In this document: piece after piece, positions 1 to 64,000 of the stretch
Layout: each line of letters begins with the position of its first letter
How positions within the stretch are numbered: position 1 is the stretch's first letter
Source of the DNA: Microtetraspora fusca
GTDB taxonomy: Bacteria > Actinomycetota > Actinomycetes > Streptosporangiales > Streptosporangiaceae
Reading direction: 5' to 3'
Assembly: GCF_001570365.1 (NCBI RefSeq)
Contig: NZ_BBYK01000061.1
Coordinates: forward strand, 1 to 64,000
Length of the DNA: 64,000 nt
The notes under the pieces: generated by a model
Seen by the model: only the letters and a program-made list of their open reading frames with translations
Told to the model about the DNA's origin: nothing
The model's database searches: none
Translations under genes and position numbers: made by a program

Positions 1-342
1 GACCAGCGCCATCCGGTCGGCGATGCCCGTCAGCGGGGCGAGCACGAGCTTCATGAAGAACTCGTCCCGGACCCGCGGGCCCTCCGTGGGCTCGTCGACC
101 CAGTTCTCCAGCGCCTCGCGGCCGGCGGCCGTGAGGTAGTAGACCTTCTTGTTCGGCCGGTTCGACTGCTCGACGTCCACGGCGCGGACGAAGCCGTCCT
201 TCTCCAGGCGGCCGAGCGTGACGTAGATCTGGCCGATGTTCGGCGACGGGTACGCACTTCCGAACGTCTTCTCGAGAGCATGTTTCAGTTCGTAGCCGTG
301 GGCAGGTTCCTTCGCGAGGAGCGCCAGCAGCGGCAGCCGCAC
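1..342 (-). CDS. PadR-family transcriptional regulator (C-terminus outside window)
   Basis: The visible 114 codons encode a PadR-type winged helix: an N-terminal segment with AHGYELKHALEKTFG, then NIGQIYVTLGRLEKDGFV (recognition helix and start of the wing) and KKVYYLTAAGREAL. PadR proteins are dimeric repressors, often responding to small molecules. I chose the GTG at 342 because a GGGAGG-like ribosome site lies about 7 nt upstream; an in-frame GTG at 348 sits too close to it. The C-terminal dimerisation region runs off the left edge. The gene is divergent from the sugar-transport operon starting at 482, so the 140-bp gap may hold control sites for both. What it regulates cannot be told from here. 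Confidence 0.9.
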   Translation of the reverse strand, partial: MRLPLLALLAKEPAHGYELKHALEKTFGSAYPSPNIGQIYVTLGRLEKDGFVRAVDVEQSNRPNKKVYYLTAAGREALENWVDEPTEGPRVRDEFFMKLVLAPLTGIADRMALV

Positions 343-400
343 GCGCACACCTCCCAGAGCGTAGTGACCGGAACGTTACCGAGCGGACTGGATACACCCG

Positions 401-429
401 TTGACGCCCACATTATCGCTATGCATAAC
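401..429 (+). promoter_or_regulatory. candidate promoter of the sugar ABC operon
   Basis: TTGACG at 401-406 and CATAAC at 424-429 are separated by 17 bp, a fair match to a housekeeping sigma promoter. The stretch is locally AT-rich (ATGCATAACATGCATGCA) in a GC-rich background. It lies about 50 bp upstream of the GTG at 482. No start site is known; this is inference from motif and position. Confidence 0.4.
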
Positions 430-481
430 ATGCATGCACCTACCTAACACGTATGTAACTCGGACTTAATCCGGAGGTCAC

Positions 482-1747
482 GTGGTTCGCCGCGGCTGCT
501 TACTCCTGGCCACCCTGCTGCTCGCGGGATGTTCTGGATTCGGCAGCGAGCCAGGCCCCGAGCAAGGGGACGGCACCGGCGGCACCGGTCCGATCACGCT
601 CGTCATCGGCCGGGACACGACCGCGTACCTCCGGCCGTTGCTCGACCGGTGGAACCAGACCCATCCCGCCGAACGGGTGACGCTGCTCGAACTGCCGGAG
701 GCGGCCGACGAGCAGCGCGCCCAGATGGTGGCCAACCTCCAGGCGCACAGCGACCGCTACGACGTGCTCGGGCTGGACGTGGTCTGGACGGCGGAGTTCG
801 CCGACGCCGGGTGGATCGTCCCGCTGGACCGCGGCCAGTTCCCCCTGGACAAGCTGCTGCGTCCGGTCGTGGACACCGCCGTCTACCGGGACCGGCTGTG
901 GGCCGTGCCGTTCACGAGCAACGCCGGGTTGCTGTACTACCGGTCCGACCTCCTCAAGAAGGAGCACCTCAAGCCGCCCACGACCTGGGCGGAGCTCCGC
1001 GATCAGGCCAAACGCCTGGGGAAGAAATATGACATAGGTGGATACGCGGGTCAGTTCCTGCCGTACGAGGGACTGACCGTGAACTTCGCGGAAGCGGTCC
1101 ACTCGGCCGGCGGGACGATCCTCTCGTCGGACGCGCGGACCGTGACGATGGACCCGGACACCGCCCGGACCGCGCTCAGCTTCCTGGTCGACGGCCTCAA
1201 GGAGGGGTGGATCCCTCAGGAGGCGCTCGCGTACAAGGAGGAGGAGTCGCGGCTCGCCTTCCAGCGCGGAGAGTTGCTCTTCACCCGCAACTGGCCGCAC
1301 GCGTACGGCCCGGCCACGCACTCCCCCGTGGCCGGCAAGTTCCAGGTCACCCGGCTCCCGGGCCGCACCGGCCCGGGGTCCAGCACGCTGGGCGGGCAGA
1401 ACCTCGCCATCAGCGCGTACTCGAAGCGGCAGAAGTCGGCCCTCAACTTCATCCGCTACTTCACCGGACCCGAGTGTCAGCGGCTGGTCCTCGCCCAGGG
1501 GTCGTTCCCCCCGGTGTGGGCCGATCTGTACGACGATCCGGAGCTCATCAAGCGGTTCCCGTACCTGCCCGTGCTCAAGGAGGCGATCCTCTCAGCGCGG
1601 CCGAGGCCGGTCACCGCCGACTACAACCAGGTCAGCCTGGTCATCTCCAGCGCCGTTTCCAACGCGCTCACCCTCGGCAAACCCGTCGACGAAACAGTCA
1701 CCGAGCTGAAACAGCAGCTCGGCGAGGTCATTCAGACCGGAGGATAG
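482..1747 (+). CDS. LpqY/ThuE-like sugar-binding lipoprotein of an ABC importer
   Basis: A 421-residue extracellular solute-binding protein. The N-terminus is a lipoprotein signal (VRRGCLLLATLLLAGC) with lipobox LLAGC. The segment YDVLGLDVVWTAEFADAGW is very close to what I recall of mycobacterial LpqY, the trehalose-binding protein of LpqY-SugABC, so trehalose or a related disaccharide is a reasonable guess. The GTG at 482 follows GGAGGT at 472-477. It is the first gene of a four-gene run (482-5487); the next gene starts 3 nt after its stop. The operon has no ATPase gene, as is usual in actinomycetes that share a common MsiK-type ATPase. Ligand is inferred, family is secure. Confidence 0.88.
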   Translation: MVRRGCLLLATLLLAGCSGFGSEPGPEQGDGTGGTGPITLVIGRDTTAYLRPLLDRWNQTHPAERVTLLELPEAADEQRAQMVANLQAHSDRYDVLGLDVVWTAEFADAGWIVPLDRGQFPLDKLLRPVVDTAVYRDRLWAVPFTSNAGLLYYRSDLLKKEHLKPPTTWAELRDQAKRLGKKYDIGGYAGQFLPYEGLTVNFAEAVHSAGGTILSSDARTVTMDPDTARTALSFLVDGLKEGWIPQEALAYKEEESRLAFQRGELLFTRNWPHAYGPATHSPVAGKFQVTRLPGRTGPGSSTLGGQNLAISAYSKRQKSALNFIRYFTGPECQRLVLAQGSFPPVWADLYDDPELIKRFPYLPVLKEAILSARPRPVTADYNQVSLVISSAVSNALTLGKPVDETVTELKQQLGEVIQTGG

Positions 1748-1750
1748 ACA

Positions 1751-3079
1751 ATGCGGAAACTCCCCCCGCTCCAGATCGGTGTGGCCGCCGCCCTCGCCCT
1801 CGCAGCGGCCGCGTGCAGCAGCTCCCCGTCCGAGCCCGCCACCACCGGCGGCGGCACCGCCTCGTCGGAGGCCAAGCCCCTCGCCGGCGTCACCGTCGAG
1901 GTCGCGGCGAAGTGGACGGGTGACGAGCAGGCCAGCTTCGAGAAGGTCCTCAAGGCGTTCGAGGAGAAGACCGGCGCCAAGGTCACGTACGCCTCCACGG
2001 GTGAGGACACCGGCGCCTACCTCGGCCCGCGCATCCAGGGCGGCAACCCGCCGGACGTGGCGATCCTGCCGCAGCCGGGCCTGGTGCAGCAGTACGCCGA
2101 CCAGAACGCGCTCAAGCCGCTCTCCCCCGAAGTCCTGTCGCAGATCGACCAGAACTACACGCCGTACTGGAAGGAGCTCGGCTCCGCGGGCGGCAAGGTG
2201 TACGGCGTGCTCGTGAAGGCGGCGCACAAGTCCCTGATCTGGTACCGGCAGTCGGCCTTCGACGACGCGGGCGTCCAGGAGGCCACGACCTGGGACGACC
2301 TGATCGGCAAGACCGCGCAGACGCTGGCCGACTCCGGCACCGCCCCGTTCGCGCTCTGCGCCGCCTCCGGATGGACGCTCACCGACCTGTTCGAGAACGT
2401 CTACCTGTCCTCGGCCGGCCCGGAGAACTACGACAAGCTGGCCAAGCACGAGATCCCGTGGACGGACCCGTCGGTCACCACCGCGCTGGAGAAGATGGCC
2501 CAGATCTTCGGCAAGAAGGACTTCATGCTCGGCGGGTCGTCCGGCGCGCTGCAGACCGACTTCCCGACCTGCGTCACCCAGGTCTACGGCCAGAAGAAGG
2601 CCGCGATGGTCATCGAGGCCGACTTCGTCGCCGCCTCGGTGGGCCAGTCGGGCGCCCAGGTCGGCGAAGAGGCGAAGATCATGGCGTTCCCGAAGGCCGG
2701 GGACACCGCTCCGGTCGTGCTCGGCGGCGACGTCGGCGTGGTCATGAAGGACTCCAAGGGCGCGCAGGCGCTGCTGGAGTTCCTGGCCTCCAAGGAGGGC
2801 GGCGAGGTCTGGGCCAAGCAGCCGGGTTACCTCTCCCCGAACCGCAACGTCTCGCCCGACAACTACCCGAACGAGCTGACCAAGAAGCTCGCCGAGACGA
2901 TCATCTCCTCGGGTGAGTCGGTCCGCTACGACATGTCGGACCTCGCGCCGAGCGCCTTCGGCGGCACGGACGGCAAGGGCGAGTGGAAGCACCTGCAGGA
3001 CTTCCTGCGGAACCCCAAGGACATCAAGGGGATCCAGGAGAAGCTCGAGGCGGACGCCGCCAAGGCCTACACCAAGTAA
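1751..3079 (+). CDS. second sugar-binding lipoprotein (alpha-glucoside type)
   Basis: A 442-residue extracellular binding protein. The signal peptide ends in a lipobox near Cys22 (LALAAAACSSS), followed by a Ser/Thr/Gly-rich tether. The mature part reads as a carbohydrate ABC binding protein of the AglE kind (GEDTGAYLGPRIQGGNPPDVAIL; GYLSPNRNVSPDNYP). A GGAGG site at 1739-1743 overlaps the end of the previous gene. It is not similar to the upstream LpqY-like protein beyond the general fold, so the operon codes for two different binding proteins ahead of one permease pair. This suggests either two ligands sharing one channel or one protein acting as a sensor; neither is shown. Confidence 0.85.
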   Translation: MRKLPPLQIGVAAALALAAAACSSSPSEPATTGGGTASSEAKPLAGVTVEVAAKWTGDEQASFEKVLKAFEEKTGAKVTYASTGEDTGAYLGPRIQGGNPPDVAILPQPGLVQQYADQNALKPLSPEVLSQIDQNYTPYWKELGSAGGKVYGVLVKAAHKSLIWYRQSAFDDAGVQEATTWDDLIGKTAQTLADSGTAPFALCAASGWTLTDLFENVYLSSAGPENYDKLAKHEIPWTDPSVTTALEKMAQIFGKKDFMLGGSSGALQTDFPTCVTQVYGQKKAAMVIEADFVAASVGQSGAQVGEEAKIMAFPKAGDTAPVVLGGDVGVVMKDSKGAQALLEFLASKEGGEVWAKQPGYLSPNRNVSPDNYPNELTKKLAETIISSGESVRYDMSDLAPSAFGGTDGKGEWKHLQDFLRNPKDIKGIQEKLEADAAKAYTK

Positions 3080-3091
3080 GGGGAGAAGGCC

Positions 3092-4603
3092 GTGACCGAA
3101 CGGTTGGACGGCCCGCAGGCCCCCGGCGGCGACGAACTCGCCGCCGGGGGCTCCCCCGGACCGGCAGAGACTGACTCCGACGTCGCGCGGCCTCCGGCCA
3201 CCGACACCGACACCGACACCGACACCGGCGCCGATACCAGTGCCGACACCGCGACCGACCCCCACCCCGCCGACACCACCGGCGCCGCGACGGCCCCCCG
3301 CCCCGCCGGCGGCACGGCCACGACGCGGCTCGGCCCGTCGCCCAAGATGGCGGTGCTCTTCCTGCTCCCGGCGCTCCTGCTGCTGGCCGCCTGGGTGATC
3401 TACCCCATCATCTACTCGATCTTCCGGAGCCTCTTCGACGCGGCGGGCGACCGCTTCGTGGGCCTGGAGAACTACGCCGCGATCTTCAGTGACTCGGGCA
3501 CGCTCACCACGATCAGGAACAACATCATCTGGGTCGTGGTGGCCCCGCTGATCGTGACCGTGCTCGGCCTGATCTTCGCGGTGCTGACCGAACGCATCCG
3601 CTGGGCGACCGCGTTCAAGCTCATCCTGTTCATGCCGATGGCGGTCTCGCTGCTCGCCGCCGGCGTCATCTTCCGGCTCGTCTACGAGCAGGACCCGGAC
3701 AAGGGCGTCGCCAATGCCGTGATCACCACGGTGCACGACACCTTCAGCAGCAGCCAGGGCTATCCCGGGGCCCGTCCCCGCGAGAACGACCAGGCCCCCG
3801 TGGTGCTGAAGGACGGCGACGTCGTCACCCGGCAGCCGGTCCAGCCCGGCCAGCAGGTCCTGATCCCGCTCGTCGGCCTCAAGCCGGACGCCGTCAAGGA
3901 CGCCACGCCGGCCAAGACCGCGGCCGCGGGCGGTCTCAGCGGGACGGTCTGGCTCGACGTCGTACACGGAGGCGGCGGCACGGTCAACCAGATCGACGGC
4001 ACGGAGAAGGGCCTCGCCGGGGTCACGGTCGAGGCGGTGGCGGACGGCAAGGTCAAGGCCACCACCGAGACCGCCGCCGACGGCACCTTCTACTTCTCCG
4101 GCCTGCCCGCGGGCTCCTACGACGTACGGCTTCCGCAGTCGAACTTCGAGGCGGCGTTCAACGGCCTCACCTGGCTCGGCCCGACCCTGATCACCCCGGC
4201 GATCATCGGCGCGTACATCTGGGTCTGGGCGGGGTTCGCGATGGTGCTGATCGCGGCCGGGCTCTCGGCGATCCCGCGTGACGCGCTGGAGGCCGCGCGC
4301 ATCGACGGGGCCACCGAGTGGCAGGTGTTCCGACGGATCACGGTGCCGCTGCTCGCGCCGGTCCTGCTGGTGGTCTTCGTCACGATGGTCATCAACGTGT
4401 TGAAGGTCTTCGACCTGGTGTTCATCATCGCGCCGGGTTCGGTGCAACCGCAGGCGAACGTGATCGCGCTGGAGATGTGGCGCGTGTCGTTCGGCGGCGG
4501 CGGCAACCAGGGCATGGGTAGCGCCCTCGCCATCTTCCTGCTGATCCTGGTGCTGCCGTTCATGATCTTCAACATCCGGCGGTTCAGGAGGGACGAGCGA
4601 TGA
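3092..4603 (+). CDS. sugar ABC permease (MalF/AglF type) with a large extracytoplasmic insert
   Basis: A 503-residue permease where about 300 is usual. Residues 1-75 are a disordered, Asp/Thr-rich cytoplasmic tail encoded partly by GACACC repeats. The first membrane segment is near residues 84-113. Around residues 205-350 the membrane region is interrupted by a soluble insert whose second half (GLSGTVWLDV, GLAGVTVEAV, DGTFYFSGLPAGSYDVRLP) looks like an SdrD-B/CnaB-like Ig fold. Membrane segments then resume, and the EAA loop that contacts the ATPase is seen in ALEAARIDGATEWQVF. The insert sits where E. coli MalF carries its periplasmic P2 domain. The GTG start at 3092 follows GGGAGAAGG; the stop overlaps the next start as ATGA. 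Confidence 0.9.
   Translation: MTERLDGPQAPGGDELAAGGSPGPAETDSDVARPPATDTDTDTDTGADTSADTATDPHPADTTGAATAPRPAGGTATTRLGPSPKMAVLFLLPALLLLAAWVIYPIIYSIFRSLFDAAGDRFVGLENYAAIFSDSGTLTTIRNNIIWVVVAPLIVTVLGLIFAVLTERIRWATAFKLILFMPMAVSLLAAGVIFRLVYEQDPDKGVANAVITTVHDTFSSSQGYPGARPRENDQAPVVLKDGDVVTRQPVQPGQQVLIPLVGLKPDAVKDATPAKTAAAGGLSGTVWLDVVHGGGGTVNQIDGTEKGLAGVTVEAVADGKVKATTETAADGTFYFSGLPAGSYDVRLPQSNFEAAFNGLTWLGPTLITPAIIGAYIWVWAGFAMVLIAAGLSAIPRDALEAARIDGATEWQVFRRITVPLLAPVLLVVFVTMVINVLKVFDLVFIIAPGSVQPQANVIALEMWRVSFGGGGNQGMGSALAIFLLILVLPFMIFNIRRFRRDER
3200..3226 (+). repeat. GACACC hexamer repeat within the permease gene
   Basis: About four to five tandem CCGACA/GACACC units encode a Thr-Asp run in the N-terminal tail of the permease. 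A six-base unit can vary in number without breaking the frame. Confidence 0.8.
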
Positions 4604-5487
4604 CAACCCTGACCGAGGCGAGGCACGCGCGCGCGATCGAGCGCGGCCTCCTCGGGCGCCTCGCCGACCGGATCGGCGGGGGCCTGGTCCAGGTGGCCCT
4701 GGTCCTCATCGCGGTGTTCTGGCTCGTCCCGACGCTCGGCCTGCTGGTCGTCTCGCTGCGGGGCGAGAAGGAGAACAACTCCACCGGCTGGTGGACCCTC
4801 TTCACCAAGCCGGCCCAGGTCACCTTCGAGAACTACAGCAACCTGCTGGCCTCCGGGTTCACCTCGTCGTTCTGGAACACGGTGCTGATCACCGTGCCCG
4901 CGACGGTGCTGGTCATCGGCATCGCGGCCATGGCGGCGTACGCGTTCGCCTGGATCGACTTCCCCGGCCGGGACGCCATATTCCTCGTGGTCATCGGCCT
5001 GCTGGTGGTGCCGGTCCAGATCGCCCTGATCCCCATCGCCAAGCTGTACGGCGCGCTGGACATCTTCGGCTCCATCCTCGGAGTGGTGCTGTTCCACGTG
5101 GCGTTCGGCCTGCCGTTCGCGATTTTCCTGCTGCGCAACTTCTTCGTGGGCATCCCCCGCGAGCTCCTGGAGGCGGCGCGGATGGACGGCGCACCGGAGT
5201 GGCGGATCTTCGTGACGGTCGTGTTCCCGCTGGCCAAGCCGGCGATCGCGTCGCTCGGGATCTTCCAGTTCCTGTGGGTGTGGAACGACCTGCTGGTGGC
5301 CCTGGTCTTCGCCGACTCCGCCAACCAGCCGATGACCAAGGCCCTGCAGTCCCAGATGCGACAGTTCGGCACCAACGTCGACATCCTCGCGCCCGGCGCC
5401 TTCCTGTCGCTGATCATCCCGCTGGTGCTCTTCTTCGCCTTCCAGCGGTACTTCGTCCAGGGTCTGCTCGCCGGATCGGTGAAGTAG
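4600..5487 (+). CDS. carbohydrate ABC permease (MalG/AglG type)
   Basis: A 295-residue MalG-type permease with about six membrane segments and the EAA motif [17 protein letters not shown]. It pairs with the preceding MalF-type permease; the ATG at 4600 overlaps that gene's TGA, so the two are translationally coupled. It is the last gene of the operon, and no ATPase follows. The C-terminus ([18 protein letters not shown]) is typical of the family. Sugar specificity comes from the binding proteins and cannot be read from this gene. Confidence 0.93.
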
Positions 5488-5605
5488 GGCCCCGAAGCGA
5501 CGGCGGCGGCTCCGGACCGGTGACGTGCAGGTTCGGAGCCGCGGCCACGGCTCGGACGGCTCGCACGGCCCGGACGCGCGCCTTTCAGGGGTGGGCGCGC
5601 GCCGG

Positions 5606-5670
5606 GCCTCTGCCGTGCCTCTGCTGTGCCTCTGCCGACCTCTGCCGTGCCTCTGCCGTGCCTCTGCCGT
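5606..5670. repeat. tandem 11-bp repeat (GCCTCTGCCGT), six copies
   Basis: Six adjoining copies of GCCTCTGCCGT, one with T for C and one followed by a 10-bp copy, lie between the ABC operon and ung. The array ends 76 bp before the ung start. Reading frame extends across it, but no ribosome site or conserved sequence supports translation. Confidence 0.9.
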
Positions 5671-5746
5671 GCCGGGAGGTTTCTCACCGGAGCGGTTGTA
5701 CCGACACTTCATCCTTGATCCCGAAAAGCAGATAGGCTTCGCCACC

Positions 5747-6424
5747 ATGGCAGGGCGTCCCTTAAACGAAGTCATGGAAGCCGGATGGGCCGCGGCCCTC
5801 GAACCCGTCGGGGAGCAGATCTCCGCCATGGGTGACTTCCTCCGGCAGGAGATCGCCGAAGGACGGCAGTATCTCCCCTCCGGGCCCAACGTGCTGCGCG
5901 CGTTCCAGCAGCCCCTCGACGAGGTCCGCGTGCTGATCGTCGGCCAGGATCCCTATCCGACGCCCGGCCACCCGATCGGCCTGAGCTTCTCCGTCGCCGC
6001 CGATGTCCGCCCGCTGCCCGCCAGCCTGGTGAACATCTACAAGGAGTACATGGCCGACCTCGGCTATCCGCAGCCCGGCAACGGCGACCTCACCCCGTGG
6101 ACCGAGCAGGGAGTGCTGCTCCTCAACAGGGTGCTGACCGTGATGCCCGGCAAGCCGGCCTCGCACCGGGGCAAGGGCTGGGAGCAGGTCACCGAGCGGG
6201 CGATCACCGCCCTCGTCGAGCGGGGCGGCCCGCTGGTGGCCATCCTGTGGGGCCGTGACGCCCGAAACCTGCGCCCCATGCTCGGCCAGGTGCCGTGCAT
6301 CGAGTCGGCGCACCCCAGCCCCCTTTCGGCGCGGAGCGGCTTCTTCGGATCCCGCCCGTTCAGCCGTGCCAACGAGCTGCTCGTACAGCAGGGCGCCGCC
6401 CCTGTCGAGTGGAAGCTCCCCTGA
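5747..6424 (+). CDS. ung: uracil-DNA glycosylase, family 1
   Basis: Removes uracil from DNA to start base excision repair. The 225-residue protein has the catalytic GQDPY box (Asp68), the LLLNRVLTV segment and the HPSPLS loop (His189), all diagnostic of family 1 UDG. I chose ATG 5747 because it gives the normal family length and because the in-frame extension upstream runs through an 11-bp tandem repeat and carries no conserved sequence. No strong Shine-Dalgarno is visible, so the transcript may be nearly leaderless. It stands alone downstream of the sugar operon. Confidence 0.96.
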
Positions 6425-6448
6425 CCGCTGCCAGTAGGATCAAGCACC

Positions 6449-6787
6449 ATGAGCGATGAAACGGATACCGGACGCTACCTCCGCCTGACGGTCGACCTGG
6501 TCGTCGAGGTCCAGGATGTGAAGGCGTTGCAGGAGGCGGCCCTGGCGGAGATCCGCCATCCGGACGCCGAGCTTGACGACGACGAGCGCCAGGAGCAGAT
6601 CGAGCTGGTCAACGCGGACGACACGGGTGCGGCGGCCCTCCAGTGGCTGATCGAGCCCGACCACGTCCTCGGCCTGGTCGAGCACGTCAGAGATGTGGAG
6701 CCCCGCGAGGCGATGCTCGGCGTCGAGCCGTCGGACGGCATCCTCGAAGACGAGGACGAGCACGACCACGACGACCACGCGCACTGA
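6449..6787 (+). CDS. acidic hypothetical protein with His/Asp-rich tail
   Basis: A 112-residue, strongly acidic protein. The first 95 residues look globular (RYLRLTVDLVVEVQDVKAL at the start; ALQWLIEPDHVLGLVEHV later). The tail, EDEDEHDHDDHAH, could bind divalent metal. The ATG at 6449 lies 24 bp after ung, behind AGGATC, so it may be cotranscribed. I do not recognise a named family and assign no function. Confidence 0.7.
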   Translation: MSDETDTGRYLRLTVDLVVEVQDVKALQEAALAEIRHPDAELDDDERQEQIELVNADDTGAAALQWLIEPDHVLGLVEHVRDVEPREAMLGVEPSDGILEDEDEHDHDDHAH

Positions 6788-6796
6788 GCACGTACC

Positions 6797-6818
6797 GCGA
6801 GCCCGGCACCGGGCTCGC
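6797..6818. terminator. hairpin after the acidic hypothetical gene
   Basis: GCGAGCCCG and CGGGCTCGC form a perfect 9-bp stem around a 4-nt loop, 10 bp past the stop at 6787. There is no T tract, as is common in actinomycetes. It lies between convergent genes. Confidence 0.6.
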
Positions 6819-7012
6819 AACCGCTGAGAAGTGAGCACGCGCGCTCAGCACGACACTGGGCGCGCCGTCCACTCCGCTTCCCCAGGCTGACGGACCACAA
6901 CCGTCAGCCCCAACACTGCGGACACGCAGTCCACCGGTTTCCGGCCCTCCGCTCCGGGGCGTGCGATGAGCGTTCGCGATGCCGGCGATGGCCGTGTCGG
7001 CCGGGATCATTG

Positions 7013-7960
7013 TCAGGTTTCGAGCAGGTTTTCGCGGTGGGTGGCGAGGGCGTCCCGCTGCCGTGCCAGTTCCTCACATCGAGCGCCGAGATGGCCGAGC
7101 ATGCCGTCGATCCAGCGCGCCACCTCCTGGACCTCCTGGCCGGTCCGCACGATCTTCTGATGCTTGTACATGTCGACGATGAAGTTGTCGAACATCACGT
7201 CGGCGAACCAGCGCGTGTCCACCTTGGGGAGCCGGGGGTGCGCGGTGACCCCGACGTCGGCCAGCTCACGGGAGAACGCGTCGAGCGCCCGCTGCGCCTG
7301 CCAGGCCGCCTGATCGGCGTTCCGGAGATGGCCGTGCTCGACCATGTCGGCGATGCCGCCTCCGCCGAACACGTCCCAGGTGGACGCGCCGCGCGCCCCG
7401 CCGAGAGATCGCAGGACCTGCCCGACGGCGTTGGCCGCCGCCATCCCGGCGTGCCGCGCCTCCTCGTGCTCGCGCAGATCCACCTCGACGTGCGCAAGCC
7501 GCTCGGCGATCTCGGCCAGCTCCCGGCCACGCGGGTCGTCGGAGTCGAGCAGCATCCGCTCCTTGCGGGCGAGCAGCCCGATGAGCTCGCCGTCGGTGTT
7601 CGCCACTTCCGCCAGGCTCGCCTCGGTGGTGCGCAGGTCGGCGGTCAGCCACTCCAGCCGGGTGCGCTGCCCGTGGACGCGCTGCCGTACGGCTTCCGCC
7701 TCGGCGCGCTCGCGGGCGAGCCGCTCCTCCTTGGTGCCGAAGAGCGAGGCGAAGAATCCGCCCTGCTCCAGCTTGACGACGTCCCGATCCTCCTTGGCGA
7801 GCTGCCGCTCCAGCTCGGCGAGCAGCCGGGCGACCTCGTCGATCTGCCCGGTAAGGGTGGCGCGCTGCCGGGTCAGCCGCTCCCGGCGACGGGTCCGCTC
7901 CCTGGCATCGCGGATTTCTCCGTCAAGAGCATCAAAAGAGGTCACATCCACAAGACGCAC
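7013..7960 (-). CDS. coiled-coil protein of unknown function
   Basis: A soluble protein of about 315 residues with no signal peptide or membrane segment. Residues 15-175 are heptad-like and rich in Glu, Arg and Ala, interrupted by a short hydrophobic motif GGFFASLFGTKEERLARERA near residue 70. The C-terminal third is more globular (WFADVMFDNFIVDMYKHQKI) and ends in a second short helix. GTG codons at 7960, 7951 and 7945 are all possible starts and none has a clear ribosome site, so the N-terminus is uncertain by a few residues. I do not recognise the family. It is convergent with the preceding gene and divergent from the hydrolase at 8376. Confidence 0.7.
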   Translation of the reverse strand: MRLVDVTSFDALDGEIRDARERTRRRERLTRQRATLTGQIDEVARLLAELERQLAKEDRDVVKLEQGGFFASLFGTKEERLARERAEAEAVRQRVHGQRTRLEWLTADLRTTEASLAEVANTDGELIGLLARKERMLLDSDDPRGRELAEIAERLAHVEVDLREHEEARHAGMAAANAVGQVLRSLGGARGASTWDVFGGGGIADMVEHGHLRNADQAAWQAQRALDAFSRELADVGVTAHPRLPKVDTRWFADVMFDNFIVDMYKHQKIVRTGQEVQEVARWIDGMLGHLGARCEELARQRDALATHRENLLET

Positions 7961-8375
7961 GAGCGACGGCCAGTGTTCCGTTGCCTGGAATGTGCTCGAA
8001 TGTGCGCACAGGTCAGACAGCCATGACCTTACGGTCCGGCATCCCCCGCATCCGGGGTTCCCGCTTCACCGCCGACCGCCCACCCGAGCTGGGTCTTACC
8101 CCGGCTCCACCGGGACGGCCGATGCCGTCCCGCCCGGTCTTGCCCAGGGCGGCCCTGGTCCTGCGCCGGCGCGCCGACGCCTCACGCGAGCTTCACACGA
8201 TCCAACATACGTTCGATTTCCTTCGCTTACGTTGTCTAGGCTGTGGCCTGCGACCACCGCATGATCTTCGGTCTTCACTCAACCGGTGATCAGCGGCGGC
8301 CGTAGCCGTTGTCCGACAGCCCGGCTCCCCGCCCCGGCTGGCCGAATAGACCGACAATCGGGAGGATTTAGTCCA
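7961..8375. other. gene-free divergent interval
   Basis: About 415 bp between the coiled-coil gene and the hydrolase. Open frames exist but lack ribosome sites and conserved sequence. An inverted repeat AGGTCA/TGACCT with an 8-nt spacer lies at 8010-8029 and could be an operator. I see no confident promoter or RNA gene. Confidence 0.5.
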
Positions 8376-9065
8376 ATGGCGACGTACGTATTGGTCCACG
8401 CTGCGGCGGTCGATTCCTGGTACTGGGGACCGCTCTCCGCCGAACTGCGAGACCGCGGCCACGACGTGGTGGCACCGGACCTGCCGTGTGATGACGAGTC
8501 GGCCGGGCTCGCGGAGTACGCGGACATGGTGGTCGAGGCGATCGGCGGGCGCACCGGTCTGGTCGTCGTCGCCCACTCGTTCGGTGGGTTCACCGGCCCG
8601 CTGGTGTGTGACCGGGTGCCGGCCGACCTGCTCGTGATGCTCCAGGCTCAGATCCCGGCCCCCGGCGAATCGCCGGGCGAATGGTGGGGCAACACCGGCT
8701 ACGGGGCGGCACGAGAGGAAGCCGACCGGCGCAGAGGCGTCGCGGGCGGCACAGAGGAGGACACGCTCTCCCTCATACTGCACGACACCCCGGCTGACCT
8801 GGCCGCCGAATTCGTAGCCGGGCACCAGCGGCAGCAGGCGCCCACCCCTTTCGGCAAGCCGTGGCCGCTGGCCTCCTGGCCTGACGTGCCGACCAGGTTC
8901 CTGCTGGCCGCCGACGACCGCTTCTTCCCGGCCGAGTTCATGCGCGGGATCGTCGCCGAGCGTCTCGGTTTCCAACCGGACGAAATGCCTGGTGACCACT
9001 GCCCGATGCTCGGCCACCCGAAGGAACTGGCCGACCGTCTTGAGGCGTACCGCACCGGGCTCTGA
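8376..9065 (+). CDS. alpha/beta-fold hydrolase
   Basis: A 229-residue hydrolase of the small esterase/hydroxynitrile-lyase-like type. The N-terminus MATYVLVHAAAVDSWYW supplies the first strand and oxyanion region; the nucleophile elbow is AHSFGG (Ser68); a likely acid lies in LLAADDRFFP and the catalytic His is in DHCPMLGHP near the C-terminus. The ATG at 8376 follows GGGAGGATT at 8360-8368; in-frame codons upstream of it lack such a site. The substrate is unknown. It has no operon partner on the same strand. Confidence 0.88.
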   Translation: MATYVLVHAAAVDSWYWGPLSAELRDRGHDVVAPDLPCDDESAGLAEYADMVVEAIGGRTGLVVVAHSFGGFTGPLVCDRVPADLLVMLQAQIPAPGESPGEWWGNTGYGAAREEADRRRGVAGGTEEDTLSLILHDTPADLAAEFVAGHQRQQAPTPFGKPWPLASWPDVPTRFLLAADDRFFPAEFMRGIVAERLGFQPDEMPGDHCPMLGHPKELADRLEAYRTGL

Positions 9066-9215
9066 CCAGCCCGCTCTCACGTCGGCTCGACCAACCGGCC
9101 GGTCAACGACGGCTCCTCCCCACGCCGGCAGTTGCCCCACGACACCGCTCACCCCCGCGCCCTCCTCACTCTGCGCCCCGCTCGCCGTCGCGCAGGCGAT
9201 CCAGCCGGTGACGGC

Positions 9216-10094
9216 TCAGGCGGCGAGTAAGCCGGGGGTGCGGCAAAGCCAGTCGTTGAGCGTTCCGGCGAAGCCGGACGGCGGGCCGACGCTGAGGCAG
9301 GAGCCGTCGGCACGACTGCCGAGCCGTACCCGGAACGGTCGTCGGCCGGGATCGGCGGCGCCGGAGACGCGCATGGACTCGGCGCCGCCTATCCACAGGT
9401 GCTCGCCGATCGTGCGGCATCTCGTCTCGGGGCTCGCGGCGCTCCACGCGAGATGCCCGGGGAGCAGAGACCGCGCCACGGTGCGGAGCACGGAGACGGT
9501 GCAGAGACCGTGCGCGCAGGCGGCCCCCTCCAGCGTGATCTCGGGCAGCCCGAACCTCCGGAGCCCGCGTGTCGCGACGGTGAGGCAGGTGCAGGCGCCG
9601 CTGCCCGCCGGATCCCAGGGCGGGCAGGAGCCGTCGGAGCCGATGTCCGTGCTCCAGCCGAGCCAGTCGTCTTCAAGGCGGAACTCGCCCGGCTCCGCCT
9701 GGTATCCCGTGCGGTGCGGCACGACGCCACCGGTGAGAACGTCGACGATCACACCGCGACAGGCGTCGGCGACGCCGCGGGCCACCGCCCTGGCGACCTG
9801 CACCGCCTCGGGCTGCTCGGCGACCGGCGCGGTGGCGGTGACCACGACGTGATGACGGGCCGCGTGGAGCGCGGCACGCCCCTCGTCGCCGAGACTCGTT
9901 CGCCGCCACGGCGACTGGGCGGCGGGGAACACCCGCAGGTCGAGCCTGGGCGTGCCGATCACCCGCGAGGCGGCCCTCCGGTGCGGCCCGCTCATCCGCC
10001 ACGGGACGACCGCGTCCAGATCGACCGGCCGCCGATCGGCGGCGACGACGAACACCGAGGTGGTCTCGGCCGGGACGGGATAGGTGATCTTCAT
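9216..10094 (-). CDS. unrecognised protein, last gene of the putative peptide cluster
   Basis: A 292-residue soluble protein with no signal or membrane segment. It is Cys-containing in its second half (GSGACTC, AACAHGLC, ETRCRT) and has a well-ordered middle (FRLEDDWLGWSTDIGSDGSC; RGLRRFGLPEITLEGA). Some wording recalls bacterial DUF4026/DUF4261-type proteins, but I cannot place it. The ATG at 10094 follows GGAGG by a normal spacing. It starts 38 bp after the stop of the M50-type gene, so it is probably the last gene of the five-gene cluster that includes the ThiF-like enzyme. Possible roles include immunity or tailoring; neither is supported by sequence. Confidence 0.75.
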   Translation of the reverse strand: MKITYPVPAETTSVFVVAADRRPVDLDAVVPWRMSGPHRRAASRVIGTPRLDLRVFPAAQSPWRRTSLGDEGRAALHAARHHVVVTATAPVAEQPEAVQVARAVARGVADACRGVIVDVLTGGVVPHRTGYQAEPGEFRLEDDWLGWSTDIGSDGSCPPWDPAGSGACTCLTVATRGLRRFGLPEITLEGAACAHGLCTVSVLRTVARSLLPGHLAWSAASPETRCRTIGEHLWIGGAESMRVSGAADPGRRPFRVRLGSRADGSCLSVGPPSGFAGTLNDWLCRTPGLLAA

Positions 10095-10132
10095 GAGGGC
10101 CTCCTGTCGCTCCTGGAGACCCCAGCCTGCGG

Positions 10133-11443
10133 TCACGCGCGGCGGCCCGGCTCCACCGAACACCGCTCTGTGGAAAACTCCGGCTCATCCACAGCCGGGC
10201 GAGAGCCACCGGCCCGGACGGGAGCCCCAAGGAGCGCGGCGGCCGACGCGAACCATCGCCTGATCCTGGGCCCGTGCCTGCGCCACCACGTGCGCGCCCA
10301 GAGCCCCTGGACCCCGGCCAGGACCGTGACCACGATCGCAGCGTCGACGATCGCCGCCCCCTCGCCGCCGTTCAACAGGGTGTCGATCGCGGGCATCGCG
10401 ATGGCCGCGAGGGCCGGCACCACGATCGTCGCCGCGACCGCCAGGCACACCGCCGTGCCCAGCACGAGCAGCATCGTGTAGAGGCGCACCGCGGAGCGCT
10501 CCCGCCGTGAGAACCGGGCCAGCGGGCTCGCGCCGTCCCGGCCCAGCAGGCGGGCGATCAGGTAGCGCCCGTACGCCACGCCGTCGCCGTACAGGTTCCG
10601 GCATCCGGCGAGGTCCTGGGCCACGAAGTAGAGGTCGGTACGCATGAAGATGAGGAGTTGGAAGCTCATCGCGTCGATCTGCGTCAGCACGACGATGGAC
10701 AGGGCGGTGTGGGCGCCCTCCTCCGGAGGCACGACGCACAACAGGACGAATCCGGCGGCGGCGATGGCGGCGTCCAGCGCCATGCCGGCGAGATAGACGG
10801 TCATCCGGACCCGCTTCTCCTCGCCCCAGACGCCGGAGACGTCCGTCTGCACCACGAGGAACTGCAGGCGCGAGCCGAGGGTGATCCGTCCGGGCACCCC
10901 GGCGGCCCGCGCCGTGCACAGGTGGGCGAGTTCGTGCAGCATGACCAGGGACCAGGCGATGGCGATCTGGGTGACCAGCGAGACGGTGCCGAACTCGCTC
11001 CAGGCCATGATGCTCGGGCTCGGCATGATCTCCGGCCGTACGGCGAGGGCGGCCAGGCCGGCAAGGATGAACGCCACCAGCCCGATGTGCACCCCTGACC
11101 TCAGTGTCCACCGGACGTGGCGCGGTTTCAGCCAGGGCAGCGAGGGGCTCTCCCGCCCGGTGTCGCCGGTGGGCCGTCCATCGATCTCGGCGACGAAGCC
11201 GACGTCGATCAGAGCCGCGACGAAGTCGGCCACGTCGATGGTCGTCCCGGTCTCGGCGGCGACGCGTGCGGCCACGGCGTCGATGGGCCCGCCCTCGGCC
11301 AGCAACTCGATGACCCGCTGCCCGATGTCCGGAAAGGACACGAAGTTTCCGGTCTCGACCCGCCCGACGATCCAGTCGTCGCCGTCGCGGCGCGATCGGA
11401 GCGGGTGCAGCCGCACGCGGGACGCTCCGGTCACCGCGTGCAT
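10133..11443 (-). CDS. membrane M50-type zinc metallopeptidase with PqqD-like N-terminal domain
   Basis: A protein of about 436 residues. Residues 1-90 (DDWIVGRVETGNFVSFP; VIELLAEGGPIDAVAARV; FVAALIDVGFV) resemble a PqqD-like peptide-recognition domain. A membrane domain follows with HELAH near residues 169-173, the HExxH zinc site of M50 intramembrane peptidases, plus LAGMALDAAIAAAGF and about six or more membrane segments. Related PqqD/M50 proteins process or export ribosomal peptides. ATG 11443 overlaps the ThiF-like gene's stop by 13 bp; a GTG at 11452 is an alternative start. The overlap means coupled translation. Cleavage of the peptide encoded at 12797 is the natural guess but is inference. 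Confidence 0.85.
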   Translation of the reverse strand: MHAVTGASRVRLHPLRSRRDGDDWIVGRVETGNFVSFPDIGQRVIELLAEGGPIDAVAARVAAETGTTIDVADFVAALIDVGFVAEIDGRPTGDTGRESPSLPWLKPRHVRWTLRSGVHIGLVAFILAGLAALAVRPEIMPSPSIMAWSEFGTVSLVTQIAIAWSLVMLHELAHLCTARAAGVPGRITLGSRLQFLVVQTDVSGVWGEEKRVRMTVYLAGMALDAAIAAAGFVLLCVVPPEEGAHTALSIVVLTQIDAMSFQLLIFMRTDLYFVAQDLAGCRNLYGDGVAYGRYLIARLLGRDGASPLARFSRRERSAVRLYTMLLVLGTAVCLAVAATIVVPALAAIAMPAIDTLLNGGEGAAIVDAAIVVTVLAGVQGLWARTWWRRHGPRIRRWFASAAALLGAPVRAGGSRPAVDEPEFSTERCSVEPGRRA

Positions 11444-12576
11444 ACGGCGCACCCCGCTTCACCTCGCGGGAACTCGGCGTAGATCGGCTGCTGCGGGGCG
11501 ATGAGGTTGGTGCCCTGGATGAAGCCGGCGGTGATCGGGGGCACTCCGGTGATGACCCGGAGGACGCCCTGGGCGACGAGGTTGCCGCACAGCCCCGCCG
11601 ACGTGGCGATGGCGCCCGGCCCTCCGAGGTCGACGGGACGGTACGCGGCGTCCGTCCGTTTTCGGTCCTCGATGCGTTGCATGCACTCGTAGCAGGCCCC
11701 TCGCCCCGGCACGAAGACGCCCGTGGTGACGAGAGGGCCGCTGTAGCCGCCGCCCACCCACGGCACCCCCGCCGCGAAGCAGGCCCGGTTGGCCCAGACG
11801 CGGATGCCGTCCTCGCCTCTGGGCTCGTCGGCGCACATGGCGAGCACGTCGAACCCCGGCAGCAGGTCGGCCAGGTCTCCTTCGTCGCGGACGCGCGCCG
11901 ACACGCCGGACACCTCGATGTCGGAGTTCAGCGTCATCAACCGCTCGACGGCGACCTCCACCTTGGGCCGGCCGATGTCGTCCTCGGCGAAGATGAGCTG
12001 CCGGTTGAGGTTGGACAGCTCGACCACGTCGTCGTCGATCAGGTGCAGGGCGCCCACGCCGGAGGCGGCCAGGGCCAGCGCGGCCGACGCGCCCGCGCCG
12101 CCGACACCGACCAGGAGCACTCGTGACCGGCGCAATCTGAGCTGGGCGTCCCAGCCGCACTCGCGCGGGGTGAGGTCGGCCCACCGGAAGAACGCGTGGC
12201 CCCGGCTGTATCGCTCGCGCTCCCGGCTGCTCAGCTCGGGGGCCTCCGTCGCTCCCGCGTCCTCGATGTGGCCGGTGCCGACGAGCTGCGCGACGATCGC
12301 CACCGCGTCGTGCCGGGTCAGTTCCGGGAAGCCCGCGCGCACCACCTCGGCGACGTCCGCGCAGGTGCGCGTGCCGTTCATCGCTTCGAGAGCCGTCCAC
12401 GCCCAGCCGTGGGGGTCGTTGATTTCATGGGCCAGCCCGTAGATGTCGCCTCCGATGCGTATCCGGCCGTCGTCGAGGCGGTGGGCCGCGTGCTCGGGTT
12501 TTATTCTCGGCAACCGCAATCGGGCCTCCCGTAAAGGTGTGAAACCGCTCTCTTGCCACCCGGACGCCGTCTCCAT
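11431..12576 (-). CDS. E1/ThiF-MccB-like adenylating enzyme with PqqD-like leader-binding domain
   Basis: A 381-residue protein. Residues 35-105 form a PqqD-like recognition element (RIRIGGDIYGLAHEIND; TALEAMNGTRTCADVAEVV). Residues 150-381 are an E1/ThiF fold: nucleotide loop GVGGAG (157-162), acidic cluster DDDVVELSNLNRQ (181-193), and zinc pairs CYEC (295-298) and CAVC (376-379). Enzymes of this kind adenylate a peptide C-terminus or side chain; MccB acts on a C-terminal Asn and PaaA makes pantocin. No YcaO or ligase partner is present, which argues against azoline formation. ATG 12576 is preceded by a GGGGAAAG site; longer in-frame starts are possible. It overlaps the M50-type gene. Confidence 0.88.
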   Translation of the reverse strand: METASGWQESGFTPLREARLRLPRIKPEHAAHRLDDGRIRIGGDIYGLAHEINDPHGWAWTALEAMNGTRTCADVAEVVRAGFPELTRHDAVAIVAQLVGTGHIEDAGATEAPELSSRERERYSRGHAFFRWADLTPRECGWDAQLRLRRSRVLLVGVGGAGASAALALAASGVGALHLIDDDVVELSNLNRQLIFAEDDIGRPKVEVAVERLMTLNSDIEVSGVSARVRDEGDLADLLPGFDVLAMCADEPRGEDGIRVWANRACFAAGVPWVGGGYSGPLVTTGVFVPGRGACYECMQRIEDRKRTDAAYRPVDLGGPGAIATSAGLCGNLVAQGVLRVITGVPPITAGFIQGTNLIAPQQPIYAEFPRGEAGCAVCTR

Positions 12577-12645
12577 GCGCTTTCCCCGCCGCGACCCGCC
12601 TGCTTTCCCCTTTCCCGTCCGCGCGCACGCCGGCGAAGAAGGCGG

Positions 12646-12676
12646 AAAAAGACACGGGCGGCCCGACAAAGGGCCG
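12646..12676 (-). terminator. candidate attenuator between precursor peptide and ThiF-like gene
   Basis: On the minus strand CGGCCC and GGGCCG pair around TTTGTC (12659-12676), and a TTTTT run follows about 8 nt later (12646-12650). It sits in the 220-bp gap after the peptide gene. Partial termination here would give more peptide mRNA than enzyme mRNA, as in many RiPP operons. The stem is only 6 bp. Confidence 0.45.
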
Positions 12677-12796
12677 GATAAGAAAGGAAAAGGCGCACCG
12701 AAAGGCAGATAAAGGCGTACGGGGTCCGGGAAACGCGGAGAGCCGCGATCGGGCGCCGGAAAGGCCTCCGCTCGTGGCTCCGCCTGCGATGCGGGA

Positions 12797-12973
12797 TCAG
12801 TTTCCCGTGGAGTTGCTCAGCCGTTCGGTGGTTTCCAGCCGGTCGAGCCTGCGAATCTCGATCTTGACCGCTCCCTCGCTGGAGGTGTTTTCCACAGGCT
12901 TGTTCTCGTCGAGGTCCCTGAGTTCGCTCACGAGCTTCCTCTTTTCGTCGCACGCCTGGTTGACATTGCCCAC
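12797..12973 (-). CDS. candidate RiPP precursor peptide ending in Asn
   Basis: A short gene of 58 codons from GTG 12973, or 44 from GTG 12931. The second start has the better ribosome site (AGAGGAAG about 4-6 nt upstream). The peptide is charged, with a helical-looking middle (GAVKIEIRRLDRLETTERL) and a small, polar, Gly/Ser/Thr/Asn-rich end (LSNSTGN) whose last residue is Asn. A charged leader with a polar C-terminal core, lying between an exporter and an E1-like enzyme with a leader-binding domain, fits a RiPP precursor. C-terminal Asn is the residue adenylated in microcin C precursors. I know no named family that matches; it could instead be a small regulatory protein. Confidence 0.6.
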   Translation of the reverse strand: MGNVNQACDEKRKLVSELRDLDENKPVENTSSEGAVKIEIRRLDRLETTERLSNSTGN

Positions 12974-13058
12974 CAATTAGTGGTCGGCGCGGATGTCAGA
13001 TTAGATCATCGGCCACGTGAGGGAAAGATGTGATTTCCAGCGAATTTCAAGCTCTTCG

Positions 13059-14348
13059 TCAGGGGGCTTTGAGCGATGTCGGCGTCGCCTCCGCCGCCCC
13101 GTCCGGGGCGACCGGAGCGACGTCGCTGTGGAAACGCGTCATTCCACGGAAGAAGAGGGCGGCGAGCGGCACGGTGAATCCGCCGACCGTGCCGATCGCC
13201 AGCAGCGCCGACCGGCCGATCATCGCGCTGACCGGACCGGTGAGCGCCAGCCCGAGGGGCATCATGACGGAGGAGGCCAGCCAGTCCACCGACGTGACGC
13301 GGGCGAGCCGCTCCGGAGGGATCTCGCGCTGCAGGTTCATGACCCACTGCACGGCGAAGATCTCCAGCCCCAGCCCGGCGACGATGTAGCAGCCGTACAG
13401 GAACTCCGGCGACACCGGCCAGATGAGGGCGAGCGGCACGGCTCCGTACAGCGCGAGCCCGATGACGCCGGTCAGCCCGGCCCGGCCGGGTTTCCATTTC
13501 ATGCTGACGACCCCGCCCGCCAGGCCGCCGACCGAGAGCAGGGCGAGGGCGGTGCCGTACACGGCGTCGCCGCCGAACGTGTCGCGGGAGACCAGGGGCA
13601 GCAGGACCTGCGTGGGCGCGACCGTGAGCATGAGCTGGAGCGCGACGGCGATGATGACTCCGGTCACCCAGGGCCGCCGCAGCACTTCGGAGAGGCCGTC
13701 CGCGATCTCTCGTGCGGCCGAGGAACGCGGGGCGGCGGCGACCGGGGGTTCCCGCAGCGGCAGGAGCAGGAGGAGGCCGAGCAGGTAGGCCGCCAGCACG
13801 GCGAGGAACCCGATCCGGGGAGACCAGACGGTCACCACGTACGCGCCGAGCCCCGGCCCGACGATGGCGCCGATCCGCCAGGAGACCGCGCCCATCGCGA
13901 CGCCCGTCGGACGTTGCTCGGGGGTGAGGACGGACGACAGGCACGCCTGGTACGCGGGCCGGTGGAACGCCTCCGCGGCCCCGACGAGGAAGACCAGGAC
14001 GGCGAGGAGCGGCGCGGGGGCGTCGCCGCGCAACCCGACGGCGACCACGCAGCACTGGAAGCCCAGGGAGACGGTCATGACCGTCCTGCGAGGCAGCCGG
14101 TCCGCCCACAACCCGCCGAGCAGCGCGAAAAGGATCAGCGCGATCCACCGGCCGGTGAATATCGCGCCCACGGTCGAGGCTGTCCCACCCGAGTTCAGGG
14201 CCGCGATGGTCACCGTGACCGGGAAGATCTGGTCGGCCGCCACCGACATCGTGAAGCTGAGCCACAGCAGTCGAAACTCACGGTTTCGCACCAGGGATCC
14301 ATCGGCGGGGCGGCGCGGACGAATGAGCCTTCGCGAACGGGCGCGCAT
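13059..14348 (-). CDS. MFS transporter, likely exporter of the cluster
   Basis: A 429-residue major facilitator with 12 predicted segments. The family A-loop motif is seen as GGLWADRLPRRTVM between segments 2 and 3, and the overall form (RNREFRLLWLSFTMSVAADQIF at the start; enterobactin-exporter/MFS_3-like) fits drug or siderophore-type efflux. ATG 14348 is used; ATG 14360 is possible and neither has a strong ribosome site. It is the first gene of the minus-strand run and ends 85 bp before the candidate peptide, so it may export the product, provide self-resistance, or both. The substrate is inferred only from position. Confidence 0.88.
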   Translation of the reverse strand: MRARSRRLIRPRRPADGSLVRNREFRLLWLSFTMSVAADQIFPVTVTIAALNSGGTASTVGAIFTGRWIALILFALLGGLWADRLPRRTVMTVSLGFQCCVVAVGLRGDAPAPLLAVLVFLVGAAEAFHRPAYQACLSSVLTPEQRPTGVAMGAVSWRIGAIVGPGLGAYVVTVWSPRIGFLAVLAAYLLGLLLLLPLREPPVAAAPRSSAAREIADGLSEVLRRPWVTGVIIAVALQLMLTVAPTQVLLPLVSRDTFGGDAVYGTALALLSVGGLAGGVVSMKWKPGRAGLTGVIGLALYGAVPLALIWPVSPEFLYGCYIVAGLGLEIFAVQWVMNLQREIPPERLARVTSVDWLASSVMMPLGLALTGPVSAMIGRSALLAIGTVGGFTVPLAALFFRGMTRFHSDVAPVAPDGAAEATPTSLKAP

Positions 14349-14407
14349 GCACGAAATCATCCCTGCCCGGTCGAATCAGGCAAGAGATGCGATTTCCCGC
14401 CTACAGC

Positions 14408-15250
14408 TCAAACGGGATGCTTCTCGCCCTCACGCGGCTCGAAGCCCCCGCACTTTCCCCGACCGCCCGTTCGAGGACTCACCCCGGGTTCGGGGGGGCG
14501 TACGACGGCGGAGGCGAGGAGATACTGGCCGACGATATACGTGGCCATGATGGCGAACCCCCGGTATGGGAAGTCGAGGTCGGCGATCCCGAACGCGATG
14601 AGCGTGTCCGACAGGAAGAACAACCCGCCGCCGACGCCCGCTCGCAGTCCGTACCACGACGAGGTGATGGCGGTGGCGGTGAGCAGCAGGGAGTACGCGG
14701 CGACCGGAACCTGGAGCGCGCCGAGCCCGGGCCAGAGGAAGGCGACGAGGGCCACCCACACCACCGCGTAGGCCGCCACCGACATCCACCACCGGACCGG
14801 TCGACGCCCGTGCCTTCCATCACCGGCCGTGCTCCCCGCGTCGCCTCCGGTTCCGGTCACGCCCACGGAATCGGACGCGGCGGAGGCCCGGAACGCGGGC
14901 CGCTCCCGCACGAAGAAGGTGATGTAGCAGATGTGCGCGAGGGCGAAGAACCCCATGCCGGGAACGAACATCCCGTCGATCTCCAGCGCGATGTCTCCCG
15001 CGGTGGAGGCCAGGAGAGCCGCCACGATGATCCCGGGGCCGCGTCTGGCGAGCACCCAGAGCGCGAGAAGGGGCATCAGCAGGCCCTTGGTCACCGGGTC
15101 GACCAGGCCGAGCCCGGCGAGCCCCGCGACCAGATGGACCACCGAGCACACCCAGAAGAGGACCAGCAACGGCCCGGCGACCCGGGCCGGAGCACCGGCG
15201 GCACGACCTGACAGAACGGCGTTCGGTTGCTCAGCCATGGAGGGGATCAT
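14408..15250 (-). CDS. YhhN-family membrane protein (lysoplasmalogenase-like)
   Basis: About 280 residues with eight predicted membrane segments. Family marks include GDIALEIDGMFVPGMGFFALAH, GVGGGLFFLSDTLIAF and YIVGQYLL; the conserved aspartates in the GD and SD pairs are thought to be catalytic in TMEM86/YhhN lysoplasmalogenases, which cleave the vinyl-ether bond of lysoplasmalogens. A charged insert (residues 125-155) separates membrane segments 4 and 5. ATG 15250 has GAGG about 10 nt upstream; ATG 15238 is an alternative. Whether this bacterium makes plasmalogens is unknown, so the reaction is a family-based inference. Confidence 0.85.
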   Translation of the reverse strand: MIPSMAEQPNAVLSGRAAGAPARVAGPLLVLFWVCSVVHLVAGLAGLGLVDPVTKGLLMPLLALWVLARRGPGIIVAALLASTAGDIALEIDGMFVPGMGFFALAHICYITFFVRERPAFRASAASDSVGVTGTGGDAGSTAGDGRHGRRPVRWWMSVAAYAVVWVALVAFLWPGLGALQVPVAAYSLLLTATAITSSWYGLRAGVGGGLFFLSDTLIAFGIADLDFPYRGFAIMATYIVGQYLLASAVVRPPEPGVSPRTGGRGKCGGFEPREGEKHPV

Positions 15251-15352
15251 AGTGAGCGGGCCTCACGTCAGTAAGACCCCCTGGCAGGGCGAACACCGAC
15301 CCGCGCCGCCAGAGGTCCAGAATGGCGCGGCCCCGTATCCGACCCCCGGTGG

Positions 15353-17167
15353 TCAGGTCATCCGGAAGACCGGCCCTCTCGGGCGGAACGGGAGGTGCGC
15401 CCCGGCGGGGATCAGGAAGGCGTGCTCCCTGCGGATCCGCACGACGTCGCACGCGCCGTCGGTGATCACCAGGATCGGCCCGTCCGCCGGGAAGTCGTCC
15501 GCCCGCTCCAGCAGGTCGATCCCGGGCTGGAGGACCGTGCCGCCCCGGCCCCGTACGCGGACCTTCGCGGCGATGTCCTCGACCGCGAGATACCCCGCGT
15601 CGTACGCCGCGGCGTCGCAGAACACCACGCGGGCGCGCGGCACGTCCCTGGCGACCGCGTAGGAGGCGATGGCGCCCAGCGCCTTGCCGAGCAGCTTCGC
15701 GTCCATCGAGCCGGACGTGTCCAGTACGACGCCGAAGGTGGCCTGCCGTACGACTTCCTCGGGACGGGTCCAGCCGGGGCGCGGGATGTCCGGCGTGGCC
15801 GACTGCCGCCGCGAGGCCCGGCCGTAGGAGCGGCGGCGCTCGACGGCGGGCAGGTGCTCCTCGAACCAACGCGCGAGCGCGGCGTCCCACGGCAGCGGGG
15901 GCTGGTCGAGCGCGCGGATCTCCTCTTCGAGGCCCGCGGGGACGTCGCCGCGGCCGCTGCCGCGGTGGTAGACGAGACCGCTCGCGAGCGCGTTCCGGTA
16001 GTAGTCGTCGAGGTCGACGTACCGTCCCGGGGCTCCGGGACGCGGCAGCGGCTCGCCCAGCACGTCGCCGATCCCGCGCCCGCGCAGGGTGGCCAGCTTG
16101 CGCATCCGGCGTAGGTCTCCGGCGATCCGGTCGTAGACGGCCTCGCCGGACAGCCCCTTGAGTGACGGGTCGTAGAGGAGCCCCTCCGGCATCGTCCCGA
16201 CGCCCATCTCGACCAGCCAGCCGTTGATGACGTAATCGCAGGCCACGTTCCACAGGTACGGGTCACGCCACCCGGCCCGGTCGCCGTGCCGCAGCGCCGC
16301 ATGCAGCATCTCGTGGGCCAGCACGAAGCGCCATTCGTGCGTCGTCATCGTCACCAGCGGGTTGACGTAGATCTCGGCGGCCTGGGCGTTGACGGCGGCG
16401 ATCGAGATGTTCCAGGCGCGGGTCAGGTCCGCGTCCGCGACGATCGTCATGCCGGTCGCGAGCGCGCCCAGCAGCGGGTACGACGACACGAACCAGCCCA
16501 GGGCGACGTCCCACGGCTTCTTGACGACGTCGGTGAGCGAGCTCCTGGCGCCGCCCGCGACCTCGATCGCCCGGGTCGCGGCGGCCGACACGCCGATCGC
16601 GAACGAGCGCGGGAAGTCGAGCCGGGCGGCGATCTCCTCACTCCCGGCGAAGAAGTCCGGGAACCCCGTGATCCGGTAGTCGGCGGGCACCCCGGTGACG
16701 TGCCACCGCGCGGCCAGCGTCCGCTCGTCCTCCTCCGGGAGCGGATGCGGCAGGGGCTCCGGCGGCCGGCCGATTTTCAGGGTGTGGAGGAACCGGTCGA
16801 CGGCCAGGCAGCACGCGGCGCGGTACGCGGCCGAAGGCGCGCGTTTCGGCCCGTTCCATCCCGCGGCCTCGTCCGGCCCCAGGTCCTCGGCGGCGGCCGA
16901 GCGGGGATCGAGGTGGCCGAACCCGGCGTGCAGCAGGCAGTGGGCGAAGACCCAGGCCCACTCGGCCGGGTCCGCCCGCTTCTTCGGGTGGTGGTGCACG
17001 CTGCCGCCCGCCGTGATGTACGCCCACGCGTCCTTGGGCAGCTCGCCGTCCCGGGCCTCGTACAGGTAGCCGCGCAGCGTCCCGAACAGCGGGTGCCCCG
17101 CCATCAGGCCCCACCCTTTGTGCACGGCGTCGCGCCAGGGGTCCGCCTTCTTCTCGCGCCGGGACAC
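15353..17167 (-). CDS. DUF2201-type putative metallopeptidase with VWA-like domain
   Basis: About 604 residues. The N-terminal two-thirds is the putative metallopeptidase domain found with VWA partners: LAHEMLHAALRHGD carries an HExxH zinc site, with a further conserved segment WNVACDYVINGWLV. The C-terminal part is VWA-like: VVLDTSGSMDAKLL is the MIDAS DxSxS motif and ILVITDGACD the later Asp. The GTG at 17167 lies 1 nt after the stop of the MoxR gene, so the pair is coupled. MoxR-VWA pairs act as chaperone-like systems for complex assembly or metal insertion; the client here is unknown. Confidence 0.88.
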   Translation of the reverse strand: MSRREKKADPWRDAVHKGWGLMAGHPLFGTLRGYLYEARDGELPKDAWAYITAGGSVHHHPKKRADPAEWAWVFAHCLLHAGFGHLDPRSAAAEDLGPDEAAGWNGPKRAPSAAYRAACCLAVDRFLHTLKIGRPPEPLPHPLPEEDERTLAARWHVTGVPADYRITGFPDFFAGSEEIAARLDFPRSFAIGVSAAATRAIEVAGGARSSLTDVVKKPWDVALGWFVSSYPLLGALATGMTIVADADLTRAWNISIAAVNAQAAEIYVNPLVTMTTHEWRFVLAHEMLHAALRHGDRAGWRDPYLWNVACDYVINGWLVEMGVGTMPEGLLYDPSLKGLSGEAVYDRIAGDLRRMRKLATLRGRGIGDVLGEPLPRPGAPGRYVDLDDYYRNALASGLVYHRGSGRGDVPAGLEEEIRALDQPPLPWDAALARWFEEHLPAVERRRSYGRASRRQSATPDIPRPGWTRPEEVVRQATFGVVLDTSGSMDAKLLGKALGAIASYAVARDVPRARVVFCDAAAYDAGYLAVEDIAAKVRVRGRGGTVLQPGIDLLERADDFPADGPILVITDGACDVVRIRREHAFLIPAGAHLPFRPRGPVFRMT

Positions 17168-17168
17168 G

Positions 17169-18230
17169 TCAGCTCCGCGCGGCGGCGAGCCGGGGCAGGT
17201 CCCGGCTGACCTCGACGAGGAACCACGAGGGCAGCACCGGAGCGCCGTCGTCTCCCGTGGCGATGACGAGCTGGGCGCATTCAAGCGAGATCTCGGCCAG
17301 CTCGACGAGCAGCGTCTTGGCCCGGTAGGCGAGCTGCCTCCCGTCCGGCGGAGCGTGCTCCTTCGACCCGGGCAGCCCCCGGATGAGGCGCGCGCGGAAC
17401 GTCTCGGCCAGGAAGTAGAGCAGGTCGCGGTTCTCCGGGTCGCGCGGCCAGCCCGCGTCGCCCTTGAGCACGGCGTCCAGGTCGTAGGCGTGCCGCACCG
17501 TCTTCACGTACGCCCGGAACGCCGAGGCGTGCGCGGCGGTGAGGGTGCCGTGCGCGAGCACGCCCAGCATGTCGTCGTCGATGCCCTGGCCATAGGAGTG
17601 GAGGGCGTCGGAGAGCATGTGCCAGCCGCGCGGCGTGGAGAACGGCTCTTCCACCTTCGGCGCGGCGCTCCACAGGTGGTCCGGGCGCTGCGTGAGGTAG
17701 CCGACGATCCACGGGTGGATGCCGTGGTCGGCCGCCCATTTCAGCCAGTCGTCGGCCGAGGCCCGCAGGTGGACGTGCACCATCCGGTTGACCAGGGCGG
17801 ACGCCATCGGCCTGGCGAGGGCGTTGTCGGTCGCCCGGTTGCCCGCGCCGATGACGACCGACCCTTCGGGCAGCTCGTACGTGCCGATGCGGCGGTCGAG
17901 GATCAGGGAGTAGAACGCCTTCTGCACCTCGGGAGCCGAGGCGTTGAGCTCGTCGAGGAAGAGGCAGTACGGCTCGGCCCTGGCGATGGTCTCCGGCGGT
18001 GCGAACCTGCTCCGGCCGTCCACGATCTGCGGCACGCCGATGAGGTCCTCCGGCGCGAGCTGGGTGCCGAGCAGCGTGACGCAGTCCAGCCCGAGCGACT
18101 CGGCGAACGCCTGGACCAGCGAGCTCTTCCCGATGCCGGGCGCGCCCCAGAGGAACACCGGACGCACGACGGCGACGTGCAGCAGCACGTCGGGAAGCTG
18201 CGCCGGGGTCACGGTCAGAGCGGCCTGCAT
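17169..18230 (-). CDS. MoxR-family AAA+ ATPase
   Basis: A 353-residue MoxR-type ATPase. Walker A is GAPGIGKSS (residues 29-37); the Walker B region is YCLFLDELNASAPEVQ; sensor 1 is VVIGAGNRATDN. ATG 18230 is chosen because the Walker A then sits at the usual distance from the N-terminus; no strong ribosome site is visible. It is directly upstream of the metallopeptidase/VWA gene. Known MoxR proteins remodel a partner protein through the VWA protein. It lies 117 bp downstream of treZ and may have its own promoter. Confidence 0.92.
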   Translation of the reverse strand: MQAALTVTPAQLPDVLLHVAVVRPVFLWGAPGIGKSSLVQAFAESLGLDCVTLLGTQLAPEDLIGVPQIVDGRSRFAPPETIARAEPYCLFLDELNASAPEVQKAFYSLILDRRIGTYELPEGSVVIGAGNRATDNALARPMASALVNRMVHVHLRASADDWLKWAADHGIHPWIVGYLTQRPDHLWSAAPKVEEPFSTPRGWHMLSDALHSYGQGIDDDMLGVLAHGTLTAAHASAFRAYVKTVRHAYDLDAVLKGDAGWPRDPENRDLLYFLAETFRARLIRGLPGSKEHAPPDGRQLAYRAKTLLVELAEISLECAQLVIATGDDGAPVLPSWFLVEVSRDLPRLAAARS

Positions 18231-18347
18231 GGCGACCAGGTTCCCGCACGCCCCGCCGGAAAGCACCCGATTTATCCAGGCACCTCCGGACCGAGCTTCG
18301 GACGCTGCTACGGCCTGCCGGGAGCGGCGGCGCGGGGCCGGCCGGGA

Positions 18348-20111
18348 TCAGATCTGCGCGACCGCGAGGGACTGGGCGGGAAGGTAGAGGTCGCCGTCCA
18401 TGACCCCCACGGCGTCGTCGGAGGCGAGCAGCACGTGCTTGACCCCCGGCGAGAGCCGTACCGGAGTGGGGAAGGAGCCGAAGTTGGCCGCGACGCGCAG
18501 CGAGCCGCGCTCCATGACGAGGAAGTGGCGCTCCTCGTCGTAGCGGACCCTGACCCGGTCCAGGCGCGGGTCGGCGAGGTCGGGGTGCGTCTTGCGCAGC
18601 GCGATAAGGTCGCGGTACCAGCCGAGCAGGGACATCCCCCCGTCCTCGGAGATCTCGCTCCAGTCGAGCTTGGAGCGCAGGAACGTGGCCTCGTCCTGCG
18701 GGTCGGGGGCCTTCCAGTCGTAGCCGAACCCCTCGAACTCGCGCCTGCGCCGCTCGGCCTCGCCCGCGGCGAGCGCCGGGTCGTGGTGGTCGGTGAAGAA
18801 GTAGAACGGCGTCGCGGCCCCCCACTCCTCCCCCATGAACAGCATCGGCGTGAACGGCGAGGTCAGCAGCAGCCCGGCGGCGATCCAGAGCTGCTCGGGC
18901 TCCATCCGGTCGCCGAGCGGCCGGTTGCCGATCTGGTCGTGGTTCTGCACGCAGCAGACGAATCGGTATCCAGGAACCCCGTTCGCCGGCCTGCCGTGGC
19001 TCCGCCCGCGGAACGACGAATAGCTGCCGTCATGGAAATATCCGGATGTGAGCACTTTGGCCAGGGCGGAGAGGTCGGCGAAGTCCGCGTAGTAGGCGTG
19101 CCGCTCCCCCGTCACCGCCGCGTGGACGGCGTGGTGGACGTCGTCGTTCCACGCCGCGTGCATCCCGAGCCCGCCCGCCTCGCGCGAGGTGACCATGCGC
19201 GGGTCGTTCAGGTCCGACTCGGCGATCAGCGTGAGCGGCCGTCCCACGTTCGTGGACAGCGCCTCCACCTCTGCCGACAGCTCCTCCAGGAAGTGCGTCG
19301 CGCGCCGGTCGTGCAGCGCGTGCACCGCGTCCAGCCGCAGACCGTCGATGTGGTAGTCACGCAGCCACTGCAGCGCGTTCTCGATGAAGTACCGCCGGAC
19401 CTCGTCCGACCCCGGGCCGTCGAGGTTGATCGCGTCGCCCCAGTACGACCCCTTGAAACCGTGCATGTACGGCCCGAACTTCGAGAGGTAGTTCCCCGAG
19501 GGCCCCAGGTGGTTGTAGACCACGTCGAGGATCACGCCGATCCCGGCCCGGTGACACGCGTCGACCAGGTCCTTCAGGCCGTCCGGCCCGCCGTACACCT
19601 CGTGGACCGCGTAGAGGTCGACGCCGTCGTACCCCCAGTTGCGCCGGCCGGGGACCGGGGCCACCGGCATGAGCTCGACGAAGTCGGCGCCGAGGTCCAC
19701 CAGGTGCCGCAGCCGCTCCGCGACGGCGGCGAAGGTGCCCTCCGGGGTGAACGTGCCGACGTGCAGCTCGTAGATGACCGATCCGCGCAGGTCGCGACCG
19801 TGCCAGTCCTGGTCGCTCCAGGTGTACCGGTCGTGGTCGTAGACCCGGCTCGGCCCCTCCACGCCGTACGGCTGCCGCCGCGTCCTGGGGTCGGGGAAGG
19901 GGCCGTCGCCGTCCACGTGGAAGGCGTAGTCGACGCCGTGCTCCGCGCCGGCGGCGTGCCACCAGCCGCCCGGACCGGCCGTCATGTCCCGCCGGACGCC
20001 TCCCGACTCGACCTCCACGCGTTCCGCCTCGGGTGCCCAGACCTCGAACATGCCTCTCCCGTCGTTGTGCTCCGCCGTGTCGTGCAAGGGGTCGTACATG
20101 GGGTCGTTCAC
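18348..20111 (-). CDS. treZ: malto-oligosyltrehalose trehalohydrolase
   Basis: Cleaves the alpha-1,4 bond next to the terminal trehalosyl unit made by TreY, releasing trehalose. The 587-residue protein has an N-terminal beta-sandwich (FEVWAPEAERVEVE), a GH13 barrel with VILDVVYNHLGPSGNYL (region II), GLRLDAVHAL (nucleophile Asp), LIAESDLNDPR (acid Glu) and VQNHDQIGNRPLGDR (region IV), and a C-terminal beta domain. GTG 20111 begins 3 nt after the treY stop. It is the third gene of glgX-treY-treZ, so free trehalose from glycogen-type glucan is the expected output. Confidence 0.95.
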   Translation of the reverse strand: MNDPMYDPLHDTAEHNDGRGMFEVWAPEAERVEVESGGVRRDMTAGPGGWWHAAGAEHGVDYAFHVDGDGPFPDPRTRRQPYGVEGPSRVYDHDRYTWSDQDWHGRDLRGSVIYELHVGTFTPEGTFAAVAERLRHLVDLGADFVELMPVAPVPGRRNWGYDGVDLYAVHEVYGGPDGLKDLVDACHRAGIGVILDVVYNHLGPSGNYLSKFGPYMHGFKGSYWGDAINLDGPGSDEVRRYFIENALQWLRDYHIDGLRLDAVHALHDRRATHFLEELSAEVEALSTNVGRPLTLIAESDLNDPRMVTSREAGGLGMHAAWNDDVHHAVHAAVTGERHAYYADFADLSALAKVLTSGYFHDGSYSSFRGRSHGRPANGVPGYRFVCCVQNHDQIGNRPLGDRMEPEQLWIAAGLLLTSPFTPMLFMGEEWGAATPFYFFTDHHDPALAAGEAERRRREFEGFGYDWKAPDPQDEATFLRSKLDWSEISEDGGMSLLGWYRDLIALRKTHPDLADPRLDRVRVRYDEERHFLVMERGSLRVAANFGSFPTPVRLSPGVKHVLLASDDAVGVMDGDLYLPAQSLAVAQI

Positions 20112-20114
20112 GGG

Positions 20115-22376
20115 TCACCGCCCGAGGATCGCGACCGGATACCGGGACAGCAGGTGACCCATCGGGACGCGCCCGGTGAGCTCGTGTCCCGTCAGCAGGT
20201 CGCGCCACCGGCCCGGAGGAAGCATGAGGGTCTCGCCTCCCCAGCCGCCGCGCCGTTCGAGGCCCACGGGCAGGCGGGTCGCCACCACCACCGCCTCGTC
20301 CCCGCGTGCGAAGGCCACCCCGTGCTCGCCCGCCTCCACCGGCGCGTACGGCGCCGCCGGGTCGAGCCGGCTCCTGAGCCGCAGCGCGGTGGCGGTGACC
20401 AGCATCTTCTGCCCGTCCCAGGTGGTGGGGCGGGCCCCGGGGGCGAGCACCTCGGCCAGCAGCGCCCGGCGGCGGCGGAAGTCCACCGGCCGCCGGTTGT
20501 CCGGGTCGACCAGGGAGAAGTCGGTGATCTCGTTGCCCTGGTAGACGTCCGGCACGCCCGGCATCATCAGCTGGACGGCCTTCTGGCCGAGCGAGTTGAC
20601 CCGGGCGTACTGGTCCACGACCGCCGTGAAGGCGGCCACCGACGGGCCGCAGATGTCGATCGCCCGCTGGGCGAACTCCCTGACGCCGTTCTCGTAGCCG
20701 GGCTCGCGGTTCTGCCAGGAGATCGCCGTCTTGGCCTCTCGTGCCGCTTTGAGCAGATATTTCGTGAAACGCTCGACGCTGATCGGCCAGGACGCCATCA
20801 ACGTCTGCCAGCCCAGGTAGTCGAGCCGGGAGTCGAACGCCACCTCCGCCGCCCAGGAGTCGACGGCGAGCGCCCACTCGTCCGGCATCTCGGACAGCAC
20901 CGCCAGCCGGGCCCGCACGTCCTCGGAGCGTTTCGTGTCATGCGTGGACAGGGTGGTCATCGTGCGCGGCGGCAGCCCGGCGCAGAACTCGTGGAACTCC
21001 GCCGCGGACACGCCGAACCGGTCCGGCTCGCCACCGACCTCGTTCAGCGCGGCCAGCGGGAACCACCGGTAGAGCGCGGTGTCCTCGACCCCCTTGGCCA
21101 TCACCGGACCGCAGGTCTGCTGGAACCGCGTCACCGCTTCGGACGGGCCGTACAGGACCAGGTCGGCGACGCGCGCGACCGCCGCGGGGTCGGCGTACGC
21201 GGCCGCCTCCCGCGCCGCGCCCCTGACCACGCCGACCGACTCGACCGACGGCGGTTCGCCGGGATCGACGTACGCACGGTAGACCGGCGTCGCGGCGAGC
21301 AGCTCGACCACCGCCTCGCGCAGCGCGCCGGTCTCGGGCCCGGCCCCGGACAGGGCCGCCGTGAGCCGGTCGACCTCGCCGCGGAAGAACAGCTCGATGA
21401 CGTGCTTCTTCGCCGCGTACCGCACCGTCTCGTAGTCCTCGGTCACGCCGGTGTGGCGGGCGAACGTCTTGACGAGCTGCTCCTCGGAGGCCGGGTCCAC
21501 GAACAGCCGGGTGACCATGTTGAGCGCGTCGTAGCCGGTCGTGCCGTCGCACGGCCAGTGCTCCGGCGGCCGCTCGCCGTCGATCAGGATCTTCTCCACC
21601 CACAACGGCCCGGGCACGCGGGGCCGCAGCCGCCGGAGATAGCCGCGCGGGTCGGCCAGCCCGTCCGGATGGTCCACCCGGAGGCCGTGGAGCACGCCCT
21701 CGTCGAGCAGGGAGAGGATCACCGCGTGGGTGGCGTCGTAGACCTCCGGATCCTCCACCCGGAGGCCGATCAGCGAGGAGACGTCGAAGAACCGCCGGTA
21801 GCCGGGGCTGTCGCGCCAGCCGACCAGCCGATAGTGCTGGGCCCTGAGCAGCTCGGGCAGCGGGAGACCCTCGGTACCCGGCCTGATCGGGAACTCGTGC
21901 TCGTGATAGCGCAGCACGTTGCCGTCCACGGAGAACCCATCGCCCCCGGCCCCGCCCTCGTTACCGGTCCCATCCCCGTACAGGTCGCCCACGTCGTCTC
22001 CGAGCACCGGGAGCGCCACCGGCCACTCCAGGTCGAACCACCGGGCGTACGGCGAGGCCGGCCCGTCCCGCAACGCCGCCCACAGCGCCACGTTGCACGA
22101 CTCCGGGACCGGCACGGTCATGTGGTTCGGCACCACGTCGGCGACCAGCGGCAGGCCCCGCGCGGCCAGGGCGCGCAGGGCCGGGAGGCCGCCGAACTCG
22201 GCCCGTACGGCGGCGTGGTCGGTGACGTCGTATCCGTGCGCGGACTCCGGCACGGCCTGCAGGATCGGCGAGAGGTAGAGGGCGCCGACGCCGAGCTCCC
22301 GGAGATAGCCGGTCAGCTCGGCCGCCTCCCTGAATCCGAGCTCTGGGGTCAGTTGCAGTCGGTACGTCGAGGTCAC
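20115..22376 (-). CDS. treY: malto-oligosyltrehalose synthase
   Basis: Converts the reducing-end alpha-1,4 bond of maltodextrin to alpha-1,1, giving maltooligosyltrehalose. The 753-residue length is normal. Seen: the N-terminal STYRLQLTPELGFREA, then GVGALYLSPILQAV, GLPLVADVVPNHM (region I), GLRVDHPDGLADP (nucleophile Asp), WVEKILIDGE (acid Glu) and TLSTHDTKRSEDVRAR. GTG 22376 is chosen because it is preceded by GGGTGG and gives the canonical N-terminus. The gene follows glgX after 221 bp and is coupled to treZ. Confidence 0.95.
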   Translation of the reverse strand: MTSTYRLQLTPELGFREAAELTGYLRELGVGALYLSPILQAVPESAHGYDVTDHAAVRAEFGGLPALRALAARGLPLVADVVPNHMTVPVPESCNVALWAALRDGPASPYARWFDLEWPVALPVLGDDVGDLYGDGTGNEGGAGGDGFSVDGNVLRYHEHEFPIRPGTEGLPLPELLRAQHYRLVGWRDSPGYRRFFDVSSLIGLRVEDPEVYDATHAVILSLLDEGVLHGLRVDHPDGLADPRGYLRRLRPRVPGPLWVEKILIDGERPPEHWPCDGTTGYDALNMVTRLFVDPASEEQLVKTFARHTGVTEDYETVRYAAKKHVIELFFRGEVDRLTAALSGAGPETGALREAVVELLAATPVYRAYVDPGEPPSVESVGVVRGAAREAAAYADPAAVARVADLVLYGPSEAVTRFQQTCGPVMAKGVEDTALYRWFPLAALNEVGGEPDRFGVSAAEFHEFCAGLPPRTMTTLSTHDTKRSEDVRARLAVLSEMPDEWALAVDSWAAEVAFDSRLDYLGWQTLMASWPISVERFTKYLLKAAREAKTAISWQNREPGYENGVREFAQRAIDICGPSVAAFTAVVDQYARVNSLGQKAVQLMMPGVPDVYQGNEITDFSLVDPDNRRPVDFRRRRALLAEVLAPGARPTTWDGQKMLVTATALRLRSRLDPAAPYAPVEAGEHGVAFARGDEAVVVATRLPVGLERRGGWGGETLMLPPGRWRDLLTGHELTGRVPMGHLLSRYPVAILGR

Positions 22377-22597
22377 GGCACCACCCTTCGTCAGGTCTTC
22401 CGGCCCGGTCGTGTTCCGCGGACCCCGCCGGCGGCACCCCGCCACGCCGGCGTCTCCGGCCTCGTGCCGGGCGGCCCTTCGGCCGAGGTGGCGCGCGGGC
22501 CGGCCGCTCGCGGTGATCCGTACTCCCTGGCTTCGTCCCTCATACTGACGGCGCGACCACGTCACCGCCAGGCCATCCCACGCCGCGTCACCCAGCG

Positions 22598-24715
<2,118 letters not shown>

Positions 24716-24855
24716 TCACGCCATCGTTCCCACCCTCGGGGGACTTCGACAGTTCGGCGATGTTAAAGACAGCGGATTTCCCATGGAACGGCGAAGGGAG
24801 GGGTCACCAAGCCGGTGGGTTCCGCCGCCGGCTGTCGCTCCGGTCCGGTTCCCGG

Positions 24856-26103
24856 TCAGGCGCCTCCGGCGGCCTTCCGTGACTCCTCGGCCGCCCAGGT
24901 GAACACGCCCTTCGCCATCAGGGACTCCTCCGACGCGGCGCGGGCGGCGTACACCCGGGCACGGACGAGGTGCGCTCCCGGGTCGTCCGGCGCGGCCTGC
25001 ACGGCCATCTCCGCGAAGTGCCCCGCCAGCCGCTGGTCGCCGTCGTCCAACGCCTTGAGCGCGGCCTCGCCCAGCCGCTCCGCGCCTCCCGCCAGCTCGG
25101 CCACGGCCGCGGCGAGCACGGCGTCGGGCGCGGGCTTCAGATGGGCGGGGTTGCCGTCGTACCAGCCGCCGTACAGCCGCCAGATATTGCGCACCACGAA
25201 CTCCGGCTCGTCGTAGTGCGGCCGCAGGTAGGGCCGGTCCGCCAGCCGCGCCGGAGGCCGTACGGCCCGGACGATGTCGTCCAGCCTGGCCCCCTCGTTG
25301 AGCATCTCCAGGGAGCGTTCGACGACGGCCTCGAGCCACTCCGCCGTCTCGGTCAGCGCCTGCTCGACCCGGTCGGCGCCGAAGACCGGGGCGCCGTGGC
25401 TCGGCAGCATGGTCTCCGCGCCGAGCGTGGCCATCCGGCGCAGCGCGATGGCCCACTCCCGGGGGTAGCGCTGGACCTTCTGCGGGTTGCCGCAGTTGGG
25501 GCTCACCCAGATGAACAGGTCGCCGGGAAGCAGGACGCGCCGCGACGGCACCCACCCGACGCTCGCGTCGTCGGTCTCGCCCTTGGCGTGGAAGAGCTCG
25601 ACGGGCCCGGCCGTCAGCTCGTCGCGGTACGTCACGTCGGGGTAGCGGTACTCGGTCGGCCAGGTCAGGTCCGGCACCTGGAACTGCCGCTGGTTGATCA
25701 CCGCGTTGTAGCCGTTGGTGAGGATGTACCGATCGAATCGGGCGGGGATCGCCTCGTGCCCCACCACCGTGGGCCTGGGCCGCCCCGCCGCGTCGGCCTC
25801 CGCGTCGAACGGGCCCACGCCCGACACGTGGTCGATGTGCCCGTGCGAGTAGATCACGGTCGTCACCGGCTCGTCGGTCCACGCGCGCAGCTCGGCGTGC
25901 AACCGGTCCGCCTCGTCCGGGGTGCCGGTGTCGAACAGCGTCACCTCCCCGCCGTCGCGTATCGCGATCGTGTTGCCGAAGCCGTTTCGGTAGCCCACGC
26001 CCTCGGCGACCTCGACGAAGCCCTGACCGGCGAGTCCCGTGAACACGACGATGTCCGGGATCTCACCCCGCCAGGCGGCGTCGGCGTACTCGACGATGTC
26101 CAT
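24856..26103 (-). CDS. metallo-beta-lactamase-fold hydrolase, alkyl sulfatase-like
   Basis: A 415-residue MBL-fold protein of the SdsA1/BDS1-like type. The zinc ligands are in SHGHIDH, then VVGHEAI, GDLFIW and LPSHGAPVFG; the C-terminal third (DDIVRAVRPPARL; NIWRLYGGWYDGNPAHLKP) matches the alkyl sulfatase dimerisation domain. Such enzymes hydrolyse alkyl sulfates or related esters. ATG 26103 gives the family's usual beginning; ATG 26172 is possible. There is no signal peptide, unlike SdsA1, so it acts in the cytoplasm. It starts 110 bp after the SARP gene's stop and may be read through from it. The substrate is unknown. Confidence 0.85.
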   Translation of the reverse strand: MDIVEYADAAWRGEIPDIVVFTGLAGQGFVEVAEGVGYRNGFGNTIAIRDGGEVTLFDTGTPDEADRLHAELRAWTDEPVTTVIYSHGHIDHVSGVGPFDAEADAAGRPRPTVVGHEAIPARFDRYILTNGYNAVINQRQFQVPDLTWPTEYRYPDVTYRDELTAGPVELFHAKGETDDASVGWVPSRRVLLPGDLFIWVSPNCGNPQKVQRYPREWAIALRRMATLGAETMLPSHGAPVFGADRVEQALTETAEWLEAVVERSLEMLNEGARLDDIVRAVRPPARLADRPYLRPHYDEPEFVVRNIWRLYGGWYDGNPAHLKPAPDAVLAAAVAELAGGAERLGEAALKALDDGDQRLAGHFAEMAVQAAPDDPGAHLVRARVYAARAASEESLMAKGVFTWAAEESRKAAGGA

Positions 26104-26212
26104 GCGAAGCCCGCCTTTCTTCGCGACCTCCGGCCGGATGGCCACCGCGGCCGGGGCGTCTCCCTCCAGCATGCGCAGCCCCCGACGGTCCGCACCACAC
26201 CACCCCTGGGGC

Positions 26213-29200
26213 TCACTCCGACCGGGCGAGCAGCTCGCGCACCCGGGGCTCGTACAGCACGGCCCCCGAGCGGGCGACCAGGTCGCGCGCCGCGCGCAGG
26301 TGCCCGGCCGCGGCCTCGCGGTCGCCGAGCGCGAGTGCCAGCCGTCCAAGGCACAGGTCGGCCACCGACCAGCCGAGCAGCCGCCCGGCGCTCGGCGCGA
26401 GCCGCGCGTAGAGCGCCCGCGACGCGGCCACGTCTCCCAGCTCCGCGCACACCTCGCTCAGCAGCTCGGGGATGTACCGGTAGGCGAGATCGCCGTCGAT
26501 GGCGGCGAAATCCCCGCGCGCCAGTTCCGCGAGGACGTCCGCCGCCTCGTCGCGCCCGCCGGCGTCGAGCAGGGCGACGCACTTCAGGACCAGCCAGCCC
26601 GGCTGGCCCGGCCGGAGCGCGAGCATCCGGCCGGCCAGGGCGAGCGCCGCCGTCGCCTCTCCGCGCGACCGCAGCAGCAGGAAACGGAAGACCTCCTGGC
26701 GCACGGCCGCGTCGTCCCTGCCGAGCGCGCCCTCGGGATGGACCCGGGCCGCCTCCTCGGCCTCGGCGAGCGCTCCTTTGAGATCGCCCCGCATGTACGC
26801 GCGGATCGCGGCGAGCCACGCCGCCAGGCTGAGCAGGGCCGGCTGGCGGACCCGCCGCGCCGTCTCGCGCAGCCACTCCAGGAGCGGCCCCGCCCGCTCG
26901 TCGTCGCCCTGCGTGACCAGCTCGATGTAGTCGGCCTCGCGGGCCAGCCACTCGGACACCGGGTCGCCGGTGCGCCGGGCCACCTCCGCCATCTCGTCGA
27001 TGACCGCCTGGCGCTCGGCGTGCGTGGCGACGCCCCGCGAGAGGATCTCGTACGCGCTGAGGCCGCGCAGCAGCGCGCGGTCGTCCCCCGTCCGCCGCGC
27101 CTCGCGCACCGCCTCCTCGGCGAGGACCGTGCTCTCCGGCACCGGACGGGAGAAGGCGCCGGTGACGGCGGCGGCCGCGAGGAGCGGGGAGCGCCAGGGC
27201 GCCCCCTCGCCCGCGTGGGCGCGCAGGACGCGTTCGACGCGCCCGATGAGCGCGTCTCCGGCGGTCCACTCCTCGTACATCGCCCAGGCCAGCGGGTCGG
27301 AGAAGCCGAGGACGGCACGGGCCAGCCGCTCGTCGTCGCCCAGCGACTCGGCGATCTCGGCGGCCTCCTCCAGGGAGGCACGCACCTGGGTGGTCATGCC
27401 GGCCGCGGCCTGCGCGTCCGCCAGGTCGAGCAGCAGGTCGCACTTCAGCGCCGGGTCGGCCACCGGGAGCCGTCCGGTCAGCGGCACCGCGTGGCGCAGG
27501 TGGTCGGCGGCGTCCTCGTACGCGAACTGGGAGGTGGCGTGCGCCGCAGCCTGGCGGGCGTACTCGATGGCCTTGGCCGCCATCCCCGCGATCACCAGAC
27601 CCTCGCGGTAGTGGTGGGCGAGCTCCGCCAGGTGGCTGCCGCGCCGTTCGAGCGCTGCGGCCACGCGGGCGTGCAGGCGGCGGCGCCGCAACGGCGCGAG
27701 CCCGTTCCTGAGCACGTCCCGGACGATGTCGTGGGCGAAGCGGTAGACCAGCCCTCTCTCGATCAGCAGCCGCGCGTGGACGGCCGCGTCCAGCACGTCG
27801 AGCACCTGGTCGCGCGGGGCGTCCACGACGTCGAGGAGGACGCCGAGCTCGGCCTCGCGCCCCAGGAGGGCGGCGGCGGAGAGCACCTCGGCCGCGCCCG
27901 GCGGCATGGTGGCCATCCTGCCGCGCAGCACGTCGGCGACGGCGCCCGGAGCGTCCGCGCCGAGGTGGACCACCTCGCCGAGGAAGAACGGGTTCCCGCC
28001 GGTCTGCCTGGCCACCTCGGCGGCCCGCGTCGCGTCGGCCCCCGCCCGTTCGAGGTATTCGGCGATCGCCTTCTCCGACAGGCCGCCGAGGACGACCCGT
28101 TCGACGTGCGGGAGCCGTACGAGCGTGGACAGCGCCCTGGCGAGCGGCTCGCCGACCTCGGTGTCGCGGTAGGTGGCCACCACCGTCAGCTCCGGGCACG
28201 ACCGGGTGGCGGCCAGGAACTCCAGCAGGCGCAGCGACGAGGCGTCCGCCCACTGGAGGTCGTCGATGACGACCAGCACGGGACCGTGGCCGCCGACCAG
28301 CTGCGCGAACGCCTCGTAGAGGGCGAACTCTCCGGTCGCGCCGGTGATCTCGGCCAGCTCGCCGCCCCTGCCGGTCAGCTCCCGGACCGCCTGCGCCCAC
28401 GGCCAGTACGGCGGGGCGCCGGTGCCGTCCCAGCAGCGGCCGAAGACGACCCTGGGGACGTGGCGGGCCGCGTCCTCGGCCAGGCTGGTCTTGCCGATGC
28501 CCGGCTCCCCCGCGACGAGGACGACCCGGTGTCCGGGTGAGGCGATGGCGCGGCGCAGCACCTCGGCCTCGGCCGCCCGTCCGATCAACCAGGTCGTCGG
28601 GGCGGACACGGCGCTCTCGGTCCACAGGGCCCGGTCGCTCGGCTCGTCCGCCGTCACCATGACGCGATCCGGCACGAGGGCGGGGTCCTGGGAGAGGATC
28701 CGCCGCTCCAGCTCCCGGGAACGGGGGTCGGGATCGAGGCCGAACTCGTCCACGAACATGCGGCGGCCTTCGGCGAGCACGGCGAGCGCCTCCGCCTGCC
28801 GTCCCGCCTGGTAGAGCGCGTGCGCGGTGATCCGGCGCAGCCGTTCGCGCAACGGGTGGGCGAGCAGCAGCCGGGCCAGTCCCGGCGCGAGTTCCGGCCC
28901 CATGCCCAGCGCGAGCTCGGCCTCGGACGCATCCTCGACGACGGTGAGCCGCAGCTCGGCCAGATGGGTGACGTCGTCTCGCGCCCAGGGCTCGTCCTCG
29001 AAGCCGGAGAGGGGCTCGCCGCGCCATTCGGCCAGCGCCCGCCGCAGTTCCCTCGCGCCGGCGGCCTGCTCACCGGCGCCGAGCAGCCGCCGCCCCTCGG
29101 CGATGCGGTCCCTGGCCCGGCCCAGGTCGTAACCGCCCTCGGGCATGACGAGCGCGTACCCGCCGGGCGTGCTGACCAGCACGGACGGGCTGCCCCTCCG

Positions 29201-29446
29201 GATGCGGCCCGGCTCGAGGACGCGGCGCAGCTTGGAGATGTACGCCTGGACGGTGTTGACGGCCCCCGGCGGCGGCTCCTCCGGCCAGAGCGCGTCGACG
29301 ATCCGGGCGGCGCTGACCGGCCGGGGCGCGGCCAGCATGCAGAGCGCGAGCACCGCCCGCTGCTGCGCCGGCCCGATGTCGAGCACGGTCCCGTCGTCGC
29401 CGATCACGGACACCGGGCCGAGCAGGCGGAACTCCACGTCGGTCAC
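26213..29446 (-). CDS. SARP/AfsR-type transcriptional regulator with AAA ATPase and TPR region
   Basis: A 1077-residue regulator. The first about 95 residues are an OmpR-like DNA-binding domain (FRLLGPVSVIGDDGTV; NTVQAYISKLRRVLEPG), then a BTAD helical domain to residue 245 (AEALAVLAEGRRMFVDEFGL). An AAA/NB-ARC-like ATPase follows: Walker A GEPGIGKTS near 312, Walker B VLVVIDDLQWAD near 394. Residues 600-1077 are helical TPR-like. No LuxR helix-turn-helix is present at the C-terminus. GTG 29446 follows AGGAGAG. Large SARPs usually activate nearby secondary metabolism genes, but none is adjacent here; the MBL-fold hydrolase gene just downstream is the closest candidate target. Confidence 0.92.
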   Translation of the reverse strand: MTDVEFRLLGPVSVIGDDGTVLDIGPAQQRAVLALCMLAAPRPVSAARIVDALWPEEPPPGAVNTVQAYISKLRRVLEPGRIRRGSPSVLVSTPGGYALVMPEGGYDLGRARDRIAEGRRLLGAGEQAAGARELRRALAEWRGEPLSGFEDEPWARDDVTHLAELRLTVVEDASEAELALGMGPELAPGLARLLLAHPLRERLRRITAHALYQAGRQAEALAVLAEGRRMFVDEFGLDPDPRSRELERRILSQDPALVPDRVMVTADEPSDRALWTESAVSAPTTWLIGRAAEAEVLRRAIASPGHRVVLVAGEPGIGKTSLAEDAARHVPRVVFGRCWDGTGAPPYWPWAQAVRELTGRGGELAEITGATGEFALYEAFAQLVGGHGPVLVVIDDLQWADASSLRLLEFLAATRSCPELTVVATYRDTEVGEPLARALSTLVRLPHVERVVLGGLSEKAIAEYLERAGADATRAAEVARQTGGNPFFLGEVVHLGADAPGAVADVLRGRMATMPPGAAEVLSAAALLGREAELGVLLDVVDAPRDQVLDVLDAAVHARLLIERGLVYRFAHDIVRDVLRNGLAPLRRRRLHARVAAALERRGSHLAELAHHYREGLVIAGMAAKAIEYARQAAAHATSQFAYEDAADHLRHAVPLTGRLPVADPALKCDLLLDLADAQAAAGMTTQVRASLEEAAEIAESLGDDERLARAVLGFSDPLAWAMYEEWTAGDALIGRVERVLRAHAGEGAPWRSPLLAAAAVTGAFSRPVPESTVLAEEAVREARRTGDDRALLRGLSAYEILSRGVATHAERQAVIDEMAEVARRTGDPVSEWLAREADYIELVTQGDDERAGPLLEWLRETARRVRQPALLSLAAWLAAIRAYMRGDLKGALAEAEEAARVHPEGALGRDDAAVRQEVFRFLLLRSRGEATAALALAGRMLALRPGQPGWLVLKCVALLDAGGRDEAADVLAELARGDFAAIDGDLAYRYIPELLSEVCAELGDVAASRALYARLAPSAGRLLGWSVADLCLGRLALALGDREAAAGHLRAARDLVARSGAVLYEPRVRELLARSE

Positions 29447-29616
29447 TCTCCTGGTCGTATTGTGCCGACTTTATTCAGATATCGGACGCTCAAATAGACC
29501 AGGTGGTTGGGGCCGAGCCGAATCACACGCGCCGCTGACGGCCGGTCTCGCGAAAGCACGACGGACCGCCGGAGGCGCGAGGCGCGCTCACGGTGAAGCG
29601 GGCCGGGCGCCTGCCG

Positions 29617-30303
29617 TCACTTCAGCTTGGCGAGGTAGCCCTTCATCTCCTTGATCTCGGCCTTCTGCGCGCTGACGATCGTCTCGGCCATCGCCTTGGC
29701 GTCCGTGGAGGCACCGGAGGCGATCTCCTCCTCGGCCATCTTGATCGCACCCTGGTGATGCTTGATCATCAGGGTGATGAAGAGGCGGTCGAACGGGGAT
29801 CCGTCGGCCTTGGCGAGCTTGTCGATCTCGGCCTTGGACAGCATCCCCGGCATCGCGTGGTCACGCGGGAGGGGTTCCTCACCCCAGCCGTCCAGCCACC
29901 CCTTCATGGTCCGGATCTCCGGGTCCTGCGCCTCGGTGATCTTCGCGGCGAGGTCCCTGATCCACTGGTCGCCGGCCTGGGTCCGGGCGAGGCCGGCCAT
30001 GTCGATGGCCTGCAGATGGTGCGGGATCATCATCTTCGCGAAGGAGACGTCCGCGTCGTTGTGCCCCGCCCCGTCACCCGGGTCCCCCGAGTCGGACGGA
30101 GACTCGGACGGCTCCGCGTCCGCGGAGGGCGTCTCCGAGGCGACGGCCGACGGAGACGCCGCCGCGGAGTCGGAGTCGGACACCGCCGAGGCCGACGGGG
30201 ACGGAGCCGCGGCGTCCGTTCCGGAGCCGGAGCACCCGGCGAGCATGGTCAGCGCGACCGCGCCCGCGGCGACCGGCAGGACGATCCGGCTAAAGCTGGT
30301 CAC
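29617..30303 (-). CDS. DUF305 lipoprotein
   Basis: A 228-residue lipoprotein: signal peptide with lipobox LAGC (Cys25), a long Ser/Ala/Glu/Asp tether (residues 28-80), then a DUF305 domain containing two matching four-helix halves, each with a His pair (FAKMMIPHHLQAIDMA and ITLMIKHHQGAIKMA). The Met/His content suggests a metal-binding (perhaps copper) ferritin-like bundle; this is a family-level guess. GTG 30303 is the start. It is divergent from the LacI gene at 30697. Confidence 0.9.
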   Translation of the reverse strand: MTSFSRIVLPVAAGAVALTMLAGCSGSGTDAAAPSPSASAVSDSDSAAASPSAVASETPSADAEPSESPSDSGDPGDGAGHNDADVSFAKMMIPHHLQAIDMAGLARTQAGDQWIRDLAAKITEAQDPEIRTMKGWLDGWGEEPLPRDHAMPGMLSKAEIDKLAKADGSPFDRLFITLMIKHHQGAIKMAEEEIASGASTDAKAMAETIVSAQKAEIKEMKGYLAKLK

Positions 30304-30651
30304 TCAGAAGGAACCTTTCTCAGCGGGGCCAAAATATGACGGACCGAAAGAGAGGCGTGCGCCGGTCCGTGATCTCGTTGTCAAGGACCCTACCGTGACG
30401 AGCGCGCACCCCTTCGTCACTCAGTTCGACCATTGACGGTCAAGTCGCAGGTCAATCCGCTCCCACCCTGGCCGTTCACCGGAACTCGTTCGCGTTCTCC
30501 ATGGCGAAATCCCCTGGTGAACTGCCGCAGAACTGCCGCGAAAACAATGGGACAGCAGGCCCCTGACCATATCGAACGTGCGCCGAATACTCCGAAAGGT
30601 TTCATACCGATGAAACCTCTGTTGACACGCACGAAACAGTGATACGTTCCG
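30304..30651. other. divergent intergenic region (DUF305 lipoprotein / LacI gene)
   Basis: About 350 bp up to the LacI operator. It holds the LacI-side promoter TTGACA (30622-30627) with a possible -10 TACGTT (30643-30648, spacer 15). The left half shows no clear promoter for the DUF305 gene. A GAAAGG/CGAAACAG-rich AT stretch lies at 30590-30645. No gene is seen. Confidence 0.5.
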
Positions 30652-30667
30652 TTGGGAGCGCTCCCAA
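30652..30667. promoter_or_regulatory. CebR-type LacI operator (perfect 16-bp palindrome)
   Basis: TTGGGAGCGCTCCCAA is a perfect palindrome containing TGGGAGCGCTCCCA, the box known for CebR of Streptomyces. It lies directly downstream of a TTGACA element and 29 bp before the ATG of the LacI gene, so autorepression of the LacI-kinase pair is the simplest reading. Confidence 0.85.
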
Positions 30668-30696
30668 GCCGTAACACTTCGGGCCGAGGAGACGGA

Positions 30697-31687
30697 ATGG
30701 CCGATCTTCCCACCCTCGCAGAGGTAGCCGCCGCAGCCGGCGTCTCTCCGGCGACCGCGTCCCGGGTCCTCACCGGCTCGGTCCGCGTGACGACCTCCAC
30801 TCGCCGCCAGGTGCACGACGCCATGTCCCGCCTCGGCTACGTACGGCGTCGCGCGCCTCGCGGCTCCGGAGGCAGACGCACCGACCAGATCATCGCCGCC
30901 GTCGTCTGCGAGCAGACTCCGCGACTCTTCAGCGAGCCCTTCTATGCCAGGCTGCTGGCGGCCTGCGAGGAGACGCTGGCGGCGCACGGCGTCCCGATGG
31001 TCGTCATGACCGCCACGCCCTCGACCGCGGCGATCACCGCCCCGCCGCTGGTCGCGGGGGCGGTGGACGGGGTGCTCCTGGTGAGCGCCCGATCGCGCCA
31101 CCCGCTCGCGGTCACCCTCGCCGCCTCGGGCATCCCCGTACGCTGCGCGGGCCGTCCCCCGGACGGCGTCGAGCTGCCGTACGTCGACATGGACAACCGG
31201 GACGGCGGGCGGCAGGCGGCCGAGCACCTCCTGCTGAGCAACCGGAGGGCCATCGCGACCATCGCCGGCCCACCGACGCTCCCCGCCGCCAGGGACCGCC
31301 TGGACGGGTTCCGCCAGACGCTCCGCGACGCGGGCCTCGCCGACCCGCCGGTGGCGTACGGCGACTTCAGCCACGCCTCCGGCGCGCACGCCATGCAGTG
31401 GCTGCTGCAACGGGCGCCGCACCTGGACGCCGTCTTCGCCGCGTCGGACGTCATGGCGGCCGGGGCCATGCAGACGCTGCGCCGCGCCGGGCGCAAGGTG
31501 CCGGACGACGTCGCCGTCGTCGGCTTCGACGACGCGCCGATCGCCCGGCACACCTCCCCCACCCTGACCACCGTCCGCCAGCCCGTCGAGGAGCTCGCCT
31601 CGCTCGCCGCCAAGCTGCTCCTCACCTCGGTGGCCGAGGCCGGGGCGTCCGAGGGCGACCAGGTGCTGCCCACGGAACTGGTGGTAC

Positions 31688-31701
<14 letters not shown>
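30697..31701 (+). CDS. LacI-family transcriptional regulator (CebR-like)
   Basis: A 334-residue LacI regulator. Residues 6-25 form the helix-turn-helix (TLAEVAAAAGVSPATASRVL), followed by the hinge helix (VHDAMSRLGYV) and a periplasmic-binding-like sensor domain ending in TTVRQPVEELASLAAKLLL. ATG 30697 has GAGGAGA upstream. The CebR-type operator at 30652 is probably its own binding site; CebR responds to cello-oligosaccharides in Streptomyces, so a beta-glucan signal is possible. The last 14 bp overlap the start of a Ser/Thr kinase gene in another frame, an unusual pairing. Ligand assignment is inference. Confidence 0.92.
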
Positions 31702-33298
<1,597 letters not shown>

Positions 33299-33306
33299 AA
33301 CAGGGT

Positions 33307-33339
33307 GTTCCCGGCAAGGCGGGACGCCTCGCCGGGAAC
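33307..33339. terminator. hairpin between convergent kinase and GH8 genes
   Basis: GTTCCCGGCAAGGC and GCCTCGCCGGGAAC form a 14-bp stem with one mismatch around a 5-nt loop, starting 9 bp after the kinase stop. It can serve both strands. No T tract. Confidence 0.75.
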
Positions 33340-33358
33340 GGACCTCAGACCAGCCGGG

Positions 33359-34987
33359 TCACGGCAGCCAGTAGTTGCCGGAGGCCAGGATCATGACCTG
33401 GAGCTGGATGCTGGCCGAGTAGTAGTCGTTGGACGAGAACGACGTGTTGACCATCTTCGTCCACAGCGCGTCGAGCCACGCCTGGCCGCCCGGGTCCGTC
33501 ATCGCGGTCACCGCGAACGGGGCGAAGAAGGCGGGCTCGCTGCCGCTGCTGATCTGCGAGCCGCTGAGCGAGTAGCCGACGCCGATGCTGTTCGCGTTGC
33601 CGCCGGTCTTGCTCTTGATCCACGTGTTGATCTTCCGGGCGGAGGCCAGGGAGGCACTGTCGCCGCTGGTCACGGCGTCGGCGCCGATGCGCCAGGGGTC
33701 GCGGCAGGCGTTCCACCAGTACTTGCCGTCGTTCGCGTCCTCCAGCACCTTGCCGGACGCGGGCTTGGGCGTGGTGTTCGTGTTGATCACGAAGTCCGCG
33801 AGCAGTCCGGTGCTCGACGCGTAGTTCGCCTGCTGGGAGGTGATCAGGTTCTGGTGCGCCGTCCTGATCGTGTCCCACGCGCTGTCGCCGGTGGCCTTCT
33901 TGAACGCGCGGAAGTGGTCGATCATCCAGTCGGACGAACGGCTGACGTAGTACAGCGAGTCGCCCGCGGTGCTCCAGTCGCCCAGCAGCATCAGGTGGGT
34001 CGTCGGGTTCACCTCGTTGGCCTTGATCGCGTTGATGTGCTTGACGGCCAGATCCTTGTAGTTGTACGTCCCGGAGCTGCCCCACTGCCGGTCGGCCAGC
34101 AGCAGGCCGAGCGCGACGTCCAGGTCGCCGTCGGTGGCCGAGTCGGAGCCGTCGACGCTCTTGCACGAGGCGTCCTGCTCGGCCGCGAGCAGGTTGGGGT
34201 TGTGCACGGACGGGTGGGCCAGCATCCACTTGACCATCCCGTCGAAGATCGTCTTCGCGTTGGGGTCGGCCCCGGCCATGGTGGCCACGACGACCATGCC
34301 GTAGCCCTGCGCCTCGGCGACGTACGGGTGGTCGGCGTCCGGCGAGATCACCTGGTACCAGCCGTTCCCGCAGTTCTGCCGGATGAAGGCGGACTTCCAC
34401 TTGGTGTAGTAGTCGATCACCTTCTGGTCGAGCGTCGCCTGGGAGCCCGTCGGGCGCAGCGTCCCGGACGCGTACGCGAACTGGTGGCTGCCGAAGGGCA
34501 CGGCCGGGCCGGTGCCGCCGCCACCGTCCTGGCTGACCACGGTGAGCTTGTCGACGTTCGGCCCGCCGTCCGCGCCGGTCCCGGTGGCCCGGACGGTGTT
34601 GGCCCCCGCCTTGAGGGTGACCGAGACCGACTTGTCGGCCCAGGTGTCCCAGGTCCCGGTCCCCGCGAAGGACACGCCGGTCGCGACCGTGGCCCCGTTC
34701 ACCGCGATGTCCATCGGGCGCGCGGTCGTCTTGCCGTTGGCGTACCGGAAGGTCAGCGTGGCCGGGCCGGCCGCGGCCGAGGAGACGGACCACTGCACGT
34801 AGCCGCCGGCGGCGTTGTCGTAGTCGACGAATCCGGTTCCGGTGTATCCGGTGTGGTTGGTGGCCACGGAAGCCGCGGAGAGCGTGGCGTCCTCGGCCTC
34901 GTAGACGGTCGTGGCAGCGGCGGCGGGATGGGCCGCGGCCAGGGGAAGCAGCAGTCCGGCGGCGATGATCAATGGTCGAATGCGCAT
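33359..34987 (-). CDS. secreted CBM35-GH8 glycoside hydrolase (likely chitosanase or endoglucanase)
   Basis: A 542-residue secreted enzyme. The signal peptide ends near AHPAAA (residue 24). Residues 25-155 are a CBM35 (TTVYEAEDATLSAASV; GYTGTGFVDY; NTVRATGTGADGGPNVDKL). A short Gly linker leads to a GH8 catalytic domain: early Glu in YVAEAQGYGM, and the ATDGDLDVALGLLLA segment carrying the conserved Asp. GH8 includes endoglucanases, chitosanases and reducing-end xylanases. The CsnR-type palindrome upstream (35130-35148) argues for chitosan or another polysaccharide as substrate. ATG 34987 follows AGGATGAG. It is a single gene transcribed from the gap shared with mscL. Confidence 0.9.
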   Translation of the reverse strand: MRIRPLIIAAGLLLPLAAAHPAAAATTVYEAEDATLSAASVATNHTGYTGTGFVDYDNAAGGYVQWSVSSAAAGPATLTFRYANGKTTARPMDIAVNGATVATGVSFAGTGTWDTWADKSVSVTLKAGANTVRATGTGADGGPNVDKLTVVSQDGGGGTGPAVPFGSHQFAYASGTLRPTGSQATLDQKVIDYYTKWKSAFIRQNCGNGWYQVISPDADHPYVAEAQGYGMVVVATMAGADPNAKTIFDGMVKWMLAHPSVHNPNLLAAEQDASCKSVDGSDSATDGDLDVALGLLLADRQWGSSGTYNYKDLAVKHINAIKANEVNPTTHLMLLGDWSTAGDSLYYVSRSSDWMIDHFRAFKKATGDSAWDTIRTAHQNLITSQQANYASSTGLLADFVINTNTTPKPASGKVLEDANDGKYWWNACRDPWRIGADAVTSGDSASLASARKINTWIKSKTGGNANSIGVGYSLSGSQISSGSEPAFFAPFAVTAMTDPGGQAWLDALWTKMVNTSFSSNDYYSASIQLQVMILASGNYWLP

Positions 34988-35287
34988 CTCATCTCATCCT
35001 GTGTGCGTGACGAGGATCGGCTGGGGGCGTGCGCCGGGGCCGGTACGGACCCGGCGATCGATCGGGGCCCGGACGACTGGCGTCCGGGGCAGGGGACGGG
35101 GTGCCGCGCGCGGTCAGGACAGGGCGAACGTTAGGAAAGCTTCCTAACTTTCGTTGCTATGGCACCAGCCGGGCCGTCCACAGTCAAGACCCAAAATCGG
35201 CCACAGGCGCCCGGCCGCCCGATGGCGGAAAAGTGACGCTTCCCACCCCTTGCACCCGGCGGAGTCCCTGGGGTAGGTCGTTGGCCC
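34988..35287. other. divergent intergenic region (GH8 / mscL)
   Basis: 300 bp with no gene. Its main feature is the palindrome at 35130-35148. The half next to GH8 is GC-rich with several CGGGGC runs; the half next to mscL ends with a GGGTAGG stretch but no clear -10 or -35 pair. Confidence 0.55.
35130..35148. promoter_or_regulatory. CsnR-type palindromic operator
   Basis: GTTAGGAA-AGC-TTCCTAAC is an interrupted palindrome with perfect 8-bp arms. It matches (one base different in the centre) the TTAGGAAAGTTTCCTAA element bound by the ROK-family repressor CsnR upstream of actinomycete chitosanase genes. It lies 143 bp upstream of the GH8 start and 140 bp upstream of mscL. Confidence 0.75.
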
Positions 35288-35710
35288 ATGAGCGGATTCA
35301 AGAAGTTCCTGATGCGCGGGAACCTCGTCGAGCTGGCCGTCGCGGTCGTCGTCGGAGCCACCTTCAGCGGGCTCGTCCAGGCGCTCGTCGCCGACCTCGT
35401 CACCCCGCTGATCGGCGCGGTGACCGGCGGCAAGCAGCCCGACTTCTCGACGTACTCGTTCACGATCAACGGGAGCGAGTTCAAGTACGGCGACTTCGTC
35501 AACCACGTGCTGACGTTCATCATCATCGCCGCCGTCATCTACTGGCTGGTGGTCATGCCGATGAACCGGCTGATGGGCCTGTTCGACCGGAACAAGGAGG
35601 CCACCGAGAAGGAATGCCCCGAGTGCCTCAGCACGATCCCCGTCAAGGCCCGCAGGTGCGCCTTCTGCACCGCGGAGCTCACCCCCGCCCCCGAGACCTC
35701 CCCCGCCTGA
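35288..35710 (+). CDS. mscL: large-conductance mechanosensitive channel with C-terminal zinc ribbon
   Basis: The 140-residue MscL opens under membrane tension to release solutes during hypo-osmotic shock. The N-terminal amphipathic helix and first membrane segment read FKKFLMRGNLVELAVAVVVG; the second segment is LTFIIIAAVIYWLVVMPMN. Beyond the usual end comes CPECLSTIPVKARRCAFC (about residues 111-128), two CxxC pairs that look like a small zinc ribbon not found in the E. coli protein. ATG 35288 is 8 nt after GGGGTAGG. It is followed by a strong terminator. Confidence 0.94.
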   Translation: MSGFKKFLMRGNLVELAVAVVVGATFSGLVQALVADLVTPLIGAVTGGKQPDFSTYSFTINGSEFKYGDFVNHVLTFIIIAAVIYWLVVMPMNRLMGLFDRNKEATEKECPECLSTIPVKARRCAFCTAELTPAPETSPA

Positions 35711-35722
35711 CGCCGCTCCACG

Positions 35723-35763
35723 GCGAAGGGCCCGGACGGGAAAACCCCGTCCGGGCCCTTCGC
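35723..35763. terminator. strong bidirectional terminator hairpin
   Basis: GCGAAGGGCCCGGACGGG (35723-35740) and its exact complement (35746-35763) form an 18-bp perfect stem with a 5-nt AAAAC loop. It lies between convergent mscL and the GH13 gene (stop at 35774). Confidence 0.9.
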
Positions 35764-35773
35764 GTGTCGTGCC

Positions 35774-37354
35774 TCAGACCAGCCAGACCGTCGTGTCGGC
35801 GCGCAGGAGGTCGCCGTCGAGCGGTCCGCTGGCGAGCAGCACCTCCTCGTGCGGCGGCAGCCGTACGGGATCGGGGCCGAGGTTGACGACGCAGGTCACG
35901 CCGGTGTCGCGGGTGAAGGCGAGCACGGAGTCGCCCACGGGCAGCCACGTCATGGCGCCGTCGCCGAGCCGCTCGCGGCGGAGGTGCAGCGCGGCCCGGT
36001 ACAGCGACAGCATCGACCCGGGATCGGCCCGCTGCGCCTCGACCGTGAGGTCCTTCCACGCGGCCGGCTGCGGGAGCCACGGCTCGCCCGTGCTGTACCC
36101 GAACGGCGGCTCGCTGCCCGACCAGGGCAGCGGCACGCGGCATCCGTCCCGGCCTGGCACGGTTTGCCCGGAGCGATGCCACATGGGGTCCTGGCGCAGC
36201 TCGCCGGGGATGTCCTCCACCTCCGGCAGCCCCAGCTCCTCGCCCTGGTAGACGTACACGCTGCCGGGCAGGGCCATGGCGAGCAGCGCCGCCGCCCTGG
36301 CCCGGCGGTACCCCAGCTCGGGGTCGTACGGCGCGCCGTCCCTGCGATCGGCGTTGTCCCAGGACGTGTCGGCCCTGCCGTACCGGGTGACGGGGCGGGC
36401 GACGTCGTGGTTGGACAGCACCCAGGTCGCGGGGGCGCCCAGCGGGACGTGCGTCGCCAGGGTGAGGTCGATGGCCCGGCGCAGCGCTCCCACCTCCCAG
36501 GCGGAGGACAGGAAGTCGAAGTTGAAGGCGGTGTGCAGCTCGTCCGGCCGGAGATACCGCGCGAAACGCTCCTGGTCGGGCAGCCACACCTCCCCGATGA
36601 GCACGCGGCTCGGGTACTCGTCGCAGACCCGCCGCCACTCCCGGTAGATGTCGTGGACGCCGTCGTGGTCGGTGTAGGACTCCTCCACGCTGTCCAGGTC
36701 CTTCAGGAGCACGGCGGCGGAGTCGATGCGGAAGCCGTCCACGCCGCGGTCGAACCAGAACCGCAGGATGTCGAGGAACTCGTCGCGGACCCGCGGGTCC
36801 TCCCAGTTGAAGTCCGGCTGCTCGGGAGCGAAGAGGTGCAGATACCACTCCCCGTCCGGGACGCGGGTCCAGGCGGGCCCGCCGAAGATGGAGCGCCAGC
36901 CGTTGGGCGGGGCGTCGCCGTCGCCCCGGCGGAACCAGAACCGTTTCCTGGCCTCCGAGCCGGGACCGGCGGCCAGCGCCTCCTGGAACCAGGTGTGGCG
37001 GTCGGATCCGTGGTTGGGCACGACGTCGATGATGATCCGGATGCCGTGGGCGTGCGCCTCCTCGATCAGCGCCTCCGCCTCCGGCAGGGTGCCGAAGTCC
37101 GGTTCGATGCCCCGGTAGTCGGCCACGTCGTACCCGCCGTCAGCCATCGGCGACGGGTACCACGGGTTGAGCCAGATCGCATTCACGCCGAGGTCGGCGA
37201 GGTACGGCAGGCGGGCCCGCAGCCCCGCCAGGTCTCCGGTGCCGTCGCCGTTCCCGTCGGCGAAGCTGCGCAGGTACACCTGGTAGATCGCGGCGCCGCG
37301 CCACCATTCTTCTTCGGGTTGTGGAGTCGTCCCCCGAGAGGCATTGCCGGACAT
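35774..37354 (-). CDS. GH13 alpha-glucosidase (oligo-1,6-glucosidase type)
   Basis: A 526-residue cytoplasmic GH13 enzyme releasing glucose from imported alpha-glucosides. Seen: AIYQVYLRSFADGNGDGTGD at the N-terminus, IIIDVVPNHGSDRH (region I), GFRIDSAAVL (nucleophile Asp), LIGEVWLPDQ (acid Glu) and TWVLSNHDVARPVTRYG (region IV). ATG 37354 follows AAGGAG by 11 nt; a GTG at 37363 lies too close to that site. It is the last gene of the binding protein-permease-permease-glucosidase run on the minus strand, 52 bp after the second permease, so intake and hydrolysis are cotranscribed. Preference for maltose, isomaltose or longer dextrins is not decided by sequence. Confidence 0.93.
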   Translation of the reverse strand: MSGNASRGTTPQPEEEWWRGAAIYQVYLRSFADGNGDGTGDLAGLRARLPYLADLGVNAIWLNPWYPSPMADGGYDVADYRGIEPDFGTLPEAEALIEEAHAHGIRIIIDVVPNHGSDRHTWFQEALAAGPGSEARKRFWFRRGDGDAPPNGWRSIFGGPAWTRVPDGEWYLHLFAPEQPDFNWEDPRVRDEFLDILRFWFDRGVDGFRIDSAAVLLKDLDSVEESYTDHDGVHDIYREWRRVCDEYPSRVLIGEVWLPDQERFARYLRPDELHTAFNFDFLSSAWEVGALRRAIDLTLATHVPLGAPATWVLSNHDVARPVTRYGRADTSWDNADRRDGAPYDPELGYRRARAAALLAMALPGSVYVYQGEELGLPEVEDIPGELRQDPMWHRSGQTVPGRDGCRVPLPWSGSEPPFGYSTGEPWLPQPAAWKDLTVEAQRADPGSMLSLYRAALHLRRERLGDGAMTWLPVGDSVLAFTRDTGVTCVVNLGPDPVRLPPHEEVLLASGPLDGDLLRADTTVWLV

Positions 37355-37406
37355 GCTGAACACAACTCCTTACACAGATGGGTGAACCGGCGGACGCGCG
37401 GCCGCG

Positions 37407-38405
37407 TCAGCCTTTGAGGCTTCCAGCGGTGAGACCGGCCATGATGCTGCGCTGGAAGAACAGGAAGACCACGATGGCGGGGACGCTCGCGATGACGAGC
37501 GCGGCCATGAGAACGTTCTGCGGCATCTGAGCGGAAAGGGAGGAGATGCCGACGCTGATCGGCATCTTGTCGGTGTCCGGCTGCACGAGCAGCGGCCAGA
37601 CGAAGTCCTTCCAGACGTTCACCACCGACAGGATGGAGACCACACCGAGGATCGGCCGCGACACCGGCAGCACGATCGACCAGAGGATCCGCGCGGGGGT
37701 GGCGCCGTCCATCTCGGCGGCCTCGATCAGCTCACGCGGGATCGAGTCGAAGAACCGCTTGAGCAGGAAGATGAAGAACCCGTTCGCGGCGGCGGGCAGC
37801 CAGATCGCCCATGGCGTGTTCAGCAGGTTCCAGCCCAGGATCGGCAGATCTTTGACCGTCAGGTACGCGGGCAGCAGGATCACCATCGGCGGGATCATCA
37901 GGGTGGACAGCATCATGGCCAGGACGGCCTTGCCGAGCACCGGCCGCAGCTTCGACAGCGCGTACGCCGCGGACACGTCGAAGGCCAGCGTGAACAGCCA
38001 GGCCCCGCCGGCGTAGACGACCGTGTTCCGCAGGAAGAGGCCCAGGTCGAGCTGGTCCCACGCCTCCTTGTACACCCCGAAGTCGATCTTCTCGGGGAAG
38101 AGCGAGGGCGGGATCTGGGCGATCTCCTCCGGCGACTTCAGGGCGCTGGTGACCATCCAGTACAGCGGGAAGACGAAGATCGCGGTGAACCCCACCACCA
38201 CGGTGACGAGGACCGTCCAGTAGACGATCCGGCCGCGGGTGGTGGTCAGCGTGTGCGGCGAGACCAGGCCGCGGACCTCGCGCCGCTCTCCCGTCCTGCC
38301 CGGACGGCGGCGCCCGCTCCTCCGCGCCGGCGCGTACGGCCCGACAGGGGCCCGCCGGTCCGGGCGAACGTCGGCGCCGGACGCCTCGGCCGTGCGGTTC
38401 GACAT
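37407..38405 (-). CDS. carbohydrate ABC permease (MalG type)
   Basis: A 332-residue permease. The first 65 residues are a basic, Arg/Pro-rich cytoplasmic tail, longer than usual. About six membrane segments follow, with the EAA motif ELIEAAEMDGATPARIL. ATG 38405 follows GGGAGTGG. It begins 14 nt after the MalF-type permease's stop and precedes the alpha-glucosidase gene. It shares its channel with the neighbouring permease; the energising ATPase is not encoded nearby. Confidence 0.93.
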   Translation of the reverse strand: MSNRTAEASGADVRPDRRAPVGPYAPARRSGRRRPGRTGERREVRGLVSPHTLTTTRGRIVYWTVLVTVVVGFTAIFVFPLYWMVTSALKSPEEIAQIPPSLFPEKIDFGVYKEAWDQLDLGLFLRNTVVYAGGAWLFTLAFDVSAAYALSKLRPVLGKAVLAMMLSTLMIPPMVILLPAYLTVKDLPILGWNLLNTPWAIWLPAAANGFFIFLLKRFFDSIPRELIEAAEMDGATPARILWSIVLPVSRPILGVVSILSVVNVWKDFVWPLLVQPDTDKMPISVGISSLSAQMPQNVLMAALVIASVPAIVVFLFFQRSIMAGLTAGSLKG

Positions 38406-38419
38406 CGGTGCCACTCCCT

Positions 38420-39337
38420 TCAGTTCTTGTCGTCCCGCGAGACGCGCAGGTAGACGGCCGAGAACACCATCAGCACGATCATGAGCATGAGGCCCAGCGC
38501 GCCGCCACCGCCGAAGTTCCCGAAGCTGAAGGCGTACTGGTACATGAGGTAGGCGACGGTGACGGTCGCGTTCTCCGGCCCGCCGCCGGTCAGCAGGTAC
38601 GGCTCGATGAAGACCTGCATGGTCGCGACGATCTGCAGCAGCAGCATCACCAGGAGGATCAGCCGGGTCTGCGGGATCGTGACGTGCCAGACGCGGCGCA
38701 GCAGCCCGGCGCCGTCCAGCTCCGCCGCCTCGTACAGCTCGCCGGGGATGCTCTGCAGCGCGGCGAGGTAGATCAGCGTGCCGGTGCCGAGGTTCATCCA
38801 CGTGGACACGATGACCAGCGAGATCAGCGCCGTCGTGGTGGAGTCGAGCCAGCTCAGCGCGGGCAGGTGGACGAGGTCGAGTATCTGGTTGAACAGTCCC
38901 GGGCCCGGGTCGTAGAACCACTTGAACAGCAGCACCGCGACGGCCGGCGGCAGCATCACCGGCAGGTAGACGACGATCCTGAGATACGCCTTGGCGTGCC
39001 GCAGCTCGTTGAGGACCAGCGCGATCACGAACGGCACGGCGTACCCGGCGACCAGCGCGAGCAGGGTGAACATCGCGGTGTTGACCCAGGCCGGCCCGAA
39101 CGCCGAGTCCTCCATCACCGTGCGGAAGTTGTCCAGCCCCACCCACTCGGGCGGCCCGACGAAGTTCGTCTTCTGGAAGCTGAGCAGGAACTCCCGGATC
39201 ATCGGGTACCAGGAGAAGAACGCGAAGCAGATGAGCGCCCCGCAGAGGAACCCGTACGCCGTGAGGTTGCGGCGCACGGCACGCCCCATCGCCTCCCGGC
39301 CCCGCCGCCGCGAGCCGCGCACGGTGATTGTGGTCAT
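38420..39337 (-). CDS. carbohydrate ABC permease (MalF type)
   Basis: A 305-residue MalF-type permease of normal length, unlike the 503-residue one at 3092. Six membrane segments are predicted; the EAA motif is ELYEAAELDGAGLLRRV. ATG 39337 follows CAGGAG by a normal distance. It sits between the binding-protein gene (67 bp upstream) and the MalG-type permease in a minus-strand operon. With its partner it forms the channel for the sugar delivered by the lipoprotein at 39405. Confidence 0.93.
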   Translation of the reverse strand: MTTITVRGSRRRGREAMGRAVRRNLTAYGFLCGALICFAFFSWYPMIREFLLSFQKTNFVGPPEWVGLDNFRTVMEDSAFGPAWVNTAMFTLLALVAGYAVPFVIALVLNELRHAKAYLRIVVYLPVMLPPAVAVLLFKWFYDPGPGLFNQILDLVHLPALSWLDSTTTALISLVIVSTWMNLGTGTLIYLAALQSIPGELYEAAELDGAGLLRRVWHVTIPQTRLILLVMLLLQIVATMQVFIEPYLLTGGGPENATVTVAYLMYQYAFSFGNFGGGGALGLMLMIVLMVFSAVYLRVSRDDKN

Positions 39338-39404
39338 CGGTTTTGACTCCTGAATCGACGTGACCACCGGGGCGCCGCGTGTCGGCGGCGCCCCGGAGCC
39401 GAGG

Positions 39405-40778
39405 TCAGCTCGACTTGGCGAGGATGTTGTCAACCTTCTTCTGCGCGTCCGAGAGCAGCTGGTCGATGTTCGCGTCCTGCCTGGTCAGCACCGCCGACAT
39501 CGCCGTGTCGAGCACCGCGTAGATCTCCTGGGCCTTCGGCGGCTCCAGCTTGAACTGGATGTTCGCCGAGCCGTCCACGTAGGACTGGAAGTGGTCGACC
39601 GGAACCGTCGCGAACTGCTTGCGCTGCTCGATGATCTTCTCGCCGGGCGGGGTCGAGCCGTACAGGTCGGTGCTGGGCAGGCCGACCGGCAGCCCGTCGG
39701 CCTTGCTCCGCTCGTAGTTGAACTGGCCCTGGCCCGGGGTCAGGAGGCGGTACTCCAGCCACATGAGGCCCGCCTTGATCTTCTCCGGCGTGGCCTTGGG
39801 GTTGAACATGTAGCCGTCACCGCCGCTCAGCGACTGCTTGGCCTCGGGCAGCGAGGTCACGCCGTAGTCCTCGAACTTGCCCTTGAAGTCGTTGTTGACG
39901 GCCTGGACGACGTCGGGGGCGCCGATCATCATGCCGAGCTTGCCGGAGCCCATCATCCGCATGAGGTCCTCCCAGCGGAGGAGCTGCTTGGTGCCCATGC
40001 TGTTGTCGGTCCAGCGCATCTCCTTGAGGTTCTCCAGCACCGCCTTGCCCTCGGGGCTGTTGAACGCCGACTGCTTGCCGTCGGGGGTGACCATCTCGCC
40101 GCCCCGCCCGTACAGCGCGGAGGTGAAGTGCCAGCCGCCGGTGTTGCCGGCACTGTACTCGCCGTACCCGACGTAGCCGGGGCCGAGCGCGGCGATCTTC
40201 TTGGCCGCCTCCCGGACCTCGGCCCAGGTCTTGGGCGGGCTGTCCGGGTCGAGACCGGCCTGGGTGAAGAGCTTGCGGTTGTACACCAGGCCCGTGGAGT
40301 AGTTGGTGCGCGGAAGGCCGTAGATCTTGTCGCCGTTCTTGAACACGCTGAGCACGTCCGGACGCATGTCCTTCAACGTGGTCACCGTGTCGATGTACGG
40401 CGAGATGTCGGCGGCCTGCCCGGCGGCGATGATCCGCTGGACGTCGGTGTAGTAGACGTAGAAGACGTCCTCCATCTCCCCTCCGGCCAGCTTGGCCTGG
40501 AACGTCTCGGGGACGATGCAGGGGAACGGGTCCTTGCTCTCGATCGTGATGTTCGGGTGCAGCTTCTGGAACGCGGCGACGTCGGCGTCCCACTGGGCGC
40601 GTTCCTTCGGGTTGCTCTTCGGCGGCTGGCAGCCGACCGTGATCGTGACCGGGGCGTCCGCCCCGGCCGACGCGCCGGACTTGGCACTGTCCTTCGCGTC
40701 GTCACCGCCACTGCCGCAGGCGGCGACGGTGAGGGTGATGCCTGCCGCCAGCAGTATCGAGAGGTTGCGGGATTTCAT
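39405..40778 (-). CDS. sugar-binding lipoprotein of the second ABC importer
   Basis: A 457-residue extracellular binding protein. Signal peptide MKSRNLSILLAAGITLTVAAC with the lipobox Cys at 21, then a Gly/Asp/Ser-rich tether. The mature part reads as a family 1 carbohydrate binding protein (VAAFQKLHPNITIE; LVYNRKLFTQAGLDPDSPP; GKLGMMIGAPDVV). ATG 40778 follows GGAGGGAA. First gene of the four-gene importer/glucosidase operon. Binding of maltose-type alpha-glucosides is suggested by the GH13 enzyme in the same operon. Confidence 0.92.
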   Translation of the reverse strand: MKSRNLSILLAAGITLTVAACGSGGDDAKDSAKSGASAGADAPVTITVGCQPPKSNPKERAQWDADVAAFQKLHPNITIESKDPFPCIVPETFQAKLAGGEMEDVFYVYYTDVQRIIAAGQAADISPYIDTVTTLKDMRPDVLSVFKNGDKIYGLPRTNYSTGLVYNRKLFTQAGLDPDSPPKTWAEVREAAKKIAALGPGYVGYGEYSAGNTGGWHFTSALYGRGGEMVTPDGKQSAFNSPEGKAVLENLKEMRWTDNSMGTKQLLRWEDLMRMMGSGKLGMMIGAPDVVQAVNNDFKGKFEDYGVTSLPEAKQSLSGGDGYMFNPKATPEKIKAGLMWLEYRLLTPGQGQFNYERSKADGLPVGLPSTDLYGSTPPGEKIIEQRKQFATVPVDHFQSYVDGSANIQFKLEPPKAQEIYAVLDTAMSAVLTRQDANIDQLLSDAQKKVDNILAKSS

Positions 40779-41195
40779 CTTGTTCCCTCCTGGAACGGCA
40801 CACCACGACCCGTCTAGGCGCCCCCGCTCGCCCACCGCCTCCTCGGACGGTCACGAGCCGGACATTTGCCAGAAACATACAAAGCGAAACATATGAGAGC
40901 AAGACGCTGGCGTGCTCGATGCAAAAAAGTGACAGCAGCGCGAATCTCCACGGCAGAACCCGTAGATCGTCGATGCTTCCGTGCACCGACGGCATGAGGA
41001 GGGACGGTATCGGCCTCGGGTCGGGCGGGCGCTGCTCCGGCCAGGCTCAGGCAGGCACGCGGGCCACTTGAGCGGGAGAGGCCAGGCTCAGACACGGGCG
41101 GGATGGACCGGGGTGACCGGACCAGGCACGCGGGCCACGCAGGCGAACCGGCGGGACCAGGCGCGCGGGCTGCTCGGGCGAGAGAGAAATCCGGC
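40779..41195. other. control region of the second sugar operon, with direct repeats
   Basis: 417 bp, no gene. GAAACATA occurs twice 14 bp apart (40872-40879 and 40886-40893) in a locally AT-rich stretch that is the likely promoter/operator of the importer operon. Further left-to-right, CAGGCACGCGGGCCAC occurs at about 41052 and 41123, and a GCCAGGCTCAG repeat at about 41040 and 41081; these GC-rich repeats have no obvious role. Confidence 0.5.
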
Positions 41196-42212
41196 TCAGG
41201 CGGGGTCGGCCGGCGCGGGTCCCGTGGAGGAGCGGACGACCAGCTCAGGCTCGAACAGCAGCTCGTCACTCGGGACGGCGCCCGCGCGGATCTGCGAGAC
41301 GAGCAGTTCGACGGCGGCCCGCCCCATCGCCTCGATGGGCTGGCGCACGGTCGTCAGCGGCGGATCGGCGCAGTTCATCAGCGCCGAGTCGTCGTAGCCG
41401 ACGACGGAGACGTCCCCCGGGACCGACAGCCCGGCCCGGCGGGCGGCGCGGATCGCGCCGAGTGCCAGCACATCGCTGGCGCAGGCGATGCCGGTGACGC
41501 CGCGGCGCACCAGCCGGGCAGCGGCGGCGTGGCCGCCCTCGATGGAGAACAACGCGTGCTCGACCTGTTCCGGGGTCACTTCCACCCCCCGCCCCTCCGC
41601 GAACGCCCGGAACGCGGCGAGCTTGCGCTGGGACGGCACATGGTCGGGCGAGCCGAGCAGGATGCCGACGCGACGGTGGCCGAGGGCCAGCAGGTGGGCG
41701 AGCGCCATCTCGGCGGCGGCCACGTCGTCGCAGGAGACCTGCGGGAACCGCAGGTGCTCGACGGCGGCGTTGACCAGCACGATGGGGAGCCCTCGCTCCC
41801 GCACCCGCTCGTAGTGGGCGTGCGAGGCGTTGCCCTGGGCGTACAGGCCGCCCGCGAAGACGATGCCGGACACGTGCTGCTGGAGGAGCAGATCGACATA
41901 GTCGGCCTCCGAGACGCCCCCGACCGTACGGGTGCACAGGACGGAGGTGAATCCGCGCTGCGCCAGCGCGCCGCCCACAACCTCGGCGAACGCCGGGAAG
42001 ATCGGGTTCTGCAGCTCTGGGAGCACCAGCCCGACCAGCCGGCCCCGCTCCCCGCGCAGCCGTGAGGGCCGCTCGTACCCGAGCACGTCGAGGGCGGTGA
42101 GCACGGCCTCTCTGGTGGCGTCGGACACGCCGGGCTTGCCGTTGAGGACGCGGCTGACCGTCGCCTCGCTCACGCCCACCTTCTTGGCAACTTCCGCAAG
42201 CCGTCGTGTCAT
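41196..42212 (-). CDS. LacI-family regulator, copy 1 of a tandem pair
   Basis: A 338-residue LacI regulator. HTH and hinge: RLAEVAKKVGVSEATVSRVL, then LDVLGYERP. The sensor domain ends in TTVRQPIEAMGRAAVELL. It is nearly identical to the next gene (42346) over the first 120 residues and clearly diverged in the ligand region (residues 130-200). ATG 42212 is used, with ATG 42224 possible. Lying directly upstream of the importer/alpha-glucosidase operon on the same strand, it most likely represses it and is relieved by an alpha-glucoside, as MalR/AglR types do. CGCAA/TTGCG half-sites flank its start. Confidence 0.92.
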   Translation of the reverse strand: MTRRLAEVAKKVGVSEATVSRVLNGKPGVSDATREAVLTALDVLGYERPSRLRGERGRLVGLVLPELQNPIFPAFAEVVGGALAQRGFTSVLCTRTVGGVSEADYVDLLLQQHVSGIVFAGGLYAQGNASHAHYERVRERGLPIVLVNAAVEHLRFPQVSCDDVAAAEMALAHLLALGHRRVGILLGSPDHVPSQRKLAAFRAFAEGRGVEVTPEQVEHALFSIEGGHAAAARLVRRGVTGIACASDVLALGAIRAARRAGLSVPGDVSVVGYDDSALMNCADPPLTTVRQPIEAMGRAAVELLVSQIRAGAVPSDELLFEPELVVRSSTGPAPADPA

Positions 42213-42262
42213 GAACGCAAGCATACGACAATTCGCGTAAGAATTTGCGTTCGCTTGCGCAG
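42213..42262. promoter_or_regulatory. cluster of CGCAA/TTGCG half-sites upstream of LacI copy 1
   Basis: Within 50 bp are AACGCAAGC, TTTGCGTTC and GCTTGCGC, in both orientations around an AT-rich core. CGCAAGCATA also lies just upstream of copy 2 (about 43346). Repeated half-sites near two paralogous LacI starts suggest shared operators. Tentative. Confidence 0.35.
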
Positions 42263-42345
42263 CGCCCGCCTCGGCCGGGGCAACCTTGACCGGCACCCCG
42301 GCCTGGATCAAGGTGTACAGCCGGGTGGTCTCGCAGTCGACTGCA

Positions 42346-43341
42346 CTACTGGCCGGCGGCGGTGCGGGGCCGGGCCGTGGAGGCGCGGACCACCAGCTCG
42401 GGCTCGAAGAGCAGTTCGCCGGTCGCGACGGCGGTCCCGTCGATCTGGCTGACCAGCAGCTCGACCACGGCCCGTCCCATCGCCTCGATCGGCTGCCGGA
42501 TCGTCGTCAGCGGCGGATCCACGCACGTCATCAGCGCGGAGTCGTCGTACCCGACCACGGACACGTCCTGGGGCACCCGCGCCCCCTGGCGGCGGGCGGC
42601 CCGGATCACCCCGAGCGCGAGCGGATCGCTGCCGCAGACGATGCCCGTCACATCGCGGGCGAGCAGCTTGGCCGCCGCCGCGTGGCCGCCCTCCAGCGAG
42701 TGCATGGTGTGCTCGACCAGCTCGCCGCCGGACGCCCGGAACGCCTCCAGCTTGCGTACGGACGGCATGTGGTCGGGCGGGCCGACGACGAGGCCGATGC
42801 GCTCGTGCCCGAGCGCCCGCAGGTGGCCCACGGCCTGCTCGACGGCGATCGAGTCATCGCACGACACGCGGGGGAACTCCCAGTGGTCGGCGGCCGCGTT
42901 CACGAGAACCGTCGGCAGCCGCCGGTCGATCAACCTGAGGTAGTGCTCGTGCACCACCCCCGCCTGCGTGTACAGGCCGCCCGCGAAGACCACGCCGGAC
43001 ACCTGCTGCTGCAGCAGGAGATCGACGTAGTCCGCCTCCGAGATGCCGCCGACGGTACGGGTGCAGAGCACGGGCGTGAACCCCTGCTGGGCGAGCGATC
43101 CGCCGACGACCTCGGCGAACGCCGGGAAGATCGGGTTCTGCAGCTCCGGGAGCACCAGGCCGACCAGCCGGCCACGCTCCCCGCGGAGCTGCGTGGGCCG
43201 CTCGTACCCGAGCACGTCAAGCGCGGTGAGCACGGCCTCCCGCGTCGCGTCCGAAACGCCCGCCTTGCCGTTGAGCACGCGACTCACCGTCGCCTCGCTC
43301 ACCCCCACTTTTTTGGCAACTTCGGCAAGTCGTCGCGTCAT
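42346..43341 (-). CDS. LacI-family regulator, copy 2 of a tandem pair
   Basis: A 331-residue LacI regulator, a close paralogue of the gene at 41196. The recognition region SEATVSRVLNGK is identical in both, so they probably bind the same operators. Differences are concentrated around residues 125-200 (LYTQAGVVHEHYLRLIDRR and nearby) where the ligand binds, and this copy has a short deletion near residue 210. ATG 43341 is used (ATG 43353 possible). It ends 133 bp before copy 1. It may add a second inducer to the same circuit. Confidence 0.92.
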   Translation of the reverse strand: MTRRLAEVAKKVGVSEATVSRVLNGKAGVSDATREAVLTALDVLGYERPTQLRGERGRLVGLVLPELQNPIFPAFAEVVGGSLAQQGFTPVLCTRTVGGISEADYVDLLLQQQVSGVVFAGGLYTQAGVVHEHYLRLIDRRLPTVLVNAAADHWEFPRVSCDDSIAVEQAVGHLRALGHERIGLVVGPPDHMPSVRKLEAFRASGGELVEHTMHSLEGGHAAAAKLLARDVTGIVCGSDPLALGVIRAARRQGARVPQDVSVVGYDDSALMTCVDPPLTTIRQPIEAMGRAVVELLVSQIDGTAVATGELLFEPELVVRASTARPRTAAGQ

Positions 43342-43383
43342 GGGCGCAAGCATAGGTCCGGCAACACCGGTACTTTACGATCT

Positions 43384-43401
43384 CCCGCTTTTGTAAGCGG
43401 G
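43384..43401. promoter_or_regulatory. inverted repeat in the divergent gap
   Basis: CCCGCTT-TTGT-AAGCGGG, a perfect 7-bp stem, lies between the divergent LacI copy 2 and a small lipoprotein gene, 71 bp before the latter. It could be an operator or part of a leader. Weak evidence. Confidence 0.3.
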
Positions 43402-43471
43402 TTGTAAGTGACCTGCAAGGGGGCGTCCCTAGCGTCGCTCCCCGTCTCAAAGATCACTAGGAAGGCAATCA

Positions 43472-43846
43472 ATGAGCATCGTCCGGAACTCCCTCGCCGT
43501 CGTCGCGGCATCCGCGGTTCTCGCCCTGACCTCGGCCTGCGGCGGCGCCGACAAGGCGGCCCTCTGCACGGAGGTGACCAAGGCGATGACGGACTACCAG
43601 GGTGCGATGGCCTCGGCCGGGACGAACTTCGACGGGTTCAACAAGGCGAGCGCGGACCTCGCGGCCAAGCTCAAGGAGCTCGCGGGCAAGGCCGACGGCG
43701 ACCTCCAGAGCGCGCTGACGAAGTTCGGCGACTCCTTCGGCGACCTCAAGATCGACCCGAAGGACCCCGCCGTCGCGACCAAGGTCGGCGATTTCGCCAA
43801 GAAGGCCGCCGAGGCCACCACGGCCCTCGGCAACGCCTGCGTCTGA
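43472..43846 (+). CDS. small lipoprotein of unknown function
   Basis: A 124-residue protein with a lipoprotein signal (lipobox near LTSAC, Cys23) and a helical mature part rich in Ala, Lys and Asp (FNKASADLAAKLKELAGKAD; VGDFAKKAAEATTALGNACV). The two remaining Cys residues (near position 32 and at 123) may form a disulfide. ATG 43472 follows AGGAAGG. It is divergent from the LacI pair and ends in two hairpins. Small secreted four-helix proteins like this are common in actinomycetes; no function is known to me. Confidence 0.8.
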   Translation: MSIVRNSLAVVAASAVLALTSACGGADKAALCTEVTKAMTDYQGAMASAGTNFDGFNKASADLAAKLKELAGKADGDLQSALTKFGDSFGDLKIDPKDPAVATKVGDFAKKAAEATTALGNACV

Positions 43847-43879
43847 CGTCGAGCGCCCCAAGGTCTTCGGAGCTTCCCC

Positions 43880-43913
43880 AAGACCCCTTCACAGGGCCCT
43901 GTAAAGGGGTCTT
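43880..43913. terminator. terminator hairpin after the small lipoprotein gene
   Basis: AAGACCCCTT and AAGGGGTCTT pair, extended inward by CACAGG/CCTGTA with one mismatch, 33 bp after the stop. Followed by CCCC rather than T residues. Confidence 0.7.
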
Positions 43914-43935
43914 CCCCGCGGACACCCATCCGCGC

Positions 43936-43970
43936 CGAAGCCGCCGCACTCCGCGAGTGCGGCGGCTTCG
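43936..43970. terminator. second, perfect 16-bp hairpin
   Basis: CGAAGCCGCCGCACTC and GAGTGCGGCGGCTTCG pair exactly around CGC. It lies between convergent genes (stop 43846 and stop 44024), so it likely terminates both strands. Confidence 0.8.
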
Positions 43971-44023
43971 CCGTGTCGGCGGCGTCACTACCGGGATTCA
44001 CCGCCCGCGTTCACCGTCGCGGC

Positions 44024-44332
44024 TCAGTACTCCAGGCCCCAGTCGTGGGGTCCGACCAGGTAGGCACCCTGGCGGCGAACCAGCCACCCGTCGGCCACAA
44101 GGACGTCCAGGCTGTGCCGTACGAACTCCTCGGGGAGGTCGGCGAGCCGGGCGATCTCGGTGGCGGTGGCCACGCGCCGGTCCACGTACAGCGCGGCGAC
44201 GGTCTCGTACACGCGCATGTCGTCGTCGTGCACGCTCTGCACGTCGGCGAGCGGCCGGGGGACCTCCGCCGCCTGACCGGGGGCGTCACCGCCGCGACGG
44301 TGCGGCTTCCGGCCCGTTGCGGTCCTGCTCAC
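44024..44332 (-). CDS. small winged-helix-like protein
   Basis: A 102-residue protein. After a basic, disordered start, residues 38-100 look like a winged helix: RVYETVAALYVDRRVATATE, IARLADLPEEFVRHSLDVLV and ADGWLVRRQGAYLVG. No sensor domain is present. GTG 44332 follows GAGGTGA, which overlaps the end of the upstream DUF6158-type gene, so the two are coupled. It may be a DNA-binding regulator; the target is unknown. Confidence 0.75.
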   Translation of the reverse strand: MSRTATGRKPHRRGGDAPGQAAEVPRPLADVQSVHDDDMRVYETVAALYVDRRVATATEIARLADLPEEFVRHSLDVLVADGWLVRRQGAYLVGPHDWGLEY

Positions 44333-44338
44333 GGCGGC

Positions 44339-44569
44339 TCACCTCATCCGTGCTCCGCTGCGCAGGCGCCCCGGATCGATGTCCCGCTCGGGGTAGCGCT
44401 TGAGGTACTCCTCCTCAAGCTCCCGGGTCCGGGTCGTGTGGTGCTCCAGCGCGTCGTCGGATCCGTGCAGGAGCGTCTCGTTCCGGGTCTCGTGGAGATG
44501 GCGCATCTCTCGAAAGAGATCGTCGTCGTCGAGTTCCCGGGGGTCGACCCCCATTTCCCTGGTCGTCAT
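44339..44569 (-). CDS. DUF6158-like small protein
   Basis: A 76-residue, highly charged helical protein. The segment VDPRELDDDDLFREMRHLHE with HGSDDALEHHTTRTRELEEE matches what I recall of DUF6158, a short actinomycete family of unknown function. ATG 44569 has GGGAGCAGAG upstream. It lies in a small minus-strand group of short genes. No function is known. Confidence 0.8.
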   Translation of the reverse strand: MTTREMGVDPRELDDDDLFREMRHLHETRNETLLHGSDDALEHHTTRTRELEEEYLKRYPERDIDPGRLRSGARMR

Positions 44570-44707
44570 TCTCTGCTCCCTCAGGCGATGCTCATTTGCC
44601 TCGCTCCGCTCGGCGGCTCGGGGCGCCCGAAGTCGGCTCGTGTCGTCACGTCCTCACTCCTTCGTCGCTCCGGGCGTTCCACGGTTACTTCACCGCCGCG
44701 CCCCTCG

Positions 44708-44896
44708 TCAGACCTGGGTCGGCTTGTCCCAGCGCTCGTCGGGCCACCCGTCCGAGGCCCGCGCGTTCGCCGGATCGGTTTCGGACGGGGCGTGCTCCTC
44801 GGCGAAGTCGGGCTCCTCCTCGATCTCGGCGCCGCTCTCGACACCGCCCACGTCACGGCGGTCGCGGTTGTGCTCACGGTCCTTGTCGCGTCGCAT
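44708..44896 (-). CDS. small acidic/charged hypothetical protein
   Basis: A 62-residue hydrophilic protein, probably disordered: a basic start (MRRDKDREHNRDRRD) then an acidic middle (EIEEEPDFAEEHAPSETD). ATG 44896 has AGAGGTG at a normal distance, which supports translation. It is 138 bp upstream of the DUF6158-like gene on the same strand. I recognise no family. Confidence 0.6.
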   Translation of the reverse strand: MRRDKDREHNRDRRDVGGVESGAEIEEEPDFAEEHAPSETDPANARASDGWPDERWDKPTQV

Positions 44897-45016
44897 GCCG
44901 CACCTCTGCCCGGTCTGAAGTCAGCAAACCTCGTCACGGGGTGACAAATAACCGGATTGGGTATCAACCGCCTTGATGCGGACATGGGCTCGCATCATGG
45001 CTCAAACGGGGGAATT

Positions 45017-45166
45017 ATGGCTGAAACACCCAAGAAGAAGGCCGCGAAGTCGACGGGCAAGGCCAAGAAGACGGCCATCAAGCAGGCCCGCTCGGCCAAG
45101 CAGTCCAAGAAGTCGCCGGGATCGAGCGGCTCCATGGACGAGCGACCGACGACCCAGAACGAATAG
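45017..45166 (+). CDS. tiny Lys/Ala/Ser-rich basic protein
   Basis: A 49-residue protein; residues 6-33 are Lys-rich (KKKAAKSTGKAKKTAIKQAR), like a histone H1 or HupB tail. ATG 45017 follows GGGGGAATT. It might bind nucleic acid or polyphosphate. It is followed by a perfect hairpin at 45191. A family name is not known to me. Confidence 0.65.
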   Translation: MAETPKKKAAKSTGKAKKTAIKQARSAKQSKKSPGSSGSMDERPTTQNE

Positions 45167-45190
45167 CCACAAAACGAATAGCTGACCGAA

Positions 45191-45220
45191 GGGCCGGGCC
45201 ACCCGATCCGGGCCCGGCCC
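45191..45220. terminator. terminator hairpin after the basic protein gene
   Basis: GGGCCGGGCC (45191-45200) and GGCCCGGCCC (45211-45220) are exact complements around a 10-nt loop, 24 bp after the stop at 45166. Confidence 0.7.
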
Positions 45221-45393
45221 CGGACGCGCCACGCCACCGAGATCCGGTTCGCGGACACGCCGGTCGCCCCGCCGCGGACACCGGGTCGCGAGATCCGGCG
45301 CCGCGATATCGGGGCGCCCCACCCGCACCGGCACCGCCCGCCAGGTCCGGGGTGTGACCATCCGGACACATCCGCGACACCCGGCGAGGCGGC

Positions 45394-48300
45394 ATGTCTG
45401 GATATTTCCGCTTTCCGACAATCTTTCGCGACGTCATCGTGTTCGCCTGCGAGGACGATCTGTGGATGGTCCACGCGGACGGCGGTCGCGCCTTCCGGCT
45501 GACCGCGGGCCTGGCGGAGGCGACGTACCCCCGCTTCTCCCCCGACGGGGCCCGCATCGCCTTCGTCGGGCGCGAGGAGGGGCCGGAAGAGGTCTACGTC
45601 ATGCCCGCGGAGGGCGGGGCGACGCAGCGGATCACCTTCCACGGCGCCAGCTCCGTGGTGACCGGCTGGGACCCCTCGGGCGCCATCGTCTACGCGAGCG
45701 ACGAATGCCAGCCGTTCGACGGCTACCGGTGGCTGCACCGCGTCCGTCCCGGCGAGGTGCCCGAGCGCCTGCCGTACGGCCCGGCCGGGACGATCTCGTA
45801 CGGCCCGCCCGCCCCGGGCCAGGGACGGTACGGCATGGTGCTGGGGCGCAACACGGCCGACCCGGCGCGCTGGAAGCGGTACCGGGGCGGCACCGTGGGC
45901 GACCTGTGGGTGGACCCGACGGGGCGCGGGGCGTTCCGGCGGCTCATCCAGCTTCCCGGGAACCTCGCGTCGCCCTGCTGGGTCCGCGACCGGATCTACT
46001 TCCTGTCCGATCACGAGGGGATCGGCAACGTCTACTCCTGCACTCCGCAGGGTGAGGACCTGCGACGGCACACCGATCACGGCGACTACTACGCGCGCAA
46101 CCTGTCCTCCGACGGGTGCTGCCTCGTCTACCACGCCCACGGCGCCGTCTATCTGCTCGACCCGTACGACGGCGCGGCGCGGGAGGTCGAGATACAACTC
46201 GGCAGCTCGCGCACCCAGCGCAACCGCAGGTTCGTCTCGGCCGCGGAGTACCTGGACACCGCGACGCTCAGCCCCGACGGCAGCGGGCTCGCGATCACCA
46301 CGCGCGGCAAGGCGTTCTCCTTCGCCAACTGGGAGGGGCCGGTACGCCGCCACGGCGAGCAGGACGGCGTCCGCTACCGCTTCCTGACCTGGCTGAACGA
46401 CAACCGGCGGCTGATCGCGGCGGCCAGCGACGCCGGCGACCGCGAGGTGCTGGTCATCCTGACGGCCGACGGCGAGACGGAGCCGATCCGGCTCGATTCC
46501 GCCGACACCGGGCGGGTGAGCCGGCTCGCCGTCTGCCCGACAGGCGACCGGGTGGCGGTCACCAACCACCGCAACGAGCTCCTCGTCGTCGATCTCGACC
46601 ACCTCGGCGACGAGCTCGGCGTACGCGTGACCGAGGTGGAGGCCAGCCTGTTCGGGGCGATCGAGGACCCGGAGTGGTCGCCCGACGGGTCGTGGCTGGC
46701 CTACGCCTGCCCGATCTCCGCGCAGGCCATGGCGATCAAGCTGTTCCATGTCGAGACCGGCGAGACGTTCATGGCGACGCTGCCGCTGCTGGTGGACCAC
46801 CGGCCGTCGTTCGATCCGGGAGGCCGCTACCTCTACTTCATCGGGCAGCGGGCGTTCACCCCCGTCTACGACGAGCTCCAGTTCGACCTCGGCTTCCCGC
46901 TCGGCACGCGGCCGTACGCGATCGCGCTGCGGTCGGACGTGCGGTCGCCGTTCGTGCCCGAGCCCCGTCCGCTCTCCGAGACCACGGCCACTCCCGCCGA
47001 AGACACGGGCCGGGCTCCGGAGGAAGCGGGCGGCGAGGCAGCCGAGGAGGCCCCGGCGCCGCTGGTCATCGAGACCTCGGGCCTCACCGACCGGATCATC
47101 TCCTTCCCCCTGCCGGAAGGCCGGTACGGCCGGGTCGCGGGGCTTGAGGGCAAGGTCGTCTACACGACGTACCCCACGCTCGGCGGGCCCGCCACCCTGC
47201 GCTGCTACGACTTCGCCAAGCAGAAGGCCGAGGTCCTCGTGAGCGGCCTGACCGACTTCGAGCTCGGCCGCGACCACAGCACGCTGCTCTACCGCGCGGG
47301 CGACCGGCTGCGGGTCCTCAAGGCGGGCGAGGAGCCGCCGGACGACGACACGCCGAGCCGTACCAGCGGGTGGATCGACCTGAACCGGGTGAAGGTCTCG
47401 GTGGCCCCGGCCGCGGAGTGGCGGCAGATGTTCCGCGAGGCGTGGCGGCTGCAGCGCGAGCACTTCTGGGACGAGGACATGGCCGGCATCGACTGGGACG
47501 CCGTCTATGACCGCTACCTCCCCCTGGTCGACCGGGTGACCACGCGGGGCGAGTTCTCGGACCTGCTGTGGGAGCTGCTCGGCGAGCTCGGCACCTCGCA
47601 CGCGTACGAGACGGGCGGCGAGTACCGCGAGCGGCCGCACTACTGGCAGGGGAAGCTCGGCGTCGACTGGTCCTACCGCGACGGGCGCTACATCATCGCC
47701 CGGATCGTCTCCGGCGACCGCTGGGACCCCGATGCGACCTCACCGCTCACCCGGCCCGGGGTGAACGTACGGCCCGGCGACGCGGTCATCGCGATCAACG
47801 GGCAGCCGCTCGGCGTCCACACCACGCCGAACCAGCTCCTCGTCAACCTCGCCGACGAGGAGGTGGAGCTGACCGTCGAGCGCGACGGCGAGACCCGGGC
47901 GGTGGTCGTGCGGGCGCTCGCCGACGAGACGCCCGGCCGGTACCGCGACTGGGTGACCGCCAACCGGCACCTGGTCCATGAGCGGACCCGGGGCAGGATC
48001 GGCTACATCCACATCCCGGACATGGGACCGCACGGCTTCGCCGAGTTCCACCGGGGATTCCTCGCCGAGTACGACCGCGAGGGCCTGATCGTCGACGTCC
48101 GCTTCAACGGCGGCGGCAACGTGTCCGCCCTCCTGCTGCAGAAGCTCTCGCGCCGGCGGCTCGGGTACGACTTCCCACGCTGGGGCGTGCCCGAGCCGTA
48201 CCCGCCGGAGTCGCCGCGTGGGCCGCTGGTCGCGGTGACGAACGAGTGGGCGGGATCGGACGGCGACATCTTCTGCCACACGTTCAAGCTGCTCAAGCTC

Positions 48301-48618
48301 GGGACACTGGTCGGCAAGCGGACCTGGGGCGGGGTCGTCGGCATCTGGCCCCGGCACCACCTGGCCGACGGCACGGTGACCACGCAGCCGGAGTTCTCCT
48401 TCGCGTTCGACGACGTCGGCTGGCGCATCGAGAACTACGGCACCGACCCGGACATCGAGGTGGACATCACGCCCCGGGAGTACGCGCTGGGCGTGGACAG
48501 CCAGCTCGACATGGCCATCGACGTGGCGCTGGAGCGCCTCGGCGTCTCGCCGCCGCACACCGCGAACCCGGCGGACCGGCCCCGCCCGACCACACCGACG
48601 CTGCCGCCCCGCGCATGA
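45394..48618 (+). CDS. tricorn protease homologue
   Basis: A 1074-residue protein with the full tricorn layout: two beta-propellers (residues 1-680; FSPDGARIAFVGREEG, SPDGSWLAYAC), a C1 region, a PDZ domain (about 765-860; VNVRPGDAVIAINGQPLG) and a C2 catalytic domain. By position against Thermoplasma tricorn (H746, S965, E1023) the catalytic residues here are His736 (GTSHAYE), Ser955 (NEWAGSDGD) and Glu1013 (RIENYG). Tricorn degrades proteasome products to short peptides. There is no signal peptide, so it is cytoplasmic. An acidic Ala/Glu/Pro insert (residues 530-560) separates the propellers' end from the C1 part. It stands alone behind a 227-bp gap. Confidence 0.95.
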   Translation: MSGYFRFPTIFRDVIVFACEDDLWMVHADGGRAFRLTAGLAEATYPRFSPDGARIAFVGREEGPEEVYVMPAEGGATQRITFHGASSVVTGWDPSGAIVYASDECQPFDGYRWLHRVRPGEVPERLPYGPAGTISYGPPAPGQGRYGMVLGRNTADPARWKRYRGGTVGDLWVDPTGRGAFRRLIQLPGNLASPCWVRDRIYFLSDHEGIGNVYSCTPQGEDLRRHTDHGDYYARNLSSDGCCLVYHAHGAVYLLDPYDGAAREVEIQLGSSRTQRNRRFVSAAEYLDTATLSPDGSGLAITTRGKAFSFANWEGPVRRHGEQDGVRYRFLTWLNDNRRLIAAASDAGDREVLVILTADGETEPIRLDSADTGRVSRLAVCPTGDRVAVTNHRNELLVVDLDHLGDELGVRVTEVEASLFGAIEDPEWSPDGSWLAYACPISAQAMAIKLFHVETGETFMATLPLLVDHRPSFDPGGRYLYFIGQRAFTPVYDELQFDLGFPLGTRPYAIALRSDVRSPFVPEPRPLSETTATPAEDTGRAPEEAGGEAAEEAPAPLVIETSGLTDRIISFPLPEGRYGRVAGLEGKVVYTTYPTLGGPATLRCYDFAKQKAEVLVSGLTDFELGRDHSTLLYRAGDRLRVLKAGEEPPDDDTPSRTSGWIDLNRVKVSVAPAAEWRQMFREAWRLQREHFWDEDMAGIDWDAVYDRYLPLVDRVTTRGEFSDLLWELLGELGTSHAYETGGEYRERPHYWQGKLGVDWSYRDGRYIIARIVSGDRWDPDATSPLTRPGVNVRPGDAVIAINGQPLGVHTTPNQLLVNLADEEVELTVERDGETRAVVVRALADETPGRYRDWVTANRHLVHERTRGRIGYIHIPDMGPHGFAEFHRGFLAEYDREGLIVDVRFNGGGNVSALLLQKLSRRRLGYDFPRWGVPEPYPPESPRGPLVAVTNEWAGSDGDIFCHTFKLLKLGTLVGKRTWGGVVGIWPRHHLADGTVTTQPEFSFAFDDVGWRIENYGTDPDIEVDITPREYALGVDSQLDMAIDVALERLGVSPPHTANPADRPRPTTPTLPPRA

Positions 48619-48681
48619 CATTTGTCCCGGAAAAGCGGGGATCGGCGACAGGCATGCGGCGGTGGGTGATCTGGCAGAGTA

Positions 48682-49185
48682 ATGGGCGTGCAAACCCCCA
48701 CCACCCTCCGTCCGCCGCTGCACCGCGTGAGCCGTACCGCGATCTGGTACTGGACCGTGCGGGCGTGCATGGGTTGGCTGGTGCTCATCGGCGCGCAGGT
48801 CGCCTGGATGGTGGCCGACGGCGGTGACCACCGCACCCTGCGGCTCTCGACGCTCGGCGTCACCGCGGTCCTGGCCGCCGCGCACCTGATCGTCATGCCC
48901 CAGTGGCGATACCGCGTGCACCGCTGGGAGACCACGCCGGAAGCCGTGTACACCTTGTCGGGGTGGTTCAAGCAGGAGTGGCGGATCGCCCCGGTCTCGC
49001 GCATCCAGACCGTGGACAGCGAGCGCGGCCCCCTGGAGCAGCTCTTCAAGCTGGCCAACGTCACGGTGACCACCGCCTCCGCGGCCGGCCCGCTCAAGAT
49101 CAGCGGCCTGGACCGCGAAACCGCCGACCGCATCGTCCACGAGCTGACCGCGAGCGCGCAGGCCACCACCGGTGACGCCACGTGA
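48682..49185 (+). CDS. PH-domain membrane protein (YdbS type)
   Basis: A 167-residue protein with two membrane segments in the first 70 residues (AIWYWTVRACMGWLVLIGAQ and the stretch ending VLAAAHLIVMP) and a YdbS-type bPH2 domain (YRVHRWETTPEAVYTLSG; APVSRIQTVDSERGPLEQLF). ATG 48682 or GTG 48688 can start it. Its TGA overlaps the GTG of the next gene, a YdbT-type partner. YdbS/YdbT pairs are membrane proteins of unclear role in several Gram-positive bacteria. Confidence 0.88.
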   Translation: MGVQTPTTLRPPLHRVSRTAIWYWTVRACMGWLVLIGAQVAWMVADGGDHRTLRLSTLGVTAVLAAAHLIVMPQWRYRVHRWETTPEAVYTLSGWFKQEWRIAPVSRIQTVDSERGPLEQLFKLANVTVTTASAAGPLKISGLDRETADRIVHELTASAQATTGDAT

Positions 49186-50942
49186 ACGGCGACGGCGGCG
49201 AGGAGTGGCGGCGGCTCAACCCGCGGATGCTGGTCGTCCACCCGTTCCATGTGGCGGTACGCGCCGTGCCCGCGCTGCTCGGACTGTTCGTGGCCGGGTC
49301 GCGCAACGGCGTCTCAGGTCATGTGTGGAGCTTCGGCGGCCTGGGGCTGATGATCGTGCTCGGCGTGCTCCAGTGGTTCACCACGACGTTCCGGATCACG
49401 GACGAGCACGTGCAGGTGCGCAAGGGACTCTTCCGCAGGCAGGTGGTGACGGTCCCCCGCGACCGGGTGCGCACCGTGGACGTCACCTCGCACATCCTCC
49501 ATCGCGTGCTCGGGCTGGCGCGGGTCGAGATCGGCACCGGCCGCTCGGACCAGAAGGGCGGCGGAGCGGTGAAGCTCGACGCGCTCGGCACCGCCGAGGC
49601 CGCCCACCTGCGCGAGGAACTGCTGCACCGCCGGCCCGCGTCTGCGGCGCGGACCGGCGAGGCGCTGACGGCCGCCCCCGCGGCGACCTCCGTCGGCGTG
49701 GCGACCGGCCCGGCCGACGGCGATCCGGCGGCGGGCCCCGGCACGGGAACCGGCGCCGGCCAGGCCGCGTGGGTGGAGACCACGGGCGCGGGGCAGGCGG
49801 TCGCGAGCACGGGACATGTGGGAGCCGGGACCGCTCCGCGCGGGGACTCCGCGCCGGTCACCTGGGATGCCGGGCAGGAGGAGACCGAGCTGGCCCGGCT
49901 GCGGCCGCACTGGATCAGGTACGCCCCGTTCACGCTCTCGGGCGTCGTCGCGATCGGCGTCGTCGCCGGATTCCTGTCCCGGCTGGCCAACGAGGGCGGC
50001 GTGGACCTGCGGCAGATCGGCGCGCTGCGCGACGGCTGGGAGTGGTTCACCGACATCCCCGTGTGGACCGCGATCGCGGCGTCCGTCGTCGCCCTGATCG
50101 TCTTCGTGGCGGTCGCCTCCACGCTGGGGTACGTCATGTCGTTCTGGGGGTTCCGGCTGACCCGGCACTCCGGAGGCACACTGCACGTCGCGCGGGGGCT
50201 CGTCACGACCCGGGCGACCACGATCGAGGAGCGGCGGCTGCGCGGCGTGGAGGTCAGCGAGCCGCTGCTGCTGCGGGCCGTACGCGGGGCCCGGCTGATC
50301 GCGGTGACCACCGGCCTGCGGGTCGGACGCGGCGCGCAGCGCGGCGGCTCGATGCTCCTGCCGCCCGCGCCGGTCGCCGAGGCCGAGCGGCTCGCCGAGG
50401 TCATCCTCGCTCCCGTTCCGTCCGGCGCCTCTCCACGCGAAACGTCGCCAGGCGAGGCGTCGCCGATCACGGTCCCTCTCGTCCCGCACGGTCCCGCGGC
50501 GCTGCGCCGCCGCTTCACCCGCGCGCTCGGCGTGAACGCCCTGGCCGTGCTGGCGCTCCTGGCGCTGTGGGAGTGGGCGGGCTGGCCGGCCTGGACCTGG
50601 ATCGCCGCCCTGGCGTGCCTCCCGTTCGCGGCGCTGCTCGCGGCCGACCGCTACCGGAACCTGGGGCACGCCATGACCCCCGAATACCTGGTCACCCGCT
50701 GGGGATCGCTGGTCCGCAGGCGGGTCGCCCTGGAACGCGACGGGATCATCGGCTGGAACGTCACCCGGTCGTTCTTCCAGCGCCGGGCGGGACTGGCCAC
50801 GCTCACGGCGACCACGGCGGCCGGCAGGCAGGGCTACGGTGTCTCGGACGTGACGATGAGCGAGGCGATCGACCTCGCGACGGCGGGCATCCCCGGCCTG
50901 CTCGACCCGTTCCTCGTCGTCCCGGAGAAGCACACCCCCTGA
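49182..50942 (+). CDS. large PH-domain membrane protein (YdbT type)
   Basis: A 586-residue membrane protein with three bPH2 repeats: FRITDEHVQVRKGLFRRQVV (about residue 70), FRLTRHSGGTLHVARGLVTT (about 325) and TPEYLVTRWGSLVRRR (about 505), each following membrane segments. Residues 150-235 form a disordered Ala/Gly/Thr-rich linker. GTG 49182 overlaps the stop of the YdbS-type gene, so both are coupled and likely form a complex. No enzymatic motif is visible. Confidence 0.9.
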   Translation: MNGDGGEEWRRLNPRMLVVHPFHVAVRAVPALLGLFVAGSRNGVSGHVWSFGGLGLMIVLGVLQWFTTTFRITDEHVQVRKGLFRRQVVTVPRDRVRTVDVTSHILHRVLGLARVEIGTGRSDQKGGGAVKLDALGTAEAAHLREELLHRRPASAARTGEALTAAPAATSVGVATGPADGDPAAGPGTGTGAGQAAWVETTGAGQAVASTGHVGAGTAPRGDSAPVTWDAGQEETELARLRPHWIRYAPFTLSGVVAIGVVAGFLSRLANEGGVDLRQIGALRDGWEWFTDIPVWTAIAASVVALIVFVAVASTLGYVMSFWGFRLTRHSGGTLHVARGLVTTRATTIEERRLRGVEVSEPLLLRAVRGARLIAVTTGLRVGRGAQRGGSMLLPPAPVAEAERLAEVILAPVPSGASPRETSPGEASPITVPLVPHGPAALRRRFTRALGVNALAVLALLALWEWAGWPAWTWIAALACLPFAALLAADRYRNLGHAMTPEYLVTRWGSLVRRRVALERDGIIGWNVTRSFFQRRAGLATLTATTAAGRQGYGVSDVTMSEAIDLATAGIPGLLDPFLVVPEKHTP

Positions 50943-50976
50943 CCTGGACAAACCCGCCTGACCTGGACAAACCCGC
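50941..50976 (+). repeat. tandem 19-bp duplication before the serine hydrolase gene
   Basis: GACCTGGACAAACCCGC occurs at 50941-50957 and again at 50960-50976. The first copy includes the stop of the PH-domain gene. It ends just before the ribosome site of the next gene and probably reflects a recent slippage. Confidence 0.85.
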
Positions 50977-50989
50977 GCAAGGAGATCCG

Positions 50990-52078
50990 ATGAAGCGCTT
51001 CACGAGGGCGGTCGTGTCCCTGGCCGTCCCGCTGGCGGCCGTGCAGCTCGTCGCGGGCGCGACGGTGCCCGCCGCGGCTGCGGCGCCGCAGCCTGTGCGG
51101 GTGCCGTCCGGGGTGACGGCGGGCTACGTCGTCTTCGACCGGCAGGCGGGCAAGGTGATCGCGAATCACCGGGTCCATCACCGGTTCAGGTCCGCCTCGG
51201 TGGTCAAGGTGCTCATCGCGATCGACTACCTCGAACGGCGGAAGGGCGCGATCCCGGCCTCCGACGCGGCGCTGCTCGCCACCATGCTGCGCGGCAGCGA
51301 CGACGACGCCGCGACCGCGCTGTGGCGGCGCGGCGGCCAGGGCAAGATCGTGCAGCGCATGGCCCAGAAGATCGGCCTGACCGACACCGCGCCGCCACCG
51401 GCGGCCAAGCCGGGATTCTGGGGATACACCGCGATCAGCGCCCTCGACATCGCCCGGGTCTACCGATACCTGCTCGACACGGCGGAGCCGCGCGTACGCG
51501 ACGTCGTGATGGGCCACCTACGCCAGGCGCAACAGTGCGCGAAGGACGGTTTTGACCAGTATTTCGGCATCCCGCGCGGTGTTCCCCGCCCGTGGGCGGT
51601 CAAGCAGGGCTGGTCGGGGTACGGCTCCGTGCCGCCGGTCAAGTGCGTACGTCCCACGAGCCCCTCGACCGGCATGGCGCCGCGGGTAGCGGCGGGCCCG
51701 ACCGCGACCGGGGCAAGCCTGGCCCGGGTGAGCGTCGCCGATCTCACCGCCGTCACGACCGGCACAGCGGGTCGCGCCTCGGACCTCACCGTGGGCCGTT
51801 CAGCAGGTCTCACAGCGGGTCTCGCGTCGGGGCTCACCGTGGGTCGTGCAGAAGGTCCCACCGCGGGTCGCGTGGCAGGTCTCACGACAGGACGTGCGGC
51901 GGGTCTGCGGCGGGCCAATCCGGTGGACTTCAGCCGTCCCGTGCTCCACACGACCGGCGTGATCGGCGACCGGTTCATCATGGTGGTGCTGACCACCCAA
52001 CCGGCCGGCGCGTCCTTCGGCTCGTCGGCGACCCGGCTGACCGCCCTCGCCCGGGACCTCTACCGCAGCGTGCGCTGA
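50990..52078 (+). CDS. secreted class A beta-lactamase-like serine hydrolase with an internal repeat
   Basis: A 362-residue protein with a signal peptide ending near AAAAA (residue 32). The class A fold motifs are seen: SASVVKV with Ser70 and Lys73, SDD (103-105) at the SDN position, and VKQGW (about 204) near the KTG place. Between the last catalytic motif and the C-terminal strands lies a loop of about 85 residues made of 8-residue Gly/Leu/Thr/Ala repeats (residues 263-310). ATG 50990 follows AAGGAGA. It may be a penicillin-interacting or peptidoglycan hydrolase rather than a resistance enzyme; an omega-loop Glu is not obvious. It could be cotranscribed with the PH-domain genes. Confidence 0.88.
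   Translation: MKRFTRAVVSLAVPLAAVQLVAGATVPAAAAAPQPVRVPSGVTAGYVVFDRQAGKVIANHRVHHRFRSASVVKVLIAIDYLERRKGAIPASDAALLATMLRGSDDDAATALWRRGGQGKIVQRMAQKIGLTDTAPPPAAKPGFWGYTAISALDIARVYRYLLDTAEPRVRDVVMGHLRQAQQCAKDGFDQYFGIPRGVPRPWAVKQGWSGYGSVPPVKCVRPTSPSTGMAPRVAAGPTATGASLARVSVADLTAVTTGTAGRASDLTVGRSAGLTAGLASGLTVGRAEGPTAGRVAGLTTGRAAGLRRANPVDFSRPVLHTTGVIGDRFIMVVLTTQPAGASFGSSATRLTALARDLYRSVR
51776..51919 (+). repeat. in-frame 24-bp repeats inside the serine hydrolase gene
   Basis: Six units of 24 bp encode ASDLTVGR, SAGLTAGL, ASGLTVGR, AEGPTAGR, VAGLTTGR and AAGLRRAN. Being a multiple of three they keep the frame. Related enzymes have a short loop here. Confidence 0.9.
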
Positions 52079-52147
52079 GGACCGCCGTTATCCACAGGCT
52101 CGACCGGCGCTGTGCCGTACGGGCCGGGGATGCGGCACCCTTGTCCG

Positions 52148-53209
52148 GTGGGAAACGACGAGGCGACGGGGAGCAGGCTGGCCGGGCGCGTGGCCCGGGC
52201 GGCGCATGAGGCGCTGACCCTGCGGGGGCACGTGACGGCGATCGACGTGATCACGGGCCTGCGCTGGTCCTATATGAGAGACGTCGAGACCTGGCGGCAG
52301 GGGCGGGCCGACAGCCTTGAGCGGGTGACCGCGGTGAACGCGGCGAAGATGGCCGACGCCGTGACGCTCCTCCGCGAGTGGGCGCTGGCGCGCGGGCTGG
52401 TCCAGGGTGAGTCCGCGTACGTGTCGGGGGGCCGGGACCGGCGCCCGCTGCGCTTCACCATCGAGGGCGGCGAGGAGCTGGAGCGCGCGTTCCGGGTCCA
52501 CTGGTTCTCTCCGGAGCTGAGCGAGGCCCGGCGCAAGCGGCTCGCCGAACGGGAGGCACAGCCGCCGGACCTGACGGTCGTCGTTCCCCTCGAACCGTGG
52601 ACGTGCGCGGGCTGCGGGGACACCGGGCCGCACCACATCATGGAAGACGACCGGCCACACTGCCTGACCTGCGCGGACATGGACCATCTCGTCTTCCTTC
52701 CCGCCGGAAACGCGGCGCTGAGCCGCCGGGCCAAGAAGGAGAGCGTGCTGTCGGCGGTGGTCGTCCGGTTCAACCGCCGCAGGAAGCGGTTCGAACGGCA
52801 GGGCATCCTCGTCGAAGAGGAGGCGCTGGCCCGCGCCGAGGAGCAGTGCCTCGCCGACGAGGAGGTACGGCTCCGCCGCCGCGAGCGAGACCGGCTGCGG
52901 CGCGAAGCGGGGGACGTCGAGTTCCAGGCCGAGCTCGCCGCCGAGATCCGGCGGCTGTTCCCCGGATGCCCACCGGAGCGCGCCGAGGCGATCGCCCTGC
53001 ACGCGGGGCTGCGCGGCAGCGGACGTGTAGGCCGTACGGCCGCGGCCCGCGTGCTCGACGAGCAGGCCGTCACCCTGGCCGTCGTCGCCTCGGTACGCCA
53101 TCTGGACACCGACTACGACCGCCTGCTGATGGCCGGGGTTCCCCGGAAGGACGCGCGCGACCGCATCCGCGACCGCATCGACGAGGTGCTCACCGCGTGG
53201 CGCGCCTGA
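52148..53209 (+). CDS. DUF2293-domain protein
   Basis: About 353 residues. The N-terminal segment (LAGRVARAAHEALTLRGHVT, DVITGLRWSY) is followed by a small zinc-site candidate (CAGCGDTGPHH with CLTCADMDH, about residues 152-182) and a helical, Arg-rich region. The C-terminus (EIRRLFPGCPPERAEAIALH; HLDTDYDRLLMAGVPRKDAR) is DUF2293. GTG 52148, ATG 52130 and GTG 52112 are all possible starts; I use the first because the conserved part begins soon after it. Function unknown; the zinc site and basic helices hint at nucleic acid or tRNA contact. Confidence 0.8.
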   Translation: MGNDEATGSRLAGRVARAAHEALTLRGHVTAIDVITGLRWSYMRDVETWRQGRADSLERVTAVNAAKMADAVTLLREWALARGLVQGESAYVSGGRDRRPLRFTIEGGEELERAFRVHWFSPELSEARRKRLAEREAQPPDLTVVVPLEPWTCAGCGDTGPHHIMEDDRPHCLTCADMDHLVFLPAGNAALSRRAKKESVLSAVVVRFNRRRKRFERQGILVEEEALARAEEQCLADEEVRLRRRERDRLRREAGDVEFQAELAAEIRRLFPGCPPERAEAIALHAGLRGSGRVGRTAAARVLDEQAVTLAVVASVRHLDTDYDRLLMAGVPRKDARDRIRDRIDEVLTAWRA

Positions 53210-53455
53210 GATCGACGAAGGCCGCCCATGACGCCCCAACCACTACACAGGAGCAAGCACAGGGGCAATCGGCGAGACTCACCACGGACATGACGCACGG
53301 CCGCTACCCACAGGCCGTCACGACCGCGCTGTCATGTCACATACGCGGTCACCGGCCAGGGGACGAGGCGGTCACGCCAACGGCGGCCAGGCCGGGCCGA
53401 TCCTCAGGCGGGCGGGGCGCCATGAACAAGCCGCTCGCGAGGCGGCCGGGGTGGC

Positions 53456-56400
53456 TCACCTCTCTTGGGGGGCGGTCGTGCGGTCGATCGCCCGCTCGAC
53501 GCCGCCCACGCGGTCGGCGAGGAGGCCGATGGCGCCGACAGCCCGGACCATCGGGTCGTCCTCGTCGCCGCCGAGCGCACGGGCGCGGAGATATCCGGCC
53601 TTGACCTCGGCCCAGCGCCGTCGCTGCTCGTCGCTCATCCTGCCGCGCAGCTCGGCCAGCTTGAGCAGGTTGGCCTCGGCCTCGGACGTCAGCGTCTGCG
53701 CCTCACCCGCGTAATGGTCGTCGATCAGCGCCTCGACCTCGGCGTCGTTCATCACGGGGACGATCCGCTCCGCGAGCTTGTTCATGTTCCGGTACGACCC
53801 CTGGAGCCGGAAGGGCGGTTCGGTCCGCGAGGCGTCCGCCTGCGCCGCCGACGCGATGTACGCCTGGTTGACGGCGAGCACCACTCGCTGGATCCGGGTC
53901 AGCTTGCTCAGGACCGCCGTGATCTGGTCGAGGTCGACCTTCTGGTACGGATGGGCGAGCTGGTCGGCCCGCACGTCCGCGTCGCCGCGGGCCAGCCGTA
54001 CGAGAAGCTCGACGTCCGCGGGGTCGCGGGTGGACAGCGGCGCGAGGACGGGGTTGGAGGTGAGCGCGTTCTCGATGTAGCTCAGCGCGAACTGATCCTC
54101 CTTGCCCGAGAGCACGTCGCCGAGGTTCCACACGTCGGCCCGGTTGGCCAGCATGTCCGGGACGCGGAACAGCTGCCCCGACTCCGTATACGGGTTGCCG
54201 GCCATGCAGACGGCGAAGCGCTTGCCGCGCAGGTCGTACGTCCGGGTGCCGCCGTTCCAGACGCCCTCCATCCGGCGCTGGGCGTCGCAGAGCGAGATGA
54301 ACTTCTGCAGCAGCTCCGGCGAGGTGTGCTGGATGTCGTCGAGGTAGAGCAGCGCGTTGTTCCCGGACTCCAGCGCGAACGACACCTTCTCGATCTCCTG
54401 CCGGGCGGTGGCGTTCGGCGCGTCCGCCGGGTCGAGCGAGGTGACGGCGTGCCCCAAGGCCGGGCCGTTGATCTTGACGAACATCAGCCCGAGCCGGCTC
54501 GCGACATACTCCATCAGCGTGGTCTTGCCGTACCCGGGCGGCGAGATGAGCAGCAGCAGGCCCATCTGGTCGGTGCGCCGTTCCTCCCCCGCCGCGCCGA
54601 GCTGCTTGGCCAGGTTGTCGCCGACCAGCGGCAGATAGACCTGGTCGAGGAGCCGGTTGCGCACGAACGCGCTCATCACCTTGGGCCGGTACTCGTCCAG
54701 CCGCAGCCGGGCCCGCTCCCGATCGAGCAGTTCGCCGCGCCGCTTCTGGTACGCCCGGTAGGCGGGCACCCGTTCGGTCCGGAACCGCCGGGTCCGCGCC
54801 AGGACCTCGTCGAGGCGCAGCGTCAGGGTCTGTCCGTTCAGCCGGGGGTGCGCCCCGAGCAGCCCCTCCACGGTGACCGTGAGCGACACCGACGGCTCGC
54901 GTCGCGGCAGATCGCAGAGCAGGACGGCGACGGCCTCGGCGAGATCCCCGGCGCGTACGTCCGCCGCGGTGCACGTCCAGCCGCCTTCGCGCCGTACGGT
55001 TCCCGGCCGGAGAGGCGGCGCGAGGTCGGGGGACGTGCCGAGGAACGCGGTCAGCCACGCCGTGACGAGCTGGTGCCTGGCGGCCAGGTCGTCGCCGAGG
55101 GCCCGGAGCTCGGCGTCGAACTGCGAGGCCGCCGCGCCGAGCGTCTCGCGGAACCGCTCGACCAGCCGCCGGGCGAGCGTGCCGGTCGTGAAGAGCGGCC
55201 CCACACCGCTCCGGTCTCCGGCGTCGCGTGCGCTCTCAACCCCGCCCCCGGCATCGCGCGCGTGCTCACCCCGGCCCCCGGTGCCGCTCTCGCGGCCGGG
55301 ACCGCCCGTGGCGGCATCCTCCGACTCATCGTCCCCTGTCCCCGGCGCGTCCGCTCCCGAGGCGGCGAGCTCGTCGAACAGGTAGTCCCCGGCCGGCTCG
55401 GCGTCGTCCAGGCGCAGACCCCGGTCGCGCAGGAAGGCGGCGACCGCCGACGCGAGTTCCGCGCGCAGCTCCCCGATCGCACCGCCGACCCCGTCATCAC
55501 GTACGGCGACATCGCCGTCGGCCGGCGTGCCGGCCGTTTGCGCACCGTGTCTGAACAGGGAACGCGCCCTGGCCAGCGACCTGGCCCTGGTGGTCCACGC
55601 CTCGCGCTGGGCCTCACCCGCGCCGAAGGTCCAGAAGAGCTGGGCGGCGGCCCGGGCGGACGGCGAGAAGCGCAGCAGCCCGGCGCGCGCGTACACCGGG
55701 AGCAGCGCGCCGAGGATCGCGGCGGCGTCGTGGTCGTGGACGCCGCGCTCGTACCCTTCGTCGTACCGCGTCTCGGCCAGGCGGCGGACGAGGTCCGGCA
55801 GCCCGCCTCCGGCGAGGGCGGCGTGCAACTCGTCGAGCGTCAGACCGCCGCCGGAGGCCGACTCGGCCAGGTCGAGGATCGACGCGGCCAGGTGCTCGGC
55901 GCGGTACACCTCGGGCGACTCGGAGACGAGCACCTGGTCCCAGAACGCCCTGGTGCTGTGGAACGCCTCGTCGTCCACCGGCGACCGGTAGTCGGTACCC
56001 GTGATCGCGAACGCCATCCGCCCGTCCATCGGGACCATGGTGAGGTCGATGGGCTGGGTGTTGACCGAGAACAGATGGCGGCCGAGCCGGATCGTCTCGC
56101 CGCCGTCGGCGTACAGGTCGAGCCGGTCGCGCAGCGCCCGCCCCGCGTCCAGGCGGGCCGCCTTGACCCGCCCGTCGAGCTCGTCGGCGCGTACCTGGTC
56201 TCCGAGGGAGCGCAGCTCGTCGGCGACCGCGCGGAGCTTGGCCACCATCGGGTCGGAGGCGAAGTACGTGTTCACCTCGTCGATCGAGCCGAGGCTCCCC
56301 GCGCGCCTGCGGACGCTCTCCAGAATGCGGCCGGCGGAGGCGACCAGCCGTTCCGCGCGGCGGGCTCGTGCGTCCAGCAACGTCTGCCGCCGCGAGGAGA

Positions 56401-58771
56401 ACGCCTCGTAGACGTCCCCACGCCTGGCCTCCAGCTTGGCCACGAAGTCGTCGAAATCCCCGAACCGGGACTCCAGGTCCTCCAGCCGGAGCAGCAGCCT
56501 CCCCATCTGCTCGTCGCAGCTCTCCGGTGTGTCGGCGAGCGCGAGCGCGGCGCTGACGGCCTGGCCGAGGAGGGCGAACTCGGCGGCGAACTCGGCTCTC
56601 TGCTCGCCCGCGAGCAGCTCGCGGCGTCGCGCGGCGAGCGTCGCCCGCGCCTGGTTGATCCCCGCGAGCACCTCGGCGACGCGTTCGAGGATGCCGGTGC
56701 GTACGGTCGCGTCCGCGATGTCCAGCCCGCCCACGACCTCGGTCAGGACCTCAAGCCCCTCGGTCTGCGCGGCCAGGCGCTCGGCCACGGGACCCGACTC
56801 CGCCACGGTCCCGATCGCCTGCGCCTCGGCGGTGAGCCGGTCCACCTCCGCGTGATATCCGGTGAACGCGTCCGCGCCTTGGAGGAACTCGACCGCCCTC
56901 CGAGCGGCCTCCGCGATCTCGGCGTCGAACCCGCCCGCCAGCGCGTCCAGCCGCTCGACGTCGACGTAGCGGACCTCCCGCAGGGTCGCGAGCCGGCCCT
57001 GGGCGCGGCGCAGCTCGGCCAGCCGCGCCACCCATTCGCCCGCCGACGTCGGCGCCTCTCCACGCACCTGACGTACGAGAAGGGCGATCTGCTCGGCGGC
57101 CTCGTCCAGGGCGGCCGTGGCCTGCGCGGTGAGCGACTCGACCCGCTCGAACTCGTCGAGCACCTGCTCGGCGGTCGCCCGCACCGCTCCGACGGCGGAG
57201 CGCAGGTCGTGCTCGTCCAGCCAGTGGTACTGGTCGGCGATCCGGACGCACGCCGCGATGAGCCCCTCGAACACCGGAACGGACGGCTCCATCGCGTCGG
57301 CCAACCGCACGACGGAGAGGCAGTCGGAGATCCCGCGCACCAGGTCGGCGTTGCCGATCCGCTCCAGCGGCCCCGTGCCCACCGGCCGGGCCGCGTCGAA
57401 CACGTCCGAGACGTACGGCGTCTGCCAGATCTGCATCAGGTGGACCCGGGTCGGCTCCGCGCGTACGGTCCGGCCCTGCTCGCCCGCGACCGGCGCGGGC
57501 ATCCGGAAGTACACGAGCGTGCCGTCCTCGAAGAGCGAGTACCCGTTACACGTGATCGGGTTGCTCACCTCCTTGCGGATCACGTTGTACGGCAGGAGCA
57601 GCGACCGCCCCTCCGCCCGCGCGTGGAACACGTACAGCACGTCCTCGCCGTTGGGCGAACGGATGACGCGCTCGAACTCCAGCTCGGCGACGTCGAGATC
57701 GAAGGTCTTCACGACGCCGGTGGTGAGGTGGTATCCGCCGGGGAAGATGATCCCCTGGTCCTCGGGGAGCCGCTGGCAGGCCTGCCCGATGCCGTCGAGG
57801 CGTTCGACCTTCCTGGTCCTGGTGTTGAACACCAGGTGGCGCCACTCCTTCTCGTTGTACGGCCGCACCCGCAGCAGGATCAGCGGCCCGACCCTGGCGT
57901 AGTGGATGTCGGCGTCGGCGAGACTCTGCAGCGGCTCCACGACCGGTTCCCGGTAGATGCCCTCACCGGTCTCCGTGTTGTTCTCGATCTTGATCGTGAG
58001 GTCGCCGCCGACGGTCTCGACGAACACCTCGTCCTCGATCGAGATGTGCGGGTGGCGGCCGAGGACGTGGTCGTCCCGAGTGGTCTCGATCCACTCGAAG
58101 TCGTGCGACGGCGGGAAGACGTGGTCGCGTTCGCCCCGATTGTCCATATAGCTGACCGTGCCGTCGGTCCCGACGCTCCACCGCAGGACCCGGATGTCCT
58201 GCGGCCCGGTCTGGAACACGGCCAGCAGCCGCCCCTCCAGCCGCCGGAGCTGCAACAGCCTGGTCTCGCTGTAGTAGCGGTACAGCTCGGCGAAGTCCCG
58301 TTCGAACCCCGGGTCGTCGAACAGCCCCGGCACCTCGTCGAACCGGAACGCGTCCCCGTCCCGGGTGAACCGGTGGAACGAGAAGACGTCGCGGACGGTG
58401 GTCCCCGACTTCAGCCCGATGAACACGTTGTAGCCGAACAGCATGACCTCGCCGAGCGAGACGACGTCGCGGGGCACGCAGTTGTTCTCGGTGCGGACGC
58501 GAGCGGTGCCGAGCAGGCGGAAATCCGCTCCGCCGAAGACCTGCAGGCGCCGTGCGTTCAGCTCCTCGGTCCGGCGCAGCAGCTCCTTCGCCTGCGCGGC
58601 CAGCCTGTCCCGCAGCACCTCGTACGTGCTGGAGTCCAGCTCGACGGGTGCGGCCGACGGCCCGGTCCCGGCTTCCGCCGGTGCGCCGCCTGCGTTCACG
58701 GTTGTGTTCGTCGGTGTGTTCGTCGGTGTGTTCGTCGTTGTGTTCGTCGGCGTACTCATGGGCGTGCTCAT
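53456..58771 (-). CDS. giant AAA+ ATPase ("DNA repair ATPase" family), partner of the flotillin gene
   Basis: A 1771-residue protein. The N-terminal half (residues 60-480) is beta-rich and WD-like (DPGFERDFAELYRYYSETRL; YEVLRDRLAAQ), the middle 500-900 is coiled coil, residues 1127-1193 are a disordered Gly/Asp insert, and the C-terminal AAA domain has Walker A SPPGYGKTT near 1413, Walker B ALLYLDDIQHTS and sensor AVCMAGNPYTESGQLFRVP. Databases call such proteins DNA repair ATPases; the repair role is not established to my knowledge. ATG 58771 is used; a run of Thr-Asn-Pro repeats follows. It lies 60 bp after the flotillin-like gene in the same operon. Confidence 0.85.
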   Translation of the reverse strand: MSTPMSTPTNTTTNTPTNTPTNTTVNAGGAPAEAGTGPSAAPVELDSSTYEVLRDRLAAQAKELLRRTEELNARRLQVFGGADFRLLGTARVRTENNCVPRDVVSLGEVMLFGYNVFIGLKSGTTVRDVFSFHRFTRDGDAFRFDEVPGLFDDPGFERDFAELYRYYSETRLLQLRRLEGRLLAVFQTGPQDIRVLRWSVGTDGTVSYMDNRGERDHVFPPSHDFEWIETTRDDHVLGRHPHISIEDEVFVETVGGDLTIKIENNTETGEGIYREPVVEPLQSLADADIHYARVGPLILLRVRPYNEKEWRHLVFNTRTRKVERLDGIGQACQRLPEDQGIIFPGGYHLTTGVVKTFDLDVAELEFERVIRSPNGEDVLYVFHARAEGRSLLLPYNVIRKEVSNPITCNGYSLFEDGTLVYFRMPAPVAGEQGRTVRAEPTRVHLMQIWQTPYVSDVFDAARPVGTGPLERIGNADLVRGISDCLSVVRLADAMEPSVPVFEGLIAACVRIADQYHWLDEHDLRSAVGAVRATAEQVLDEFERVESLTAQATAALDEAAEQIALLVRQVRGEAPTSAGEWVARLAELRRAQGRLATLREVRYVDVERLDALAGGFDAEIAEAARRAVEFLQGADAFTGYHAEVDRLTAEAQAIGTVAESGPVAERLAAQTEGLEVLTEVVGGLDIADATVRTGILERVAEVLAGINQARATLAARRRELLAGEQRAEFAAEFALLGQAVSAALALADTPESCDEQMGRLLLRLEDLESRFGDFDDFVAKLEARRGDVYEAFSSRRQTLLDARARRAERLVASAGRILESVRRRAGSLGSIDEVNTYFASDPMVAKLRAVADELRSLGDQVRADELDGRVKAARLDAGRALRDRLDLYADGGETIRLGRHLFSVNTQPIDLTMVPMDGRMAFAITGTDYRSPVDDEAFHSTRAFWDQVLVSESPEVYRAEHLAASILDLAESASGGGLTLDELHAALAGGGLPDLVRRLAETRYDEGYERGVHDHDAAAILGALLPVYARAGLLRFSPSARAAAQLFWTFGAGEAQREAWTTRARSLARARSLFRHGAQTAGTPADGDVAVRDDGVGGAIGELRAELASAVAAFLRDRGLRLDDAEPAGDYLFDELAASGADAPGTGDDESEDAATGGPGRESGTGGRGEHARDAGGGVESARDAGDRSGVGPLFTTGTLARRLVERFRETLGAAASQFDAELRALGDDLAARHQLVTAWLTAFLGTSPDLAPPLRPGTVRREGGWTCTAADVRAGDLAEAVAVLLCDLPRREPSVSLTVTVEGLLGAHPRLNGQTLTLRLDEVLARTRRFRTERVPAYRAYQKRRGELLDRERARLRLDEYRPKVMSAFVRNRLLDQVYLPLVGDNLAKQLGAAGEERRTDQMGLLLLISPPGYGKTTLMEYVASRLGLMFVKINGPALGHAVTSLDPADAPNATARQEIEKVSFALESGNNALLYLDDIQHTSPELLQKFISLCDAQRRMEGVWNGGTRTYDLRGKRFAVCMAGNPYTESGQLFRVPDMLANRADVWNLGDVLSGKEDQFALSYIENALTSNPVLAPLSTRDPADVELLVRLARGDADVRADQLAHPYQKVDLDQITAVLSKLTRIQRVVLAVNQAYIASAAQADASRTEPPFRLQGSYRNMNKLAERIVPVMNDAEVEALIDDHYAGEAQTLTSEAEANLLKLAELRGRMSDEQRRRWAEVKAGYLRARALGGDEDDPMVRAVGAIGLLADRVGGVERAIDRTTAPQER
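58700..58751 (-). repeat. 12-bp repeat encoding Thr-Asn-Thr/Pro units
   Basis: Four copies of a GTGTTCGTCGGT-like unit (plus strand) encode TNTPTNTPTNT in the N-terminal tail of the giant ATPase. Copy number can vary without breaking the frame. Confidence 0.8.
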
Positions 58772-58831
58772 CGTGTGCTCATCGGCCCTGTCGTGGGCGC
58801 GTCACGTGGTCCTCGGTGCCGTGTCGCACGA

Positions 58832-60967
58832 TCAGTGCTTCACCGAGTTGGCCGGCGCCGAGTCGGCCTCCACGGCCGCGACGACCTCCGCCGTACCCGC
58901 CGCTGTGGCGACCGCCGAGAGCGGCCGCTCGGCGATGCCGAGGCTACGGGCGGTGCTCAGCAGGTCCTGGAGCTTGCCCGCGTCCGGACCGCCCGCGTCG
59001 ATCAGCTTCAGCAGCGCGGCCGACAGCGTGAGGTTCCGTACGTCGGCGGTGTCCACCGAGCCGACGAGGCGCAGCAGGTCCGCGGGCAGGCTCGCCGTCC
59101 CGTCCAGGTACGGCCCGGCCAGCGCCCGCGTCACGGCGGAGTTCTCGACGAAGCCGTCCACGCTCCTGCCGAACGTGATGGAGTTCATCAGCCGATCGAA
59201 GAAGACGGTGTCGCCGCCCACGATGTCGATGTCGGCCTTCTCCAGACCCGCGGCGAGCACGGTCGCCTGGGCGTCCGCGATCTCCCGCTGGACGTCGATG
59301 TCCTTGAGGCGGATCTCCTTCTCGGCCTCCAGCCGCAACCGGTACTCCTCGTGGCTCCGGCTCGCCTCGTCGAGCGCCGCCATGGCCACGGCCTTCTCCT
59401 TGAGGCCCTCCGCCTCCGCCTTCAGCTTCTCGCCCACGGCGGCGGCAGCGGCGAGGGCCTTCGCCTGCTCGCCCTCGGCCTCCGCCTTGAGCCTCTCGCC
59501 GACGGCGAGCGCCGCGGCCAGGCCCTTCTCCCGCTCCACGGCGGCCTCCGCGCGCCCGACCTTCTCGATCGCCTCGGCGTCCCGTTCGCGTACCTGCACC
59601 TCGGCGAGCCCGGCGGCCGCCGCCTCGGCCCGCAGCCCTTCCGCGAGGCGGATCTTGGCCTGGCTGTCGAGCTCGGCCGCCTGCTGCCGCGCCTCGGCCA
59701 GCACGAGTTCCTCGCGCGCCTTGAACGCGGCGGCCTGCTCCGCGGCCTCGGCCGCCTTGATGTCCTTGACCAGGTTCTCCTGTGCCTCGGCCTCCGCCTG
59801 GATCACCAGCGCCTGACGGACCCGCTCGGCCTCCTCCACGACGCGCAGGCGCTTGATGCTCTCCTCCTGCTCGGCGACCGTCTTCTCCACGGCGATCCGC
59901 TCGCGGGTCACCTCGGCGATGGCACGCCGTTCGACTTCGAGCTCCTTGTCCTTGGCGATGCGCGACAGCTCGGTCTCCCGCTCGCGGGAGATCACCTCCA
60001 GCAGGCGATCCTTCTCGATCCGCTCGCTCTCGATGGCGATGACCCGCTCGCGGTTCTTCTCCGCGACCTGGATCTCCCGCTCGCGGTTCTGGCGCTGGAT
60101 GCCGAGCTGCTCCTCCGTACGGATGTTGGCCGTCTCGGACTTGAGCAGTTCCTCCGCCTGCACCCGGGCCGTCTCGGCCTCTTCCCGCGCCCGTACGGTG
60201 TCGATCTCGCGCCGCTGCTTGGCCTCGGCGTCGGCCTGCCGCCGCTCCAGTTCGAGGATGGCCTCCCGTGCGTCGACGTTCTGGCGGGTGATCTCCTTCT
60301 CCTCGTTGCGCTGGTACTCGTTGGTGCGCACGTGCTCGATCGCCGTCAGCTCGGTGATCTTCCGGATGCCCTGCGCGTCGAGGATGTTCGCCGGGTCGAG
60401 CTGGGCGAGCGGGGTCTGCTCCAGGAAGTCGATCGCGGCGTCCTCCAGGCTGTAGCCGTTCAGGTCGGTTCCGATCACCCTGATGATCTGGTCCCGGAAT
60501 TCGTCGCGCTTGGTATAGAGATCGACGAAATCGAGCTGCTTTCCGACCGTCTTGAGCGCCTCGGAGAACTTGGCGTTGAACAACTCCTGCAGAGTCGCCT
60601 CATCGCTCGCGCGTACCGTGCCGATCGCCTGCGCGACCTTGATCACGTCTTCGACCGTCTTGTTGACCCGTACGAAGAACGTGATCCGGATGTCGGCCCG
60701 GATATTGTCGCGACAGATCAGCCCTTCATGTCCGGTACGCGTGATCTCAATCGTCTTCACGGAGATGTCCATCACCTCCGCCTTGTGGAGAACGGGAAGC
60801 ACGACGGCGCCCGTGAAGGTGACGTCGACCCGCCGCATCTTGGAGACGATCAGCGCCATACCCTGTTCGACCTTGCGATAGAGACGGCTCACGACGACGA
60901 CCGCGCTGATGACGACGAGGAGGAGAACGGCGAGAAGCACACCCGTCCCGGTGCTGATCACATCCAT
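58832..60967 (-). CDS. flotillin/YqiK-like SPFH membrane protein
   Basis: A 711-residue protein. One membrane segment near residues 8-27 (VLLAVLLLVVISAVVVVSRL) anchors it; the SPFH domain spans about 30-210 (GMALIVSKMRRVDVTFTGAV; FVRVNKTVEDVIKVAQAIG). Residues 215-560 are a long coiled coil rich in Glu, Ala and Arg (RREIDTVRAREEAETARV), as in flotillins. The C-terminal region is flotillin-like. ATG 60967 has GGAGAT-type sequence upstream. Flotillins organise membrane microdomains. It lies 14 bp after a YqiJ-like gene and 60 bp before the giant ATPase. Confidence 0.93.
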   Translation of the reverse strand: MDVISTGTGVLLAVLLLVVISAVVVVSRLYRKVEQGMALIVSKMRRVDVTFTGAVVLPVLHKAEVMDISVKTIEITRTGHEGLICRDNIRADIRITFFVRVNKTVEDVIKVAQAIGTVRASDEATLQELFNAKFSEALKTVGKQLDFVDLYTKRDEFRDQIIRVIGTDLNGYSLEDAAIDFLEQTPLAQLDPANILDAQGIRKITELTAIEHVRTNEYQRNEEKEITRQNVDAREAILELERRQADAEAKQRREIDTVRAREEAETARVQAEELLKSETANIRTEEQLGIQRQNREREIQVAEKNRERVIAIESERIEKDRLLEVISRERETELSRIAKDKELEVERRAIAEVTRERIAVEKTVAEQEESIKRLRVVEEAERVRQALVIQAEAEAQENLVKDIKAAEAAEQAAAFKAREELVLAEARQQAAELDSQAKIRLAEGLRAEAAAAGLAEVQVRERDAEAIEKVGRAEAAVEREKGLAAALAVGERLKAEAEGEQAKALAAAAAVGEKLKAEAEGLKEKAVAMAALDEASRSHEEYRLRLEAEKEIRLKDIDVQREIADAQATVLAAGLEKADIDIVGGDTVFFDRLMNSITFGRSVDGFVENSAVTRALAGPYLDGTASLPADLLRLVGSVDTADVRNLTLSAALLKLIDAGGPDAGKLQDLLSTARSLGIAERPLSAVATAAGTAEVVAAVEADSAPANSVKH

Positions 60968-60981
60968 CGGAGATACCCCTG

Positions 60982-61542
60982 CTATTGAAGGTCGTAGGGC
61001 ATGACCCAGAAGAACTCGCCCTCCGGGTCGTAATCGAAGATCAGAGCGGAGCTGCCGGCACGTAGATCGTCGTCTCCGGCCTGGCGCACCTGAACAAGGG
61101 CCGAGGAGCCGTCATCGGCCGTGACCTCGGCCTGGCCGAAGTCGTGCCCGACCCGTCCCGTACGGATGACGCACATACGGCCGACGAAGTCGACCCGGGA
61201 CGGCGAAGCAACCGCGGGGAACAGGGCGCGGCTCGCCCGCGCGACCAGGCGGGCGCAGAGCCATCCGGCCAGCAGCGCGACCACGAGCACCGCCCACCGA
61301 GCGGGATGCCCCTCGACCAGCACCACGCCGACCAGGCTGACGAACCAGGCGACCACGACCAGGAGCGACAGCGCCACGGCTCCCGGCACTCCCCGCAGGC
61401 CGAGACCGGCGAGGAAATCATCGGGGAGATCCATCCCGAGTCCGCCGAGCAGCACGAGCGCCCAATAGACGATGACGACCATCAGCATGAAGCTGAACAG
61501 CACCGCCGGGAACTCCAGCACCGCATCGACGAACCCCGCCAT
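60982..61542 (-). CDS. YqiJ/NfeD-like membrane protein with OB-fold domain
   Basis: A 186-residue protein: membrane segments near residues 12-34 (FSFMLMVVIVYWALVLLGG), 54-74 and 80-95, then an OB-fold-like soluble C-terminus (residues 115-186: FVGRMCVIRTGRVG; AEVTADDGSSALVQVR; YDPEGEFFWVMPYDL). This is the YqiJ arrangement, the usual partner of YqiK-type flotillins. ATG 61542. It is first in a minus-strand operon with the flotillin (14-bp gap) and the giant ATPase. Confidence 0.88.
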   Translation of the reverse strand: MAGFVDAVLEFPAVLFSFMLMVVIVYWALVLLGGLGMDLPDDFLAGLGLRGVPGAVALSLLVVVAWFVSLVGVVLVEGHPARWAVLVVALLAGWLCARLVARASRALFPAVASPSRVDFVGRMCVIRTGRVGHDFGQAEVTADDGSSALVQVRQAGDDDLRAGSSALIFDYDPEGEFFWVMPYDLQ

Positions 61543-62477
61543 TGACTCCCACCGTTATCCCGGCCCCCAGAGACAACCGCAATTATGGCGTAAAGTCGCA
61601 ATAAAAGTCAGCATGAATTCAACACGAATAATGGGCACTTTTGGAGAGTTCGCGTCGTTGATACATAGGGTCCGCGCCCGAAGTACCCGCGCCCGAAGTA
61701 CCCGCGCCCATAGGTCCGCCCACAGTGCCCCCCAGCGTCCACGCTCACAGGCCGCCCCCACAGTGCCCCCAAGGTCCATGTCTACAGGCTCCGCTCCCGA
61801 AGGGCCTGCGCCGATAAGGTCCGGCGCCCCGCGCCTCCTCGCCCTCCTTCACCCCGAGCTCGTCAGCGAGCCTCGCTGCCCCACGTCACCCCCACACCCT
61901 CCACGCGCCCTTCTGCGGCCCCCTGCCTTCAACCCCCGCCCTGACCGTTCTGCGCCTGACCCCTCCGGCTGCCTCTTCGCCTGGCCCCGGCCCCTTTAAC
62001 TCCTCACTTTCCAGCCGAGCCCTCAGCTCGCCGCCTCTCCCCCACCTCCTCGCCCCGGCGAGGAGGTGTCTGTCGCCGTCCGCGCCCCCCGCCGGGCCGT
62101 GCGGGCGGAATGGCCGGCGTCTGCGCCGCAGGACCGCGGCGTGCGGCCTCTCCTCTTCCTGCACACGCGGCCGTCGGCCCCCCGAGCGCCCGCCACCGGA
62201 AGACTTCTGCGAGATGGGCGACAAAAACTACAGGGATCCCGAATCCTCAGATTTCCGGCATTACGGTCACGCCAAAACAGTCCAGAGCGGCGCCGATTCA
62301 TCGGAGCCCTCCAATGGGTCCACGCCGGCCGGCGAAGCCGACTGCAAACAAATAGCAGAGCAAAAGAGACAAATAGCCCGATATCATGATCGAACCCCTG
62401 TGGATAACTCGCCACCTTCTTGACTCAAGATGCAATAATTCGTGCAAGAGTTCGGATAGCCAGTCGAGGGGGTGAAC
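61543..62477. other. about 935 bp without a supported gene
   Basis: Low-complexity, C-rich on the plus strand, with short open frames of biased composition that lack ribosome sites. It contains a tandem GCCCGAAGTACCCGC repeat (about 61676-61704), a perfect 11-bp inverted repeat ACCTCCTCGCC/GGCGAGGAGGT with a 2-nt loop at 62044-62067, and a weak TTGACT at 62420-62425 that may be the -35 of the next gene. A stretch at 61750-62000 is dominated by CCCC/CCTCC runs and may be decayed coding sequence. Confidence 0.55.
62044..62067. terminator. perfect 11-bp inverted repeat
   Basis: ACCTCCTCGCC and GGCGAGGAGGT are exact complements around CC. It is 500 bp from the YqiJ-like start and 410 bp from the DUF222 start, so its role (terminator or operator) is unclear. 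Confidence 0.4.
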
Positions 62478-64000
62478 GTGAACCGAACATTCGGGTCATT
62501 CGAGTTCTCGACCGAAAAGCCGTCACACCGCACACCTGAGGGGCCGTGTGACGACCAGTGGTGGGCCCACGTGGCCACACTGAGTGCCGCTCACGCCGCC
62601 CGCGCCACACACGCCACACGCGGCACCTCGGCGCTCGCTCTCGATGACGCCCTCGACAACCTCTCCGCTCGCGTCCCCGGCGGCGCCGTCCCTGGTGTCT
62701 CCGGCATCGCCAACGGCTTCCCTGAGGCACCCGCCAGTGCCACGGATGGCGCAGCCAGAACGACACTGCGCGCAGCCGACGACGTCGGCATTCCAGGCGG
62801 CGTCAGCCACTGCGAGGACTCGGATGAGGACACGGCCTGCACAGCTGATTCCCGAGACGATCTCCGTAGCCATGCCCGCAGCGCCGCCGAACGCGGCATC
62901 CCGACCGATGGTGATACGACAGCGGGGCACCGGGCGTCATGGCCGTTCGTGACCTCGATCCGGGAGTCCGCCTCCGCGCTCGCGACGATGATGCCCCCGG
63001 AGTCGGCGGCGGTGTGCCTCGCCGAGGCCCAGGACCTTCTCTTCGCGCGCGACCGGCTGACCTCCGCCATCGCAGCGCGCGTACGGCGAGTGCATGCGGC
63101 GGGCGAGGCCAAGGCGTTCGGCCACGCCTCGACCAAGACATGGCTGCGAGGCGCGGCGGGCATGACGACCGCCGGCGCCGGGCGGCTCGTTGGGCTGGCC
63201 GCGGAGCTCGACAGGCTGCCGACGGTACGTGATCGGTTCGCCCAGGGGAGCCTCTCTGAGGGGCAGGTCACCGCGATCTGCGCCGCCACAGGCCGCTTGA
63301 CCGACGCACAGGCGGCACTGGCCGAGCCGATCTTGGTCACGCTGGCTGACCAGGCGACGCCCGCCGAAGTGGCACGGGCCGGTCGCTATCTGCACGAGGT
63401 GCTCAACCCCGACAGTGCGGAAGATGAGGCGGATGCCGACTATCAGCAGCGGTTTCTGCTGGTACGGGAGAGCTCGTCCGGCGGACTGGAGGGTGAGTTC
63501 CGCCTTCCGCGAGAGGCAGGCGCCCGGCTGCGGGCACTGCTGGACGTCTATGCCAAGCCCAAGGCCGAGGGCGACGACCGGCCGCTACGGGTGCGCAACG
63601 CGGACGCTCTGATCGCCATCCTGGAGCAGCAGGTCACCACCGAACTCCTCGTGCTGGTGAACACCGCGTCCCTGCCCGACGACCCCCAGCGAACGGAGGG
63701 GGACGACGGCCCCCAACCAACCGAGGAGTGCGACGCCCCTCAGCCGCCTGAGGAGTGCGACGGCCTCCAACGAACGGGGTGCCCCCAGCCAACCGAGGAG
63801 TCCGACGCTCCCCAGCCAACCGACGAATACGAAACCCCCAACGAACCGCGCGCCCCCAGCCAACCGAGAAATGCGACCACCCCCAGCCAACCGAGGGCTA
63901 CGACGGCCCTCAGCCCCCCAAGGAGTGCGGCGGTTCCCAGCCAGCGGAGGGAGTCGGTGCCCCCCCCTGCCGATCACGGCCCTGCCACCACGTCTTTTGC
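62478..64000 (+). CDS. DUF222 (REP13E12-type) protein, C-terminus outside window
   Basis: An open frame of 507 codons running off the right end. Residues 1-150 are low-complexity and Ala/Thr/Asp-rich. A DUF222 domain spans about 157-400 (ALATMMPPESAAVCLAEAQD; AKAFGHASTKTWLRGAAGMT; SLSEGQVTAICAATGRLTDA). From about residue 400 comes a Pro/Gln/Glu-rich linker built of 27-bp repeats. In this family an HNH nuclease domain usually follows, and would lie past 64000. GTG 62478 is used because GAGGGG ends 7 nt upstream; GTG 62472 is possible. These proteins occur in many copies in actinomycetes and are thought to be mobile-element relics or restriction-like nucleases. Confidence 0.85.
   Translation, partial: MNRTFGSFEFSTEKPSHRTPEGPCDDQWWAHVATLSAAHAARATHATRGTSALALDDALDNLSARVPGGAVPGVSGIANGFPEAPASATDGAARTTLRAADDVGIPGGVSHCEDSDEDTACTADSRDDLRSHARSAAERGIPTDGDTTAGHRASWPFVTSIRESASALATMMPPESAAVCLAEAQDLLFARDRLTSAIAARVRRVHAAGEAKAFGHASTKTWLRGAAGMTTAGAGRLVGLAAELDRLPTVRDRFAQGSLSEGQVTAICAATGRLTDAQAALAEPILVTLADQATPAEVARAGRYLHEVLNPDSAEDEADADYQQRFLLVRESSSGGLEGEFRLPREAGARLRALLDVYAKPKAEGDDRPLRVRNADALIAILEQQVTTELLVLVNTASLPDDPQRTEGDDGPQPTEECDAPQPPEECDGLQRTGCPQPTEESDAPQPTDEYETPNEPRAPSQPRNATTPSQPRATTALSPPRSAAVPSQRRESVPPPADHGPATTSF
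63705..63950 (+). repeat. 27-bp degenerate repeats in the DUF222 gene, read in two frames
   Basis: About ten copies of a unit near CCCCAGCCAACCGAGGAGTG, some truncated to 18 bp. Copies up to about 63825 are read as PQPTEE; copies after about 63850 are read one base out as PSQPR. The frame stays open through the shift. Confidence 0.8.

What the first reader, a model, noticed from the sequence alone, without database searches (positions are those of the whole stretch)
9216..14348. Compact five-gene locus that looks like a new ribosomal-peptide (RiPP) pathway
In one minus-strand run: MFS exporter, a 44-58 residue peptide with a charged leader-like part and a polar Gly/Ser/Thr/Asn tail ending in Asn, an E1/ThiF-like enzyme with a PqqD-like front domain, a PqqD-like/M50 membrane peptidase overlapping it by 13 bp, and an unrecognised 292-residue protein. 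No YcaO, lanthipeptide synthetase or radical-SAM enzyme is present, so none of the common RiPP classes fits. E1-like RiPP enzymes are known from microcin C (MccB) and pantocin (PaaA). The domains and their order are seen; the pathway is inference.
Basis: partly seen in the sequence, partly recalled or inferred. Interest (0 to 1): 0.78.

Follow-up and report, generated by a model that had tools for sequence, protein, structure and literature searches.

The report
Actinomycete ThiF ribosomal-peptide gene cluster
A small gene cluster in a soil actinomycete appears to make a tiny ribosomal peptide that a ThiF-like enzyme modifies at its tail, probably closing it into a six-residue ring, and relatives of the cluster are common in its order.

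Summary
On the minus strand lie an MFS exporter, a 44-codon peptide, an RRE-ThiF enzyme, a PqqD-M50 peptidase and a 292-residue protein.

It is a RiPP locus of the ThiF/E1-like kind. The enzyme's best solved relatives are PaaA and MccB, its ATP-site residues are invariant in 51 sequences, and its model has an N-terminal RRE. A peptide with one leader motif (KIEIRRLDRLETT-like) lies beside 141 of 168 distinct ThiF genes and in 34 of 34 later loci (28 not repeats). The 292-residue protein is not a conserved part.

The Asn ending is common but dispensable: 12 of 33 distinct cores in the closest set end otherwise, so simple microcin C chemistry is unlikely for the family. What is kept there is Ser or Cys exactly six residues from the C-terminus (32 of 33; random mean 9.7). 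I propose that ThiF adenylates the C-terminal carboxylate and Ser(-6) attacks it, giving a six-residue lactone (thiolactone with Cys). The M50 protein then removes the leader and the MFS protein exports the product.

The RiPP reading is strong; the lactone is inference. In the wider family the -6 rule holds in only 50 of 92 cores.

The parts
13059..14348 (-). MFS exporter gene (probable product export)
   Evidence: MFS_1 8.6e-35; strong homologue (E<1e-100) in the same locus in 10 of 10 distinct members of the window's own ThiF clade
12797..12931 (-). precursor peptide gene, 44 aa MSELRDLDENKPVENTSSEGAVKIEIRRLDRLETTERLSNSTGN, GTG start
   Evidence: conserved frame and RBS in 6 relatives; leader motif hit 40.5 bits, only one in the window
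12827..12865 (-). leader motif KIEIRRLDRLETT (predicted RRE-binding strand)
   Evidence: motif found at 141 of 168 distinct ThiF loci and 34 of 34 later loci
12800..12826 (-). core region ERLSNSTGN; Ser39 (12815-12817) is the predicted nucleophile at -6 and Asn44 the C-terminus
   Evidence: S/C at -6 in 32 of 33 distinct cores of the closest set
12935..12941 (-). ribosome-binding site GAGGAAG of the peptide
   Evidence: sequence, conserved upstream block
11431..12519 (-). RRE-ThiF adenylyltransferase, 362 aa, TTG start (longest frame to 12669)
   Evidence: ThiF 2.5e-50; PaaA 2e-53 and MccB 1.6e-52 by profile; AF2 model pLDDT 92.8; Foldseek top hit MccB 6.1e-26
12250..12519 (-). RRE (winged-helix) domain of the ThiF protein, about residues 1-90
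   Evidence: model elements E4-6 E20-22 E31-33 H39-46 H53-63 H69-81 E85-87; aligned with the PaaA N-terminus
10133..11443 (-). PqqD-like/M50 membrane metallopeptidase, probable leader peptidase
   Evidence: PqqD 0.0053 and M50 0.0038, both under the Pfam cut-off; HExxH in 105 of 105 homologues near thiF (repeats included), 104 of 105 with [RQ]TDxY
9216..10094 (-). 292-aa protein of unknown family, same operon here but not a conserved part
   Evidence: beside thiF in 5 of the 73 genomes with a homologue

Best explanation
A leader-dependent RiPP pathway. The precursor's KIxIRRLDxxETT strand docks on the RRE of the ThiF-like enzyme (inferred from family precedent). The enzyme uses ATP to adenylate the C-terminal carboxylate of the core (inferred; the catalytic residues are shown to be invariant). 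The side chain of Ser39, six residues from the C-terminus (Cys in some relatives), attacks and releases AMP, closing a six-residue lactone, Ser-Asn-Ser-Thr-Gly-Asn (thiolactone with Cys). This is inferred from position conservation and predicts a loss of 18 Da. The PqqD-M50 membrane peptidase removes the leader and the MFS protein exports the product (inferred). If cleavage falls just before Ser, an O-to-N acyl shift could turn the lactone into a head-to-tail cyclic hexapeptide of the same mass.
For: RiPP identity: leader motif and controls, 34 of 34 later loci, 28 of them not repeats. Active adenylating enzyme: R173, K186, D231 (numbering of the 362-aa protein) and C276/C279 invariant in 51 rows, C357/C360 in at least 90%; R, K and D match, by my reading, the ATP/Mg residues reported for EnfB (PMC12250964, section read). 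Relatives PaaA/MccB with the RRE. Cyclisation site: S/C at -6 in 32 of 33 distinct cores of the closest set versus a permutation mean of 9.7 and maximum 21 in 20,000 draws; anchored to the C-terminus, not the leader (leader-anchored positions reach 16 of 33 at most, and 12 of 22 at +9); core length 7-11; two of the 32 are Cys. On the tree, 65 of 68 rows of the containing clade follow the rule. In four further loci of the same family 3 of 4 follow it (AVSGSIGN, GWPASHGNSN twice; not RMSWESG). Other subclades keep Cys at -5 (TLCMSEA, SFCATEM, GFCGDNA) or Lys at -5 (KAVSR, KAVAR, KQIDS), as expected if a nucleophile is what matters. The C-terminal residue varies (N, S, A, T, Q), as expected if only its carboxylate is used. 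Known ThiF RiPP enzymes activate a carboxylate that an internal nucleophile attacks (PMC12150305, parts 1-2 of 3 read; PMC12250964, sections read).
Against: No chemistry was tested. Exceptions in the close set: GLNQSEA and RMSWESG. Wider set 50 of 92 only; Streptomyces GDSGGNGG(S/A/G) has Ser at -7, and a distant branch (INRGGQSG, KLREGSG, GLREGG) has Arg-containing cores and no rule: in the set under 240 bits 3 of 26 cores have S/C at -6, about the permutation mean of 2.7. Of the 14 distinct cores new, 7 have S/C at -6, and one of these (DSKAVAR) belongs to the Lys type. The permutation test does not correct for relatedness. 11 of 77 distinct ThiF proteins in the closest set have no detected precursor. 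Asn is still the commonest ending in the close set (21 of 33). M50 was found near only 96 of 168 distinct ThiF genes (a lower bound, since many stretches were 4-6 kb), so leader removal may often be done by something else.
Confidence: 0.45

Rival explanations
1. Microcin C-type pathway: the ThiF protein is an MccB that nucleotidylates the C-terminal Asn (N-P bond) of a long leader-bearing MccA, the M50 protein trims it and the MFS protein is an MccC-like exporter; the product is a Trojan-horse aminoacyl-tRNA synthetase inhibitor.
For: Window core ends ...STGN; MccA is MRTGNAN (PMC12250964). MccB is the top structural hit. MFS exporter in the locus. Long MccA precursors exist in Hyalangium (PMC7157772, passages). 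Asn is the commonest ending in the close set, 21 of 33.
Against: All MccA precursors in the MccB survey end in Asn (PMC6495379, passages), but 12 of 33 distinct close cores do not, including two in the window's own seven-member clade (SNSTGA in L061, SNPSGS in L149) with open ThiF frames. The tree needs at least 10 changes of the Asn label, 6 forced by starred branches (quick tree). No MccE/MccF/HIT-type immunity gene among the nine window proteins scanned.
Confidence: 0.2
2. Another ThiF reaction on the C-terminus: macrolactam, imide (EnfB-like), C-terminal amidation, or a pantocin-like internal cyclisation, with Ser/Cys(-6) kept for binding or for leader cleavage just before it.
For: ThiF RiPP enzymes are chemically diverse (PMC12250964, PMC12150305). 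PaaA is the best profile hit. A fixed residue at -6 could mark a cleavage site giving a hexapeptide. Lys(-5) cores would suit a lactam in that subclade.
Against: Residues just before Ser/Cys(-6) vary widely (L, M, I, A, P, Y, C, D, K, F, S), unlike a cleavage motif; Ser/Cys interchange at one position fits a nucleophile best.
Confidence: 0.25
3. Not a RiPP: the peptide frame and the neighbouring enzyme genes are unrelated, or the ThiF protein serves protein modification.
For: ThiF-family proteins are mostly non-RiPP (PMC12150305); no peptide was detected at 27 of 168 distinct loci.
Against: Motif placement and controls; RRE fusion; protein-level conservation of the motif-core part.
Confidence: 0.04

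Closest known systems
Pantocin A enzyme PaaA (5ff5)
   Same: RRE plus ThiF architecture, best profile match, starting in the RRE (2e-53)
   Different: The pantocin pathway cyclises a Glu-Glu pair (recalled); the window core has one Glu, outside the conserved hexapeptide, and a conserved Ser/Cys at -6
Microcin C enzyme MccB (3h5n, 6om4)
   Same: Closest fold (Foldseek 6.1e-26), ATP-dependent action at a peptide C-terminus, MFS exporter in the locus, window core ends in Asn
   Different: Terminal Asn not conserved across close relatives; leader motif, M50 peptidase; no immunity gene among the window proteins scanned
Streptococcal and enterococcal ThiF RiPP enzymes GrcB, IndF, EnfB
   Same: RRE-ThiF; an activated carboxylate attacked by an internal nucleophile to make a macrocycle (PMC12250964, PMC12150305)
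   Different: Other residues and ring types: Glu-Cys thiolactone (described in one passage of the review as an internal Glu side chain onto a C-terminal Cys), Trp-Ile indolylamide, C-terminal imide; different precursors; GRC also has radical-SAM enzymes
Staphylococcal autoinducing peptides (AgrD/AgrB)
   Same: Predicted product class: short tail plus a small (thio)lactone ring closed by Ser or Cys onto the C-terminus
   Different: AgrB is a membrane peptidase, not a ThiF enzyme; rings of five residues; different precursors (review section, and recall)
Daptide intramembrane metalloprotease (NF041824)
   Same: Weak sequence relation of the M50 protein (1.7e-6)
   Different: Far below that family's cut-off (27.4 vs 300 bits); no other daptide family matched in the nine proteins scanned

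Membership tests
ThiF-like-adenylyltransferase RiPPs (broad kind) | RRE fused to a ThiF domain with intact ATP-site residues | tested here: met
ThiF-like-adenylyltransferase RiPPs (broad kind) | Small precursor gene conserved beside the enzyme gene | tested here: met
   141 of 168 distinct ThiF loci, 34 of 34 later loci, controls
ThiF-like-adenylyltransferase RiPPs (broad kind) | No YcaO partner (which would make the ThiF a docking protein) | tested here: met
   None among the nine window proteins scanned, 7013-17284
ThiF-like-adenylyltransferase RiPPs (broad kind) | ATP-dependent modification of the precursor | not testable with these tools
   Needs enzyme assay and mass spectrometry
Microcin C family | MccB-like enzyme | tested here: met
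   but PaaA scores equally by profile
Microcin C family | Precursor with a C-terminal Asn conserved among relatives | tested here: not met
   Window yes; 12 of 33 distinct close cores end otherwise; at least 10 changes on the tree
Microcin C family | Immunity gene (MccE, MccF or HIT hydrolase) | tested here: inconclusive
   None among the nine window proteins scanned; the rest of the genome was not searched
Pantocin A family | Precursor with the Glu-Glu core | tested here: not met
   Core ERLSNSTGN; the defining feature itself is recalled
GRC-type RiPPs | Radical-SAM enzymes and C-terminal Cys | tested here: not met
   No radical-SAM match in the scanned window proteins apart from a 13.5-bit chance-level hit in the 292-aa protein; the core ends in Asn
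Agr autoinducing peptides | AgrB peptidase and AgrD precursor in the locus | tested here: not met
   No such family among the nine window proteins scanned

The most novel reading that the evidence does not exclude
A widespread actinomycete RiPP class in which a ThiF/E1-like enzyme closes the C-terminal carboxylate onto a Ser or Cys exactly six residues upstream. It would make small peptide lactones and thiolactones of autoinducing-peptide shape by ATP-dependent chemistry instead of AgrB, possibly as signalling peptides.
Probability: 0.35. Interest if true: 0.75.

Novelty: new variant of a known kind. Interest (0 to 1): 0.6.

Why it matters
The enzyme occurs in 87 of 297 genomes sampled from the order and in 27 of 295 sampled from one genus (unnamed, but five of its contig lengths equal those of Streptomyces contigs). 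In the three annotated plasmid records viewed, the precursor is not in the gene table and the enzyme is only 'ThiF family adenylyltransferase' (that gene table is incomplete). Among the ThiF RiPP reactions described in the papers I read, I saw none that joins the C-terminal carboxylate to a Ser side chain, so a lactone here would be a new reaction for the family. It would also give genetically encoded, ATP-driven peptide lactones that are easy to test in vitro with a 44-residue synthetic precursor.

Tried and rejected
Microcin C reading: my first idea after because the core ends STGN; dropped as the lead after the wider cores showed other endings. The 292-residue protein as a pathway part: rejected; its AF2 model was too poor to use (pLDDT 44.8), so no fold search was run on it. 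M14 carboxypeptidase (27 of 81 loci) as a general partner: rejected, it is confined to a part of the family (0 of 77 distinct ThiF rows in the closest set). DUF6879 protein (20 of 81 loci): a partner in part of the family, absent beside the window locus; no paper in the library names it. A hairpin with a T-run between the peptide and thiF as an attenuator: not better than shuffles (z -0.38). Promoter scan: 0 found; terminator-like patterns 4 against 1.4 in shuffles, none used. Precursors at the 29 loci without a hit: a looser search gave one variant, MKIQAKKVESVRTTAVAA in Brevibacillus L133; a listing of small frames at 16 of the 29 gave a sub-threshold motif peptide in L072 (...APSQGNSN) and, in Pseudonocardiales, different tiny frames just upstream of thiF such as MIEFIEVARETTFSSPTQQS; not pursued. 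NCBIfam has no family for three precursors tried. Literature: papers with the leader or core strings: 0 found. Searches with ThiF plus RiPP/Streptomyces/M50/lactone terms showed no description of this family in the titles, abstract starts and passages that I saw. The global RRE-ThiF network of PMC12150305 (27,400 candidates) very likely contains these enzymes; its supplement was not available to me.
Full report
What is there. On the minus strand of 9216-14348 lie, in order, an MFS exporter (13059-14348), a 44-codon peptide (12797-12931), an RRE-ThiF protein (11431-12519), a PqqD-like/M50 membrane peptidase (10133-11443, overlapping the ThiF stop by 13 bp) and a 292-residue protein (9216-10094). 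The host genome is G000; the nearest ThiF relatives are Microtetraspora (95-96% to M. malaysiensis). The peptide starts at GTG: one relative has ATG there, and the conserved block just upstream is a ribosome-binding site. The ThiF start is TTG at 12519 behind GGGAGG, the point at which the called homologues L035 and L036 begin.

The ThiF protein looks like an adenylating RiPP enzyme, not a docking protein. Its best matches among solved structures are MccB and PaaA, with single sequence (4e-31 and 7e-29) and with a 51-row profile (PaaA 2e-53 over the RRE and part of the catalytic domain, MccB 1.6e-52). R173, K186, D231, C276 and C279 are invariant in 51 rows and C357/C360 in at least 90%. R, K and D correspond to the ATP/Mg residues described for EnfB (PMC12250964, section 5 read; the residue match is my reading). 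The AlphaFold2 model has mean pLDDT 92.8 and an N-terminal strand-strand-strand-helix-helix-helix-strand unit of RRE type. Foldseek ranks MccB first (6.1e-26) and PaaA next among other proteins (1.3e-22).

The peptide belongs to it. A position-weight scan built from thirty of these finds 177 hits within 2 kb of thiF in 193 loci, 1 hit further away (a second precursor in L063 at 2.6 kb) and 0 in the same DNA reversed. After removing repeats of the same locus from two collections, 141 of 168 distinct ThiF proteins have a precursor. The 27 ThiF proteins without a hit include 11 of 77 in the closest set; a frame under threshold (L072, core ...APSQGNSN) and different tiny upstream frames in Pseudonocardiales suggest that some of these are misses. 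Conservation of the window peptide among its seven closest sequences is clear in the motif and core (third-position changes exceed first in 16 of 21 pairs over the last 24 codons, tie in 3, below in 2) and weak in the front half.

The core. In the closest set (ThiF score at least 330 bits to the window protein) there are 33 distinct cores, 7-11 residues long. Ser or Cys stands at position -6 in 32 of 33 (two are Cys: GDLKCGNSNS, TTYCGNSNS); random draws within cores give a mean of 9.7 and at most 21 in 20,000. Counted from the leader no position exceeds 16 of 33 (12 of 22 at +9), so the anchor is the C-terminus. On a quick ThiF tree of 139 rows the containing clade has the rule in 65 of 68 rows. 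Against this: GLNQSEA and the later RMSWESG break it. In all 92 distinct cores it holds in 50; the Streptomyces group GDSGGNGG(S/A/G) has Ser at -7, and a distant branch has Arg-containing cores (INRGGQSG, KLREGSG, GLREGG) with no rule (3 of 26 under 240 bits, permutation mean 2.7). Of 14 cores new, 7 have Ser/Cys at -6 and 2 others Ser at -7; four have Lys at -5 (QNKAVSR, ETKAVSR, QNKQIDS, and DSKAVAR, which is also one of the seven). The permutation does not correct for relatedness.

Why not simply microcin C. The window core ends in Asn, and MccA is MRTGNAN (PMC12250964, section 2 part 1 read). A survey of MccB relatives states that all their precursors end in Asn, needed for the N-P bond (PMC6495379, passages). 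Here 21 of 33 close cores end in Asn and 12 do not (8 S, 2 A, 1 T, 1 Q). Two of the 12 are in the window's own seven-member clade, L061 (SNSTGA) and L149 (SNPSGS), whose ThiF frames are open. The Asn label changes at least 10 times on the tree, 6 of them forced by well-supported branches. So Asn-specific chemistry does not fit the family, though it is not excluded for Asn-ending members.

Proposed mechanism (steps shown / inferred). Shown: precursor, RRE-ThiF, conserved catalytic residues, conserved Ser/Cys(-6) in the closest set. Inferred: the leader strand binds the RRE; ATP activates the C-terminal carboxylate; Ser39 attacks to give a six-residue lactone; the M50 protein (HExxH in 105 of 105 homologues near thiF, [RQ]TDxY in 104 of 105, repeats included) removes the leader; the MFS protein exports. 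Precedents: IndF joins the C-terminal carboxylate to a Trp indole nitrogen (PMC12150305, parts 1-2 of 3 read); EnfB makes an imide and GrcB a Glu-Cys thiolactone (PMC12250964, sections 4 and 5 read). I saw no Ser side chain joined to the C-terminal carboxylate in those texts.

Conserved and unconserved partners. MFS: in 10 of 10 distinct members of the window's clade, otherwise rare. M50: 96 of 168 distinct ThiF loci, a lower bound because many stretches were 4-6 kb, on the same strand in 105 of 105 hits. M14 carboxypeptidase: 27 of 168, none in the closest 77 (Pfam 9.2e-12). DUF6879: 20 of 81 loci. The 292-residue protein: beside thiF in 5 of the 73 genomes (of 200) that have a homologue, no Pfam match, poor model.

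Verdict. Observation confirmed; RiPP interpretation strong; 'new pathway' is right in the sense of an apparently undescribed family within the known ThiF-RiPP kind (literature searches; open-access library only, no supplements). The lactone is a specific, testable inference at about even odds.

Noticed in passing
L049 (G000:C64), about 6672-9055: The window's own genome holds a second ThiF-M50 locus of a sister type with a 20-residue precursor MKIEIKKVEEVETTGNSNSC; similar precursors (cores GNSNSC or SNSNGC) lie in L051, L052 and L054. These cores end in Cys.
   Followed up: partly
L199-L201, L203-L205, L207 and L168/L169: Close ThiF relatives (338-383 bits) for which no precursor of the known motif was found; a 71-residue frame MQYGADRV...PATGTV is shared by three of the six L199-L207 loci listed, on the other strand.
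   Followed up: partly
L114, L119, L123, L125, L128: Pseudonocardiales thiF loci have different tiny frames 80-150 nt upstream (MIEFIEVARETTFSSPTQQS, MAMIEFHEVDDEEMTFSGTDSEA and similar), perhaps a second leader type; in L114, L119 and L123 genes of an AfsR-like TPR regulator family flank thiF.
   Followed up: partly
L215-L239 except L220 and L229 (distant branch): Precursors with leaders such as KLEIKRLEKVETT and Arg-containing short cores (GLREGG, KLREGSG, INRGGQSG) with no Ser/Cys(-6); the ThiF reaction there must differ or use another nucleophile.
   Followed up: no
L260-L263, L281: Cores from the genus searched with Lys at -5 and no Cys (QNKAVSR, ETKAVSR, DSKAVAR, QNKQIDS), which would suit a lactam ring.
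   Followed up: no
window 12640-12700: A CGGCCC/GGGCCG hairpin followed by a T-run between the peptide and thiF on the minus strand; not more stable than shuffles.
   Followed up: yes
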